Part shown: positions 1 to 64,000 of the stretch, piece after piece
Numbering within the stretch: the first letter of the stretch is position 1
Layout: the number at the start of each line of letters is the position of its first letter
Source of the DNA: Candidatus Altimarinota bacterium
GTDB taxonomy: Bacteria > Patescibacteriota > Gracilibacteria > BD1-5 > UBA6164
Direction: 5' to 3'
Length of the DNA stretch: 64,000 nucleotides
NCBI GenBank assembly: GCA_020629795.1
Contig: JAHDCR010000002.1
Span: 14,089-78,088 of the forward strand
Position numbers and translations under genes: made by a program
Notes under the pieces: generated by a model
The model's input: only the letters and a program-made list of their open reading frames with translations
The model's database searches: none
What the model was told of the DNA's origin: nothing

Positions 1-624
1 TGAACAGATGCATGAATCTATTTGGATATTGAAAATCGAGAGAGGATTATATTTTGATCATTTCATGATCTAGAAAATTATTTAATTCATGAATTTTCTC
101 AAGCTCATATATCCGCATCTGATACTTTACTCAAAGAATGAATTGTTACTAATATCTGAAATTTGAATACTATTAAGAATGATATTCATAATATTATGAG
201 TGCTCTAATTTCAGTTGCATATAACGATATCAATGTATGAAGAAGTAAACTAGCTAATATATGTGAGATATATTCTCGAGAAACCGATGAAATTCTGAGT
301 CAAAAAAGAGTAGATAGTATAGCTCCAGCAAAACTAAAATTATACGATATAAATGATATTATTGTAGCTGAAAGGCATTTCTGAGAAGCAAATATTAATG
401 TATTGTATAAGTTAATTTCAACTTCAGATGAAGCTATTGATTTAAAAAAATTATGTCAACAAACATTAGCTTCTATTCTAACTTTCATTAATGAAAAATG
501 ATATGAATTCACTCTTTATGCCCTTAAGAAGACTAAAGATTGATTTGAAAGTAATATTGCTGATAGAGATTATTGGGGAAGTAGTTTATATGATTGATAC
601 AATCTTGAAAAATACGTTACATAA
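1..624 (+). CDS. Hypothetical protein, 3' part (code 25)
   Basis: The gene enters from the left edge, so its start is missing; 207 codons remain before TAA. I do not recognise the family. The visible part is a mixed, mainly polar sequence rich in Asn, Ile and Glu with no obvious membrane segment. Several in-frame TGA codons are read as glycine. It is followed at once by an intrinsic terminator and is probably the last gene of its transcript. Confidence 0.6.
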
Positions 625-630
625 TAAATA

Positions 631-661
631 AAAAGCTCCTTGATAATTAAGGAGTTTTTTC
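631..661 (+). terminator. Rho-independent terminator
   Basis: Inverted repeat CTCCTT/AAGGAG (636-641 with 649-654), flanked by A-rich sequence and followed by a run of T. It lies directly after the stop codon of the first gene. Confidence 0.8.
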
Positions 662-699
662 TATACTTAAAACTATATTACAACATAAACGAAATAGTG

Positions 700-2175
<1,476 letters not shown>

Positions 2176-2249
2176 GACTATGGTAAAATACTTACAGAGC
2201 TCTTACATGAGAGCGTGATAATAAAGTATTAAGTTATAATTAAAAAAAT

Positions 2250-2663
2250 ATGAATTTTTGAATGCTAAAAAATATGGTAGAAAATCTTGTATCTTCATAT
2301 ACATGTCCATTTTGTAACGGAAAAGATATTAGCGAACAAAACATTGATATAGTCTGAGCTGCTGGGAATACTGTAAATATAGATATGCACTGTCCAGGAT
2401 GTGATAAGCATTTTATGGCTAAAACAGAGGTAGTTCAAATGGAACTTTGAAACTTTACTGCTGATAAAATTGAAAAAATAAAAAATTCTCTCAGCGCTCT
2501 AAAATGAAAAATGTGATGAGATTTAAGTGTAGTTGATATTTGAACTAACTTAGAGTCTCAAAGTGATGAAGCCGCAATTAAGGATGAAACAATTTTAGAT
2601 TTACATAAGGACTTACAGCAAAAATGAATCAATGTTAACGACTTATTTTCTGACGAAAGCTAA
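2250..2663 (+). CDS. Zinc-ribbon protein of unknown role
   Basis: A 137-aa soluble protein. Two CxxC pairs, CPFC (residues 19-22) and CPGC (48-51), form a zinc ribbon near the N-terminus. The rest is acidic and probably helical. ATG at 2262 or 2274 would also give a plausible start. The stop overlaps the ATG of the next gene by one base (TAATG), so the two are probably co-translated. The exact family is not recognised. Confidence 0.7.
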
Positions 2664-3088
2664 TGTTTGTAAAACTTATTCTCATACTTTTAATTCCAAC
2701 AGTCTGATATGGTGTAACTGTTTTTGCTGCTCCAGAAACAGCATCAAAAATAGATAGTATTATATGAATTCCTGGTTTTTCTGATAAGATTAGAGGTTCA
2801 AAGGAAAATTTTGATAATGTCATTACTGATATTCCAAATTTAAACGAATTTAAAAGCTGAGCTCTAGATTTAAAAGAAACAGTAATCGACGGAGTAGCAA
2901 CTACAAAAGATACAATTGACACTGTAAGATGATGAGCTCAAAAGGTTGAAGAGACCTATAATCAAGCTGTAGATACGTATGATTCAACAAAAGATGCACT
3001 AGATGAAGCAAACCGAAAAATAACAGAATTTCAGTGACTTTTAAATGGTTGAGCATCTGCTAGTGGCTCTACTCAAATAGAACAATAG
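2663..3088 (+). CDS. Small exported or membrane-anchored helical protein
   Basis: 141 aa beginning with a Lys and a hydrophobic stretch (about residues 4-22) that looks like a signal peptide or membrane anchor. The remainder is polar, rich in Asp, Thr and Lys, with a repetitive helical pattern and a Gly/Ser-rich end. It overlaps the zinc-ribbon gene by one base and is followed by a strong terminator. I do not recognise the family. Confidence 0.65.
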
Positions 3089-3110
3089 TTAAATGAAAAT
3101 ATCTACATAT

Positions 3111-3152
3111 AAAGTCAAGTCTTAAGTAAAGCTTAAAACTTGACTTTATTTT
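3111..3152 (+). terminator. Rho-independent terminator
   Basis: Perfect inverted repeat AAAGTCAAGT/ACTTGACTTT (3111-3120 with 3138-3147), extended inward by a few more pairs and followed by T-rich sequence. Confidence 0.85.
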
Positions 3153-3199
3153 TGTTCTGACTAAAACTCTGTGGTCTTATTTTTTATATATAATTTATT

Positions 3200-4720
3200 A
3201 TGGAAGACCAATCAGCGTGATGTTCACGTTTTAAAAGAATTTTAGTAGGTGTTCTACTAGGATGAGCAATGTGTGCTGGAGTATTTGCGTCAGGATCTAC
3301 AGAGGTTGTAGCTCATGGTACGAGCGCTTTCAGTATAGCATCTGGAGTATTTATGACATTAGTAATGTTTTTAGTTATTACCCTTGTTGCTACGGAAAAA
3401 GTTCACCGTACTCTTGTGGTATTTTTTATTGCTGCGAGTTTATTATTTTTAAATTATACTTTTGGGCATTTTGTACCTGCTCTTCAGTTTTTAAATTTAC
3501 ATCAAGCATTTTGAGCAATAGATGGTGAAGTAATAGCTCTCCTTGTATCCATGATGATGATAGTATGAGTACTATCACAAACTCGAGTATTTGAGTGGCT
3601 TGCTGTTAAGCTCTTTGAGTTATCGAGAGGTAATATAGTTATGCTCTTTTTCTCATTCTTCTTTATTACAGCTGTGCTTTCAGCATTTCTTGATAATGTA
3701 ACTACTATATTTCTTATAGTTCCTGTTGCTATATCTATAGCGAAGATATTTGAAATAAATCCTACGAGATTTGTAATCCCGATGATTATAGCTTCAAACC
3801 TTTGAGGAGCTGCTACACTTATCGGAGATCCACCAAATATTATGATAGGTTCATATGCTAATCTATCGTTTAATGCATTTATTACAAATCTATGATTTCC
3901 TGTAGTAGTTATGACTATTATCATAGCTTCAACGATGTACTTTATGATGCGTGGTGAGCTTGCAAAAGTTAAAAAAATCAAAGATTTTGATGCTACTCTC
4001 AAAGAGATGAAACAAAAGTACAAGATTAAACATAAGAAACTTCTTATTTCTTCTCTCATAGTTCTAGCACTTGTAATCATATTCTTCTTCCTGCACGGAT
4101 TCTTTCATATGCCTGCTGCTGTTCCTGCTGTTATGGGAGCTGCGCTACTTATGCTTATCCGAGATAGACTGATTAGAAGAAAATTCGGTAAGTGTCACGA
4201 ATCTAAAGAAATGATGGAACAACGAATCCACGAAACATTCTCGAGAGATGTTGAGTGGCTTGTAATAGGATTCTTTATATTCCTGTTCATGATCGTATGA
4301 GCTGTAGAACATACTGGTTTACTAGATCTTGTAGCTCACGAAATACAAGTTACTTTTGGTGATAATCTCCTAGTATGTGCTATAGCAATTCTATGGATTT
4401 CAGCTTTATTCTCAGCATTCTTGGATAATATACCGTTTACAGCAGTAATGCTCCCGGTAGTTGCAAGCCTTATAGATTTTTATACGGGTCAAGGTATAGA
4501 AGCAACATTCCTGTGGTGGTCACTTGCTTTTGGTGCCTGTCTTGGAGGTAATGGGACACTCATCGGTGCCTCTGCTAACTTAGTAGCTCTCGGACTACTA
4601 GAAAAAGAAAAGTTTCATTTATCGTTTATGGAGTACTTTAAAATAGGTTTCCCACTTATGTTATTACAAGTAGCTATGGCTACAGTTGCTGTATACTTTA
4701 TGTATTTAGGAACACTCTAA
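3200..4720 (+). CDS. NhaD/ArsB-superfamily ion transporter, likely Na+/H+ antiporter
   Basis: 506-aa polytopic membrane protein of the ion-transporter (CitMHS/ArsB/NhaD) superfamily. Two homologous halves are visible: the first contains LDNVTTIF and GDPPNIMIGS, the second LDNIPFTAVMLPV and GANGTLIGASAN-like sequence (seen as GGNGTLIGASAN). These are the substrate-site hallmarks of the superfamily. Sodium/proton exchange is the usual activity of the NhaD branch; substrate is inferred. It stands alone between two terminators. Confidence 0.8.
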
Positions 4721-4740
4721 TAAATCTTTGAAATGATTTA

Positions 4741-4772
4741 AAAAATCTCTATAGTCACTATAGAGATTTTTT
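4741..4772 (+). terminator. Rho-independent terminator
   Basis: Inverted repeat AAAAATCTCTATAG/CTATAGAGATTTTT with a 3-nt loop, immediately after the antiporter gene. The symmetric A and T runs allow function in both directions. Confidence 0.85.
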
Positions 4773-4784
4773 AATACACTATTT

Positions 4785-5333
4785 TTGAATACACCGTCAC
4801 ATATCATTTTTCATATAGGAATAAGAAAGTACTTAGAGTGAAAAAATATTTTTATACCAAAATCTTTTGTATTTGGAGCTCTAGCTCCTGATATTTGATT
4901 ATATCTTTGTGTATTGCTCTATATTCCAATTTCAAAATTTATATTATGAAATTCAACTGAGTATACATTTAGGCATATGTTTGATGAATTATATTTTGAA
5001 CATCCCATTTGGATTTTTGCTTATAATATACTGCATGCTCCCTTAACATTAGTCTTATTTTTATGAGCTGTTTATCTACTTCAGAATTATTTAGGGAAGC
5101 ATTATAAGATATTACAATGGTTCATACTTGGTTGTATGTTACACAGCGCATTAGATATACCACTGCATCATAATGATGGACCAAGAATTTTTTATCCATT
5201 TTCAGACTATCGTTTTATGTCCCCCGTTTCATATTGGGACACAAATTATTATGCTAATTATATAATTCCTTTAGAATTGTGATGATGCCTACTAATCATT
5301 ATTTACCTCTTATACAAAAAATATAAAACATAA
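4785..5333 (+). CDS. YdjM/DUF457-like inner-membrane metal-dependent hydrolase
   Basis: 182 aa with four or five hydrophobic segments. Read from TTG 4785 the N-terminus is MNTPSHIIFHIGI, matching the TPSH start typical of YdjM/DUF457 proteins, so I chose this non-ATG start; no ATG fits. A histidine/aspartate cluster LHSALDIPLHHNDGPR sits in the middle and resembles the family's presumed metal site. Function in the family is poorly known. It starts just after the antiporter's terminator and is followed 6 nt later by the transglutaminase gene. Confidence 0.65.
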
Positions 5334-5339
5334 ATACTT

Positions 5340-7091
5340 ATGAAAATATATATATTTCTTTTATTCTGTTTACTTATTCCATCAGGAGTATTTGCTATCG
5401 ACCCAAAAATAGAAACTGCATACGAAAACCTAGCTAATAGAGTAGATAGAAAATACTCACAAGATATGCAGCAGATAATATTTGCTGATCTAGCTAACAA
5501 ATTAGAAAATTTATCTGAGCGTACTTCTACATCATCTATTTTGCCACTCATTGATGATTTACAGATGTTGAATAACGAAAAACTCTATAAATTATGGCTC
5601 GAGTGAGAGTTGAGTATTTCAACACAAAAAGTCCAAGAACTCAGAGAAGTAGCAGTATTTAAATCTGAGCTTCCAGAGAGAGATATACCACAATATATAC
5701 AGTGAATTATTTGATGAGATATACAATACATTCATACAGATGACTCAAGAGAATATTTTGATGGAACAGATATTAAAAGAATCCAATACAGCTCATATGT
5801 CCCTATTGATGAGTCTAATGCATCAAGATTAAAAAATAAATCAGGTATTATTATATATGATACGAGTACTTGATATAGATTTGTAGCAGACTATTCACTA
5901 GAAAGAAAAATACCTTATTCAGAACTTGCTGGTAAATTTAATTCATTTTTAACTGAAAATCATAGAGTTACAGAAAAAAATGGTAAGTACTATGCATATA
6001 ATTTTATTAATTTTAGATATTTTGAGGATAAATATGGAGCTTATCCATCAAGTTTAGAAACTTCATGATTTGATTATTCTAACACCTTATTGTATAAACG
6101 TTCTGATTGAGGATATAATTTTGTATCTGATTATACTCAATATCCTATCGCTGATAGTAATCTAGTTTTTTGAGTTCCAGAAAAACATCTTATGTTAGAT
6201 TATCTTCGAGAAGATGCCAAATTCGAATCTATTGATATGAACTCACAGTTGGAGTGAATTAAAGCATTATCAAAATCTCTAACCCAATGAAAAACAAGGC
6301 AAGAATCAATACAATCTATATATGCTTGGATTCTCAATAACGTAGAATATACAAGAGTTATTAATCTTTCTGATGAAAAAATATTTTCATGAATCGAAAC
6401 ATTTATTGCATGAGAATGAGTATGTACCTGATATACGAAACTCTCTAGCTATTTATTTTACTTTGCCGGATATCATGATGTAGAAGTTATTAGATGACAT
6501 GTTATAGATGCTCAAGATTTTCCTGAGATATGACATGCCTGGCTCAAAATATGAGAGCTCTACTATGACCCTACTTTTGATGACCCAATTTGAGCTGAAA
6601 ATACAAAAAATCCATCAGATTATAAATACTTTTGACTGCCAAAAGATATTTTTTATGCAAATCGATATGAGTATGATGATTTGCCAGAGTATTTAAATAC
6701 TGCGAGCAAAGATGAAATCCACAATCATATATTTAATAAATTAACCAGCCTCATACCAAAATATCAAGGCTCATTGGATGAATATCCAGTTTTTTGAGAG
6801 ATAGTATTTAGAAATAAGTATAATCTATCAGCAACTACTGATATCAGTCCTGAATTATTAGCGTCAAAAATCTGAAGCTACACTGTAGAGAATAATAGTT
6901 TTAAATACATAGATGATAGTGGAACTCAAAAGCAAGTTATTTGATTTAGATATTATCCGTTAGGCTCAGATAGTGTTTCAGCTGTTTTAGATTTATTTTG
7001 ATATGACACTAGTGAACTTACTTTATTCTATTGGCAAAAAGAATCTTGAGACTATGAGTGGAGACTCGCTTATGAAATAGAAACCAGATAA
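5340..7091 (+). CDS. Exported transglutaminase-like cysteine protease-fold protein
   Basis: 583 aa with a clear signal peptide (hydrophobic residues about 3-18, ending VFA). The centre carries the transglutaminase-like Cys-His-Asp triad: Cys in GEGVCTGYTKLSSYL, His in IGHAWLKI and Asp in YYDPTFDDP. The long N-terminal part (about 330 aa) and the C-terminal part have no recognised domain. Such proteins act outside the membrane as proteases or cross-linking or peptide-modifying enzymes; the substrate here is unknown. Probably co-transcribed with the preceding membrane protein. Confidence 0.7.
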
Positions 7092-7117
7092 TATATATAA
7101 AAAATACGTTAAATTAT

Positions 7118-7146
7118 TTGACAAATATTCGATAAAGTCTTATATT
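7118..7146 (+). promoter_or_regulatory. Sigma70-type promoter of the GC-rich cassette
   Basis: A perfect -35 TTGACA (7118-7123), a 17-nt spacer and -10 TATATT (7141-7146). Transcription would start near 7153 and run into the GC-rich segment that ends at the terminator near 7564. It is one of the best consensus promoters in the window. Confidence 0.8.
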
Positions 7147-7187
7147 TATAAATACCACATAAGTTGATTCTAGTGGAACGGAAGCTT

Positions 7188-7225
7188 CTCCCGATTGAGG
7201 AGTAAAAAACAGTCCAAGTTGGACT
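7188..7225 (+). other. Two hairpins in the 5' leader of the cassette
   Basis: CTCC(7188-7191)/GGAG(7199-7202) encloses the sequence CGATTGA, and AGTCCA(7211-7216)/TGGACT(7220-7225) forms a 6-bp stem with a 3-nt loop. Both lie in the transcribed leader upstream of the Shine-Dalgarno site and could affect translation or RNA stability; that role is inferred. Confidence 0.5.
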
Positions 7226-7243
7226 AATAATAGGAGATTGCTA

Positions 7244-7345
7244 ATGGCAGTCGACCCAACAAACTGGAGGCTTGCTGCAAAGCTTGCCCAACAACAACAA
7301 GGCAGCGAGCAGCAGCCACAAACAATGCAGGAGAGCAAGAAATGA
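7244..7345 (+). CDS. 33-aa ORF, standard-code reading (TGA stop)
   Basis: A strong Shine-Dalgarno sequence, TAGGAG (7231-7236), precedes this ATG by 7 nt. The product is Gln-rich (begins MAVDPTNWRL) and ends Lys-Lys-TGA. The TGA overlaps the ATG of the next ORF as ATGA, the classic standard-code coupling. Under this genome's own code TGA would be glycine and the frame would run through the terminator to a TAA near 7650, inside the next gene. Composition is far more GC-rich than neighbours. No family recognised. It could instead be part of a noncoding RNA. Confidence 0.45.
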   Translation: MAVDPTNWRLAAKLAQQQQGSEQQPQTMQESKK

Positions 7346-7509
7346 GTCAACCCGTCCTTCCTGGTCTTGACCAGAAAACTCAGGTTCGTCCTATGAACAC
7401 TCGCGCCCCTAATGGTGCAGATGCCAAGTTCCCTAGGGAAGCTGAAGCTTTGCGCGAAATGGGCTGCGGTGATTTGCTCCGAAATACAACCGACGACTTG
7501 CCCGATTGA
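7342..7509 (+). CDS. 55-aa ORF, standard-code reading (TGA stop)
   Basis: Begins MSQPVLPGL, overlaps the previous ORF by 4 nt (ATGA), and ends Leu-Pro-Asp-TGA. Its four glycines are all GGN, whereas genes around it use TGA for many glycines. Under code 25 it would continue through the terminator stem to TAA at about 7577. The sequence is charged and soluble, with two Cys-free ends and one Cys near residue 42; no family recognised. The pairing with the upstream ORF, GC content and lack of TGA-Gly suggest recent import from a standard-code source. Confidence 0.45.
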   Translation: MSQPVLPGLDQKTQVRPMNTRAPNGADAKFPREAEALREMGCGDLLRNTTDDLPD

Positions 7510-7532
7510 GGCATTTCGCGACAAAACAGGGA

Positions 7533-7564
7533 GAGTTCGATGCGTTTGCATCGGCTCTTTTTCT
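7533..7564 (+). terminator. Rho-independent terminator of the GC-rich cassette
   Basis: Stem CGATGC/GCATCG (7538-7543 with 7548-7553), loop GTTT, extended by GAG/CTC across a bulge and followed by TTTTTC. It closes the GC-rich segment before the helicase gene. Confidence 0.75.
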
Positions 7565-7619
7565 TTATGTATTTTTAAGATATTTTTTGTTATAAATGAT
7601 ATCTGTATATACTCAGTGT

Positions 7620-10600
7620 ATGAATACACAAAAATTTGAAGAGACATATAATATGCTCAATGAGCAGCAGCGAGACGCTGTAGATACTCTGGATGGACCA
7701 GTTATGGTTATTGCTGGTCCTGGAACAGGTAAGACGCAGATTATCGGAGCCAGAACTGCAAACATCATACTCAAGGCTTGAGTCGATCCACAGAATATTC
7801 TGATTACTACCTTTACGGAGGCTTGAGTGATAGCAATACGTGAGCGTCTTATTGATATGATTTGAAGTGATGCATATAAAGTAAATGTATCTACGATTCA
7901 TAGTTTTTCTCAAGATGTCATAAAGAGCTTTCCAGAAAAGTTTACAGTGGAAAAGCTTGATACTCCTATCGATGATATAGAGTCTCTTGAGCTTATAAGC
8001 TCTATAGTATCAGATATGCTAAAACGCGATGAGTTAAAATACCTTACGAGCTACGGTGATACACTATTTTACGTACGAAGTATTAAGTCTGCTATAAATA
8101 ATCTCAAGAGAGAATGAGTAAGTCCATCGAGTTTTGCAAAATCAATCATAGATGAAGAGCAAGAATCTCTTGCTTGGCTCGAAGAAAAGAGAAATAACAA
8201 GCGAATCAAGAAAATAGAGAACTACGAGACTCAACATGAAGAAAAAATAGGAAAACTTAGAGAACTACAGAGTATTTTTGAGATGTACAATGCTCAGCTT
8301 CGAGAACGTCATCTCTATGATTTCAATGATATGATTAATTTTGTATTAGAAAAATTCAGAGAGGATGAGATGCTCAGAGCGTTTTATGCAGAAACGTATC
8401 AGTATATCATGCTGGATGAGTACCAAGATACGAATAATCCTCAAAATGAGATTATAGACTTGATTCTTAGCTATGAGGAGGGTAATAATATTATGGTAGT
8501 ATGAGATGATGATCAATCAATCTACAGATTTCAAGGTGCAAATATTGAAAATATGCTCGATTTTACAGCGAAGTATGATAATACAAAAATAATAGTTTTA
8601 GATAAAAATTATAGATCACAACAGTGAGTATTAGATGCTTCAAAAAATCTAATAGAAAACAATTCTGAGAGGCTTATATCTCGTATCCCTGGACTTGATA
8701 AACAGCTTTTTGCGCAGAGAGGATTTACAGTGCAAAAGCCAGAACTCTATATGGCTCTCTCTGATATTGATGAGAGACTTTATGTTTTAGACGAAATTAA
8801 AAAGTTACTACGTACTTGAACCCATGCAGATGAAATTGCAGTAATAGTAAGAAGTAATAGAGAAATAGAAGAGTGGTGAAATCTACTTACTGAAAGTGAT
8901 ATTGCAATTACATCAAAGCTTGAAAGTAATATTTTAGACTCGGATTATATTTCTTCTATATTAACTTTATTTAAGATATTAGAAAATCCCTATAGTGACG
9001 AAACTGGCTTTATTAATTTACTTAGAAGTTCTCTAAGTGATATTAAAACAATGGATGTTCTGAAAATATCTACCTATCTTTACAGAGAGAACTATGTAAG
9101 AAGAGGAAATAAACTTAAGATTTTTGATATTCTCAGAGATCCTGCAGCATTAGAAGTGATAGGAATCGAAAATACAAGTGAGATTTCTAAATTTGTAGAG
9201 AATTATCTAGATGTACAAAGACAATTTTCTGAAAGTAATTTTCTTATAGGTCTTTCTCATTTTTTAAATGTATTTTGAATTTTTAAACATATACATAAAC
9301 AGTGAAATTTTGAAGATATGCAAGATGTGTATACTCTTTTTCATACTATTAAGTCTTGGAGTCAATTTAGAAAAGATTTATCACTCGAAACAGTACTTGC
9401 AAAGTTTGAGCTCTACACAAAATATGGATATAGAATTAATAGACTCTCCCAAGATGAATCATCTCAGTGAGTACAAATAGTGACAGCCCACAGTTCAAAG
9501 TGACTTGAGTACGAACATGTATTTATGCCAGGTTTATATAGCTGAAATTGGGATTCAAAAGCCAATAGAGATCTCATTAAGCTCCCAGAAGGTATTGCGT
9601 GAGATGGGTTACAGTTTGCGCTGCTGGAAGAAATGTCAGATGCCGAGCGTAAAAAATATGAAAAAGATAGGCAAACCCAAGAGGACAGAAGACTCTTCTT
9701 TGTTGCTCTAACGCGCGCAAAGTATTCTCTTAATCTGAGTTTTCCTGCGAGTATACTCTGAAAACCAAAAATTATTTCACCATTTGTCACTGAGCTATGA
9801 GATATTGAATATATAGAATCGATAACTAATAAGGAAGATATAAAGTGAGATATGCAAAGAGAAATGCTCCAAGAGTCTAAATTTATTTCATATAGTAATG
9901 ATGAACTAGATTATATTGTTAGCTTTATGAAAAATTATAGGCTATCTGCGAGTGATCTCAACTGTTTTCTCGTAGATCCAGGTGAGTTTTTAAAACGTAG
10001 TGTGTATAAGTATCCTTTTGAAGAAAATGAAAATTCTATATTTGGTACTATGGTCCATAGAACTTTAGAGTTATTTTATAAAAAAATTCAAGAGACAGGT
10101 GAGGTTCAAGATTTTGAATATATAGAGTATGTGTACCTGAGGCAGCTTGAGAGAGAATACCTTAGTAGCGAAGAGCGACTGAGACTCAAAAAGAGAGGAC
10201 TTGAATCTCTCAGGGGATACTATGATACCTACAGTTGAACATTTGTAGCTCCTCTGAAGACTGAGTATAAATTTAGTAGGAGAAATATATTTTATGAGGG
10301 AATACCAATAACTGGTATTATCGATAAAATAGAACTACTGAGTGAAGACTTCTCAGAAAATGTATGAGGTTGAAGTTTATTTTCTCAAAGTATCAAAATC
10401 ACAGATTATAAAACAGGATCTGCTAAATATATGTGAGATATTAAATGAATTGATAAAGACTGAAACAAAGATGAGTGATTTGAGAGAGGGAAGTATGGAA
10501 GGCAACTTATGTTCTATAAACTGCTTTTTGAAAATGATTATGAACTATCTTCTGCCTATAATCTCACAGGACTCGAACTCGATTTTTGTGAATGAAAAAA

Positions 10601-10730
10601 ATGAAACTATAAACGAGTTGAAGTAGAGTTTAGTGATGAGGAATATCAAGAATTTAAAGAATTAGTTTCTCAAACATATAAACAGATGACTGATATTAAT
10701 TTCTGGAAAGAGTATTTATGAATTAATTAG
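7620..10730 (+). CDS. UvrD/Rep-type helicase fused to RecB-like PD-(D/E)XK nuclease
   Basis: 1036 aa. The N-terminal half is a superfamily 1A helicase: Walker A GPGTGKT (residues 33-39) and motif II LDEYQDT (265-271). The C-terminal about 230 aa form a RecB/AddB-type nuclease with GTMVHRTLELF (His813), GIIDKIEL (Asp902) and TDYKTG (Asp929, Lys931), so all catalytic residues are present. Such fusions process DNA ends for recombinational repair. ATG 7596 is in frame upstream, but 7620 gives the usual N-terminus. A second UvrD-family gene without the nuclease lies at 14173. Confidence 0.85.
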
Positions 10731-10773
10731 CATATAGTCAACGCGAAACAACTTCTATATTTCACAAATATAT

Positions 10774-10815
10774 AAAAAGACTTATAAATAGAGTAATATT
10801 TATAAGTCTTTTTAT
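10774..10815 (+). terminator. Rho-independent terminator
   Basis: Perfect 15-bp inverted repeat AAAAAGACTTATAAA/TTTATAAGTCTTTTT (10774-10788 with 10799-10813), followed by an AT-rich stretch containing the next start codon. Confidence 0.85.
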
Positions 10816-12015
10816 ATGCAACTTAAATGAAATAGAGTTATTTGATTTACACTTGTGGAACTGATTGTAGTTATAACTATAGTCTGAATTCTTTCAACTA
10901 TTTGATTTGTGAGTTATTCTGGGTATTTAACATGAGCTAGAGACTCAAATAGAATTTCACAATTAACAAAGTTATCAGATTCTCTTCAAGTCTATTCAGC
11001 ATCTAAAACTCTTCCACTACCAGATGATTCTATAACTATTTCGGCTTCTTGAAGTAGTAATATTATCTGATATCAATGATTTGTTGGTGTAGATGTATTA
11101 GAAACTATTGATTATACTAATGGTTGAAAAGACCCCAAAGATGATTCGTATTATACATATTATCTTACAAAAGATAGAAGTTCTATCCAATTAATGTCAC
11201 TAATGGAAGAAGCCTCTTCTGTAGCGCAATTAAATACTTTTAAGCAGAGTTACTGACAGTTTGAAGAAAGATTTCCAAAAGTATATGGTCGTAAGTTATG
11301 AATTATAACTCAGTCTGATACAAATCTCCCGGTTCAAAATTTAGTATGAGTTGATAATTTTGATGTAGTAAACGAGTGAGATTCATTCGTTGCTCATATT
11401 TCTCCTGAAGAAGATATAGAGTGAGATGGTTCTGAGTTGAGAGCAGTTATACCAAATGGTTCATGTAAAAGAATCAAGCAAACAGGAGGATCTAAATGAA
11501 ATTGATACTATACTATAAATCCAAGTGGAAGCTGAGATGTTACTGTATATTGTGATATGGAAACAAATTGATGAGGTTGGACTATGGTATCACGAAGTAT
11601 TGATAACTCTGATTTTGACTGATTACCATTTGGTTGGTTTGTGTCTATGGGGTCTCCTGAAGATAATTCAGCTCCTTATTCACTTTGAAATCAAGTCCGT
11701 AATATTCCTTTCGAAACGGTATATCTTACGGTTTATGATTCTGGAAAAAACATTACATGAGTTACGTCATTAGAAGTAAATGATGATGATATATTTGGAG
11801 GTGGTAATGGAACAAACTCTATAGCAGTGGAATGATGTGAAGGACCAGAAGTTGCTCCTTGAGTTACTAGCTGCGCACTGTTTAGTTATTGGGGGAAATT
11901 TGATAGTACTGAGAGTTACTGGTTCTCTAATAATCCATCTGATACTGACGATGGTTTAAATAGAAGAAGGTATGGTGCAACATTTCCTTTTCCATGAATG
12001 ATTTTTGTAAAGTAA
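10816..12015 (+). CDS. Type IV pilin-like protein with fibrinogen-like C-terminal domain
   Basis: 399 aa. The N-terminus is a class III prepilin signal: short basic leader, Gly10, then FTLVE (11-15) and a hydrophobic helix to about residue 34, for cleavage by PilD and assembly into a pilus. The C-terminal half matches the fibrinogen/collagen-C-type fold: SCKRI (Cys217), YCDMETNGGGWTMVSR (Cys246) and two later cysteines. In animals and some bacteria these domains bind glycans or acetylated ligands. A surface adhesin is the likely role; the ligand is unknown. Start codon lies 3 nt after the terminator stem. Confidence 0.75.
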
Positions 12016-12063
12016 AGTTTTAAAAAATATAGAGCCTATAGCTCTTTATTTTTTAAAACTTTC
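12013..12063. terminator. Bidirectional terminator between convergent genes
   Basis: A long imperfect inverted repeat with outer arms AAAGTTTTAAAAAAT/ATTTTTTAAAACTTT and inner GAGC/GCTC around CTATA. It serves the pilin gene on the plus strand and the coiled-coil gene on the minus strand, whose stop codon lies inside it. Confidence 0.8.
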
Positions 12064-12645
12064 TTTGATAGTTTGCCAAATACTCTGAGATTTTTGACTT
12101 CATGGTTTTATAAGTCAGTCCCTCATGTCTATGTGATGTTCTTGAATAGTTATGAGGTTTTTATCGAGCATTGTGAGAAAACCCGAAAAGAGATTCATAG
12201 ATCAAGCATTTTGAGGAGTTACTGCTGTTGCGAGTCTTGTAAGGGCTGTATGTATTTTTACCTCTACTATGGCAAGTTGAGTATCATCATGAGTAGCTGC
12301 TGCATATTCTTCTTTTGTGACTCTCATTTCTTTTGGGAGATAATCATCTATATTATCTATCTTTTCTATAGCGTCTATTTGATCAAATATTTTTTCAATC
12401 TCTTCATGATCGAGCTCTGCATCTTCTATTACTTTATTTACCAGACTATCATCTATAATATGTTCTTCCAGTAGATCTCTTAATCTTTGGAGGTCATCTG
12501 ATATCGCTTCTTCTTCTCTTATTACTTCTTTCTTCTTTTCGAGTTTTAGTATTGCTTCCTGCTCTTTTTTAAGCTCTGCCTCATCATTTATTTTTGCTTT
12601 TTTTCTTTCTTCTTCACTCAGATATGCTTTTTCTGTTGATTTCAT
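12046..12645 (-). CDS. Acidic coiled-coil protein, unknown function
   Basis: 199 aa, dominated by Glu, Lys and Ile with long helical stretches in the first 110 residues (EEERKK, KKEQEAILKLEKKK). No membrane segment and no catalytic motif. It starts 6 nt after the end of the EamA-like gene on the same strand, so it is probably the last gene of a dhfr-eamA operon. Family not recognised. Confidence 0.65.
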
Positions 12646-12651
12646 AATTTT

Positions 12652-13488
12652 TTATTTAAAGTAATATCAGATTCAAATAAGCACTGAAACAGTTATAGTA
12701 AGAAGTATATTTTTCTTACTTGGGACGTCTTTGAGAAAAAAGTAGGATACCAGCAGTGTAACTCATATTCATAAAAATCACAGAAGAATAGAAAGAGATA
12801 ACCCTAAGTTTTTTATTACCACGAGAGACAAAAACCATGATAACCATGACATAGCAGCTAAAAGTCTATAAAACCAAAATATAGGAGATGCTTTTATTAA
12901 ATCAGAGACTTGACCAGATGTGAACACTAAGAACAAAGTTGGGATAAGATATGCTAACACATATACGTTAAAATATACGATTTCTGAATAACTTAATACG
13001 AGCCAACCTCATAAGAGTAGACCTATAGTTCTCATAGTTTCAACAAAGAGAAGTTTTGAAAAATTTCTTGGTAATCTTTTATTTTTAGTGTCTATACTAG
13101 CAAGAATTATAATTATTATAGTAATTATTGTGATACAAAAAGTGAAGTTTGACACATCTTTATATATAAAAAATGAACTGATTATAACGAAAATTTTACT
13201 GAGATTTAGATAAGGCATTATCACAGATATTTTCTCTTCTTTATATATTTGCTGATCTACAGGTTCTTTGATTATATCTAGTATGGCAATGATTGATATT
13301 ATAATTACTGGAACTATTCATACTGAAAATAAATCAAATCCGGTGAGTATAAAATAAGCTAGCAAAGCTAGTGCTATGGGATATGATCATAGTGCATGAG
13401 CCCTGGTTCTGATTCAGTAAGTGAGACTTTTTTTCCATGATACTTCTCAAAATGATGATAGTATCGTAGATAATAGTGCTATTAGCAT
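12652..13488 (-). CDS. EamA/DMT-family transporter
   Basis: 278 aa, almost entirely hydrophobic, with about ten predicted membrane helices, the size and pattern of drug/metabolite transporters of the EamA type. The first helix, LSTILSSFGEVSWKKSL, resembles the family's first segment. Substrate cannot be read from the sequence. It begins 5 nt after the dihydrofolate reductase stop codon and precedes the coiled-coil gene by 6 nt, making a tight operon. Many TGA glycines lie in the helices, so it is invisible under the standard code. Confidence 0.6.
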
Positions 13489-13493
13489 GTACG

Positions 13494-14066
13494 CTATTTA
13501 TGAAATATATTTTTGATTTTTTGGATGAAATTAATTTTCTTTTCATAAACTGAAAACTCATACTCTACTCAATTATGATTTTCTCTTTTACTCCTAGAAA
13601 TAAGATCAAAGTTCAAAGGCAATCAATCAAAAAATACATCGCAATGATATTTTTCATATATTCTCGTTATATAAGCTCTTTTAAATCTTTCATGCTTTAA
13701 GACTGAGTTATAGAGCTGTGACCCTCATATTATAAAATATGACTCAATCATATCTTGCGTATCTAAGTGATTTAGGCATGATTCAAGTGTATTAAACTGA
13801 AATGCTCAGTCTGGATTTTGAGTCCCATTTTTATAGTTTTGAGATAGCACGCAGTTATAACGATGTGAAAACGGTCGATATTTCTCAGGAATTGATTCCC
13901 AAGTTTTTCTTCACATTATCACTGCATTTTGTTTATTTGGATTTTTTGTTTGAGTTGTGATACTTTTGAAATATTTACGATCCTTTGGGATATCCCAAGC
14001 TAAATCGTTATTATTTCATAATCAGTTTTCGTTGTCTACTGCTAGTATAATGGAAAAATTTTTCAT
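13494..14066 (-). CDS. folA: Dihydrofolate reductase
   Basis: 190 aa. Reduces dihydrofolate to tetrahydrofolate with NADPH. Family signatures are clear: [12 protein letters not shown] at the N-terminus, [13 protein letters not shown] with the active-site Asp, [12 protein letters not shown] for NADPH binding and YFIIGGSQLY near the end. Slightly longer than usual (about 160-180 aa) with a basic C-terminal tail. First gene of a three-gene minus-strand operon. A folate-using biosynthetic gene such as thyA is not in this window. Confidence 0.9.
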
Positions 14067-14172
14067 ACTTTTTATAATAAGTAATACATCAGAATTATAG
14101 TATTTTTTTTCTAAAAAGAAAGTTTCTCAAATTGTTATATTTCCTTATTCTACAATACATAATTACAACAAT

Positions 14173-16386
14173 ATGAAACCAAATCCAAAACAACAAGAAG
14201 CAATTGAAACAGTAGAGTGAGCCCTATTAATAATAGCCTGAGCAGGTTCAGGTAAAACTGCTACTCTCACAAAAAGAATTGCCTATATGATAGCTGAAAA
14301 ATGAGTTGAACCACGTAGTATTCTCGCGCTTACATTTACCAATAAAGCTGCCTGAGAAATGAAAGAGCGTACTGGTCAGGCAATATGAGCCACCTATCAT
14401 CCACATATGATGAAAAATAGACATCTCCCTTATATGGGTACATTTCATAGTTTTTGAATTTACATACTCAAAGAAGTATTGGGCAGTAGCTATGCTGATA
14501 AAGCGAGTAGTATCATATGACTGAAAAAAGACTTTCTGATTTATGATGAGTCAGATAAACTTTCTGTTATGAAAGATATTATTAAAAATGAAATGTGACT
14601 GATTGAAAAAGAATACCCTCCAAGACAGATTGCATATTTTATTTCAGATGCTAAAAATAAGTCTATTAATGCAGCAGGCTATAAAACTACCGTAGATTCA
14701 ACTCTCAAGGAGGTAGTTGCTACAGCTTTTGAAAAATACGAAAATAGACTCAGTGAAAATAATGCTATAGACTTTGATGATATACTTTGAAAGCTTCTGC
14801 AGGTATTAGAGATTCCAGAGATACTTACAGCATATCAAGAAAAATACAAATATATTATGGTTGATGAGTATCAAGATACGAATCTAGTACAGTATAATAT
14901 AGTGAGGCTCTTAGCAGAAAAATATTGAAATCTCGCAGTAGTGTGAGATGATTGGCAGTCCATATATTCTTGGAGAGGTGCTGATATGAGAAATATCATT
15001 AATTTTAAACAAGATTATCCAAATGCAAAGCTTGTAAAACTCGAGCAAAACTATCGAAGTACAAAACATGTTATTGCAGCTGCAAATACTGTGATTAAAA
15101 ATAACAAAGAAGCACTAGATAAAGAGCTATGGACCGATAATCCTCAAGGGGAGAAAATAAAATATGTTGCTGCTGTAGATGATAGATCTGAAGCTAATTG
15201 GATTGCTGATAACATAAAGGATCATGTAGCATGAGAATGAAGTTATTGAGATAACCTCATATTGTATCGTACTAATGCTCAGTCAAGATGACTGGAAGAA
15301 GCACTCTTAAAAAATGCTATTCCATACAAGGTAATCGGTGGTATGAAGTTTTATGACCGAAAGGAAGTAAAAGATATGCTTGCCTATCTCAGATGTATAC
15401 TGAATCCACAAGATCCAGTAGCTCTCAAACGAATTATAAATACCCCAAGTAGGAAAATATGAGCTAAATCAATCGAAACTCTTGATACTTATAGAGAAAA
15501 TTTTTGAATTGGGTATTTCGAAGTATTAGAAAATATCGACGAAGTCGATGATATTAGACCTGCTGCTAAGCTAGCATTATGAGAGTTCTCTGCTATGTTT
15601 TCGAGCTTTTTTAATATGAGCGAGAGACTCAGTGTATCCGAACTCATTTGAGAGATTATACGTCTAACAGGATATGAGGAATATTTAAGAAGCCAGTTTT
15701 CACAGGATGAGTTTGAATCAAAGAAAGAAAATCTCTCTGAGCTACAAAACGTAGCTTCTGAGTATAATGGTTTATCACCGAGAGAATGACTTTCTTTGTT
15801 TCTTGAGGAAGTTGCACTTATATCTGATCTAGACAAGGCTGATACGAATCAAGATTTTGTTATACTTATGACCATTCATACATCAAAATGACTCGAACAG
15901 CAAAGAGTTTTCGTGACTTGATTAGAGGATGGAATATTTCCACATAGTAGAACACACTCTAAACCAGCTGAGTTAGAAGAAGAGCGAAGACTCATGTATG
16001 TTGCTATGACGAGAGCAAGAGAAGAGCTATATATCACAAGAGCCAAAGAGAGACTGTATTTTTGAGATTATGTAAGAAATCCTGAAAGTAGGTTTATCCA
16101 GGAGATACCTGAAGAAAATATAGAAGTTGTTGAAATGGGCTGATGATTTTCTTTTGATACATCTAGCTCATTTGGGAGTAACTCTGGAGAAACAACTATG
16201 AGAGCAGTTAGGACTCCTACAGTTGAGAATAATGTTGCAGATTTTAGACCATGACAAAGAGTAGAACACCATAAGTTTGGTATTTGAATCATAGATAGTA
16301 TGGTTTGAGAAATCGCAGAAATTAGATTCAAAATCTGAGTAAAAAAAATGAATATCAGAATAGCTCCAGTGAAAAAAATAACTTAA
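14173..16386 (+). CDS. pcrA: ATP-dependent DNA helicase PcrA/UvrD
   Basis: 737 aa, full length. Superfamily 1A helicase with Walker A AGAGSGKT near residue 25, motif Ia TFTNKAAGEMK, motif II DEYQDTN and motif [17 protein letters not shown]. Motif [17 protein letters not shown], lies towards the C-terminus. The last 50 residues form the Tudor-like tail (HHKFGIGIIDSM) typical of PcrA/UvrD. It unwinds DNA in nucleotide excision repair, mismatch repair and displacement of bound proteins. The neighbouring genes suggest no special role. Confidence 0.92.
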
Positions 16387-16391
16387 TACTT

Positions 16392-16883
16392 ATGAGATTC
16401 GAATATATATTACTCCTGATGCTTACTGTGTTTCCATTGATTTATAAGCTTGGCTACTGGCAAGCTGTCTTTACTGAGAAAGACAGTAATATAAGAGACT
16501 TTATTTCATACATCATGAGTAAACAGGGGAGAGAATCTCTTTTTCATTTTTGGACACTTTTAGAGTTTCCTATTTTCATTGTATGTTTGGTTCCATTTTT
16601 TGATCCAAATTTTGAGTATCTTTTCTATCCTATGTTCTTCTATTTTCTCGTGTTTTATAACGTATTTGTACTTGGGAAAATATTTCGAAAGAAAATACAT
16701 CTCCCTAATGCCTCATGAATCAGTTATCTCACTATATTTTTAGTATTGCTCGAGTATATTTCTCCTACACTTTATCCGATAAGTATATATGTAACTATTA
16801 TGTCTACTCTCTTATTTATACCACTGTATATAATATTTTCGTCTTTTATACTTACTCTTTTTATTCCTAAAATAACAAAATAA
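16392..16883 (+). CDS. Small integral membrane protein, unknown
   Basis: 163 aa with four or five hydrophobic segments and very aromatic composition (Phe, Tyr, Leu). It starts 6 nt after the PcrA stop and its TAA overlaps the ATG of the D-Ala-D-Ala ligase gene by one base, so the three are probably one transcript. Only one TGA glycine. No family recognised. Confidence 0.65.
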
Positions 16884-17773
16884 TGAAAAAAATAGCTCTA
16901 CTCACTGGATGACCGGGATTTGAAAGAAACGTTGCACTTAAGAGTGTAAAACTTTTTGAAAAGTATATATCTAGAGATTATGAAACATTTGTTCTTCCTG
17001 AGGACTTAGATACTTTTATATCTCGAAGACAGGAGTTTGAAAAGGTAATTCCAGTATTTCATGGTGAATATTGAGAGGATGGGAGGATACAAGCATTATT
17101 AGATATATATAATATACCTTATGTTGGATCGAGCTATTGAGTCAATGCTTTATGTATGAATAAGAAACAAGCTAACGCAGTTGCTGCACATAATTGACTT
17201 GTAGTTCCTAAAGAACTATGTATTTCACTCAATACTCAAGTATCGGAAGATTCTTTTAACTTGAATTTTCCTGTTATTGTGAAACCTAATACTGGATGAT
17301 CAAGTTACTATACATACAAAATAGAAAGCTTTTTAGAATTAGAAGTAAAAATAAAGTATATTTGGGAAAATATATCTGACGACATTCTTATTCAAGAATA
17401 TATTCTCTGAGATGAATATAGTGTTTCAGTGGTAAATGGAGAAATACTTCCTGCAATAATGTTTGTTGAAAAAAATAATAAAGAAGATTTCTTTGATTAT
17501 GAATCTAAGTATGAAAGTGAATCAGGTATGCGAGAAACATTTCCAGAAATTAACTCAAGTTTGAAAGAAAAACTTATTACAGACACTCAGACAGCCGTGA
17601 AAGTATTTGATATAAAGTGATATGCTAGAATAGATTTTATTGTAAAAGATACAATTCCATACTTTCTTGAGGTAAATACTATCCCTTGAAGTACAGAGGT
17701 CTCTATACTTCCAAAAGCATGGAAACTTACTGGTAGAACTTTAGAAGAATTTGTAGAAGAAATTTTAAAGTAA
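16883..17773 (+). CDS. ddl: D-alanine--D-alanine ligase
   Basis: 296 aa, ATP-grasp enzyme joining two D-alanines for the peptidoglycan stem peptide. Signatures: HGEYGEDG (His60), VIVKPNTGGSS for ATP binding, GYARIDFIV and the metal-binding ENTxPG-like EVNTIPG (Glu263, Asn265, Gly269). Close to the usual 300-350 aa, at the short end. Together with MraY, UppS and the prenyl synthase elsewhere in the window it shows that the cell makes peptidoglycan. Overlaps the upstream gene by one base. Confidence 0.88.
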
Positions 17774-17780
17774 AACAACA

Positions 17781-17815
17781 AAAAAGAACTAAAACATTGT
17801 TTTAGTTCTTTTTGA
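17781..17815. terminator. Bidirectional terminator between convergent genes
   Basis: Perfect 15-bp inverted repeat AAAAAGAACTAAAAC/GTTTTAGTTCTTTTT (17781-17795 with 17799-17813) with a 3-nt loop, between ddl and the SPFH gene. Confidence 0.88.
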
Positions 17816-17825
17816 TTACTAGTGT

Positions 17826-18800
17826 TTATTTTATCAAGTCGCTTCCAGCGATGAGCTTGTCTCATTTTGAGAGTCCACTTCTCCCTTCAAGATCTTCGTT
17901 AAGATAAATAACTTTTGAGTTTCCACCTTCTTGACCTATATTTCCAAGAGTTTCTATTCTTGATGAATCTAGGAGAAATTGAAGAACTTTTTCTGCATTA
18001 AGAGATTTATCTGTTGCCTTTATCATATCAACAGCTTCCTTGAATCCTTCTGCAATTTTAGTTCTTTGACCTGCCATACCTTCTCATAAAAGTATTTTAG
18101 CATCTTTTTCAGCTTCTGCTTCTTTAACTTTCATGATTTTTTCAGCTTCACCTTCATTCATTGCTGCTTCTTTGAGTTTTTGAGTTTCTACAACCTTATT
18201 CATGGCCATCATAACTGTGTTATCCAGTTTTACATCTCGAACTTGTATTGAATCTAATTTATACCCAAAACTTGCGAGTCTAACCCTGAGTTTTTGTTCG
18301 ATTGTTTCTCAAATTTCTTCTCTTTTTGCAAATATTTCTTTATGAGTAAATGCTACAATCATACCTCTGAGTTGTTCATCAATAGTTGAACGCATCATAG
18401 TTCGAGCATCATCAATAGAATACACAGATTTGTATATTGTACCATCTCTATTGTTACTATTATCGTCTTCTACATAGTATATAACATTGAGACCTATATA
18501 TGCCGTTACATTGTCAGAAGTGATTCATTCTACTTCTACAGGAAAGTTTCTTTTATAGAGTACTTGAGATTTTGTTGTTTCTAAAAACGGTATGATAAAG
18601 TTTAAACCCTGTCTAAGTATTCTATCAAATCTTCCAAGAAATTCTACTGTTCTTACAGTATTAGGAGATATAATCCTCACCGAAAGCGCGACAAGAATAA
18701 TATCAAGTATAAGAGCTACTCAAATTCCTGCCAATCCTCAAGTTGCTATAGCTACTATAGGTATAATAATAAGTAACAATGGAACTACTAATTTTAGCAT
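17826..18800 (-). CDS. SPFH/band-7 domain membrane protein (stomatin/slipin-like)
   Basis: 324 aa. Two hydrophobic segments at the N-terminus (residues about 3-40) are followed by the SPFH domain: VRTVEFLGRFDRILRQGLN and FLETTKSQVLYKRNFPVEVE, then DNVTAYIGLNVIYYV. A charged Ala/Glu-rich coiled coil follows (NEGEAEKIMKVKEAEAEK), the usual arrangement for HflK/stomatin oligomers that organise membrane proteins or proteases. It stands alone on the minus strand; no NfeD-type partner is adjacent, although an HtpX protease gene lies at the far end of the window. Confidence 0.85.
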
Positions 18801-18917
18801 ACGAATTATGTTAAGAATATAATACTTTAATAATAGTGAATAATAGTTTATAGTAAAATTTCATTTTATTTTAACTCTATATCAGTATCATTATTATAAT
18901 ATTACTAAAAAAGTTTG

Positions 18918-20291
18918 ATGTTACATTACGATATTATCATCATAGGTTCTTGATGAGGTACTAAACTTCGTCCACTCGCTGACGCGTGAAAATCTATTGC
19001 TATCATTGAAAAAGAAAAGCTTTGAGGAACCTGTCTCAATAAATGATGTATTCCATCAAAAATGCTTATTTATCCTTCGGACTTAGCCACATCAGCTCGT
19101 GAGCATGCATCTAATCTGCATATTGAGGGGTTAGAGAAACCTCGTATAAATTTTACAGCTTTAGTAGAAGAAACGCAGCAAAGAATTTCTGCTGATTCAA
19201 ACTCTATTGAACCTATTTATAATGCTCATGAAAATATTACACTTTATAAATGACACGCAAAATTTATTGAAAATAAAGTCTTAGAAGTAAATTGAGAAAT
19301 AATTTCTGCACAGACTATTTACATTGCTACCTGATCAGTTCCAGATATACCAGATATAGATTGATTGGATTCCACCCCTTTTATGACAAGTAAGCAGGCA
19401 TTATCTAATTCAACTCTTCCAAAGAAAATGATAGTAATTTGAGGAGGGTATATTGCTGTTGAGCTCTGACATGTATATGGTGCTGCTGGATGCGATGTAC
19501 ATTTTTTAGTTCGTTCTAGTATGTTAAAAGCTGAAGATAAGGATATTAGAGAAGTTTTTCAGGATGATTTTGCAAAAAGATATAATGTGCATTTTGGTGT
19601 TTCACCAGTAAAGGTAGAACATAAAAATGATATATTTTTTGTTACACTAGATAATGGAGAAATTATGGAGTCTGACGCTTTATTTGTTGCTACTTGAGTT
19701 CGACCAATGATAGATAAACTGTGACTAGAAAATACAGATATTACATTATGATATAATGATTATATTGAAGTAAATGAATATCTTGAAACAAAAGTCCCAT
19801 GAGTATATGCTCTTTGAGATGTTGTTTGAAACTATTTATTTAGACATAGTGTAAATTACGAAGGAGAGTATTTACTTAGAGAATATAATTCTGACAATAA
19901 AAAACCTATAAAATACCCACCAGTGCCTCATGCTATTTTTTCATATCCTCAAATAGCCTGAGTTTGAGTAACGCAAGATGAGCTTATAAGAGAGTGAAAA
20001 CAAGAGGGGCTTGATTACGAGATTGCTATTCATAACTATAAAAATTCTGCAATGTGATCTGCTATGAAGGCTGAAGTTTGATTGGTGAAACTTATTGCAG
20101 ATAAAACCTCAAGAAAAGTTATATGAGCTCATATAGTAGGGGAGAAAGCTTCTGATATTATACATATGATGATCGTAATTATATCGGCTCAAATGACCGT
20201 TGATTTTATGATAGATGATATGATATTTATTCATCCGGCACTCAGTGAAGTAATACGAAATACAGCAAGATCCCTTTCACATAAGTTATAA
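18918..20291 (+). CDS. Pyridine nucleotide-disulfide oxidoreductase, class I
   Basis: 457 aa flavoprotein of the dihydrolipoamide dehydrogenase/mercuric reductase group. FAD site IIIGSGGGTK, redox-active cysteines GGTCLNKGCIPSKM (Cys39, Cys44), NAD-binding IVIGGGYIAVEL, second FAD motif VYALGDVV, and C-terminal dimer motif HPALSE. The exact substrate is not clear: the HPxxSE end fits the family, but no 2-oxoacid dehydrogenase gene is nearby. A thiol-redox role together with the downstream BolA/glutaredoxin genes is possible but only suggested by proximity. Confidence 0.8.
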
Positions 20292-20359
20292 AAATAAATA
20301 CTTGCTTTTCTTGCTAAAAATCTATACTCTTGAGTCTAGAATTTATAACACAATCACCC

Positions 20360-21265
20360 ATGAAAAAAATACTTCTTTTTCTTTGTCTCGTCTCATTTTC
20401 ACAAACTATTGTATTGGCTGCTATAGAGCCTGAAGATGAGTATATTTACGTGAGTGAAGTAGCAAGCTGATCTGGAACTGAAATAATAGTTCCAGAAGAT
20501 ATCAATTGGACTCAGAGATTTATACTCACAGAACTGAAGGAACTTAGAACTCAATTAGAAGCTACAAGAAGAGAACTGAATCAAGAACTCAACACGAGAG
20601 AGTTAGCTTCTGTAGATAGGGCATTGTCATATAATGCTAATACTGTTAATTTCTTTTGGATTATTATCACTATTGCTGTAACTGGTTTTGGTCTCGTTGG
20701 TTGGAGAACGATGAGAGATGTTAAAGATAATTTTTCAGATAAGTTTGAAAAACAAGTTCAGAGAAGAGTAAAAGAAGAACAAAAAAAATTAGAACTATTT
20801 ATGAAGGAGTTTCAACAAGAACAAATGAAACAGTCAGAAGATATATTGAAAAATCAGGAATTTATTCAAAAAAAACAAGAAGCATGATACCTTTGGAGTC
20901 AATTTAATCGTGAAGAAAATCCATCTTCAAAATTAGAATTACTAGAAAAGATAACGCTAATATGATTAGAGGAAGATGAGTTATTTGTAAATATTGAAAG
21001 ATCAGGAATTTATGTAGAGCTTGCTCTGTGGGATAAAGTCTTAGAGTCAGCTGAGAAATGATTAGAAATATCTATGGATAATACTACTTTATTATACAAT
21101 AAAGCATCTGCTCTCGTAATGCTAGAAGAAAAACAAGAGGCTGTAAAAGTTTTATCTAATGTCATATGAGTAAATCCAAGTATGAAGGAAGAAATTTTAG
21201 ATGATCCAATGTTTGAAAACATCCAATCAGAACTCGAAGAATATATCACTAATCAAGAGGTATAG
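20360..21265 (+). CDS. Membrane protein with coiled coil and TPR-like C-terminus
   Basis: 301 aa. A signal-like hydrophobic N-terminus (about residues 3-20) is followed by a charged helical stretch. A membrane helix follows (FFWIIITIAVTGFGLVGW, about residues 95-112), then a long coiled coil rich in Lys, Glu and Gln. The C-terminal about 110 residues look like tetratricopeptide-type helices (ALWDKVLESAEKGLEISMDN). The stop is followed one base later by the bolA start, so the genes are probably co-transcribed. Function unknown. Confidence 0.65.
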
Positions 21266-21266
21266 T

Positions 21267-21509
21267 ATGACTACACTCCAAAAACAAGTATTAGAAAATC
21301 TACAAAAAGCATTTTGAGATGATATTGCTATGGATTTTCATGATGAAAAATGAGATGGAAAACATTTCTACTTAGAGATTACATCTGATAAATTTATTTG
21401 AAAAAACAGAATTCAGCAATCACAACTTGTATATAAAGCTCTTGATGAGTTTATGAAAACGTGAAATATCCATGCGCTAAGAATGAAATGCAATACCCCA
21501 AAGATTTAA
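21267..21509 (+). CDS. bolA: BolA family protein
   Basis: 80 aa, the usual size for BolA. The central HFYLEITSDKFIGKNRIQQSQLVYKAL segment region carries the family's helix-turn-helix-like fold; the conserved pattern around FIGKNRIQQSQLVYKAL is clear. BolA proteins bind a [2Fe-2S] cluster together with monothiol glutaredoxins. The next gene, 18 nt downstream, is exactly such a glutaredoxin, so a BolA-Grx pair in iron-sulfur or iron sensing is well supported by family knowledge and context. Confidence 0.85.
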
Positions 21510-21526
21510 TTACTTATTTATAATTT

Positions 21527-21850
21527 ATGCTTACTCCTGAGTTAACGGATAGAATAAAACAACTTATCAAACAATATAGAGTTATGCTCTTTATGAAATG
21601 AACTCCAGAAAATCCACAATGTGGTTTTTCTGCTAACACTGTAGCTATGTTGGTAGAATCAGGTATCTACTTTGAGAGTTTTGATGTCTATTCTGATGAA
21701 GAAATACGTCAATGAATAAAAGAGTATTCTTCATGGCCTACATTTCCTCAGCTCTATATTGATGATGAGCTCATATGAGGAGTTGATATAATTTCTGAAA
21801 TGTATGAATCATGAGAATTAGAGGATTTAAAAAAAGAAAAATCTCTATAA
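21527..21850 (+). CDS. grxD: Monothiol glutaredoxin (Grx4 type)
   Basis: 107 aa. Carries the CGFS active site (Cys32) preceded by MLFMKGTPENPQ and followed by WPTFPQLYIDDELIGG, all hallmarks of Grx4/GrxD. These proteins bridge a [2Fe-2S] cluster with glutathione or a similar thiol and deliver it to partners. Adjacent to bolA, its usual partner. Both GT and GG glycines at conserved places are TGA-coded. Confidence 0.9.
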
Positions 21851-21877
21851 AATTATACTTTTAGAACTTTGTAGAAG

Positions 21878-21906
21878 AGTCAAATAAAACATTATTTGAC
21901 TTTTTT
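21878..21906 (+). terminator. Rho-independent terminator
   Basis: Inverted repeat AGTCAAAT/ATTTGACT (21878-21885 with 21894-21901) followed by TTTTTG, after the glutaredoxin gene. Confidence 0.75.
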
Positions 21907-21916
21907 GTTATTTTAT

Positions 21917-21945
21917 TTGACAGCAGAAAAAATATATGTGATAAT
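21917..21945 (+). promoter_or_regulatory. Sigma70-type promoter for PPK2 gene
   Basis: -35 TTGACA (21917-21922), 17-nt spacer, -10 GATAAT (21940-21945). Located about 33 nt upstream of the PPK2 start codon and just after the previous terminator. Confidence 0.75.
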
Positions 21946-21977
21946 TTCTTTGTATTTAAAAATTAATCATAAAAAAT

Positions 21978-23147
21978 ATGACAGCTCTGTTTTACCAAAT
22001 AATCAATAACATTGAGAAAATAACTCATAAAAATTATAAAGATTTTAAAAAGAAATTAGAAGCACTTCTAGAGTGATTTAAGGCTGCCAAGGACGTAGAT
22101 AATATCAAGGTTTTGAGAAATAAACTCGAAAGACTCCTTTGAGACTATCAAATTACTGATAAAAAACACAAACCAATCAGAGCTCATCTACGAGATTTAA
22201 AAAAGTTTCTTCATGAACTTGATGAAATTATTCAAGAAATGGAAGAATGAACTGAAAAATTAGAACTTGTAGATGTTATCAAAAAAGTAGAAAAAAAATA
22301 TAGATCACTTTCTAAAATAAAAGAAGACAAAAGAAAAAACTATAAAGAAGTAGCTATTAAAAAGAAAACTATTTCTTATGAAAAAGAAATAATCAAACTA
22401 CAGCTAGAACTTGTGAAGCTTCAAAGGCATATTCAAGAGACGGGGCAAAAAGTTCTCATTATTTTTGAAGGACGTGATGCAGCAGGGAAATGAGGTAATA
22501 TTAAGAGAATGATGGAATATCTGAACCCAAGAGCTGCAAAAGTTGTAGCGCTTCAAAAGCCTACAGACGAAGAAAAAGGACAATGGTATTTTCAAAGATA
22601 TCTCAAACATCTTCCAGGTGCCTGAGAAATGGCTCTGTTTGATAGATCATGGTATAACCGAGGTGGAGTTGAACCAGTAATGGGGTTTGTAAATAAGAAA
22701 AACTATGAAAAGTTTATGCATGATGCACCGAAACTAGAGGATATGCTCATTGAGTCTGGAGTTAAAATAATTAAACTTTACTACTCTGTATCTAAATCAG
22801 AACAAGCTGCGAGATTCGAAGATAGAAAGCTTAATCCACTCAAACAGTTTAAACTCTCTCCTATTGATCAATTTTCACAGCAATTATGGAAGAAATATAC
22901 TCTCGCAGAGTATCATAACTTTAAAAATACTTCTACAAAAAAATCTCCGTGGACTATTATTAATTCTGATGATAAAAAAGCATCTAGAATTAACTCAATT
23001 AAGTACGTGCTTGGACTCTTTGATTATCCAGAAAAAATCTCTAAAAAAGAACTAGAATATGATAGAGATATAGTGATCTCAGCTGAGCAAAAGATTAATG
23101 CTCTCAAAGACGAAGTAGAAAAAGATGCAGATTTATTTGCAGAATAA
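21978..23147 (+). CDS. ppk2: Polyphosphate kinase 2 with long helical N-terminal extension
   Basis: 389 aa. The C-terminal about 240 residues are a PPK2 kinase: Walker [12 protein letters not shown] (Lys171), Walker [13 protein letters not shown] (Asp222-Arg-Ser-Trp-Tyr), and the lid region with the conserved KxxEQ-like [12 protein letters not shown]2 moves phosphate between polyphosphate and nucleotides; whether it makes ATP/GTP from NDP or from NMP cannot be read here. The first about 150 residues are a Lys/Glu-rich coiled coil not present in minimal PPK2. It has its own promoter and terminator. Confidence 0.85.
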
Positions 23148-23150
23148 TAC

Positions 23151-23180
23151 AAAAAAGACTCCTAATTTGGAGTCTTTTTA
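23151..23180. terminator. Bidirectional terminator between ppk2 and ruvC
   Basis: Inverted repeat AAAAAGACTCC/GGAGTCTTTTT with a 6-nt loop. The ruvC stop codon touches its 3' side. Confidence 0.85.
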
Positions 23181-23654
23181 TAAACTATTTCTCTCAAGAC
23201 CAGTCATATAAGCAATACCGATTGCATCTGCAGCATCATCAGGTTTAGGTATATCATCAAGTCTGAAAATCATTTGAATTGCTTTTTGGAGTTGCGCTTT
23301 TTTGGCAGCTCAAGACCCGGTAACTGCTTTTTTTATCTGTAGTGGAGTGTATTCAAAGAGTGATATTCATCTACGTGCTATCTCGTGAATTACGACTCAT
23401 CTTGCATGAGCTACTGCTATTCAGGTTGTTATATTTGTGTTGAAAAAGAGTTTTTCTACTCAGACCCTTTCTGGTTTATGTAAATCTAATAATCATGATA
23501 TATCTGCTCATATTTCTACCAGCTTTTGCTCTAGTGATATTTTCGGAGCTGTTTCAATTACTCAATAATCTATCAGAGTATATTGCTGTCATATTTTTTC
23601 AACTATAGCATATCAAACAGTAGTAGTTCCAGGATCTATACCAAGTATTTTCAT
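23178..23654 (-). CDS. ruvC: Holliday junction resolvase RuvC
   Basis: 158 aa. N-terminal MKILGIDPGTTTVGYA with the first catalytic Asp (residue 7), VEKLFFNTNI with the second acidic residue, and the C-terminal DDAADAIGIA with the last two. It cuts four-way DNA junctions made during recombination with RuvAB, whose genes are not in the window. Size is normal. Several invariant glycines are TGA-coded. Confidence 0.92.
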
Positions 23655-23677
23655 ATATTGACTTTTATTTTATTTAT

Positions 23678-23706
23678 TTGACAATAATAATTATATATGC
23701 AATAAT
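23678..23706 (+). promoter_or_regulatory. Sigma70-type promoter
   Basis: -35 TTGACA (23678-23683), 17-nt spacer, -10 AATAAT (23701-23706). It would give a leader of about 70 nt to the small ORF at 23781; that leader holds a hairpin GTATGA/TCATAC at 23711-23730. Confidence 0.6.
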
Positions 23707-23780
23707 ATATGTATGAGGGAAACTTCATACGTGTACATACTTATTTCTAGAGATATAATTAATATTAATAATATATTTCC

Positions 23781-23930
23781 ATGAAACAAAGTAAAATAGT
23801 TATTTCTGCAAAAGTATTAGATACTATAGCAGATTCCAAAATATTAGAAGTAGGGGAGAAGTTACAGTTCTTAAAATATGTGTGATATATGTCACATAAA
23901 GAACAAATGCAACTCTGCACTATAATATAA
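23781..23930 (+). CDS. 49-aa hypothetical protein
   Basis: Small ORF with one internal TGA (glycine) and a TAA stop, framed by a good promoter upstream and a strong terminator 2 nt downstream, so it is very likely expressed as its own transcript. The product starts MKQSKIVISAKVLDTIAD, is soluble, and has one cysteine near the end. No family recognised; it could be a small regulator. Confidence 0.55.
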
Positions 23931-23931
23931 T

Positions 23932-23967
23932 AAAAAACTTCAGGAGTGGTTGCCTGAAGTTTTTTGG
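23932..23967. terminator. Bidirectional terminator
   Basis: Inverted repeat AAAAAACTTCAGG/CCTGAAGTTTTTT with an 8-nt loop, between the 49-aa ORF and the convergent epimerase gene. Confidence 0.88.
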
Positions 23968-23970
23968 TGT

Positions 23971-25341
23971 TTAAATCCAGTTAAAGTATTGCTCTAAATC
24001 AAGTCTCTCATCATCATACCTAAAGAGCTTACCTTGAGAATGCAATCTTGCTAGTACTCAGTTTACTATTTTCTCACTAACATCATTTCAGTATATATTT
24101 TTTTTGTTCATTTTCTTATTTGCAATAGCTCACTCAACTATATCTGCTATAAGACTTGAGTTTATTGGTGGAGCAATGATATTTGCTCATTCTAATATTG
24201 TCTCCGTTCGATCAGATCCAAATCTAATAGTAACACATGGAGTTTCGACTATGTTTGCTTCCTCTTGCATAGAACCAGAGTCAGTTACTACAGCTCAAGC
24301 TTGAGATATCATGTCTATTACTTCGTGATGATGAGCGAGTGCTTTACCGTACGCAAAATTATCTGGATATTTTTTCACGAGCTCTTCAATATCACTTCTC
24401 AGTCCATAGTTATCTATGGCAAACTCACTTGCATAGAGGCCCAGGAAACATACATATACTCATCTCTCTATTAGCTTTTTAATTCCGTGATATATTGCGA
24501 GAAATCTTTCTTTTTTCTCACAGTTTTCTCTTCTATGAATAGTTATAAATATAAAATCTTTTCCTTTCATAGTAGGAAACTGTTCAAATGCTTTGGATTC
24601 GTGGATTTTTGTTTTTGAAATAGCGATTGCGTCAGCCACTGTATTTCCTACAACTTCCATATTTTCTACTGGGAAACCTTCTCTTTTAAGAGTCTTTTTG
24701 TAGATTTCATGAGGCAGGGCAAAATATCATGCTGATGGCTCTATACCCCTTGTATCAAACTGTTCTGGATATGGTTCAATACTTCCGAGCTCGTAAATTT
24801 CTTTATCTTGGAGAGATTTGTAATACTCTTCCCAGTTAAATTTACCATCATAATAGTCCTTAAATAATTTATGAAAAAACTCAGCTTTTGGAGTAAATGT
24901 TCTGATACCAGCTTCAACGTGTACAACAGCAAATTTATTGAGAAATGCGGCTTTATCTGCAGTAGTTGCGGTTAGCGTGTCACCATGTACGTATGGAACC
25001 GGAATTTTTTTGTATTCATCAGAAATTTCAAGAAGTATATTCCCAAGTCTTTCGATAATCATTGCGTATTTTTCGTGCAGTTTCCCGTGAATATTGAGGT
25101 TTATATCAACATTCATACCAAATTCTCAAAGTACACCGTGTGAGAGGTTATAATCATAATGTTGCCCTGTATGTATTAATACTACGAGCTCTTTTCGCTT
25201 TTTAAGCTCAAGATAAAGAGGAGCTTGTTTTATGATATCAGGCTTAGTTGCTATCATGATAATATGAGCATGACGTTTTCCTGATCTTCGTAGTTCTTCC
25301 CAAAATCAACTTCTAATGTGTACTTTTTTGTCCTGTGACAT
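23971..25341 (-). CDS. wecB: UDP-N-acetylglucosamine 2-epimerase family protein
   Basis: 456 aa. Interconverts UDP-GlcNAc and UDP-ManNAc for surface polysaccharide. Family marks are HTGQHYDYNLSHG, VHGDTLTATTADKAAF, VHVEAGIRTF, VVGNTVADAI, FITIHRRENC and VTDSGSMQEEANIVETPCVTIR. It is about 80 residues longer than ordinary WecB because of an acidic insert after VHVEAGIRTFTP, between about residues 150 and 205. No other polysaccharide gene adjoins it. Confidence 0.85.
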
Positions 25342-25365
25342 ATATACTTATTTATTACATAAAAA

Positions 25366-25394
25366 AAATCTAGAGTGATTATGCTCTAGATTTA
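25366..25394 (-). terminator. Terminator of the gene at 25417-25995
   Basis: Inverted repeat AAATCTAGAG/CTCTAGATTT with an 8-nt loop. On the minus strand the stem is followed by a run of eight T, so it ends the hypothetical gene upstream of the epimerase. Confidence 0.8.
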
Positions 25395-25416
25395 AGAAAA
25401 TGCAAAAGGAGTTTTA

Positions 25417-25995
25417 TTATAATTTATAATCAATTCCCCTTTTAATTTTTCATCTTACTCATCATTTAGTAGTGATTTCAAATCCTCAAATTACTTCTTT
25501 AACATCATGAAAAACCTGTGTGAGTTCGTCTCATACTTGTAGAGAGATATATCATTCTATTCAATCATATATACAGCTACGAATAGTCTTATCAAATGCT
25601 CATTTTCTTTGAATATTACAAATTCTTTCTCAATTTATGTTCGGTAATTGTATATTGCTAAATTTTAAATCTAAGCGAGGAGGCACTATCCAATTATTAT
25701 CTACTTTCAATCCAGCTACTCCATTTGGACTTCATCAATCAATGGCATATAGTATTTGTACTCATTGGGGATCTTCAATTTGAGCTTTAGCTGTAAATCA
25801 CTGTGGAAATTCTACAGGGCAAAGAATAAGTCATATCTCTTCTCATGTATATTGCAATTTTCTTGATTGATAAAATATTTCTTGCTTATTATCTTGCAAT
25901 ATAGATATAATAAGTGCATTGAGCTCAGCTGTTATTTCTCAAATATATCATTTAAGAATAGTTTGTTCACTTGTTTCTAGTGTCTCTAATGACAT
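25417..25995 (-). CDS. Hypothetical protein, 192 aa
   Basis: A soluble protein with a helical first third and a Gly-rich, beta-type remainder (about 20 TGA glycines). No signal peptide, membrane segment or catalytic motif that I recognise. It has its own terminator and is divergent from dprA. Begins MSLETLETSEQTILKGY. Confidence 0.6.
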
Positions 25996-26101
25996 GAATT
26001 TTATGTTATTTAAATAATATAATTAAATATATGTCAATATATTAGAATTGCAAACCAAACTAATATGTATATATTCTGTATATAACTTTAGTTAAAACAT
26101 T

Positions 26102-27172
26102 ATGAACAATAAATACATAGCCTATCTCCATAGTTGCTGATTGAGTCAGAAAGAACTTACTGAGATTTTTACTCATGAAAACTCTCCAGAAGATTTTTTT
26201 ACTCATCTTTCTGATACTAGCTTGAGTAGTTATATTTCATCATCAAAACGTCGAGAAAATATACTGAATTCATTTAATAAACTCTCTACAAAACAAATAG
26301 ATACTAAGTTAGAGAAGTTTGGAGTTAATATAATTGTTTTATGAGATTCTGACTATCCAGAATCTTTATTACATATTCCTCACACTCCTTACATACTATA
26401 TGTGAGATGAAAAATACCTAGTTGAGATATGTTTTGAGTTGTTTGATCTAGAAAAATAAGTTCATATTGAGATAAAATAATAAAGCAATTAGTTCCTGAC
26501 ATTGCGAATGTCTTTCCTATTGTTTCTGGTTGAGCTGCTTGATGCGATACATTAGCACACAAAGTATGTATTGATTCCTGAAAACAAACAGTGGTAGTTG
26601 TATGAACCTGAATAGATCAAACCTACCCTGTGAGTAATCAGAACTTATTTCAAAGAGTTGTTGAATCTTGAGGAGCTATTGTGTCAATCTTTCGTATATG
26701 AGAACCTGGAAATCCGTATAATTTTCCAGTAAGAAATGAAATAGTGGTAGGGCTGAGTAGATGAATTTTGGTAGTAGAAGCAAAAGAGAAATCTTGAAGT
26801 CTCATAACTGCTAGTTTATCATTAGATTTATGAAAAGACCTGTTTAGTGTACCCTGAGACATATTTTCTATATATCACCAGTGAACAAATAAACTTATAA
26901 AAAAATGAGAAGCTAAATGTGTTACTCAAATTAGTGATATTTTAGAGGAATATAATGTTCAAGTAAAACAAATCGAACATAAAAATATCCTTACATTTTC
27001 CGATGAAGTAGAAAAACTTATTTATGATACAATTGCAAGAAATTCATGAAATATTGATATGCTCTCAGATGTCCTAGCTATGAGCCCACAAAAATTATTA
27101 ATAAAAGTATCTGCATTGGAGTTAAAGTGAGTTATAAAAAAAGATATGTATTGAAAATATGAACTTGTATAA
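26102..27172 (+). CDS. dprA: DNA processing protein DprA
   Basis: 356 aa. Rossmann-like core of the Smf/DprA family: GVVGSRKISSYGDKI, IVSGGAAGCDTLAHK, VVVVGTGIDQTYP, PGNPYNFPVRNEIVVGLS and SGSLITASLSLDLGKDLFSVPGD. Loads RecA onto incoming single-stranded DNA in natural transformation. An N-terminal SAM-like helical domain and a C-terminal winged-helix-like domain (VEKLIYDTIARNSGNIDMLSDV) frame it. With the pilin-like gene it supports DNA uptake, although no comEC is present in this window. Confidence 0.9.
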
Positions 27173-27236
27173 CTTTTACTTTCAATTTTACTTTTTTTTT
27201 ATACAATCTTGCTATTATAGTTTTTAGTAACTTTGT

Positions 27237-28031
27237 ATGCTCCTGCAGCTTGAAATCATAACATTTTTCGCATCATTTTTTTATATAGTATATTATTTTT
27301 CAGATAGTATATTTTGACTTTACAAAAAGAAAAAACTTGAGGCATTAGAACGTATTCAACGTCAAAAATTAAGAAAAAAACAATTAAAATCCGAAGAAGA
27401 GCCAAAAATACCTGGATTAGAATGACATGCTCCAGAAAAAAAGAAACAAGAACCAGTTTCTCACGAACATTGAGAGCAAATCAGAGAAATATCTAAGCGT
27501 GCTCAAATAAATATTTCAAGAGGATACTATGAAAGTGCTAGAAGTCTTATAATAGAGTGACTCGCACTTAAAAAACATGATAAAGATCTCAATCTCTTAC
27601 TTGCAGATGTGTATGAAAGAGAGAGAAAGTATCAAAATGCTGAATTCATATATAGAGACTTGCTTGATGAACATGAAGATGATGAGTATATTTTACAACG
27701 TTTATGAAATATATACGTATTAAGATGAAAAAATAAAAAAGCCTTAAATTGTTATAGTGAGGCTCTAAAATTTGATAGAACTAATACAGAAATTTTAGAT
27801 ATACTTACTCATCTTCACTTAGAAGAATTAGACTATAAAAAAGCCTTGAAATATGCTAATTTATATCTCAAAGAAAAACCTCGTAACGCAGAAAAATTAT
27901 CAATAAGAGGATATTCCCAAGAAAAGCTTTGAAAAAATATTGAAGCAATAAAAGCTTATGAAGAAGTATTGAAAATCCAACCTTATAATAATGAAATTAT
28001 AGATAGAATAAAAGCTTTACAGTCAGAGTAA
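27237..28031 (+). CDS. Membrane-anchored TPR protein
   Basis: 264 aa. One N-terminal membrane helix (residues about 4-24) and a basic Lys/Arg/Gln-rich linker are followed by tandem tetratricopeptide repeats from about residue 85 to the end, e.g. YESARSLIIEGLAL, YQNAEFIYRDLL and NIEAIKAYEEVLKIQP. This layout resembles LapB/YciM-type cytoplasmic TPR proteins, but the C-terminal rubredoxin domain of LapB is absent. Partner unknown. Confidence 0.75.
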
Positions 28032-28070
28032 TTCACAAGTTTTTGACAGTGTAAAAATTTCTAACATAAA

Positions 28071-28105
28071 AAAAAATACTTCTTTGCAAGAGAAGTATTT
28101 TTTAA
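28071..28105 (+). terminator. Rho-independent terminator
   Basis: Inverted repeat AAAAAATACTTCT/AGAAGTATTTTTT with a 7-nt loop, between the TPR gene and dnaB. Confidence 0.85.
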
Positions 28106-28143
28106 TACTCTATTAATATAAATATTTCCGTTTCCATAATATT

Positions 28144-29478
28144 ATGCTAAAAATTCCTCCATATAGTTTAGAAGCTGAACAATCTGTGCTCTGAAGTCTC
28201 TTGATTGATAAAGATTGATTTATTACTGTATGAGATTTACTGACTCCAGAAGATTTTTATGATGACGCAAATGTAAAAATTTATGAAGTCATGTTTGAGT
28301 TATTTAGAGTCAATAAACCAATCGATCTTATCACAGTACGTGAAAAACTCAATGATAAAAAGCTCCTAGATGCAGTATGAGGGATTACTTATCTCACTGA
28401 GCTTACAGAGATTGTCCCTACTTCATCAAATATTTATGAGTATTCTATAATCGTAAAAAATAAAGCAGTACTTAGGAGACTTATTAAAGCATGAAATGAA
28501 GTAGTTTCACTCTGATATCAAGAGGACGAACCTATAAATGAACTCCTAGAAAAATCAGAAAAATCTCTCTTTAATGTGACTCAGACTTTTATAAAGAATA
28601 AGCTAGTACATATTAATGATATTCTAACTCAAAGATTTGAAGAGTTTGCTGAAATACATGAAAATCCTTCACTTATAAAGGATCATAGACTGCAAACGGA
28701 TTATAAAAATTTAGATGAAAAACTTACAGGTCTCAAATGATGAGATATGGTAATCGTAGCTGCAAGACCATCGATGGGTAAAACCGCTCTTGCCATGAAT
28801 CTTGCGCAAAATATTTGATTTAACAAAAAATCAGTAGCAATATTCTCTCTGGAAATGAGTAAGGAGCAACTTACAGATCGTATGATAGCAGCTGCAATGG
28901 GAATTGATAGTTGGAAACTACAAAAGTGAGAACTTGAGGATAGTGAGTTTGCAAAAATTTGAGAAGCGATGGAAATGCTCTCAAAAGCAGATATTTATAT
29001 AGATGATAGTGCTGGTGGTAATCTCGTAGATCTCAAGAGTAAATGCCGTAGACTCAAGATAGAGTCACGTTTGGATTTAATTATTATTGATTATCTCCAG
29101 CTCATGTCCAATTGAAACTCTATGAACCGTGTCCAGGAAGTATCTGAAATCTCACGTTGAATAAAATCACTCGCGCGTGAGCTTGATGTGCCAATTATTG
29201 CTCTTTCTCAATTATCTAGAGCTGTAGAATCTCGTCCAGATAAACGTCCGGTTTTATCAGATCTACGTGAGTCAGGTTCGATAGAGCAAGATGCAGATAT
29301 TGTTATGATGATATATCGTGAAGATTATTATGATGAGTTCTCTGAGCGTAAATGAGTAACTGATCTCTTTATTCGTAAAAATCGTAATGGTCCTATAGGT
29401 TCAGTACAACTTATGTTCCAAAAAAATAATCAAAAATTTGTTGAAATTGAGCAAAGCCAAGAAGCTGATGAGTACTAA
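28144..29478 (+). CDS. dnaB: Replicative DNA helicase DnaB
   Basis: 444 aa. The N-terminal helical domain starts [19 protein letters not shown], and the RecA-like ATPase has Walker [12 protein letters not shown] (Lys213). Further motifs are [20 protein letters not shown] (Walker B), [10 protein letters not shown] and [19 protein letters not shown]. It unwinds DNA at the replication fork. Normal length and no intein. Followed 15 nt later by a methyltransferase gene. Confidence 0.95.
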
Positions 29479-29493
29479 TATCAAGTGTAATAT

Positions 29494-30105
29494 ATGAAAA
29501 CTCCAAAGCAAAAAAACATTGATGCTTACATGCTGCATCAAAAACACTACCAAGATAGGTATGATAAGTTTCCACCAAGGGTTTCTGATATAGATAGAGC
29601 TTTTAAGCTATACTCTTGAGATACGAAATATGCTGACTTGAATATTTTAGAGCTGTGATGCTGTGCTGGGAGAGAATATTCATATATTCGTGAGTACACA
29701 GATAATTATTTAGGAATAGATATACAAGACAAAACTATTGATTTTGCAAAAAAGAAATACTGAAGTGATAAATTTGTTTGCGCAGATTTTGAAAATTATA
29801 GTTTTTCTCTTAATCAAGATATAGTATTTGCATTTGCTTCACTTCTCCATTGTGATAAAAAATCACTTAAAACTATGCTTGAGAAAATATTTAATTCTCT
29901 CAGTGATAGTTGATTACTATACATATCTCTTAAACACGCGTCTCATTATAAAGTTTATTCAGAGGAGAAGAGTGGAAGAGTATTTTATCTATACTCACTC
30001 TCTGATATTAGGTCTATTTCATCTCAATTATATAAGATTTTATATGTAGATGAAAACACCTATAATTCACAAAATTGGATTACTCTAGTTCTCATTAAAA
30101 AATAA
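29494..30105 (+). CDS. Class I SAM-dependent methyltransferase
   Basis: 203 aa. Motif I ILELGCCAGREYSYI is a variant of the usual ExGxGxG glycine loop, followed by the acidic ribose-binding LGIDIQDKTIDFA and ADFENYSF. Substrate not predictable; the fold suits small-molecule, protein or RNA methylation. Lies directly after dnaB and ends at a terminator, so it is probably co-transcribed with the helicase. Confidence 0.7.
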
Positions 30106-30114
30106 AAGTAGCAC

Positions 30115-30142
30115 AAAGAGCCAGTATATTGGCTCTTTTTTT
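30115..30142 (+). terminator. Rho-independent terminator
   Basis: Inverted repeat AAAGAGCCA/TTGGCTCTTT followed by a run of T, after the methyltransferase gene. Confidence 0.82.
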
Positions 30143-30200
30143 GCATATTAAAAAATACTGTGATACGATTATTATGTAATTTATTATTTACTTTTGTATT

Positions 30201-30395
30201 ATGACTTGGAAAAATGCTTTTCATAGAGCTGTAAAAAAGGAAATGCAGCCAATGAGACAAGCGACACATTGGATTATTTTTATCTCTTGTGCTGTTGCTG
30301 CTACTTGTATTACTGTCGGAAGTGCTTCTGCTGCTTCTGCAAAACTTATTAAAATGAATCCAGAAATTGCTACGTCTTCATGGCTAGTTCAATAA
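30201..30395 (+). CDS. Membrane microprotein, copy 1 of tandem pair
   Basis: 64 aa. A basic amphipathic N-terminus, MTWKNAFHRAVKKEMQPMRQ, is followed by one hydrophobic helix (HWIIFISCAVAATCITVGSA) and a short tail ending in WLVQ. It shares about 30 nearly identical N-terminal residues and similar ends (NPEIAxSSWL) with the next gene 20 nt downstream. No TGA glycine. Function unknown; it could be a small pore-forming or signal peptide, or a short surface protein. Confidence 0.65.
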   Translation: MTWKNAFHRAVKKEMQPMRQATHWIIFISCAVAATCITVGSASAASAKLIKMNPEIATSSWLVQ

Positions 30396-30415
30396 TTATT
30401 TTTTAAACAACTATT

Positions 30416-30622
30416 ATGACTTGGAAAAATGCTTTACACAGAGCTATCAAAAAAGAAATGCAACCAATGAGACAAGCAACTCACTGGATTATCTTTATTT
30501 CTTGCGCAATGAGCTTTATGTTTGGAACTGTACATGGTGCAGCTCTTGCATCTTATGAGATGATTATTGCTAATCCAGAAATAGCAAGTTCATCTTGGCT
30601 TTCACAAGGTTGGTTCTACTAG
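30416..30622 (+). CDS. Membrane microprotein, copy 2 of tandem pair
   Basis: 68 aa paralogue of the preceding gene. N-terminal MTWKNALHRAIKKEMQPMRQ and helix HWIIFISCAMSFMFGTVHG are conserved, while the segment after the helix and the C-terminus (SQGWFY) differ. The identical starts and similar spacing point to a tandem gene duplication with divergence of the C-terminal half. Confidence 0.65.
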   Translation: MTWKNALHRAIKKEMQPMRQATHWIIFISCAMSFMFGTVHGAALASYEMIIANPEIASSSWLSQGWFY

Positions 30623-30646
30623 AAAGAAAAGATAAAAAACATCTTT

Positions 30647-30694
30647 GAAAAAATAGCTTTGCAGATATATTTAATGCAGAGTTATTTTTTTATA
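30647..30694 (+). terminator. Probable terminator after the microprotein pair
   Basis: Imperfect inverted repeat AAAAAATAGCTTTGCA/TGCAGAGTTATTTTTT followed by T-rich sequence. It separates the microproteins from valS. Confidence 0.6.
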
Positions 30695-30705
30695 TACAAA
30701 TACAT

Positions 30706-33363
30706 ATGTCAGATTTTCCTAAAAAATATAATCCTGAGTCTTTTGAATGAGATATCTATAAGTCTTGGGAAGAAAAAAAGTACTTTACTCCTGGAGAGTC
30801 TAGAACTGGTGATTCTTACTATATTCCTATGCCACCTCCAAACGTAACCAGTGTACTTCATGTAGGACACTCAGTTATGTTAACTCTCGAGGATATTATG
30901 ACGAGATATCACAGAATGAAGTGAGATGCTACACTATTACTTCCTGGAACAGATCATGCTGGTATTTCTACGCAGGTAAAAGTAGAAGAGCGACTCGCTA
31001 AAAACGGCATTGATAAAAACTCACTTACGAGAGATGAATTTTTAGAAGAATGTTGGAAATGGAATACTGAATTTTGAGGGAAAATTCAAGATCAATTTAG
31101 AAAAATGGGAACAAGCTGTGATTGGACGAAAGAAAAATTTACACTAGATGATGATATGAACAAGAGAGTGATAAAAGCTTTCAATGATTTATATGACAGA
31201 GGCCTTATCTATCAGGGGGAATACATGGTTAACTATGACCCAGTTTTAAAAACAGTTGTCTCAGATCAAGAAGTAGTACATAGAGAAGAAGCAGGGAAGC
31301 TCTACCATGTTACGTATTTTGTATCATGAAGTGATGCTGAAGTAGTTGTTGCCACTACTCGGCCAGAAACAATGCTCTGAGATGTGGCTGTTGCCGTACA
31401 TCCTAAAGATAAGAGATATAAAAAGTTACTTAAGGCAGGGAAGAAACTTATACTCCCAATAGTGAATATCGAAATTCCACTTATTGCAGATGAGATGTGT
31501 GATATGGAGTTTGGGACTGGTGCAGTTAAAATTACTCCTGCTCATGACGCGAATGATTTTGAAGTAGCAAAAAGACATGATTTACCACTCAATAGAGTGG
31601 TGCTCTGAAAGGATGGATGTATGACAGAGGTAGCTGGTATATTTGCTGGTCAAGACTTCCTGACAGCAAGAGAAAACATAGTAGCTCTCCTAAATAGTAA
31701 ATGAAATTTATTAAAAATAGAAGATCATAGCGCAAAAGTCGGTTATGGTGAGAGAACAGGAGCAAAAATTGAAACAATTATATCAAAACAATGGTTTGTT
31801 AAGATAAATCCAATAGCAAAAAAAGTTATCTGAGGATACAAGAAAAAGGAGTTTGATATAGTCCCAAAACGATATAACAAAGTATTTGAAGACTGGATTT
31901 TCAATCTCAGAGACTGGTGTATCTCACGTCAGCTCCAGTGGGGACACAGAATCCCAGTATGGTACACTCCTGAGGGGGAAATCATAGTTGCTGAAAATAT
32001 AGAGCAAGCTCAACAAAAAGCAGGTGAAGGAGTAGCGCTTACGCAAGATACTGATGTACTAGATACGTGGTTTTCAAGTGCTCTATGGCCATTTGCAACT
32101 CTTGGTTATGATATGTGGGATGGGGAACAATCTGATTTATTTAAACAGTTTTATCCAGCTCAAGTTTTAGAAACAGGTCATGATATTATATTTTTCTGGG
32201 TTATCAGAATGTTACTTTTCTGATATGAATTCACTGGTGAAACTCCATTTAAAACCATCTATCTCCATGGTCTCGTGAAAGATAAGGTTGGAAGAAAAAT
32301 GAGTAAATCACTCTGAAACTGAGTTGACCCAATCGATATGATTGATAAGTATGGTACTGATGCTTTGAGAATGACTCTTTCTATAGGAAATACTCCTGGA
32401 AATGATCTCAAATTTGATGAAGAAAATGTAAAAAATAATATGCTTTTCGTAAATAAGCTATGGAACGCATCGAGATTTGTACATGTGAGTACTAATCCTG
32501 ATTCATTTGATTTTGCAGCTACAGAAAAGAAAATAAAAGAAAACTATGATGATCTCATGCTCCATGAAAAATGGATTTTATCAAAGTTAGTTCGACTTAC
32601 TGATTTAGTAACACAGTCTATGGAAAACTATAGTTTTTCAGAAGCAGGTACTGAGCTCTATACATTTACCAAAAATAGATTTTGTGATTACTATATCGAA
32701 GAGTTTAAACTCGCAAAAGAGGTCTCTAAATTTGGTGAAGAAGTGATACTCTACTCTATACATGTACTTTTGAGACTCTGGCATCCATATATTCCATTTG
32801 TGTCGGAAGAAATATATTCAAAACTAGGTTTTGAATGACACCTTATTGTCTCTCATTGGCCAGAACTCCAATTGGATATTAACCCAGAGGTAGAAAAAGC
32901 TCATACACTTTTTGTAGAAGTTATCAGGGAAATACGTAAACTCAGGGCAGAAAACAACATAATGCCAAATAAGACAATTAAGCTTAAAATTTATGCAAAA
33001 AATAAAAATGCAGAAATTTTACATTCGTGTATTGATTTATTATCTGGTATCGTTAAGTCTGAGGAAACTGAAATTGTTGATAAGAAACTTACAGATCCAA
33101 ATCTAGTATATAGTATCGTAAAATCGGGAGTTGAGGTATATGTTGATACTTCTAACGCAATTGATGTTGAATCTGAAACTACCAGGCTCAAAGAGCAAAT
33201 TACAGATACGAAACTGTATATATCGATTTTAGATAAGAAACTTCTAAACGAGTCATTTACGAGAAACGCTCCAAAGGACCTTGTTCATGCAGAAATGTCT
33301 AAAAAACAGCAAGCACTTAAAAAATTACAAAAACTGGAAGAAAAACTCAAAAGTTTAAAATAA
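30706..33363 (+). CDS. valS: Valyl-tRNA synthetase
   Basis: 885 aa, class I enzyme charging tRNA-Val. Signatures: [13 protein letters not shown] (HVGH, residues 52-55), [14 protein letters not shown], the editing-domain region with [25 protein letters not shown] (531-538) and a C-terminal coiled coil ([14 protein letters not shown] to [13 protein letters not shown]) that binds tRNA. Complete and of normal length. Confidence 0.95.
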
Positions 33364-33366
33364 TAC

Positions 33367-33403
33367 AAAGTAAGTCTTATAGAAATATAAGGCTTATTTT
33401 TTG
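33367..33403 (+). terminator. Rho-independent terminator
   Basis: Imperfect inverted repeat AGTAAGTCTTATA/TATAAGGCTTATT with loop GAAA, followed by TTTTT, after valS. Confidence 0.75.
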
Positions 33404-33460
33404 CCTAAAAGTACTTTCTCACTATACTGCGCAGCATAAATAATAATTAATCAAGTATAT

Positions 33461-34546
33461 ATGAAAATTGGTATTGTATGACTTCCAAACGTCGGAAAAT
33501 CTACTATGTTTAATGCACTTACAAAAAATTACTGAGCAGATGCTCAAAATTTTCCTTTTTGTACCATAGAACCAAACGTAGGATTGGTAAATGTAAATGA
33601 TGAGAGGTTAGAGAAAATTAGGTCAGCTGTAAATGGAGCGAAAGTAATCCCTGCAAATTGTGAATTCACTGATATTGCAGGAATAGTTAAGTGAGCAAGT
33701 GAAGGAGAGTGAATGGGAAATAAATTTCTTGCAAATATTCGAGAAGCTGATGCAATACTCCAAGTAGTACGTATTTTTGAAGACGGAGATATAACTCATG
33801 TCCACGGAAAAGTTGATCCAAAAAATGATATAGAAGTCATAAATATGGAGCTTATAATTGCAGATATAGAATCACTCACAAAAAAAATCTCAGCTGATAC
33901 AAAAAAAGCAAGAAGTGATAAAGAGCTAGCAGCAAAGCTTGTGACGCTTGATAAAGCTCTGAAGTTATTAGAAGCTTGAAGTTTAGTTTCTAGCTGAGAT
34001 TGGAACGATGATGAAAAGCTTCACTTAAAGGACTCACATCTCCTTACAAATAAAAAATTTGTATATGCTTGTAATGTATCAGAAGATATGATGGATGCCA
34101 CTCAAGATGAGCTTAAGGCAATTATCGGTGTCACTGATACTGTGACTCAAGTAGTACCTATTTGTGCTAAGCTCGAGGAGGATATGATAGAGATGACAGC
34201 TGAAGAGAAAAAAGAATTTCTTGATGATATGTGACTTATCTCTACTTGACTTGATAATCTTATCAAAGCGAGCTATGATGCTCTTGGTCTACAGTACTAT
34301 TTTACAGCATGAGAGCAAGAAGTGAGAGCTTGGACTGTGAAAAAAGGTGCTTCAGCACCACAAGCTGCTGGAGTAATCCATACTGATTTTGAAAAGTGAT
34401 TTATTAAAGCAGATGTAGTGACAGCCAGTGATATCATAGAGTTTTGAGGTTGGTCAGGAGCAAAAGAAGCAGGAAAGGTACGTTTAGAAGGGAAACAGTA
34501 TATTGTTCAAGATGGTGATGTAATGCTCTTTAAGTTCAATAATTAG
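33461..34546 (+). CDS. ychF: Ribosome-associated GTPase/ATPase YchF (EngD)
   Basis: 361 aa. P-loop [17 protein letters not shown] (residues 4-20), with the first glycine after Val coded by TGA, and switch regions [14 protein letters not shown] and [16 protein letters not shown]-binding specificity motif is in the NVSE-like region, and the C-terminal TGS domain contains [21 protein letters not shown] conserved Obg-family NTPase acting on the ribosome and stress response. Complete. Confidence 0.93.
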
Positions 34547-34561
34547 GAAAACTGATAAAAA

Positions 34562-34591
34562 AAGAAGCAGCTTATGCAGCTTCTTTTTCTA
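34562..34591. terminator. Bidirectional terminator between convergent genes
   Basis: GAAGC/GCTTC arms with an inner GC/GC pair, flanked by A and T runs. The minus-strand gene's stop codon lies inside the loop region. Confidence 0.75.
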
Positions 34592-34895
34592 TCTTCGGAT
34601 TTTCAACAATGTTACTATTTAACTCTAATAGTGGACATTTTATTGCTTCTCAATTTTTTGACAAACGATAACCACAAGTTCAATCACTTAATATATGCCC
34701 ACAAGTAATCTTTACTCATTCATTTATCTTATATATATTTAAAACTCAAATGTTTCAATCATCTACAAACGAACATAACGCAGTACTTCAGTATTCTGAT
34801 ACATAAACTCATAATCATGGGAATCATACAACATTTGCTTTATTCGGTATGTGTCATTCACCTTTAGCGTCATTGCAACTTAAGAATTCACCCAT
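34572..34895 (-). CDS. Hypothetical cysteine-rich small protein
   Basis: 107 aa with six Cys and a His cluster in the middle (TCGHILSDGTCGYRL, then IKCPLLE), suggesting metal binding. Thirteen glycines are TGA-coded. It overlaps the end of the upstream RsmB-like gene by 16 nt in another frame, so translation is probably coupled. No family recognised. Confidence 0.55.
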
Positions 34896-35851
34896 TTTTT
34901 AAACTTAGCTATATAAAATCATTCAGAGTATTCTGATGGGATGACTCTGATAGTTTTCTCTGAAATTTCTGTTTTGAATATTTTATTTTCAAAATTTTTA
35001 AGAGACTCTACCTGCTTTATATATTTATTTTTAGATAAGTCAATACTTTCTAATCCAAGCTTGGAATAATTGCATAGCGCAAAATGAACTACTGCTTCAT
35101 TTTCTTCAGGAGCGAGAGTACACGTACTATATATGAGCTCTCAACCATCTTTGAGGTAGGGGATAACATCAGATAATATATATTTTTGTCTCTTATAATT
35201 TTTATTGATATGACTTATGTCCCAAGATTGAATAAATTTATCATTATGTAGTGAGAGTGATCACTCTGAGCTACATGGAGCATCTACTAAAACTAAATCA
35301 AAATAATTATCTTCTCAAATGTATTGATCAATATTTCTTATTTCATCATGAATACATTCAACATTTTCACATCAAAGTTTCTTGAGGTTATGTTTCATCT
35401 TGTCAAAGCGAACTTTTTGTGGTTCAAACGCATATATAGTTGCATCTGAATACATAGCTGAGAGCTGTGAGGTCTTACCACCTGGTGCTGCACATGCATC
35501 TAGGATTTTGAGTCCAGCATAATTTTCTTTGCTAAAATATGCTGCGGGGATTTGGCTTGATATATTTTGCATATAAATTTTCCCAAATTTATATATATTG
35601 AGTTTCCATATATCTGACTCTATGTATTTCTCATCTAATATTATAGTATTTTTAGGAAAATCTAAAATAGTAAATTCAATGCCATTTTGCGTAAGTTCAT
35701 CCGTAACTTCTTCTAAGTTTGATTTGAGAGTATTTACTCTAAAGCTTACTGGTCTTCGCTTAAGAGAAAAAACATTTTTGAGAGTATCGTATTCTGATTT
35801 GGGGTATATATTTTTGAGTCTGCTTTGTAGCAGTACTGGTAATTCTAGCAT
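34880..35851 (-). CDS. RsmB/NOP2/Sun-family RNA cytosine methyltransferase
   Basis: 323 aa. N-terminal RNA-binding part with RRPVSFRVNTLKSN, then the SAM-binding core LDACAAPGGKTSQLSAMY, and motif VDAPCSSESG with the catalytic-type Cys. A second cysteine motif follows in IYSTCTLAPEENEAV, the family's catalytic thiol. It methylates cytosine C5 in rRNA or tRNA. Shorter than RsmB because the NusB-like N-terminal domain is missing, closer to RsmF/YebU-core or Nop2-like forms. Confidence 0.85.
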
Positions 35852-35941
35852 AAAAGTCTATCTTATTAATAAATGCATTTATAAGTCTAAATGCGATAGA
35901 CCTAGTGTATATACTTTTTAAATATATGAAAAGATTAAATC

Positions 35942-36736
35942 TTATTTTGTGATATGAAGATTTTTCAGTGTAGAATCAATGACTTTTTCACTAACAGTAT
36001 CTTTTGTAATTTTAGTTATCAGTGAGCTATTCTTTTTCTTAAATAGATTTTTTAAGTCATAATGAATCACTTGTAAAAAACGAGTCCCAATTGTATGTCT
36101 AAACGTAGATACTTTATCATGGATAAATATAAATCTATCAAAATCAGGCCTACTACGTTTCCATAGTATATCACGAACTTTGTTTGCATAGTATTTAGTT
36201 CCTCATTCTGGATGAAGCATTCTGTATATAGTCATAACGAGTATAATTTGAACAAATCATTCATTTATTATACCACTAATAGAACCTATACTTACTTGAT
36301 ACACAAGCCAGACAGCTGAGTTAAACATCATTGCGAGTCTAAGCTTTATCTTTTCAAGGAAAAAGAATGAATATGCTCAACTCATAGATGTTATAATTGG
36401 CAAAAGTGAAAATAAGCCATCGTAAGTAAAATATCATGTAATCAAAGTTACTCCTATGATACTAAAAAATGCACGTTTATTTTTCTGATATTTCAATGAA
36501 AGTACGAGACGAAACACAAATATAACTACAGCAGCTAGTCCAGCATAAACTCAAAGAAGATAAAAATGCGTTCCCCAAAACAATGATGAGAGTAACATGA
36601 GTTTTTTTACCGTGAAATCATCTTTTTGAAAATATGCAATAACTGTAGTTATCATTGCGCAGAAACCAGTAATTTGCGCAAAAGGATCTCGCAAGACAAA
36701 ATCTATAAAATGTGAAATATACTCAATAAACAACAT
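35942..36736 (-). CDS. YgjV-like inner membrane protein, copy 1
   Basis: 264 aa, about seven hydrophobic segments followed by a basic C-terminal tail of about 90 residues. The first 60 residues (DPFAQITGFCAMITTVIAYF, LLSSLFWGTHFYLLG) match the YgjV family pattern, as do the next two genes upstream. Function of YgjV is unknown. The long basic tail could bind nucleic acid or the membrane surface. Confidence 0.6.
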
Positions 36737-36809
36737 AATAACTCTGTATTAATAATATAGTTTAATATATTAAAACATATATATACTATAGAATCAAATA
36801 ATAGAATGT

Positions 36810-37499
36810 TTATTCTGGTGTTTCGAATCTTCGCTTATCCCTAAGTATAGCAAATCTTCAGAAATCGATTCTTTGTCTGAGCCGAGGTTTTCTTTTGAGT
36901 TGTAATAAAATTCTCTTTCTCCAACTGATTTTTCCAGTTTCCGTGTTGTACGAGTATCGTTCTTTGCTGAAAACAAATTTATATATTGAGTATACGATTG
37001 TGCATTGCACGATTAATTCATTTGTTACTCAGCTCATAGATCATGTATTGAAATGATAAGTAAGCCACATCAGTGATACAAATCAAAGTAGTACTCGTAA
37101 TTGTGCTTTTTCTAAAAAGAAAAATCAATAACTAGATACAGCTGTAGCTATCAGAGGAAGCAGTGATAATACACTTCCATCAAAGCTTACAAATCAAAAC
37201 AGTACGCTTACTCATACAACTCAGAGTAACACTTTTACATTTTTTTGATATTTGAGTGATAAAAATAAACGAGCTGTACCTATAATAGTAGCTCAAAGTG
37301 CTCAATAATTTCATAAAAATATGAAATGAAGCATCCAAAAAATAGAAGAGAGGATAAAAATTTTGATAGTTTTTTTATCATCTAGTACAAGAAATCCTGA
37401 TATCCCTATAATCATAGCGATAAATCAAAGAGTTTGAGCAGAAGGATTTTCTAAAAATAAAGAAACCCCTTTCTGAAAAAGAGGGTACAAAAATGTCAT
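36810..37499 (-). CDS. YgjV-like inner membrane protein, copy 2
   Basis: 229 aa paralogue of the gene just downstream. AQTLGFIAMIIGISGFLVLD and FILSSIFWMLHFIFLGNYG repeat the family's first two helices, and SLKYQKNVK is shared with copy 1 (SLKYQKNKR). The C-terminal tail is again strongly basic. Glycines in the helices are largely TGA-coded. Confidence 0.6.
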
Positions 37500-37592
37500 T
37501 TCTGGATGAAGTTATTAATAATTTTCGCGCAGTATAATAAGAGATTATTATTTCTCCAAATGATTTTCAAAAAATCTTTTTATAACTTTATC

Positions 37593-38129
37593 TTAGATAA
37601 CTTTTGGAGGTGTATTATTTGATTTTTTTAGTTTCAAAATACCGTAGATTGTAGCTCAAATTAGGATAATATCAGAAGTCATACCAGCGTATGATCATCA
37701 AATAAAGTTATAGATAAACCAAATCACAAGTGTAACTATTAAAAATATTCTCATAGTAATACCTGTAAAACAAAGTACTCAGATGGTTCAAAGTATTGAA
37801 GTAATAGTAGGAAGAAATGAATACAAAGCTCATGTGTAGAGGTAAGTTGCTACTCAAATAAATAGATATGAGACAATAAAAAATATAATCCAATAATTAT
37901 TCCTTTTCCATTTGAGTCATGCTAGATTTTTAAATACGTCAAAAAGATTTATTCCTGCTGCAGCAAAGAGTCATATAATTCAAAAATGAAGAGACCACAC
38001 TAAAGAGCAAGCTGCTAAATATATGAGAAGTTTCCTATCATCTGTTTCTTTAAAAGCAAAAAATGCTATTAATAAAGCTAAAAATCAAATAGCTTGTCAG
38101 ATTATGTCTGTTGTAAGTAGCGTGAACAT
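37593..38129 (-). CDS. YgjV-like inner membrane protein, copy 3
   Basis: 178 aa, the shortest of the three copies and lacking the basic tail. GQAIGFLALLIAFFAFKETD and LVWSLHFGIIGLFAAAGIN correspond to the shared helices. It starts 3 nt after the end of the DedA gene, so DedA and the three YgjV-like genes probably form one transcript. Confidence 0.6.
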
Positions 38130-38132
38130 ACA

Positions 38133-38879
38133 TTACTTTTTATATTTAGCTTCCATTTCTCTATTTTTTTCTTGCCAGTATGCCATTAAGGCATCTCGTT
38201 TAAAATTCCAGAAATAGAGTCACACACACACAAGTATAGCTGTAAATATCCAACCAATATACTTTAGTATCACTTCATAATACTCTGCAAAGAATATTCA
38301 TATTGTTATGAATGTGATAGCCCATAGAGTAGAGGCTAAAATGTTATATATCCAAAACTTAGTTTGTTTAAATCACATACTACCAGCGATAAATGGAAGA
38401 AATGCTCTGAAGTGAGGGTGAAATTTTGACAGTATAATTCCCCAAGCTCCCCAGGTATTCACTCATTTTTTTAAATATTTCAGCTCAGTTTGCTCTATTC
38501 AAACCCAAACTCCATATGTTTTGAAAAAGTCTTCTCCATAATATTTTCATAGAAAATATCAAATTGCGTTTGAAACAACTGATCCTAGTATAGCAAATCC
38601 TAATACTCCAATAAATTGAACTATACCTGTTCAGCCATAAAATCAACCAACAGAGAGCATTATAACTTGTCCTGGTATGATGGTACCTATAATCGGAAGT
38701 GACTCTGCTAAGGCTGAAATAAATGCAAGTACGTAATTCCATTTTCATAGTGATTCTATCCATACCTTAATCCACTCTATTATTGGTTCGAGTAAACTAG
38801 GCTTAAAAAGCGTTACTATGAGAAATAACATCATAAGAGATAGGAGTCATAATATGATGTAGTGTATAATTTTTTTCAT
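38133..38879 (-). CDS. DedA/SNARE-associated family membrane protein
   Basis: 248 aa. Core DedA motifs: ESLPIIGTIIPGQVIMLSVG and, after a long helix, GWGIILSKFHPHFRAFLPFIAGSMGF-like sequence (read as GIILSKFHPHFRAFLPFIAG) with the conserved Arg. DedA proteins flip undecaprenyl phosphate or phospholipids and support envelope homeostasis; the exact lipid is inferred. UppS, which makes undecaprenyl diphosphate, is encoded at 41805. Confidence 0.82.
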
Positions 38880-38998
38880 GTGGTTTTGTTTAAAGTGTGG
38901 GGATTATATTTGAGCTATGTTTTGCTGCAAGTTTATTTTGTTTTAGAGCTATTTTCTATACACTAGCAGCATAATAATTTAATAATCAACCGGTAATT

Positions 38999-40012
38999 AT
39001 GAATCTTAGAATTATAGAAAATAGGAAAATCTATTTTATTATTTCTTGATTGGCTTTCATATTGTCATGTGTGATGATATTTTTTTGAAACCTAAATTTA
39101 TGAATCGATATGACTTGAGGTACGCAAAGTGAATTTGCGTATGATACATATACTTATGATTCACAAGAAGTACTTTCAATATCTCAGGGTGTTCAAGATC
39201 AGATAAATACTTGATGAAATATAATTTCAACAGTAAGTACCTACAAAATTAGCTGAGAAAAAGCTTTTGTAGTGGAAGCTGGCTTCTCAAATACTATTGA
39301 TGCTCAAGACTTAGAAGCATATAAGATTAGTTTTAGAGACAGCTTAGAAGATGAGTACAAAACAAGCTGAGATATAGAGCTTACTAAATATACAAACATA
39401 GGTGCCAGTTTTGGTGAGTATATCAAAAACACAGCTAAACTGACATTATTCCTCGCGATAGTTGGTATTGCTATCTATATAGCTTATGCATTTTCAGGAT
39501 CTGTTTGAGGTATTTCTTCGCTCAGTTTTGCTGGAATTACTCTTATAACACTCTTTCATGATGTGGTTATATCTTCTGGTTTATATATTTTCATTTCTGG
39601 TTTTATACCTCATTTTCAAATAGATACATTTTTTATTACTGCGCTACTCACTATACTATGATACTCTATTAACGATACAATAATTATATTTGATAGAATT
39701 AGATCAAATCTCAAAGAATTTTGAGGTAAATGATTGGATTTAAAGACAATAGTAGAAAATTCTATTTCTGAAACTATGACTCGAAGTATATATACGAGTC
39801 TTACTATAGCATTCGTACTACTATGTGTTTTATTACTTGGACCTGATAGTATTTCTGGATTCACACTTACAATGCTCTTTGGGACTATTATTGGAACATT
39901 TTCTTCTATATTTATTGCCTCACCACTATTATATGAAATTAATAAAAATGCTATTATTACTGAATTTGTAAAATGAGAAGATATGACAGAAGAGGATAAG
40001 TTAGTAGTATAA
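38999..40012 (+). CDS. secF: Protein translocase subunit SecF
   Basis: 337 aa. First helix IYFIISGLAFILSCVMIFFG, then LGIDMTGGTQSEF (the family's D-x-x-G-G motif) and a periplasmic domain. Five further helices follow with LITLFHDVVISSGLY, LTILGYSINDTIIIFDRIR and RSIYTSLTIAFVL, all typical SecF. It uses the proton gradient to aid Sec export. SecD, usually just upstream, is not adjacent; a DedA gene lies there on the other strand. The stop abuts the ABC transporter start. Confidence 0.9.
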
Positions 40013-41761
40013 ATGATACAAGCATTAAGAAACATATTTTGTAGTTATATAGAAACTACAGGAAAAATACAAACGATCTTTGTATTTTTTTCTGCTATTA
40101 TAACTGCTGGAATAGCTACTCTAGAGCCCCTAATATTTACTAAAATAATATCTTATATAGAAGAGTTTTATCTGAGTGGTAAATTTGATACTACTTGAGC
40201 TGTTAAGCTAATCCTATTTTGGATATGTTTTGTTATATTTTCAATTATTTTTGCATATTTATTCCGTTATTTTTTACTCTACAAAAATAATATGAAGAAC
40301 TATGTATTAAATTGTAAAAAATTTAATGAAAAACTAGTTTTTATGTGATATTGAGAATATTTATGAAAAAAACAGTGAAGCCTCTATAAAATATATGATA
40401 GAGGAACACAGGGGCAAGAATCGTTTCTTTATTTCTTTTTTTGAGAAGTAGTGAGAAGTTTAAGTAGTATCGTATTTATTATAATAATACTTTTTGTTAC
40501 TGATTATAGGATGGCAATATTAGCTCTATCGATGATACCAGTTATGCTCATATTATGATATTTTTTTGTAAAAAGATTAAGTTTTGCTCAAAAGGAATTA
40601 AATGATAAGTGGGACTCTATGTTTTGAGATATCTGAAATATCTTTAGTTCTTTTTTTCTTACTAAGATTCTACTTATTGAAAAAGTATTTCTCAGACAAA
40701 TGTCAGGTACTTTGGATGATTTACTGATAGAGCAAAATAAGCTTTGAAAATGATGGAGTTTTGTAAATATATATACTTCGTTGCTCGTAATGATCTCACG
40801 AATTCTAGTTTTATCATTTGGTTTATATTTTGTTATCGATTGAAGTCTCTCTCTAGCATCATTATTCTTAGTTTTTTCATTTATTTGATGGATATATTTT
40901 CCATTATCATTTTTAATAGACAGATTAAATGAAGTAGTGAGACATCTTACATCTGTTGAAAAGATGTACAAAGAGCTTAGTGACATATCACCTGAAGATA
41001 TTGATACATGAAATATTATATCAAATACGAAATGAAATATAGAGTTTCAAAACGTTAGCTTTTGATATAGCACAGAAAAAAACATTTTAAATAACATAAT
41101 TATAAAGATAGATCCAGGTCAAAAAATAGCTCTAGTATGAAATACGTGAGCAGGGAAGAGTACTTTAGTAAACCTGTTACTCAGATTCTGGGAAGTAGAT
41201 TCTGGTTGTATTTGTCTTGATGGTATTAATATTTCTGATATTAAAAAATCATCCCTCAGGAGTCATATTTGAGTAGTATCGCAAGATAATAGCCTGTTTA
41301 ATCTCTCAATTGAAGAAAATCTAAGGTTTGCTAAACCAAATGCAACGAAACTAGAAATTACCCAAGCATTAAAAAAAGCGCAGGCAGAGTTTGTATTTGA
41401 TTTAGACAATGGTGTAAAAACAGTTATATGAGAGAGATGATTAAAACTTTCAGGTTGAGAAAAACAGAGAATTTCAATCGCGAGATTATTTCTCAAAAAC
41501 CCTGCAATACTCATTTTAGATGAAGCTACTTCAGCGCTTGACAACGTTACGGAAAAGAAAATCGAAAAAGCTCTTAAAAAATTAATGCAATGAAAAACAA
41601 GTATTATCATAGCTCATAGACTCTCAACTATTAGACATGCTGATAAAATCTATATGTTAGAAAACGGAAAAATAGTAGAGCAGTGAAACTATGAAGAATT
41701 AATGAAAAAAGAAAAGAAATTTTATAATTTAGCGAATCCTGAAAAACTAATTTTGTGATAG
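40013..41761 (+). CDS. ABC exporter, membrane domain fused to ATPase
   Basis: 582 aa. Six-helix exporter-type membrane domain (residues about 1-320) followed by the nucleotide-binding domain. Walker A is GNTGAGKST (Lys382), the signature LSGGEKQ (479-485) and Walker [13 protein letters not shown] (Asp503, Glu504), with a His switch in IIAHRLST. The half-size layout means it works as a homodimer or with another half. Substrate unknown; lipid or peptide export is common in this subfamily. It directly abuts secF and is read in the same transcript. Confidence 0.85.
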
Positions 41762-41804
41762 ATACTTGATTGTATATACTGTATTTCATTTAAAATAATA
41801 AATT

Positions 41805-42482
41805 ATGCTAAAACACCTTGCCATAATAATGGATTGAAACCGTCGTTGGGCCAAGTCTCGAATGCTTCCAGCATTCGCAGGTCACAAAGCTGGAGCAGAT
41901 AACGTAGTGAATATAACTGAACTCGCTGATGAAAAGTGAATAACTCACCTTACTCTTTGGGCTCTTTCAACGGAAAATCTTGAAAAGCGAAACGAAGAAG
42001 AAGTGAATTGAATAATCAAACTTGTGAATTCAATAGAAAAGTATTTAAATAAAATGAAGGTAAAATCTCTTAAATTTCAAACTATCTGAGATATTTCTAA
42101 ACTTCCGGAGGATTCACAAAAGATTCTTCAAGATATAAAAGATGCAACTGCATCTAACACTGGTATTACTGTTACTCTTTGACTCATATATTGATGACAG
42201 GATGAGATACTCAGAGCTACTAAAAAGATAATAGCAGCATGAATAGACCCAGAAACTCTAACTCACTCTGAGTTTAGAAAATATCTTGATACATCGATTC
42301 TCCCACTTCCAGATGTTATAGTGAGAACTGGATGAGATATAAGGCATTCTTGATTTCTTCTCTATGATAGCGCATATAGTGAGTATTACTTCACTGACAA
42401 ATGATGGCCCGGTTTTGATGAAGCAGAACTTGACCGAGTAATAGAAAAATTTAACACTGCAAAACGTAATTTTTGAAAATAA
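41805..42482 (+). CDS. uppS: Undecaprenyl diphosphate synthase (cis-prenyltransferase)
   Basis: 225 aa. N-terminal HLAIIMDGNRRWAK with the catalytic Asp10, then GHKAGADNV and HLTLWALSTENLEKR, and C-terminal PDVIVRTGGDIRHSGFLLYDSAYSEYYF with the conserved Arg/Glu patch; all family signatures are present. Builds the C55 carrier for peptidoglycan and other polymers. Together with the next gene (4 nt downstream) it forms a polyprenyl operon. Confidence 0.92.
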
Positions 42483-42485
42483 ACT

Positions 42486-43379
<894 letters not shown>

Positions 43380-43394
43380 CTAATTAGTATAGTG

Positions 43395-43982
43395 ATGAAA
43401 GAAAAGGATAAAATTACTCGGATAATTAAAGATATAAAAATTAAAAAAGATGAGCTTCTTATTGAGTATGAAAAATTACGAGATAAGTATGATTTTTCAT
43501 TAAAGAATTGAAAAATCGTATTTACAAAAAGGGCTAAATTAATTCAGAAGTGATTTAAGACACCTTTAAGTAAATATGCTGTTCCCAAAAATTTAAGACA
43601 TTTTATTTCTATGCCATTTATATATTGAATGATTGTACCATGAATATTTTTAGATATTTCACTTACAATATATCAACACACGGCATTCAGACTATACAAA
43701 ATCCCCCTAGTAAATCGTTCTGATTATATAATGTTTGATAGAAAACATTTGAGTTATTTAAATTTAATACAGAAAATTAATTGCTTGTATTGCTCATACA
43801 TGAACGGTTTATTTTCTTATGCTGTGGAAATTTGAGGAAGAACCGAAAAATACTGGTGTCCTATAAAAGCTGCAAGAAACAAGCGATGAGGACATGATTG
43901 GGAACAGTATTTTGCTGATTATTGAGATCCTGAATGATTTAAAAAAGCATTTAATTCTAATAAAGAATTCTTTAAAAAATAA
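43395..43982 (+). CDS. Conserved hypothetical protein with CxxC motif
   Basis: 195 aa. Basic N-terminus, then a hydrophobic middle (FISMPFIYGMIVPGIFLDISLTIYQH) and a conserved second half with YIMFDRKHLSYLNLIQKINCLYCSYMNG and RTEKYWCPIKAAR; quoted parts belong to one continuous segment of about 90 residues. I recall proteins of this pattern as widespread conserved hypotheticals, but their role is not known to me. The CLYC and WCPIK cysteines suggest a metal or redox site. Confidence 0.65.
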
Positions 43983-44004
43983 CTCATACTTGAGTTATTT
44001 TTTA
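43974..44004. terminator. Bidirectional terminator between convergent genes
   Basis: Inverted repeat AAAAAATAACTCA/TGAGTTATTTTTT with a 4-nt loop. Stop codons of both convergent genes lie inside the arms. Confidence 0.85.
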
Positions 44005-44816
44005 ACACTGAAAAAATCTATACTATTTTGGAATATTTGCTGAGTTATTAGTTCTGATGATTCACTGCGTAAGTCAATTATTTTACTTAGTACCTCCTTT
44101 ACTAATATTGGCTCATTCTCTCTTTTTCACCTAAATGGAGTTGGTGTAAGATAGGGGCTATCTGTTTCTATAATAATATGTTTTAAATCTATGTTTTCAG
44201 CTACTCTCTGAGTACTCACTGCATTTTTAAAGGTTACTACTCATCAGAGTCATATCATGCAATTTGGAGCAAATTTAATAAGTTTTTGAGCATATTCTAA
44301 ATCTTCACTAAAACAGTGAAATACAAAATTTGTAAAATCTTCTTCTTGTAAAATCTTATAAATATCTTCGCTTGATTCACGATTATGAATTATGATAGGG
44401 AGTCATAGTTTATCAGCAAGACGTATCTGCGCTCTAAAGTAATTTTTTTGAATCTCTACTATTTCATGTGTAGAGATTTTATGCGTAAGAGAAAGATTTT
44501 TAAGCCAATAATAGTCTAGCCCTGTTTCTCATATTGCTACAATGAAGTCTTTGTTGTCAAGATAGAGAGATTCTAAAGTCCCAATTACATCATCTATTTC
44601 TTGATGTAAGTAGTCTAAGACGTGGGTAGGATGTATACCAATACTTGCATACACTCATGGGTATGTATTAGAAAGTTCTATAGATTTTTTCGAGCTTTCT
44701 ATATCACATCATATAGAGTTAATATATTTTCATCCTCAGCTAAAAAAACTCTCTAAAATTTCAGTTTCAGAGAGATCTTTTGCAAGATAAGGATGTGAGT
44801 GTGTATCGTAGAGCAT
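43995..44816 (-). CDS. tatD: TatD-family metal-dependent deoxyribonuclease
   Basis: 273 aa. Metal-binding N-terminus DTHSHPY, then IGIHPTHVLDY, AIGETGLDYYW, PIIIHNRES, FHCFSEDLEYAQ and C-terminal IIIETDSPYLTPTPFRG. All histidines and acids of the TatD site are present. A 3'-5' DNA exonuclease or quality-control hydrolase. One-base overlap with the upstream membrane protein gene suggests co-translation. Confidence 0.88.
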
Positions 44817-45343
44817 TAAAATATGAGAGATGATGCTGTAAGTGAATAATTATTTTCTTGGGAATCAATGAAATTAATATTTACAGGGTTTAAGTGAATA
44901 GTTTCATCATTGCTTCGTGTAAATGCTAATTTAATTATCTCAGAACCTTTATCTAGATTTACTGGAGAAGTAAACACTACAATAAAACTTGAGAATCAAG
45001 GTGTAGTTTCAATTTTACTAATATCTGCACCATCTATAGTGCTGATGGCATCTCAAAACATAAGTAAGTCTTGATTATAAGCAAGTGAGAAACTTAATTG
45101 AACGACACTATCCATTTTCTGATTATTCTCAATAACGAGATTATTTTCCTGATGTAAAATACTGATATCTTCACTTTGAACATCACTTGATTGAATTTCT
45201 TTTATATTTGCTTTCAAAGCATCTCAGTTTGAACCTCACAAAACAAACATATTTACACTTACTGCAAGTACTCATGAGATAGCAAGTATCCCTAAATGCG
45301 AGAGAGCCTTTTGTTTATGGTAGCTACTAAATAAATCTTTCAT
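44816..45343 (-). CDS. Hypothetical protein with N-terminal membrane anchor
   Basis: 175 aa. One hydrophobic helix (residues about 15-36) and an extracytoplasmic part of about 130 residues rich in Ser, Asn, Ile and Thr with a beta-sheet pattern (FSSFIVVFTSPVNL). No known domain recognised, though the pattern resembles small extracellular beta-sandwich proteins. Precedes tatD with 1-nt overlap. Confidence 0.55.
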
Positions 45344-45432
45344 AGTATTTTTTTAAGTAATTATTTTGATTATAGTACAAAATAACTACAATACAACCAA
45401 TGCTTATTGACTAATATAGTAAATTATTAATA

Positions 45433-45705
45433 ATGAATGAGAAGCAAGAGAAACAAGTAGATGATTTATTAAATTGAGGCTTTGTTGAATTCGAAGATCC
45501 AGTTGATAATGATACGTATATATCAATCTGTAGAGCGCTTGAACTACAAGAACCAACTAGAAATAGGGTATATATATTACTGGACTATCAAAAACAGAAA
45601 GCATTTGTTTGAATTGAAATTAATTGCTTTAAGTGAAAGGTGTGAGAAATATTGACTCAAGAAATTTGAATAAATGGTATATGGAAATCAGTAGATACTA
45701 AATAA
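45433..45705 (+). CDS. Hypothetical protein, 90 aa
   Basis: A small soluble alpha/beta-type protein beginning MNEKQEKQVDDLLNGGF, with two cysteines and no recognisable motif. Its 3' end overlaps the convergent uvrC stop by 8 nt. Divergent from the membrane-anchored gene at 45343. Confidence 0.55.
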
Positions 45706-47494
45706 TTCAATGGTTCTCAAGATTCTCAACTATGCTAGGTCATAAAAACTCTCTTAACTCTCAAATATCTGTATCTTTGAGTCTATCGATACTCCCATAC
45801 TTTGTGAGTATTTTTTTACGAGTTTTTGGTCAGATTCATGGTATTGCTTCCAGTAGATTTTTTCTAATTGATTTACTGCGTGAGTCTCTGTTGAAACTAA
45901 TGGCAAATCTATGTGCCTCATCTCTGAGAGCTTGTAAAAGCCTCAGTTCATTACTCTGTTTATCCAAGACGATAGGATCGGTTTTACCTGGAAGAAACAA
46001 TTCTTCTTCTCGCTTTGCTATAGATACTATCTGAGGGTATATCTCCAAATCAGAATCATAAATTATTTTCATTACGGCTCACAGCTGTCATTTTCAACCA
46101 TCTATTACAATGAGATCTGGGTAATTAGATAATTTTTGTAATTCTAGAATTCTACGTTTCATTATTTCCTCCATTGATCAAAAGTCATCAATTTTTCATT
46201 GATTGAGGGTTTTGACTCTAAACTTTTTATATTTTTTAGGATTTTTCTTTCCATCCTCAATAACTGATCTACTCGCTACAGTATGAGTTCCAGATAGGTG
46301 TGAAATATCATTACATTCAAATATTAATTGTGGATTTATTTCATCATATCAGAGTGTATCAAGTAGTTTTTTCATAGTAGCCTTACTAAAACTTTTAGTA
46401 CTCAAGCTATCCATATATTTCTTATGTGCGTATTCATAAATATTCTTATAACAGAGTTTTAGAAGCTCCATTTTCCCTCAAATTTGAGGTATCTCTATTT
46501 TTATCTCAGGGTTTTCTAAGTCTATATGTTCAGGGAGGATAAACACGAGTCATGTTCTGTCTCTGTTTTCTACCCATTTTTGCTCAACAATACTTGAAAG
46601 TATTTCTTGAGCTGAATCATCGAGTTTATTATCTATTTCGTAGTTTTCGTAGGCAGAAATTTTGGAATCCTGAATTTCTATCACTCAAACATAAGTATTA
46701 TCATATTTTTTAAGTATTTGTATGATAAAATAATCTCATCTAACTCAATCTCTTACTACTTGCAATGTATCGAGACTATCAAGGGCTTCAAGAGAGAGTT
46801 TGCGTTTCTGCGCTTCTTCAAATTGTAAATTAGCTGCAAATCGTTTCATGTCAGATACAAGTCTATCCTTTACTTGCTGAGAGTTTCCTGATAAAAATTT
46901 CTGTATTTCTGAAAGCTTTTCGTGATAGAGCTCTTTTATTTTTTGCTCCTTTTCATCTACATTTCACTTAAAAATATATTTATCGAGGTTGTAGCTTCAT
47001 TTTTTCATAAAAAAGTTATGATTTCCAACTCAATATCCATATATCTTTTTAAGGAGTTTAAAAACCTCCTGAACATGATATCCTGATATATATGGACCAA
47101 AATACCTTCCATCAGAAGATTTCATTTTGCTAGGAGAAATTCGTGTTCGAATAATTTTAGGAAATTCTTCTCGAGTTATTTTAATATACAGAAAGTTCTT
47201 ATCGTCCTTTAATAATATATTGTATTTAGGCTGATATTTTTTGATAAGGTCATTTTCTAGTATAAGTGATTCAACCTCATTATTGGTAACGATATACTCA
47301 ATTTTATCTATATAACCAACCATTTTCTTTTTTGCAAAGTTGAGTTTTTGTTGACCAGAAAAATAACTATTTACGCGAGATTTTAAGTTTTTTGATTTTC
47401 ACACATAAATAATTTCCCCCTGCTTATTGAAGTACTGATATACACCAGGAGAATGAGGGAGGGAAGTAAGTATATCTTTTATTGACGTTTTCAT
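45698..47494 (-). CDS. uvrC: UvrABC system protein C
   Basis: 598 aa. GIY-YIG nuclease N-terminus (SPGVYQYF and VGKSKNLKSRV), UVR motif region RLVSDMKRFAANLQFEEAQKRK, RNase H-like endonuclease half (CNDISHLSGTHTVASRSV-like) and a C-terminal helix-hairpin-helix (AIPGIGPKTRKKILTKYGS). It makes both incisions in nucleotide excision repair with UvrA and UvrB; PcrA/UvrD at 14173 would displace the excised strand. Complete, with many TGA glycines. Confidence 0.93.
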
Positions 47495-48148
47495 TTATCT
47501 AGTATCTATGGTATAACGGTCATCAAATATTTTTTCATCTTCATCTTCGTCGTCTTGGTGTTTCTTTTTACTTTGTTCAAGACCATTTTTTTCTAAGTAC
47601 TCGTGTACTACACCAGAGAGTGTATCCATAATCATATCAAACTTATCTGCTTCTTGTTCATCCTCTTCTGGATGTATAAATTGTTCAAGCATATCTACTG
47701 ATTTATATGGTGCATACGCATTATAGATAGCGAGTTCTTGTTCTCAAAACTTGTGTATAATAATATCTCATTTGTTAAAAATATTATCCCAGATTCTATG
47801 CTTATCTATTTCTACTCACTCGATATTTTCAAAATGAATACTTTCAACTTTTGTTTTCAAAAGTGACCACTCTAAATCATATACGGCTGAATCAGTAATA
47901 ATCCATACATCTCTATACCAATTAAATAGCTCATATACTATTTTGAGAAACACGAGAAACAAGAGTCACTCGATATAGTAAAATGGTACGAGTTCTCTGA
48001 GTCTCTCTGACTGATAGTAGAGAAAGCTTGGAAAAATAGCTCAGAAACAAAGCCAAAGTACAAAACTATCCATCACTGTCAGCCAATGTTGGTGAATTAT
48101 TGTTTGAATATTTTGCCCTTCGGGGATATGTTTTTTATAAAAGTTCAT
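47495..48148 (-). CDS. Membrane protein with PH-like (bPH2/YdbS-type) domain
   Basis: 217 aa. Two hydrophobic helices (about residues 25-75), then a PH-like pattern DVWIITDSAVYDLEWSLLKTKVESIHFENIEGVEI typical of bPH2 domains, and a very acidic C-terminal tail (DDEDEDEKIFDD). Function unknown. Its stop codon directly abuts the uvrC start codon, so they are probably co-transcribed. Confidence 0.65.
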
Positions 48149-48151
48149 GTT

Positions 48152-48970
48152 TTATAGATCTATTTCTATTTCTACTGGGCAGTGATCACTTCCCATAATA
48201 TCGTCTCGCACTTTTGCTTCAATGAGTTTTTCTTCTAAACTTTTAGATATCAGAAAGTAATCTATTCTCCAGCCTACGTTACGAGCTCTTGCTCCTGCCC
48301 TATAACTCCACCATGAATACTTGTTTTCAACCTCAGGGTATAAATGTCTAAATGTATCTGTAAAACCAGCGTCTATAAAGTTATCCATTCACTCACGCTC
48401 TTCTTTTGTAAAACCAGCACTCATAGTATTTTGTTTTGGACGAGCAAGGTCAATTGGCCGGTGAGCTACGTTGAGATCACCGCAGACTATTACTGGTTTC
48501 TTTTCTTCTAAATATTTTAGATATTGTAAAAATGCCTTATCCCAAACAGTATATCTATATGCAAGTCGCGATAAATCATCTTTTGAGTTTGGAGTATATA
48601 CTGTAATATAGTAGTGATCTTTGAACTCTAGAGTTGTAACTCTTCATTCGTGGTTTTCCAGTAAAGTTTCATCCACATACTCAACTGATTCATGATCAAA
48701 GCTTTCAGGATTTATACCGTGGTATACTGATAGTGGCTCTACTTTTGAAAATACTGCAGTACCTGAGTAGCCTGGTCTAGTTGCAGGATTCCAATATTGA
48801 AAATAATCAGTTTCATCAAGCCAAGTTGCATCTTTTTTTGTAAGTTGGTCAGGTCTTCACTTTGTTTCTTGAAAACCTATTACATCTGGATTTTCTTCTA
48901 AAAGTATTTCTTTAAAGTCTTTTTTAAAAACAGCCCTAATTCCATTTACGTTCCACGACATATATTTCAT
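48152..48970 (-). CDS. xth: Exodeoxyribonuclease III
   Basis: 272 aa. Apurinic/apyrimidinic endonuclease fold with [14 protein letters not shown], the metal-binding [29 protein letters not shown], and C-terminal RIDYFLIS and [11 protein letters not shown]. It removes abasic and blocked 3' ends in base-excision repair. Lies in a repair-rich run with the PH-like protein and uvrC on the same strand with 3-nt spacing. Confidence 0.9.
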
Positions 48971-49048
48971 GAGTCTTTCTTGATTAATAAGTATATAGAA
49001 ATAATATATGCGCAAGTCAAAAAGTAAATATTTCTTTAAGAATAATAT

Positions 49049-49936
49049 ATGCAAAAAATTGCTTGGATAGGGACAGGAGTTATGGGACATGCGATGGTTC
49101 AACATTTGATACAAGCATGATATGACGTTTCGGTGTATAATAGAACGAAGTCTAAAACTGATGATTTAGTTCAAATGTGAGCTACATACGTAGATTCGAT
49201 AGCTACAATATCTGCTCACTGCGATATCATAATCACCATTATTTGAGATCCTAAAAATATAGAAGAAACCTATTTCTCTGAGCATTGAATTTTAGAAAAT
49301 ATTAAACCTGGGAGTATTATCATAGATATGACTACTACAAAGCCATCATTAGCAGTTAAAATTTATGAAACAGCAAAACAAAAATGAGTAAGCAGCTTAG
49401 ATGCTCCGGTATCTGGCTGAGATGTGTGAGCTACAAATGGAACACTTTCAATAATGGTATGATGAGATGTAGATACATTTACAAGTATATCCAAGATACT
49501 CTGATATATGGGGAAAACTATTACTTACACCTGAGCTACTGGAACTGGTCAGCATACTAAAATGGCTAATCAGATTTCTATTGCTGGAAATACAATTGCG
49601 CTTTGCGAATCGCTCGTTTATGCTGAGAAATCCTGACTTGATTTACAAAAAACTATTGAGGTAGTTTCTGGATGAGCTGCGGGGAACTGGTGATGGAATA
49701 ATCTCGCTCCAAGAATAATCAAGTGAGAGCTTGATACATGCTTTTTTGTAAAGCATTTTGTAAAAGATATGAAAATAGCACTAGAGGAATGTGAAAGAAT
49801 GAACTTAGATCTTCCGTGACTCAAACTAGCTAGAGAGCTCTATAATAATCTTATGGAGCACTGAGAATGAGATTTATGAACACAGGCACTTATAAAAGTA
49901 ATAAAAAGAATGAACAATATTTCTCTTGATTCATAA
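49049..49936 (+). CDS. Beta-hydroxyacid dehydrogenase (HIBADH family)
   Basis: 295 aa. N-terminal NAD(P) site AWIGTGVMGHAMVQHL, substrate motif LDAPVSGGDVGATNGTLSIM, and catalytic Lys region GTGQHTKMANQISIAGNTI. Reduces or oxidises small 3-hydroxyacids such as tartronate semialdehyde, succinate semialdehyde or hydroxyisobutyrate; the real substrate is unclear. Divergent from xth, followed by grpE. Confidence 0.85.
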
Positions 49937-49987
49937 ATAAAAAAGCTTAAAATATAGCACTAAATTACTTCAAAAATAATAAAAATT

Positions 49988-50521
49988 ATGTCACAAATAC
50001 ACGATAAAGAAGAAATACTTGAAGAAGATCTAGATAAACAGGCAGAGGAGGAAACAGACCTGTATGAAGAGCAAGAAGATATCATCCAAGAAGATGAGTC
50101 GCAAATTGCTAAACTTAAGGATATGTTAGCTCGTAGTGCCGCTGATCTTGAAAATTTCAAAAAACGTACCGAAAGAGATAAAGCTGATATGATTTTCTTT
50201 TTAAAGCTCGATATTTTTAAAAAGATTCTTCCACGAATAGATGACTTAGAAAGAATTATAAAAAATACTCCAGAAGAAATGCAATCTGGAGCAGTGTATG
50301 AGTGAGTAGTTACGCTTCAAAAAACGCTTTTGAAAGACTTAGATAAACTCTGAGTTGTTGCTTTTGATAGTGTCGGAGATGAGGTAAATCCTGATAAACA
50401 CGAAGTTATGACGCAGGTATCATGAGAAGAATGAAAAATTATTGATGAGTTTGAAAAGTGATATATGCTTTGAGATAGAGTTCTCAGAGTAGCCAAGGTA
50501 GTAGTATGAAACGGTATGTAA
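49988..50521 (+). CDS. grpE: Nucleotide exchange factor GrpE
   Basis: 177 aa. Acidic N-terminus, then the long dimerising coiled coil (KLKDMLARSAADLENFKKRTERDKAD), the central helix FKKILPRIDDLERIIKN, and the C-terminal beta-wing DEVNPDKHEVMTQV and YMLGDRVLRVAKVVVGN. Promotes ADP release from DnaK. dnaK and dnaJ are not adjacent. Confidence 0.9.
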
Positions 50522-50522
50522 T

Positions 50523-50552
50523 AAAAAAACACTCCTCAGAGTGTTTTTTTAT
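50523..50552. terminator. Bidirectional terminator
   Basis: Inverted repeat AAAAAACACTC/GAGTGTTTTTT with loop CTCA after grpE; the convergent gene's stop lies on its 3' side. Confidence 0.85.
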
Positions 50553-50983
50553 TTTTCAAATTTTATTTTAGAAGTCATGATAAAAATTTCTTTTGCAAAA
50601 CTAAGTATAAATGGGTTTGGCATCTTCTCCATTCATTTCGTTATATTCTTTTCAAAGGCTTCAATATTTTTATAGAAAAATTTTTGCTTGTAGAGTATTT
50701 CTTCTAAAAAAATATGAAACTGTTTTAAATGCTCTACTTGTTTGAGGAACGTAACTTCAAATATATCAATTTGAGGAAGAAAATCTATATAAAACATATA
50801 GATATCCTTAATACTTTCGATGTTTCTCTCTCGTACTTTTCTAGAAAAATTCATCCAATATACCTCATCTTTGTGTGCTAATTTGTGAGCAATTATAGCG
50901 TTTGAGACACATAGTGGAATAAATATTCCTTTATTGTCTAAATCATCATAGAGCTTTTGTAATATTTGTGATAAATGTTCCAT
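50549..50983 (-). CDS. Hypothetical protein, possible AGOG-type DNA glycosylase
   Basis: 144 aa, entirely helical, rich in Phe, Ile, Lys and Glu. DEVYWMNFSRK and the C-terminal PNPFILSFAKEIFIMTSK loosely resemble the archaeal-type 8-oxoguanine glycosylase AGOG, including a candidate catalytic Lys, but the match is weak and the protein is short. ATG at 51010 would also fit but would overlap the upstream gene; 50983 sits right after that gene's stop, so I prefer it. Confidence 0.5.
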
Positions 50984-50984
50984 A

Positions 50985-52256
50985 CTAGATACTATAAATA
51001 ATATTTTCACTGACTATATCAATTTCATCTTCTCAGAGCGTGACTTGCTGAGGATTTGTATCTTCAGTTGTCTTATATATTTCAAGTAGGCCTTCAAGCT
51101 CAAGAATTTGAATAAAGTTTTGTTCTCAAATTTTCAGTGATAGTAATTCTCTTGTTTTTGGTCAAAATACACCTGCTCCAGTATCCTGAACATTTGATAT
51201 TATTTCGTGTTCTAATTGGAAATCAAGAAGTGCATTTCTCGTTTTTACTCAAAATATCGCAGTGTCTTTGTAATCAAAGTGTCATGTTTCACTCAGTAGT
51301 TTTTGAAGTTTTCTCACATCAGGACTTATATCTCCATATGCTACTACATCTATTTCTTCTATAATCTTTTTAGCTAGATCTTGGCTTTCTAATTTATAGG
51401 CTTCTATTGCTTGATTTTTTTCTTGTAATTCTTGTTTTTCTTGTAGAAATAAATCATATATTTCACTTAGCTTTTCTCTTGTTTTTGGTCCATAAGAACC
51501 AGCTCCAGGAGTAGATTCATTTGTAACTATTTCATTGTTGATTTGAAAATTATAGACTGCATCTATTGTATGTGTATCATATTCTCCTGTACTGATTTCC
51601 TCAGCATAGTATCAAAGCTCTCTCAATATATCTTGTAATTGAGTTACATATGTTGCGTCACTTCATTTTCACAGTGAGAGATCAAATATTCCAAGTGCTT
51701 CAGGAGTTGATGTATTTGCTTCCTGGAATACCTGGACTTTGTTTCAGTAGAGAAGTGTAGTTTTAGGTACTGCCCAGCTAGGAGCGGGGATAGAGTTGTA
51801 ATCTAGAGTTGTAGCGCTGACATTTGACACAACTTTTCATTCTATTTTTCTTTTTCCCCAATACATAGCTCTTCTCAGTCATTCATCTCCGTATCATACC
51901 CAAACATCTATTCTATCATGTCCATATCATCTCTCTCACGCAGGGACAATTGCTCAACCTCTGTCTTCTACTGCTCCAATTCATAATCAATCTAATTGTA
52001 TCTTAGTTCCAAATCAATATTTTCTTGGTGCTGCAAGCATACCAGAGAAAACAGGTTTTCCAGATGCTCAAGCTATTCCATTTCCATTAAGTCTTTTTTC
52101 AGATTCATAATTTCAAGTTATATAATATTTTTGGTCTGGAAGAGGTGAGTAGTATGCTGTAACTATGAAATAACCAGTGTTACTCGCAAAACTACTTTTA
52201 GGTATAAAACCTAGCATCAGGAAACATAAAAGTATAATAGTAAAGAATTTTTTCAC
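50985..52256 (-). CDS. Exported 3D-domain protein with two peptidoglycan-binding repeats, copy 1
   Basis: 423 aa from GTG. Signal peptide (about residues 1-24), then a 3D/RlpA-like double-psi barrel (ASGKPVFSGMLAAPRKYGFG, VEDRGGAI, DRIDVWVGYGDEGLRRA) with the three conserved Asp, then two PG_binding_1-type helical repeats ending in GSYGPKTREKL and GVFGPKTRELL. Such proteins bind and often cleave or remodel the cell wall. Paralogue of the next gene upstream; probable role in own or foreign wall remodelling. Confidence 0.75.
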
Positions 52257-52322
52257 GTGATAAGGTGATTAATAATATTATATTTATTGTATCATGTTAA
52301 TCTCCTATTAATTACTAATACG

Positions 52323-52361
52323 TAAAAAAAATAAACGAGTATGCGTTGACATAATCGTTTA
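52323..52361 (-). terminator. Terminator downstream of the second 3D-domain gene
   Basis: Inverted repeat AAAATAAACGA/TCGTTTATTTT around a 16-nt loop; on the minus strand it is followed by T-rich sequence, ending the gene at 52376. Confidence 0.75.
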
Positions 52362-52375
52362 TTTTCGAATAAATA

Positions 52376-53638
52376 CTACTGAGCTATTTGTTGCAAATAG
52401 AGAATTCTAGCTTTTACAGAAGGGTTATTTTCATAGAGAGGTAAGATCTTATTTATTTGTATAAGTAATTTTTGTACGTACGCATCTCATTTACTTGCTT
52501 GAAGTTTTTGAAAAGCTGATGAGAGTTTTAATTTTTCTTCTCAAGTTAAGTAATACTTGCTTGCTAGAGCTTGTTCACTTTCACTATTTTCATAGTATGT
52601 CCATAGTGCTGATTTAGTCTTATTTCAAAAGTATCCAGCTCCCCAACTATCTTTATTATCGATGAGTCAGATTCTTTTTTGTAAATCTAGGAGTGATCAT
52701 TCAACACTCGTATATACACCGTTAATATCACCAGAATATTCTCATAACTCTGTAAGTAATTTCTGTAACTCTATCACTTCTTCAACAGGAGAATCAGGTT
52801 CTACTGTGAGATTTCAATATTCTAATATTGTTTTATATTTTTCTGAAGCGACACTGTGATTAAAATTCGCAAAATTTTCAATTGGTTCCTCTACGAGATT
52901 ATCACTACTGTTACCATACCTCTCTCTAAGAGCTGCTATAGTTTTAGGTCCATACCAACCAGCAGACTCTTCATCTCGACTGTTTATAATACCTGTGCTT
53001 ATTTGAAAATCTATAATTTCGTTTTTTATACTTTCATAATTTCCATCTATTTCACCTGTATATAAATTAGCTTTTGTAAATATTGTTTGAACTTGTTTCA
53101 CATCCTCGAAACTTGCATTTTCCGGATTAACTGAAAGTTTTGTAAGAGATCAAATTTGTGACTCTCAGAAGCTTATTGTAACTTCACTACTGGGAACCAC
53201 TATTTTACCTTTTATTGTTCTTTTTCACCATCTTTTTGCCCTTTCTAGTCATTCATCACCATATCACATCCAAATATCAATTCTATCGTAGCTATATCAT
53301 CTCTCTCACGCTTTTACTATGGCACCACCTCTATCTTCTATGACTCAAATTCAATATCACTCAAAGTATATTTTAGTCCCAAATGGATAATTAGCCGGTC
53401 ACGCTAAAAGTCCTGGAAATACTGCATTTCATGAAGCAGTAGTATGTCATTCACCATTGAGTCTGATATCTCATGCGTATGTACCAGTTGCATAATTTAT
53501 CTGATTTGGAAGGGGAGAGTAGTAAGCTGTGGCAACAAAATACGTTTCTCATCCAGCTGCACTTGCTTTTGAAAGCGTCACTCAAGATAGCAAGAGTAAG
53601 CTTAGGACTCATAATACGAGTCGCAATTTGGGTCACAT
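52376..53638 (-). CDS. Exported 3D-domain protein with peptidoglycan-binding repeats, copy 2
   Basis: 420 aa. The N-terminus is a signal peptide (helix about residues 5-25), followed by the same 3D barrel as copy 1 (VATAYYSPLPNQ, ASGNAVFPGLLAGP, IEDRGGAIV, YDRIDIWMGYGDEGLERA) and two PG_binding_1-type repeats, each with a GWYGPKT/GYFGNKT element. The C-terminal 80 residues are a helical region with no known fold. The two genes clearly arose by duplication. Confidence 0.75.
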
Positions 53639-53741
53639 AGAATCTTATATATAAATTTTAAACCTGCTGATTATATGATTTTAATATATTTCACAAGATT
53701 GTCTGTATGAATTCACTTAATCTTCACATAGAAAATATATA

Positions 53742-53770
53742 TTGACATAATATATATTTAGATATAAATA
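53742..53770 (+). promoter_or_regulatory. Sigma70-type promoter
   Basis: -35 TTGACA (53742-53747), 17-nt spacer, -10 TAAATA (53765-53770) in very AT-rich DNA. It would start transcription only about 10-15 nt before the ATG at 53790, giving a very short leader. Confidence 0.55.
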
Positions 53771-53789
53771 TATATATTAAGTAATACAA

Positions 53790-54488
53790 ATGATGGATAT
53801 ACTATATTGAGAGTGATTTAAGGAAAAAAATTCTAAAGGTCCGTGAACTAAGTTAGAGCTAGCTTGCAGGGAAACTTGAAGAAATTTTTCAAGGTTACTA
53901 TTACCTGGGTCTCCAAAATATGATTGAACAGAGAAATATTCTATGACATCATCTAAAGATATGTTTTTTGATGCTTTTCAAGATATTAGAAATGAAACCT
54001 CTATTGCTGTTTATTCTCTTTCGTGCTGGCCAGCTATTATAGCACTAGCTGAAGCACTAAAAGAAAACCTAGAACTATCAGAATTAATAAAATCAGTTCT
54101 ATTAATTCACCCTGCTAAGGATCCACTTCATGCCGTGAGAATTATGGATTGGATTATGAGATTATGAAAATGAAATATTAATAGCAGGGACTATTTTTTA
54201 GTTAATGATCCAGAATTGTCTTGTAGAACTCTTATTGACTGATGGGAGTGAAATTGATTACAATTTCAAATGGACTTAAATATAGGGAGAAATGGGGAAC
54301 AATTTGATTGATTAGTTCAAAAACTAGAAACAAACTTTAATACGAAAATCACTCAATTAATTAGTCCAGATGACTATGTAACAAATTGAAAAATCCCAGA
54401 GGTATCATGATGAAAATGAGCTCTACAAACAATGTCACTTCATATACCAAAACAATCATGAAATGAGTTACTTAAGCTTTGTAGCTAG
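53790..54488 (+). CDS. Hypothetical protein, possible alpha/beta-hydrolase fold
   Basis: 232 aa. The pattern RLLLPGSPKY, SIAVYSLSCWPAIIALAEAL, VLLIHPAKDPLHAV and a late His in SLHIPK resembles the strand-nucleophile elbow, acid and histidine order of alpha/beta hydrolases, but the elbow is not a canonical GxSxG and several other segments do not fit. I treat it as unrecognised. Two ATGs (53790, 53793) are possible. Its TAG stop is shared, on the opposite strand, with the tilS stop (CTAG). Confidence 0.5.
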
Positions 54489-55417
54489 AACATAATTTTA
54501 TCTCAGTCTTTAAAGAGCTTCATATTTTGAATCTCTTTTTTTGTTTTATTATTTTTTCAGTTAATAAATTTGATAGTCTCAGCTATATTTCACTCTGATA
54601 ATCAGATAGTAGATTTAAAATTTGTGCGGTAAAATACTTCACGAATCACTTCCTTTTGCATAAGTGAGGACAGAAGTATAAATTTTGAAACTGAGAAATA
54701 TTTCTCTTCTAACAAAAATTTATTTACTTCAGTATCTAAATGTTCTTTTATCTCTTCAAAATAAGAGAGCAAGTTAGAAATATTGCGTTTATGCTCTGGA
54801 TGTACTCGATCAAAACTTGGTAAAACTTCGTTTCTAAGATAGTTTCTCGTATAGGTGTTTTCCGAGTTAGATTCATCCTCAAAATAAGTCAGATTGTTTT
54901 CCTGTAAATATTGATATATATCTTTTTTTTCTAAATCCAATAATGGTCTCAAGATACCACCAGATGACTCAGTCATATTTATAAGTCCAGTGAGCTTAGT
55001 GCCTCTGAGCATGTTAAATATGTATGTCTCAATTTTATCATCTAGATGATGAGCTAAAATAACTTTATTTGTATTGTAGATGTTACATACAGCATCAAAA
55101 AATTGATATCTTTTCTCTCTTGCAAGCTCTTCAAATGATTTACTTGGATAGAGTTTTTGAATTTTTGTAAAATTACAATCAGCAATTTCAACCTTAAATC
55201 ATCTTTCATTTCATAGCTTTTCTAAAAATCTTTCCTCTTGCTTACACTGTTCTCGTGTATTGTGATTGAGGTAGCAAGCTACTAGGTTATTTTTGTAGGG
55301 TGTTTCTAATATGTGGTATAGCAAAAACATACTATCAGCTCACGTAGAACACGCAATAACTATAGTATCATCTTTTCAATAATGCTTTTCAAGAAATGGG
55401 AGAATATCGAATCTCAT
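54485..55417 (-). CDS. tilS: tRNA(Ile)-lysidine synthase
   Basis: 310 aa. PP-loop ATPase with VIACSTGADSMF (Cys23 to Ser29), a variant of the SGGxDS motif with TGA glycine, plus VACYLNHNTREQ and AHHLDDKIETYIFNMLRGT with the catalytic His/Asp region. The conserved tail DESNSENTYTRNYLRN follows. It converts C34 of tRNA-Ile(CAU) to lysidine so that AUA is read as Ile. Essential in bacteria that use ATA codons; ATA is very common in this genome. Confidence 0.9.
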
Positions 55418-55490
55418 AGAGTAGTAATAAATATTTGAGAAATAGTATAAAGTATAGTAGTATTTAGGCAAGTACTAATTAATACAAACT

Positions 55491-55970
55491 ATGTCGAAAG
55501 AAAAGGACTTTTTTAGAGAACTCATGAGACTTTTTGTCTCAGGATCGATTTACATACTCATGTTTATAGTGGCTGCTTATATATTTTATATGACACTATT
55601 TTTATGTTATAAGGTAGTATTTGCAATAATAGTACATGTTTCACATTTAGGTGACATGACAGCAAAGTGAATAGCTGAGGCTTGAGATATGTGAATAAAA
55701 CTTACAGAAGAAATACTGTCAGTAGTCACCATAATACTTGTACTTGTTAAATCATTTAAAATCCTCGTTGAATATTCAAAACATCACCATATACAAATTA
55801 AAGACCTTGTAGAAATTGCAATCATTGCCCTTCTCATGGAAGTTGTATTTAACTTTAGTATACACTCGATGGCTATTAACTGGCTCTTTGCAGTATTTGG
55901 GGCTACTCTCTTGGTGATATATGCTATGTTTCCATATTTTAGAAGAGAAAAACTTCACAAGACAAAATAA
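55491..55970 (+). CDS. PsiE-like membrane protein
   Basis: 159 aa, four membrane helices. The pattern EEILSVVTIILVLVKSFKILVEYSKHHHIQIKDLVEIAIIALLMEVVF is typical of the phosphate-starvation-inducible PsiE family; the quoted motif is one segment. Function unknown. Divergent from tilS. Confidence 0.75.
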
Positions 55971-56044
55971 TATTCTATATGGCTAACTGTTGTATAATCC
56001 TCTAAAAAGATATATTTAATTATGTATCTTTTTTTTATTTCACC

Positions 56045-56548
56045 ATGAAATCACAAGCTAAAAAATATCTTTGAGAATTTGTATATTGAGGTATCGACTG
56101 AGCAATTACTACATTTGCCGTAGTAGCTGGTAGTGTATGAGCCTGATTAGATGCTACTATTATACTCATACTTTGATTTGCAAATCTATTAGCAGATTGA
56201 TTTTCTATGTCAATTTGAGCTTACCTCTCATCTGATGCTCGTGAGGACTCACTAAATAAAAAAGAAAGACTCTATACAGCTCTTGTAACTTATGTCTCAT
56301 TTATTGTACTTTGATTTATACCACTACTTATATATGTACTTCAGTATGTATGAGTATATTTCTCAAATGCTTTTTTATATGCCTCAATACTTACAATGCT
56401 CAGTTTTACATTTATATGATATATCAAGTCATTTATTTCAAACTCCCCAATGATTAAAAGTATTTTAGAAACTTTATTCCTCTGAGCAGCTGCTGCTTGA
56501 GTTGCATACTATGTTTGAGATTTCTTGGAGAAATTAATTACTTGATAA
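56045..56548 (+). CDS. VIT1/CCC1-family iron or manganese transporter
   Basis: 167 aa. GIDGAITTFAVVAGSVGAGL and GFANLLADGFSMSIGAYLSS carry the family's first two helices with the conserved Asp and Gly/Met residues. Three more helices follow. In yeast and plants these transporters store iron and manganese in vacuoles; in bacteria they export or detoxify Fe2+/Mn2+. It is short, lacking the cytoplasmic metal-binding domain of plant VIT1. Nine TGA glycines. Confidence 0.82.
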
Positions 56549-56598
56549 AGTATTAAATATGGTTATAAAATATTTATATAGTATTGTTATATAACCCT

Positions 56599-57279
56599 AT
56601 GCTTTCACCTTTCTCACATTCACCTTGAGTTACTGTATCACCAGATTGAGAGATACTCAGTTCAATTAATGTAGATGCATGAACTCCTCTAAACTGAAAT
56701 TCAAGTAATAATCCCTCGAGATACTCAGCGCAAGTTAAAAATATTGTCATGTCAGTAATACCTCAATTATGAGAAGATATAGTTGCTAAGTATCTTTGAT
56801 GAAAATTATTTAAGTGAAAATCACATGATGTGGAAACCAGTTCTTGAAAAAAAGTAGAAGTGAAAACTTGAAGAGTATGAAGTAGTGTTTCTATAAGACA
56901 AAAACAACTAGAATCTTTATGAGAATGAGATATATATGCTCTACTATATTATGAAATGAGTAACAACTATTATCCTCCGTCTCATTATGTTAATCGTGCA
57001 ATAAATGAGGATTACCCTATTTGACCTGAAAAATGGCTGGTAAAGAATATAAGATGGAGAACACTATTCTTAATTCAAAGGCCTAGTATAGTAAATTTCT
57101 TTAATACTAGTAATCTAAGGTTATTTAGAAACTCATGATGACAACCATATAAATCGCTAAGTAGAAGATCTGCTTATAAACTATTTGAGGAAAATCCTGA
57201 TTGATTAATAAAAAAGAAACAAAAACATAGATATTGAAATCACAATTTAGAAGTTTATAAACTTTGAAGAGGCTTATAA
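56599..57279 (+). CDS. Restriction-endonuclease-like PD-(D/E)XK protein
   Basis: 226 aa. A central segment SHDVETSSGKKVEVKTGRVGSS has the acid, then E-V-K arrangement of a PD-(D/E)XK active site, followed by the beta/helix pattern IRQKQLESLGEGDIYALLYYE. The basic C-terminal part could bind DNA. No methyltransferase gene is beside it, so it may be an orphan or solitary nuclease. Its TAA is shared palindromically with the convergent RNHCP gene (TTATAA). Confidence 0.5.
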
Positions 57280-57570
57280 CCTCCCAAACACATCAACACT
57301 ATCATCCTCAGAAAGTTTGTTGGGGATTTTCTTTCAGCACTTTATACATTCATGCACAACCATCCAGCCTTTATTTTTATGATAATCCTTTCAAACTGGC
57401 TTCATTATTGCCTTACACTCACTCGCTCTATCACCTGGAAAATCTTTGTCTAGATGCTTTGAAAATAGGCAAAATGGACAATGATTTCGAGCACTACCTG
57501 TAGGATGTTTTGTTATTTCCTTTCCACAGTTATCACAGTGAAAAGATTCATTTTTCATTATAAATGCCAT
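57274..57570 (-). CDS. RNHCP-motif zinc protein
   Basis: 98 aa. CDNCGK and HCPFC provide one zinc site, with the family-defining RNHCPFCLFSKHLD motif around residues 28-41; a second pair, HECIKCGKK, lies near residue 76. A small bacterial family of unknown role, possibly nucleic-acid binding. The start of the next gene upstream on this strand lies just after a 1-nt gap to the dehydratase stop. Confidence 0.75.
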
Positions 57571-57571
57571 A

Positions 57572-57817
57572 TTATCCTTTGTAACTTGCTTCTATAAGTT
57601 TTGCTATTGCCTCATCTTTTGAAGTAACTATATCTCAAGCATCGTGAGTTGTGGAACATACAGATACAAATTTATAGTCATGAATATATATATCTGGATG
57701 GTGATTTGATATTTCAGCTATATTTCAGACTATATTTACAAATTCTAAAGCTTTTGAAAAACTTTTAAACTCAAAAGTTGCTTGCAGCATATTTTCTTCG
57801 TGCACAAAATATTTCAT
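57572..57817 (-). CDS. phhB: Pterin-4a-carbinolamine dehydratase
   Basis: 81 aa. Family signature SNHHPDIYIHDYKFVSVCSTTHDAG with the catalytic His pair is intact. It recycles tetrahydrobiopterin cofactors or acts in pterin metabolism; no aromatic amino-acid hydroxylase is present here. Lies between MraY and RNHCP genes in a minus-strand operon with spacings of 1 to 5 nt. Confidence 0.82.
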
Positions 57818-57822
57818 ATATA

Positions 57823-58863
57823 TTATTTAGTTATCATATAAAATATTACTCATACAACTGAAAGAATCAATCCAACTAGCCAGAGCCTAAATACAACTGT
57901 TTCTTCTGACCAACCACATGCTTCTAAGTGATGGTGAAATGGTGCTATTTTAAATACTTTTTTTCCGTTTCTTAGTTTTTTACTTGTAAGCTGTATGATT
58001 ACAGACATTGTTTCAAGTATGAATATAAATCAAACTATTATGAGAATAAATACAGTATTTGTTAAAAGAGCCATAAGTCATAAATTTGCTCCAAGTGCTA
58101 GTGATCCAACATCTCACATAAAAAACTTAGCTGGTTTGATATTAAACCAGAGAAAAGCTACTAAAGCACCACATATAGAGACACATAGTGTTGAGAGAAG
58201 AAATAATCACTGATCGTATGTAATGAATCAATATACTCCATATGTAAATAACAATAATCACCCAGCAAGTCCATCTAGGCCATCAGTAAAGTTTACACTA
58301 TTTGCAGCAGCAATTATTATAAACATAAACAGTGGTATAAAGAGAAGTCAGAGTTCTATGCCAGGTAACATTGGAAGTGACAATAGTATCTCTGACCAAC
58401 CAAGCTTGTCATAAAACCACCATGCTCATAAACCTGAAAACAAAATAAGCCATATCATTTTAAAACGTGCTGATATTCATTTTGTTTTTCAGATTCATCG
58501 AATATTCATCCAATCATCCACTCAACCTAAAAGTCCTACGGTAAAGAGTGTAAAGAGACTGAGATAAGTCTCTTTTTGATTTAACAGTGAGTTGTTAGTA
58601 AAACCCAGTTTTTGGAGAGAAATACTGACCAAGACCATAAAAAACACGGATCATAGTATCACAGCTCATCACATAGTAGGAGTTCCGGCTTTTGCGCTAT
58701 GAAGTTTAAAAAACTCAAATGCTTTTCAAATAGTAGCGTTCTCACGTATTTGTTTTCCCATCTTAGCATATTGAAGCAGAGAAATATAGTAAGGTGTAAT
58801 CAAAAAGCCAACTAAAAATGTAGCAAGTGAAAAACCAAATATTTGTATAAGATTAGAGTCCAT
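57823..58863 (-). CDS. mraY: Phospho-N-acetylmuramoyl-pentapeptide transferase MraY
   Basis: 346 aa, ten membrane helices. Catalytic motifs: KAGTPTMGG (residues about 53-60), DDW, NSVNFTDGLDGLAGG, GDVGSLALG and the histidine-rich FHHHLE motif. Transfers phospho-MurNAc-pentapeptide to undecaprenyl phosphate, first membrane step of peptidoglycan synthesis. Works with Ddl, UppS and the prenyl synthase also in this window. Complete. Confidence 0.92.
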
Positions 58864-58992
58864 AAGAGTTTATTGATGTATCAAATTATGCGCGCAAGTC
58901 TACAAAAAATATGCAAAAAGTAAATATTTTCCTTTACTTCTCTTTTAGGGCAATATAATCTCAAAGATTATAAACTTTACAATACATATAGT

Positions 58993-59688
58993 ATGGAAAA
59001 TATTATTACGAAATGAATTATTACAGCCCTACAGATGGAGGCAGACTTAATAATAGAAAGATTTTCTCTCAAACTCAAAAAAGAACTGTGAACTATGAAA
59101 ATATTTGAGTGAGAAAGAGTTTTAGAAGATGATGAAAAAGAAAATATTGTTTTACTTGTATGTTGAGAAGGGAAGACTCAATCAGCTTTTGCTACAACCA
59201 ATCTATGCGAAAATTACATATTAGAAAAAATAGTTAATATTTGAATAGTATGAAATCTCAACCATGAAACGCTCAGTATTTGAGACGTTATTATGCCAAA
59301 TACATTTGTAATGCATGATTTTTATATGCCTGAAGCAATCGATTTTCATAAACATCAAAGAGCCCCTATATTTTTAGAATACGCAGTAGGAGAAGAATAT
59401 GATTTAGAAAAATTTAAACTTCACCTGAGTGGAATCTGCGCTAGCTGAGATCAATTTATAGATAACAAAGATTTACAATCAGAAATAGTGGATAAATTTT
59501 GAGCAGATATAGTAGACATGGAAGCATATAGTATACTTTCTGTTATAAAAAACTATGAGATGCTTGATAAGACAGTGGTAATAAAATCAGTAAGTGATTG
59601 AGCTGATGAGGATGCCAAGTCTAGCAGTATGGATAATCTCAAACTAGCAATGGAAAATGCTGTAAATATATTAGAGTTTACACTTTAG
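58993..59688 (+). CDS. MTA/SAH nucleosidase-like phosphorylase-superfamily protein
   Basis: 231 aa. Opens ITALQMEADLIIERF and contains IGIVGNLNHETLSIGDVIMP, GICASGDQFI, and ADIVDMEAYSILSV, which match the 5'-methylthioadenosine/SAH nucleosidase fold (MEAYS carries the purine-ribose-binding Met and Glu). The late catalytic-type Asp is in KSVSDGADEDA. Recycles methylthioadenosine or breaks down SAH. Divergent from mraY, followed by a strong terminator. Confidence 0.85.
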
Positions 59689-59693
59689 AAAAC

Positions 59694-59724
59694 AAAAAAG
59701 CACTTAATTACTAAGTGCTTTTTA
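59694..59724. terminator. Bidirectional terminator between convergent genes
   Basis: Inverted repeat AAAAAGCACTTA/TAAGTGCTTTTT with loop ATTAC. Confidence 0.85.
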
Positions 59725-59725
59725 T

Positions 59726-60418
59726 TTAACTATATTTTTCAAAGTAAATTCTATCATTGTCTACTCAGAGTTCTAAGAGCTTATTTTGGCATCATTCTAT
59801 CATTGCTGGAGCTCAACAAATATAATATTCAAAGTACTCAGAAACTACCTTTGATGACAAGAAGTCCGTCACATATCATTTCTTAATCATTCATTCTCAC
59901 TCACTCCGACTCACAACTAGATGATAATAAAATGTGTTTGGATACGCTTGCTTTAATTCTTCAAACTGCTCTAAATAAAACATATCAGACATATTGCGAA
60001 CTCAGAATACTAGTTGATATTTTTCTCAGGTATTTTTCGCAAGTCATTCTAATATCATATTATACAGTGGGACTAAACCTGTACCAGTTCATAGAAACAA
60101 CTTATTTTGATTGTTTTCTTGTAATACAAAGTGACCAGCCGGTCCTACTAGTTTAAACTCATCACCTATTTCAGCATCACATAGAGCTACACTTCATCAT
60201 CTTCCTCCATCTGACACTTCCCATCTTTTGATTATTAAAATAAGAATATCATCTCTAATTTCCAGAGCTGAATAAGCTCTTCATCAAATTCCAGGAAGTA
60301 TAAATGTAAAAAATTGTCATGGTTTCATTTCAACTCTTTTTGGGAGCCTATAGTGGAGCTCAAATACATCATTTGTAAGTGAAATTTTCTTTTTTAGTGT
60401 TACGGACATCATTCCCAT
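59726..60418 (-). CDS. Ferredoxin/flavodoxin-NADP reductase-like oxidoreductase
   Basis: 230 aa from ATG 60418 (ATG 60412 gives a nearly equal product). FAD site RAYSALEIRDD, NAD(P)-binding LFLGTGTGLVPLYNMI and VFGVRNMSDMFYLEQFEEL, and late C-G-A-P-A-M-I motif YICGAPAMIEG. A ferredoxin reductase-like domain without an attached iron-sulfur domain. Partner unknown. Confidence 0.8.
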
Positions 60419-60536
60419 AGTATATCTTTTAGGTAATTATTTTAGTGATTTTACACATAGGATAGAAATATCAATATTTTTTCGACAAGCTTCTTTATTT
60501 CCTTAGTATGTAAGCATATATTTTCAATAAATGATT

Positions 60537-61484
60537 ATGAAACAAATATTAGTGAGTGGTTCGAGTGCTTATGATAATATACATCATTTCGATGGCTTAT
60601 TTTCAGATATGGATATATCAGAGTTATCAAATATGTCTATTTTGAGTTCTAAATATACAAAAAATCATTGAGGAACTTGAGCAAATATCGCATATAACTT
60701 AGCCTTACTATGAGAAAATGCTATTTTATTAACTACTCTGTGAGATGATTATAACTTTTCTGATGTTATAAAAGAAAAAATAAACTTAAACTATGTACAT
60801 ATTCAGGAAATGAGCCACAGTGCACACTGAGTAATTATATCTGACAATGATGATAATAGGATTACAATATTTCATCCATGAGCGATGGAGTTTGCCAGTT
60901 CTAGCAAAGTTGAACACGTTCAAGAGTCATGTAGCATCTGAATCGTTTCAGCAAACCATATTCCTACGATGTTAGAACACGCAGAAAAATTACAAGAAAA
61001 TAAAGTGCCTTTTTTTGTAGATCCCTCGCAGCAAGTATCTCAAATGAGTCGTGAAGATATCATTGCACTTTTAAATTCGTGAACCTACCTAATTTCAAAT
61101 CATAATGAGTTTACTCAAATAATTGAAAAGACATTATTAAGTGAAAATGAAATTTTAGCCATGTTTGATATTGTTATTGTAACACATGGAAGTGAGTGAC
61201 TTCATTTATTTCAAAAATGAAAACTAAGTCATATTTGAGCTATTGATATAGAAGATTTTGAAGACACAACCGGAGCTTGAGACGCACTTCGTGCAGGTAT
61301 TCTTTACGGCCTTACTGAGTGACAAGATATAGAAACTGCCTGTAAACTTTGAACAATACTTGCTTCATATTGTATATTAAGTCCTGGATCTCAGCAGCAT
61401 CATTTTTCTATTTGAAATGTTATGGAAGACATGAAAACTCACTTTGATATTGAAATTGATTTATTTGTAAAAAGGAAATATTAA
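60537..61484 (+). CDS. PfkB-family carbohydrate or nucleoside kinase
   Basis: 315 aa. N-terminal VSGSSAYDNIHHF and GGTGANIAYNLALLG carry the family substrate loops. The phosphate-transfer motif DTTGAGDALRAGI (catalytic Asp249) is complete. The nearest matches by pattern are ribokinase, adenosine kinase and similar sugar/nucleoside kinases; substrate is not readable. ATG 60531 is also in frame. Confidence 0.85.
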
Positions 61485-61489
61485 TAAAG

Positions 61490-61519
61490 CAAAAGCAGCG
61501 CTGAATAGCGCTGCTTAAA
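61490..61519. terminator. Bidirectional terminator
   Basis: Perfect inverted repeat AAGCAGCGCT/AGCGCTGCTT (61493-61502 with 61507-61516), loop GAAT, with A and T runs on both sides. It ends the pfkB gene and, on the minus strand, the 79-aa ORF whose TGA lies 11 nt away. Confidence 0.85.
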
Positions 61520-61527
61520 ATGATACT

Positions 61528-61767
61528 TCAACCAGTATATTGAGGAGACTGGCCGGCTTGAAACGCTGCAATTTCTCGTAAAGCTAATTCTCTTATGGCC
61601 TCATCGGAAATAGTTTGTTCCCAGTACTTGGGGGTATTTTTTTTGCTCAGATCCCCCTGTATACATTCAAAGCATTTTTCTATGAACTTGCGATCTGGTT
61701 CGATCGGCTCACCGATGATTGCTTTGATTTTCTTTCTAACTTTTGTTGTCGAAAGTGGTGCCTGCAT
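61528..61767 (-). CDS. 79-aa ORF, standard-code reading (TGA stop)
   Basis: A Shine-Dalgarno AGGGAG lies 9 nt upstream of the ATG. The product is charged and soluble (begins MQAPLSTTKVRKKIKA, ends QSPQYTG), with one FECIQGDL cysteine region. All glycines are GGN codons, none TGA. The TGA stop falls 11 nt before a perfect terminator stem; read as glycine, the frame continues through the terminator for about 35 more codons. GC content is above that of neighbours. Family not recognised. Like the ORFs at 7244-7509 it behaves as a standard-code gene. Confidence 0.5.
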   Translation of the reverse strand: MQAPLSTTKVRKKIKAIIGEPIEPDRKFIEKCFECIQGDLSKKNTPKYWEQTISDEAIRELALREIAAFQAGQSPQYTG

Positions 61768-61859
61768 GTTTTTTTTCTCCCTATATGCTGCTATCAGACT
61801 ATCCGTTCATCTTTCCATAAGTTTTATTCTTCGAAAAGTTTGAGTGGATAACATTGGAT

Positions 61860-61886
61860 TATAATGTTTTTATAATAATGTCAAGA
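61860..61886 (-). promoter_or_regulatory. Promoter-like sequence for the 79-aa ORF
   Basis: On the minus strand TTGACA is followed 15 nt later by TATAAT, a near-consensus pair with a slightly short spacer. Transcription would begin near 61850, giving a leader of about 80 nt before the Shine-Dalgarno site. Confidence 0.6.
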
Positions 61887-61954
61887 ATCAAATAAGTATT
61901 GCTCTTCATATGAAATAAAATATACTGAAATGAGTATTAGTATTGAAAATAAAT

Positions 61955-63259
61955 ATGTCTAAAAAAATATATCTCATAGATTGAAATTCATTTATATATA
62001 GAATGTTTTTTGCGCTGCCAGAATTTAGTACAAAGGAGGGGAGAGTGGTAAACGCTACTTTCTGAATGGCAAAGTTTTTTGTTGGTCAAATGGTGAAAGA
62101 AAAACCTGATTATGTAGTATTTATCAAAGATGCAAAGTGAAATAATTTCAGACACGAATTATATAGCGAATATAAAGCCACGAGAGAACGAATGCCTGAT
62201 AATCTCAGAAGCCAAATTTCTGATATAGAAAATATGATTAAGGCTATGAATATAGATATAATAGAAATACCAGGTTTTGAAGCTGATGATGTTATTGGCA
62301 CTCTTGCTTGCAGACTATGACAAGAATCTCAAAACGAAATATATATACTCTCATGAGATAAAGACCTCTATGCATTGGTAAACGAGCAGGTAAAAGTCTA
62401 CGATACACAGCGAAAAAAAATATCAGGTCCAGATGAAACATTTGAAAAGTTTTGAGTTCCAGCTAGCTGCGTAAGAGACTATCTCGCAATTTGCTGAGAT
62501 AGTAGTGATAATATCCCAGGAATATCAGGTATTTGACCTAAAAAAGCTCAACTATTATTGAATGAGTTTCAAACTCTTGAAAAAATCTATGAAACTATAG
62601 ATGACTTAGAAAATACATACTCAACGCTCTCTCCACAAGCACAGAAAATACTAAAGTGAAAAACACTAGAGAAATTTGTAGATGGAAAAGAATTAGCATT
62701 CCTTTCACAAAAACTAGCTACCCTTGATTGTGACATGGAATTAGATGGATTTGATTTACATGATCATGAATTTATTCCCAAAAATCTATTTACCCTAGAG
62801 CTGACAGAGTTTTTTAGAGAGCTCGAATTCTTTTCTCTTATTAAACAAGAGGATATAAAAAAAGATAATTGGGAGTCTACTTGAAAAAAAGTAAAAATTA
62901 TTTGAGATGAGCAGTGACTGATTGAACTCGAAAATAGTATTTTTGATAATTACTCAGAAATTGTTATAGATACAGAAACTACTAGTTTAGATGTGAGACA
63001 AGCAAAACTTGTGTGAATAAGCATCCTCTTAGATGAGGATAACATTTTTTATATTAACCTCATGCATAGAGGTCCACAAGTAGAACCTGAAGCTTGAAAG
63101 AGTTTTGTATCTAAGCTTCTAAACTCTAATATTACACTTATAGCCCACAACTTTAAGTATGATTTACAGATATTAGAAAACTATCTAGTAAGTGATAATT
63201 TTAAAAAATCCACACAATCTTCGCGGTGAGAGCTTTGACAAATGAGTATGTGACTATAG
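61955..63259 (+). CDS. polA: DNA polymerase I fragment: 5' exonuclease plus partial 3'-5' exonuclease, no polymerase domain
   Basis: 434 aa. The N-terminal 290 residues are the 5'-3' flap exonuclease (IYLIDGNSFIYRMF, FEADDVIGTLA, YILSGDKDLYALV, ICGDSSDNIPGISGIGPKKA). Next comes the 3'-5' exonuclease with VIDTETTSLD (Asp339, Glu341) and LIAHNFKYDLQ (Asp403). The reading then stops after 31 more residues at a TAG, before the third exonuclease motif, and no polymerase domain follows: htpX begins 36 nt later. A truncated gene or a domain-only form. Confidence 0.75.
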
Positions 63260-63294
63260 AATAACTAAGCTTTAAAACTAACTAAAACATAAAT

Positions 63295-64000
63295 ATGTGA
63301 ATTTTTAAAAGAATCTGATTATTTCTGCTTACAAATATCGCAGTAATTTTTCTCTTTTCAATTATTCTCTTTGCTATAGAGATGATTTTTGGAATCAACA
63401 TTTCTCAACTCTCATGACAAAGCTATACGTGATTACTCATTTATGCTGGATTATTTTGATTTATAGGAGCATTCTTTTCTCTTTCTATATCGAGATGGAC
63501 TGCAAAAAGAGCTTATGGTATTGTTCCATTTACACCAGATCAAGCAGCAATGCTTACTTGAAAAGAAAAATTAGTATATGAAACAGTGAGAAACATTTCT
63601 GAAAAGCATAACATAAGAATTCCTGAAGTTTGAATATACAACGCACAGGATCCTAATGCGTTTGCAACTGGTCCAAGTAAAAATAAGTCTCTTGTTGCAG
63701 TGTCTACTGGTTTACTTCAATATATGAATGAACAAGAAATAGAATGAGTTGTAGCTCATGAAATGGCACATGTACTCAATGGAGATATGGTAACTATGAC
63801 TCTAGTACAATGAGTAATGAATACCTTTGTTATATTTTTTGCTAGAATTATTGCAGAGATAGTAAATAGTAGAACTGATGGTAAACTTGGTCAATGGTGA
63901 TATATGGGCACTTATATCGCACTTCAATTAGTGTTATGAATACTTGCATCAATTGTCGTTATGAAATTTAGTAGATGGAGAGAATTTCATGCTGATGCTG
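63295..64000 (+). CDS. htpX: M48-family membrane protease HtpX (5' part)
   Basis: Runs off the right edge (235 codons seen). N-terminal membrane helices (residues about 8-30 and 40-62), then the zinc site [14 protein letters not shown] (His155, Glu156, His159), further helices, and the third zinc ligand region [12 protein letters not shown] just at the window end. Degrades misfolded membrane proteins, alongside FtsH in many bacteria. Start: ATG 63295, 36 nt after the polA-fragment stop. Confidence 0.9.

What the first reader, a model, noticed from the sequence alone, without database searches (positions are those of the whole stretch)
7118..7564. GC-rich cassette with promoter, two overlapping TGA-ended ORFs and terminator
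A consensus promoter, a Shine-Dalgarno site and ORFs of 33 and 55 codons that overlap as ATGA, then a terminator, sit between two AT-rich code-25 genes. Both ORFs use only GGN glycines. In the cell's own code neither has a stop before the terminator, so its mRNA would be non-stop. This looks like a standard-code gene pair kept in a recoded genome: a recent import, a mobile fragment, or an RNA whose function is not translation in this cell.
Basis: partly seen in the sequence, partly recalled or inferred. Interest (0 to 1): 0.75.

Follow-up and report, generated by a model that had tools for sequence, protein, structure and literature searches.

The report
Standard-code mini-genes in a recoded parasite
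A bacterium that has changed its own genetic code keeps, at a fixed chromosomal site in every related genome examined, a small self-contained gene written in the ordinary code and ordinary expression signals, as if meant to be read inside another bacterium.

Summary
A cassette at 7118-7564 (TTGACA-17-TATATT, SD, two ORFs joined by ATGA, terminator) lies between a transglutaminase-like gene and a UvrD/PDDEXK gene of a code-25 Gracilibacteria genome. It is not a one-off or recent import. All 8 genomes of the genus, plus one of a sister genus, carry a cassette at this site (one cut by a contig end). ORF sequences mostly differ, but two species share one under strong purifying selection (dN 0.083, dS 1.48). 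Seven of nine slot ORFs end at TGA, and all seven would be non-stop in the cell's own code. The cassettes break native rules: SD present though native genes and anti-SD have lost it; 17-bp promoter spacer in all seven readable slot promoters versus the native 16-bp peak; GC3 about 0.5 versus 0.22; CGN rather than AGA arginine. Similar cassettes occur elsewhere in the genome (one more in this window) and in a congener, some with precise empty sites. No known protein or RNA family matched. Best explanation: small effector genes kept for expression in a standard-code host cell. Delivery is unproven: a VirB4/TraG-type ATPase is present, but no PF03432 relaxase was found.

The parts
7118..7146 (+). 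sigma70-type promoter TTGACA-17-TATATT
   Evidence: Direct reading. 84% identical over 43 nt at the same site in G006. Native promoters peak at a 16-bp spacer.
7232..7236 (+). Shine-Dalgarno AGGAG of ORF1
   Evidence: Direct reading. Native genes lack SD.
7244..7345 (+). ORF1, 33 aa MAVDPTNWRLAAKLAQQQQGSEQQPQTMQESKK, stop TGA
   Evidence: N-terminus resembles the truncated ORF in G006, MAECNYWRA. No family hits.
7329..7333 (+). internal Shine-Dalgarno AGGAG of ORF2
   Evidence: Direct reading.
7342..7509 (+). ORF2, 55 aa, start overlaps ORF1 stop as ATGA, stop TGA
   Evidence: No significant hit in Pfam, PHROGs, NCBIfam, phages, plasmids or viral contigs.
7533..7563 (+). intrinsic terminator (stem CGATGC/GCATCG extended by GAG/CTC, T-run)
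5340..7091 (+). upstream flanking gene, transglutaminase-like (PF04473), code 25
   Evidence: Synteny anchor.
7596..10730 (+). downstream flanking gene, UvrD helicase with PDDEXK nuclease domain, code 25
   Evidence: Synteny anchor.
61489..61884 (-). second cassette in the window: TTGACA-15-TATAAT promoter 61858-61884, ORF 61528-61767 (79 aa, TGA), terminator 61489-61516
   Evidence: Empty site in G005, where the flanking genes lie about 11 nt apart.

Best explanation
The cassette is a fast-evolving effector mini-gene, kept in the Gracilibacterium genome but written for expression in a cell that uses the standard genetic code, most likely the host or prey bacterium. Promoter spacing, SD, codon choice, TGA stops, ATGA coupling and terminator together make a unit that a normal bacterium would transcribe and translate correctly. 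The cell that carries it has no RF2-type factor found and makes little use of SD, so it would make a non-stop message from most copies. Shown: the anatomy, its foreign grammar, its genus-wide conservation at one site, protein-level purifying selection in one species pair, and further cassettes elsewhere. Inferred: that the product acts in a host cell, and that DNA (the promoter looks tuned to foreign RNA polymerase) or less likely mRNA reaches that cell. A VirB4/TraG-type T4SS ATPase exists in the genus, but its link to the cassettes is a guess.
For: Slot filled in 9/9 genomes (8 congeners plus G008), from several independently deposited MAGs. Slot stops: 7 TGA, 1 TAA, 1 TAG; all 7 TGA ORFs run past the terminator in code 25. 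Over all 24 cassette ORFs: 10 TGA, 10 TAA, 4 TAG. Native genes: TAA/TAG stops, 44% of Gly as TGA. Only one class-I release factor per genome, with RF1's PxT-type motif and no SPF, below the RF2 cut-off. Native genes show no SD; congener 16S ends GGACTATCTCCTTA instead of GGATCACCTCCTTA; Absconditabacteria are reported as SD-scarce without a CCUCC core (PMC10783764). Native spacer peak 16 bp (58 vs 17 sites at 16 and 17 bp in G000; 44 vs 15 in G005), against 17 bp in all seven readable slot promoters. G004/G005 slot ORF: dN 0.083, dS 1.48, like the adjacent UvrD gene (0.078, 1.45), with GC3 0.52 and 0.46 kept in both lineages versus native 0.22. Arg: 29/37 CGN in the slot versus 60-65% AGA natively. 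Three cassettes in three species share 5'UTR and terminator around different N-termini. VirB4/TraG-type ATPase in 7/8 congeners. Relatives feed on Gammaproteobacteria (PMC8080830, PMC13059738).
Against: No transcript, protein or transfer data. No delivery signal found; no PF03432 relaxase in 8 genomes. Host of this genus unknown. Two slot ORFs end in TAA/TAG, and G008's is AT-rich (27% GC), so that one could be native. Promoter spacing outside the slot varies (15-18). tRNA-Gly(UCA) itself has a good 17-bp promoter, so 17 bp is not unreadable natively. G000's own 16S is missing from the assembly. The SD of this particular cassette (AGGAGAT) also fits the altered congener anti-SD.
Confidence: 0.52

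Rival explanations
1. Captured imports: small autonomous genes of standard-code hosts or their phages, taken up as DNA and repeatedly inserted at permissive intergenic sites, selfish or neutral in the Gracilibacterium.
For: Foreign composition. Precise empty sites for several cassettes. Different ORFs in the same slot. DNA uptake is expected in this clade (PMC8080830), and code-11-compatible phages of Gracilibacteria are known (PMC10746230).
Against: One slot filled in 9/9 genomes. A G004/G005 ORF as old as its neighbour gene, under purifying selection, with no drift to native codon usage. G000 and G006 share the promoter. No donor found in phages, plasmids, viral contigs or families.
Confidence: 0.27
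2. Native regulatory non-stop genes: the message is deliberately non-stop in code 25, so the product is tagged through tmRNA and appears only when rescue fails, in the manner of ArfA.
For: Several products are small and basic. The terminator falls inside the native frame. tmRNA is present in the genus.
Against: TAA/TAG stops in G004, G008 and many other cassettes. Unrelated sequences, some with apparent signal peptides. Does not explain SD, promoter spacing, codon usage, ATGA coupling at TGA, or the tandem TGA-TGA in G001.
Confidence: 0.08
3. Structured non-coding RNA with incidental ORFs.
For: GC-rich; the whole transcript folds better than shuffles (z -3.3).
Against: Codon-position pattern 4/2/22 and dN/dS about 0.06 in the one slot pair that can be tested. 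5'UTR z -0.8. No Rfam match.
Confidence: 0.05
4. Assembly or binning chimera.
Against: Cassettes lie inside contigs between code-25 genes, at the same place in independently deposited MAGs.
Confidence: 0.02

Closest known systems
Agrobacterium T-DNA (genes written in the recipient's expression grammar; from general knowledge)
   Same: Genes carried by one organism with promoter, translation signals and codons suited to another cell.
   Different: No borders, relaxase or transfer shown; donor and presumed recipient are both bacteria; the barrier is the genetic code plus SD loss; units are single mini-genes, not a plasmid segment.
Code-11-compatible phages of Gracilibacteria/Absconditabacteria (PMC10746230)
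   Same: Coding DNA without TGA-glycine associated with code-25 bacteria.
   Different: Those are whole phage genomes, while their prophages use code 25. These cassettes are single chromosomal units, not seen within a phage gene cluster, with dedicated promoter and terminator.
Phage moron genes (from general knowledge)
   Same: Autonomous promoter-ORF-terminator unit, foreign composition, precise presence/absence.
   Different: Not in a recognised prophage; one site occupied in every congener; SD and stop codon foreign to the carrier.
ArfA-type non-stop genes (from general knowledge)
   Same: Small, often basic product; terminator reached before an in-frame stop in the native code.
   Different: Some cassettes end in TAA/TAG; unrelated sequences; no Pfam match.
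Effector proteins delivered by bacterial secretion systems (from general knowledge)
   Same: Small, fast-evolving, variable proteins, some with apparent signal peptides, in a host-dependent bacterium.
   Different: Usual effectors are translated in the producer and secreted as protein; these do not appear encoded for translation in the producer.

Membership tests
T-DNA-like transferred genes | Recipient-type expression signals and code | tested here: met
   TGA stops, SD, 17-bp spacer, CGN arginine, GC3.
T-DNA-like transferred genes | Relaxase and transfer border/oriT | tested here: not met
   No PF03432 relaxase in 8 congeners; other relaxase families and oriT not searched.
T-DNA-like transferred genes | T4SS | tested here: inconclusive
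   PF19044 VirB4/TraG-type ATPase in 7 of 8 congeners; substrate unknown.
T-DNA-like transferred genes | Transfer to and expression in a recipient | not testable with these tools
   Needs co-culture, transcriptomics or proteomics.
tmRNA (RF00023) | Covariance-model match | tested here: not met
   No match in the window; the genome's tmRNA is elsewhere, G000:C1:11685-12143.
ArfA-type ribosome rescue gene | No stop before the terminator in the producer's code | tested here: inconclusive
   Met in 7 of 9 slot ORFs; TAA in G004 and TAG in G008.
ArfA-type ribosome rescue gene | ArfA sequence family | tested here: not met
   No Pfam or NCBIfam match to ArfA.
Phage gene or moron | Homology to phage proteins or location in a prophage | tested here: not met
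   Only PHROG matches of E 0.01 or weaker; no match in phage or viral contig searches; flanking genes are not phage genes.
Native code-25 gene | TAA/TAG stop, with TGA read as Gly within the gene | tested here: not met
   7/9 slot ORFs end at TGA and the frame then runs past the terminator.

The most novel reading that the evidence does not exclude
Recoded host-dependent bacteria carry a repertoire of genes encoded for the standard-code cells they feed on, deliver them as nucleic acid, and express effectors with the host's own polymerase and ribosomes; the recoding also keeps these products from being made properly in the producer.
Probability: 0.4. Interest if true: 0.97.

Novelty: categorically new. 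Interest (0 to 1): 0.86.

Why it matters
It would be a bacterium-to-bacterium case of one organism holding genes in another organism's genetic code and expression signals. It makes the open question of how Gracilibacteria and Absconditabacteria act on their hosts directly testable with short, defined sequences. It also gives a computational handle, since TGA stops and SD sites in an SD-less recoded genome flag candidate host-directed genes without needing homology.

Tried and rejected
DNA searches of phages and plasmids, and family searches for the peptides, gave nothing significant. A weak RAGATH-30 match on the opposite strand of the promoter (E 0.38) was dropped as chance. tmRNA identity was rejected because the real tmRNA lies elsewhere. 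The apparent cassette at window 30252-30395 was rejected because it is one copy of a tandem native small-gene family also present in G005. 5'UTR hairpins as a defining feature were rejected (z -0.8). A viral-contig scan for the shared 5'UTR module found none.

Full report
Anatomy. ORF2 has its own AGGAG at 7329-7333. Read in code 25, the two frames continue to 7651 and 7578, beyond the terminator hairpin. The flanking genes are a transglutaminase-like gene and a UvrD helicase with a PDDEXK nuclease domain.

Genome and code. The window is part of a 1.1-Mb, 22-contig genome, most of which I rebuilt from fetched stretches (1.09 Mb). It has 32.4% GC and a tRNA with anticodon UCA, read by ARAGORN as Gly under code 25. 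44% of Gly codons are TGA, and gene stops are TAA or TAG. Six of eight genomes of the genus gave one class-I release factor each, below the RF2 cut-off. The four of these translated have a PxT-type motif and no SPF, as expected for RF1. Congeners are deposited as Candidatus Gracilibacteria MAGs.

A conserved slot with changing content. DNA search found almost nothing in relatives except 43 nt of the promoter region in G006. Using the upstream protein as anchor, I found a cassette in the same place in all eight genomes of the genus and in one of a sister genus. In G006 it is cut by the contig end. More distant genera lacked the GC-rich block. The products are mostly short, many of them Lys/Arg-rich, and differ between species, except that G004 and G005 share one and the start of G000 ORF1 resembles that of G006. 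Seven of nine ORFs end at TGA and two at TAA or TAG. After each of the seven TGAs the native frame runs past the terminator. G001 has tandem TGA-TGA.

Protein under selection, and not a recent import. The G004/G005 ORF has codon-position differences 4/2/22, dN 0.083 and dS 1.48. The neighbouring UvrD segment gives 0.078 and 1.45. So this ORF is about as old as its neighbour and is conserved as a protein. In that time neither lineage drifted to native codon usage: GC3 is 0.52 and 0.46, whereas native genes average about 0.22 and fewer than 1% of native 46-codon windows reach 0.45. Across slot ORFs, 29 of 37 Arg codons are CGN, versus 60-65% AGA in native genes. A small set of conserved native genes, including ribosomal proteins, still uses TGA for 21-40% of Gly, so high expression alone does not explain the absence of TGA-Gly.

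Foreign initiation signals. Native genes show no SD enrichment: 38 of 784 have a 4-nt match or better, versus 77 in an upstream control window. The same holds in G005 and with the altered anti-SD as reference. Congener 16S ends in GGACTATCTCCTTA instead of GGATCACCTCCTTA, and SR1/Absconditabacteria are reported as SD-scarce without the CCUCC core (PMC10783764). Cassettes carry GGAGG, AGGAG or even AGGAGGTGA. The SD of the window cassette (AGGAGAT) fits both anti-SD forms, so it is not diagnostic alone. Native promoters peak at a 16-bp spacer in both genomes examined. All seven slot promoters with a recognisable -35 use 17 bp; G001 and G003 are weaker. Native tRNA promoters with good matches mostly have 15-16 bp, but tRNA-Gly(UCA) has 17.

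Other cassettes. G000 has further units of this kind, including one in this window at 61489-61884 on the minus strand. G005 has several, and G024 from another family has candidates. Some sites are empty in the other species, with flanking genes about 2-60 nt apart. A second slot is shared by G000 and G005; its G000 version again joins two ORFs by ATGA, though there the native code meets a TAG two codons later. Three cassettes in G000, G004 and G005 share 5'UTR and terminator around different N-termini and a conserved C-terminal stretch. Three products carry apparent signal peptides (read by eye, not predicted by a tool). Over 24 ORFs the stops are 10 TGA, 10 TAA and 4 TAG; the TAA/TAG-ended ORFs hold 45 Gly codons, all GGN. 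These further cassettes were chosen with a table-11 detector, so that count is partly conditioned; the slot set, chosen by synteny, is not. In G000 alone the detector count is only modestly above permuted SD cores.

Interpretation. Each feature is what a standard-code bacterium needs and what this cell does not use or cannot read correctly. Long retention with selection argues against passive import. I infer expression in a host cell. The 17-bp spacer leans towards host transcription of delivered DNA, but native transcription followed by RNA export is not excluded. A VirB4/TraG-type ATPase is present and Patescibacteria T4SS are related to conjugation machines with few relaxases (PMC12102498); no PF03432 relaxase was found here. 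Relatives in Absconditabacteria feed on Gammaproteobacteria (PMC8080830, PMC13059738). The host of this genus is unknown.

Limits. No expression data; one species pair for dN/dS on the slot; the G000 16S is missing; the donor search covered phages, plasmids, viral contigs and family libraries but not host genomes in depth. My literature search was limited to open-access papers and found no report of such cassettes.

Noticed in passing
window 61489-61884: Second standard-code cassette on the minus strand: 79-aa ORF ending in TGA, promoter and terminator; empty site in congener G005.
   Followed up: yes
window 10816-12015: Protein with a type IV pilin-type N-terminal methylation motif followed by a fibrinogen C-terminal domain match (Pfam PF07963, PF00147), possibly a host-recognition pilin.
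   Followed up: partly
window 30160-30600: Tandem near-identical small native genes (MTWKNAFHRAVKKEMQPMRQATHWII...), also present in G005; initially mistaken for a cassette.
   Followed up: partly
L110, L111, L112 (16S 3' ends): Altered anti-Shine-Dalgarno GGACTATCTCCTTA in three congeners; still more degenerate forms in other families (L109, L113).
   Followed up: partly
G000:C18:12140-12600, G005:C7:142700-143060, L196: Shared 5'UTR module TAGCTTAATAGRCATCCCT and near-identical terminator around different ORFs at different chromosomal sites; function of the shared UTR unknown.
   Followed up: partly
G000:C10:4045-4586: GC-rich structured-looking intergenic region (57% GC) without an SD-ORF, probably a native structured RNA; not identified.
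   Followed up: no
G004 (L196) and G005:C7:143166-143327: Neighbouring 53-aa cassette ORF pair with dN 0.23 above dS 0.14, suggesting diversifying selection.
   Followed up: partly
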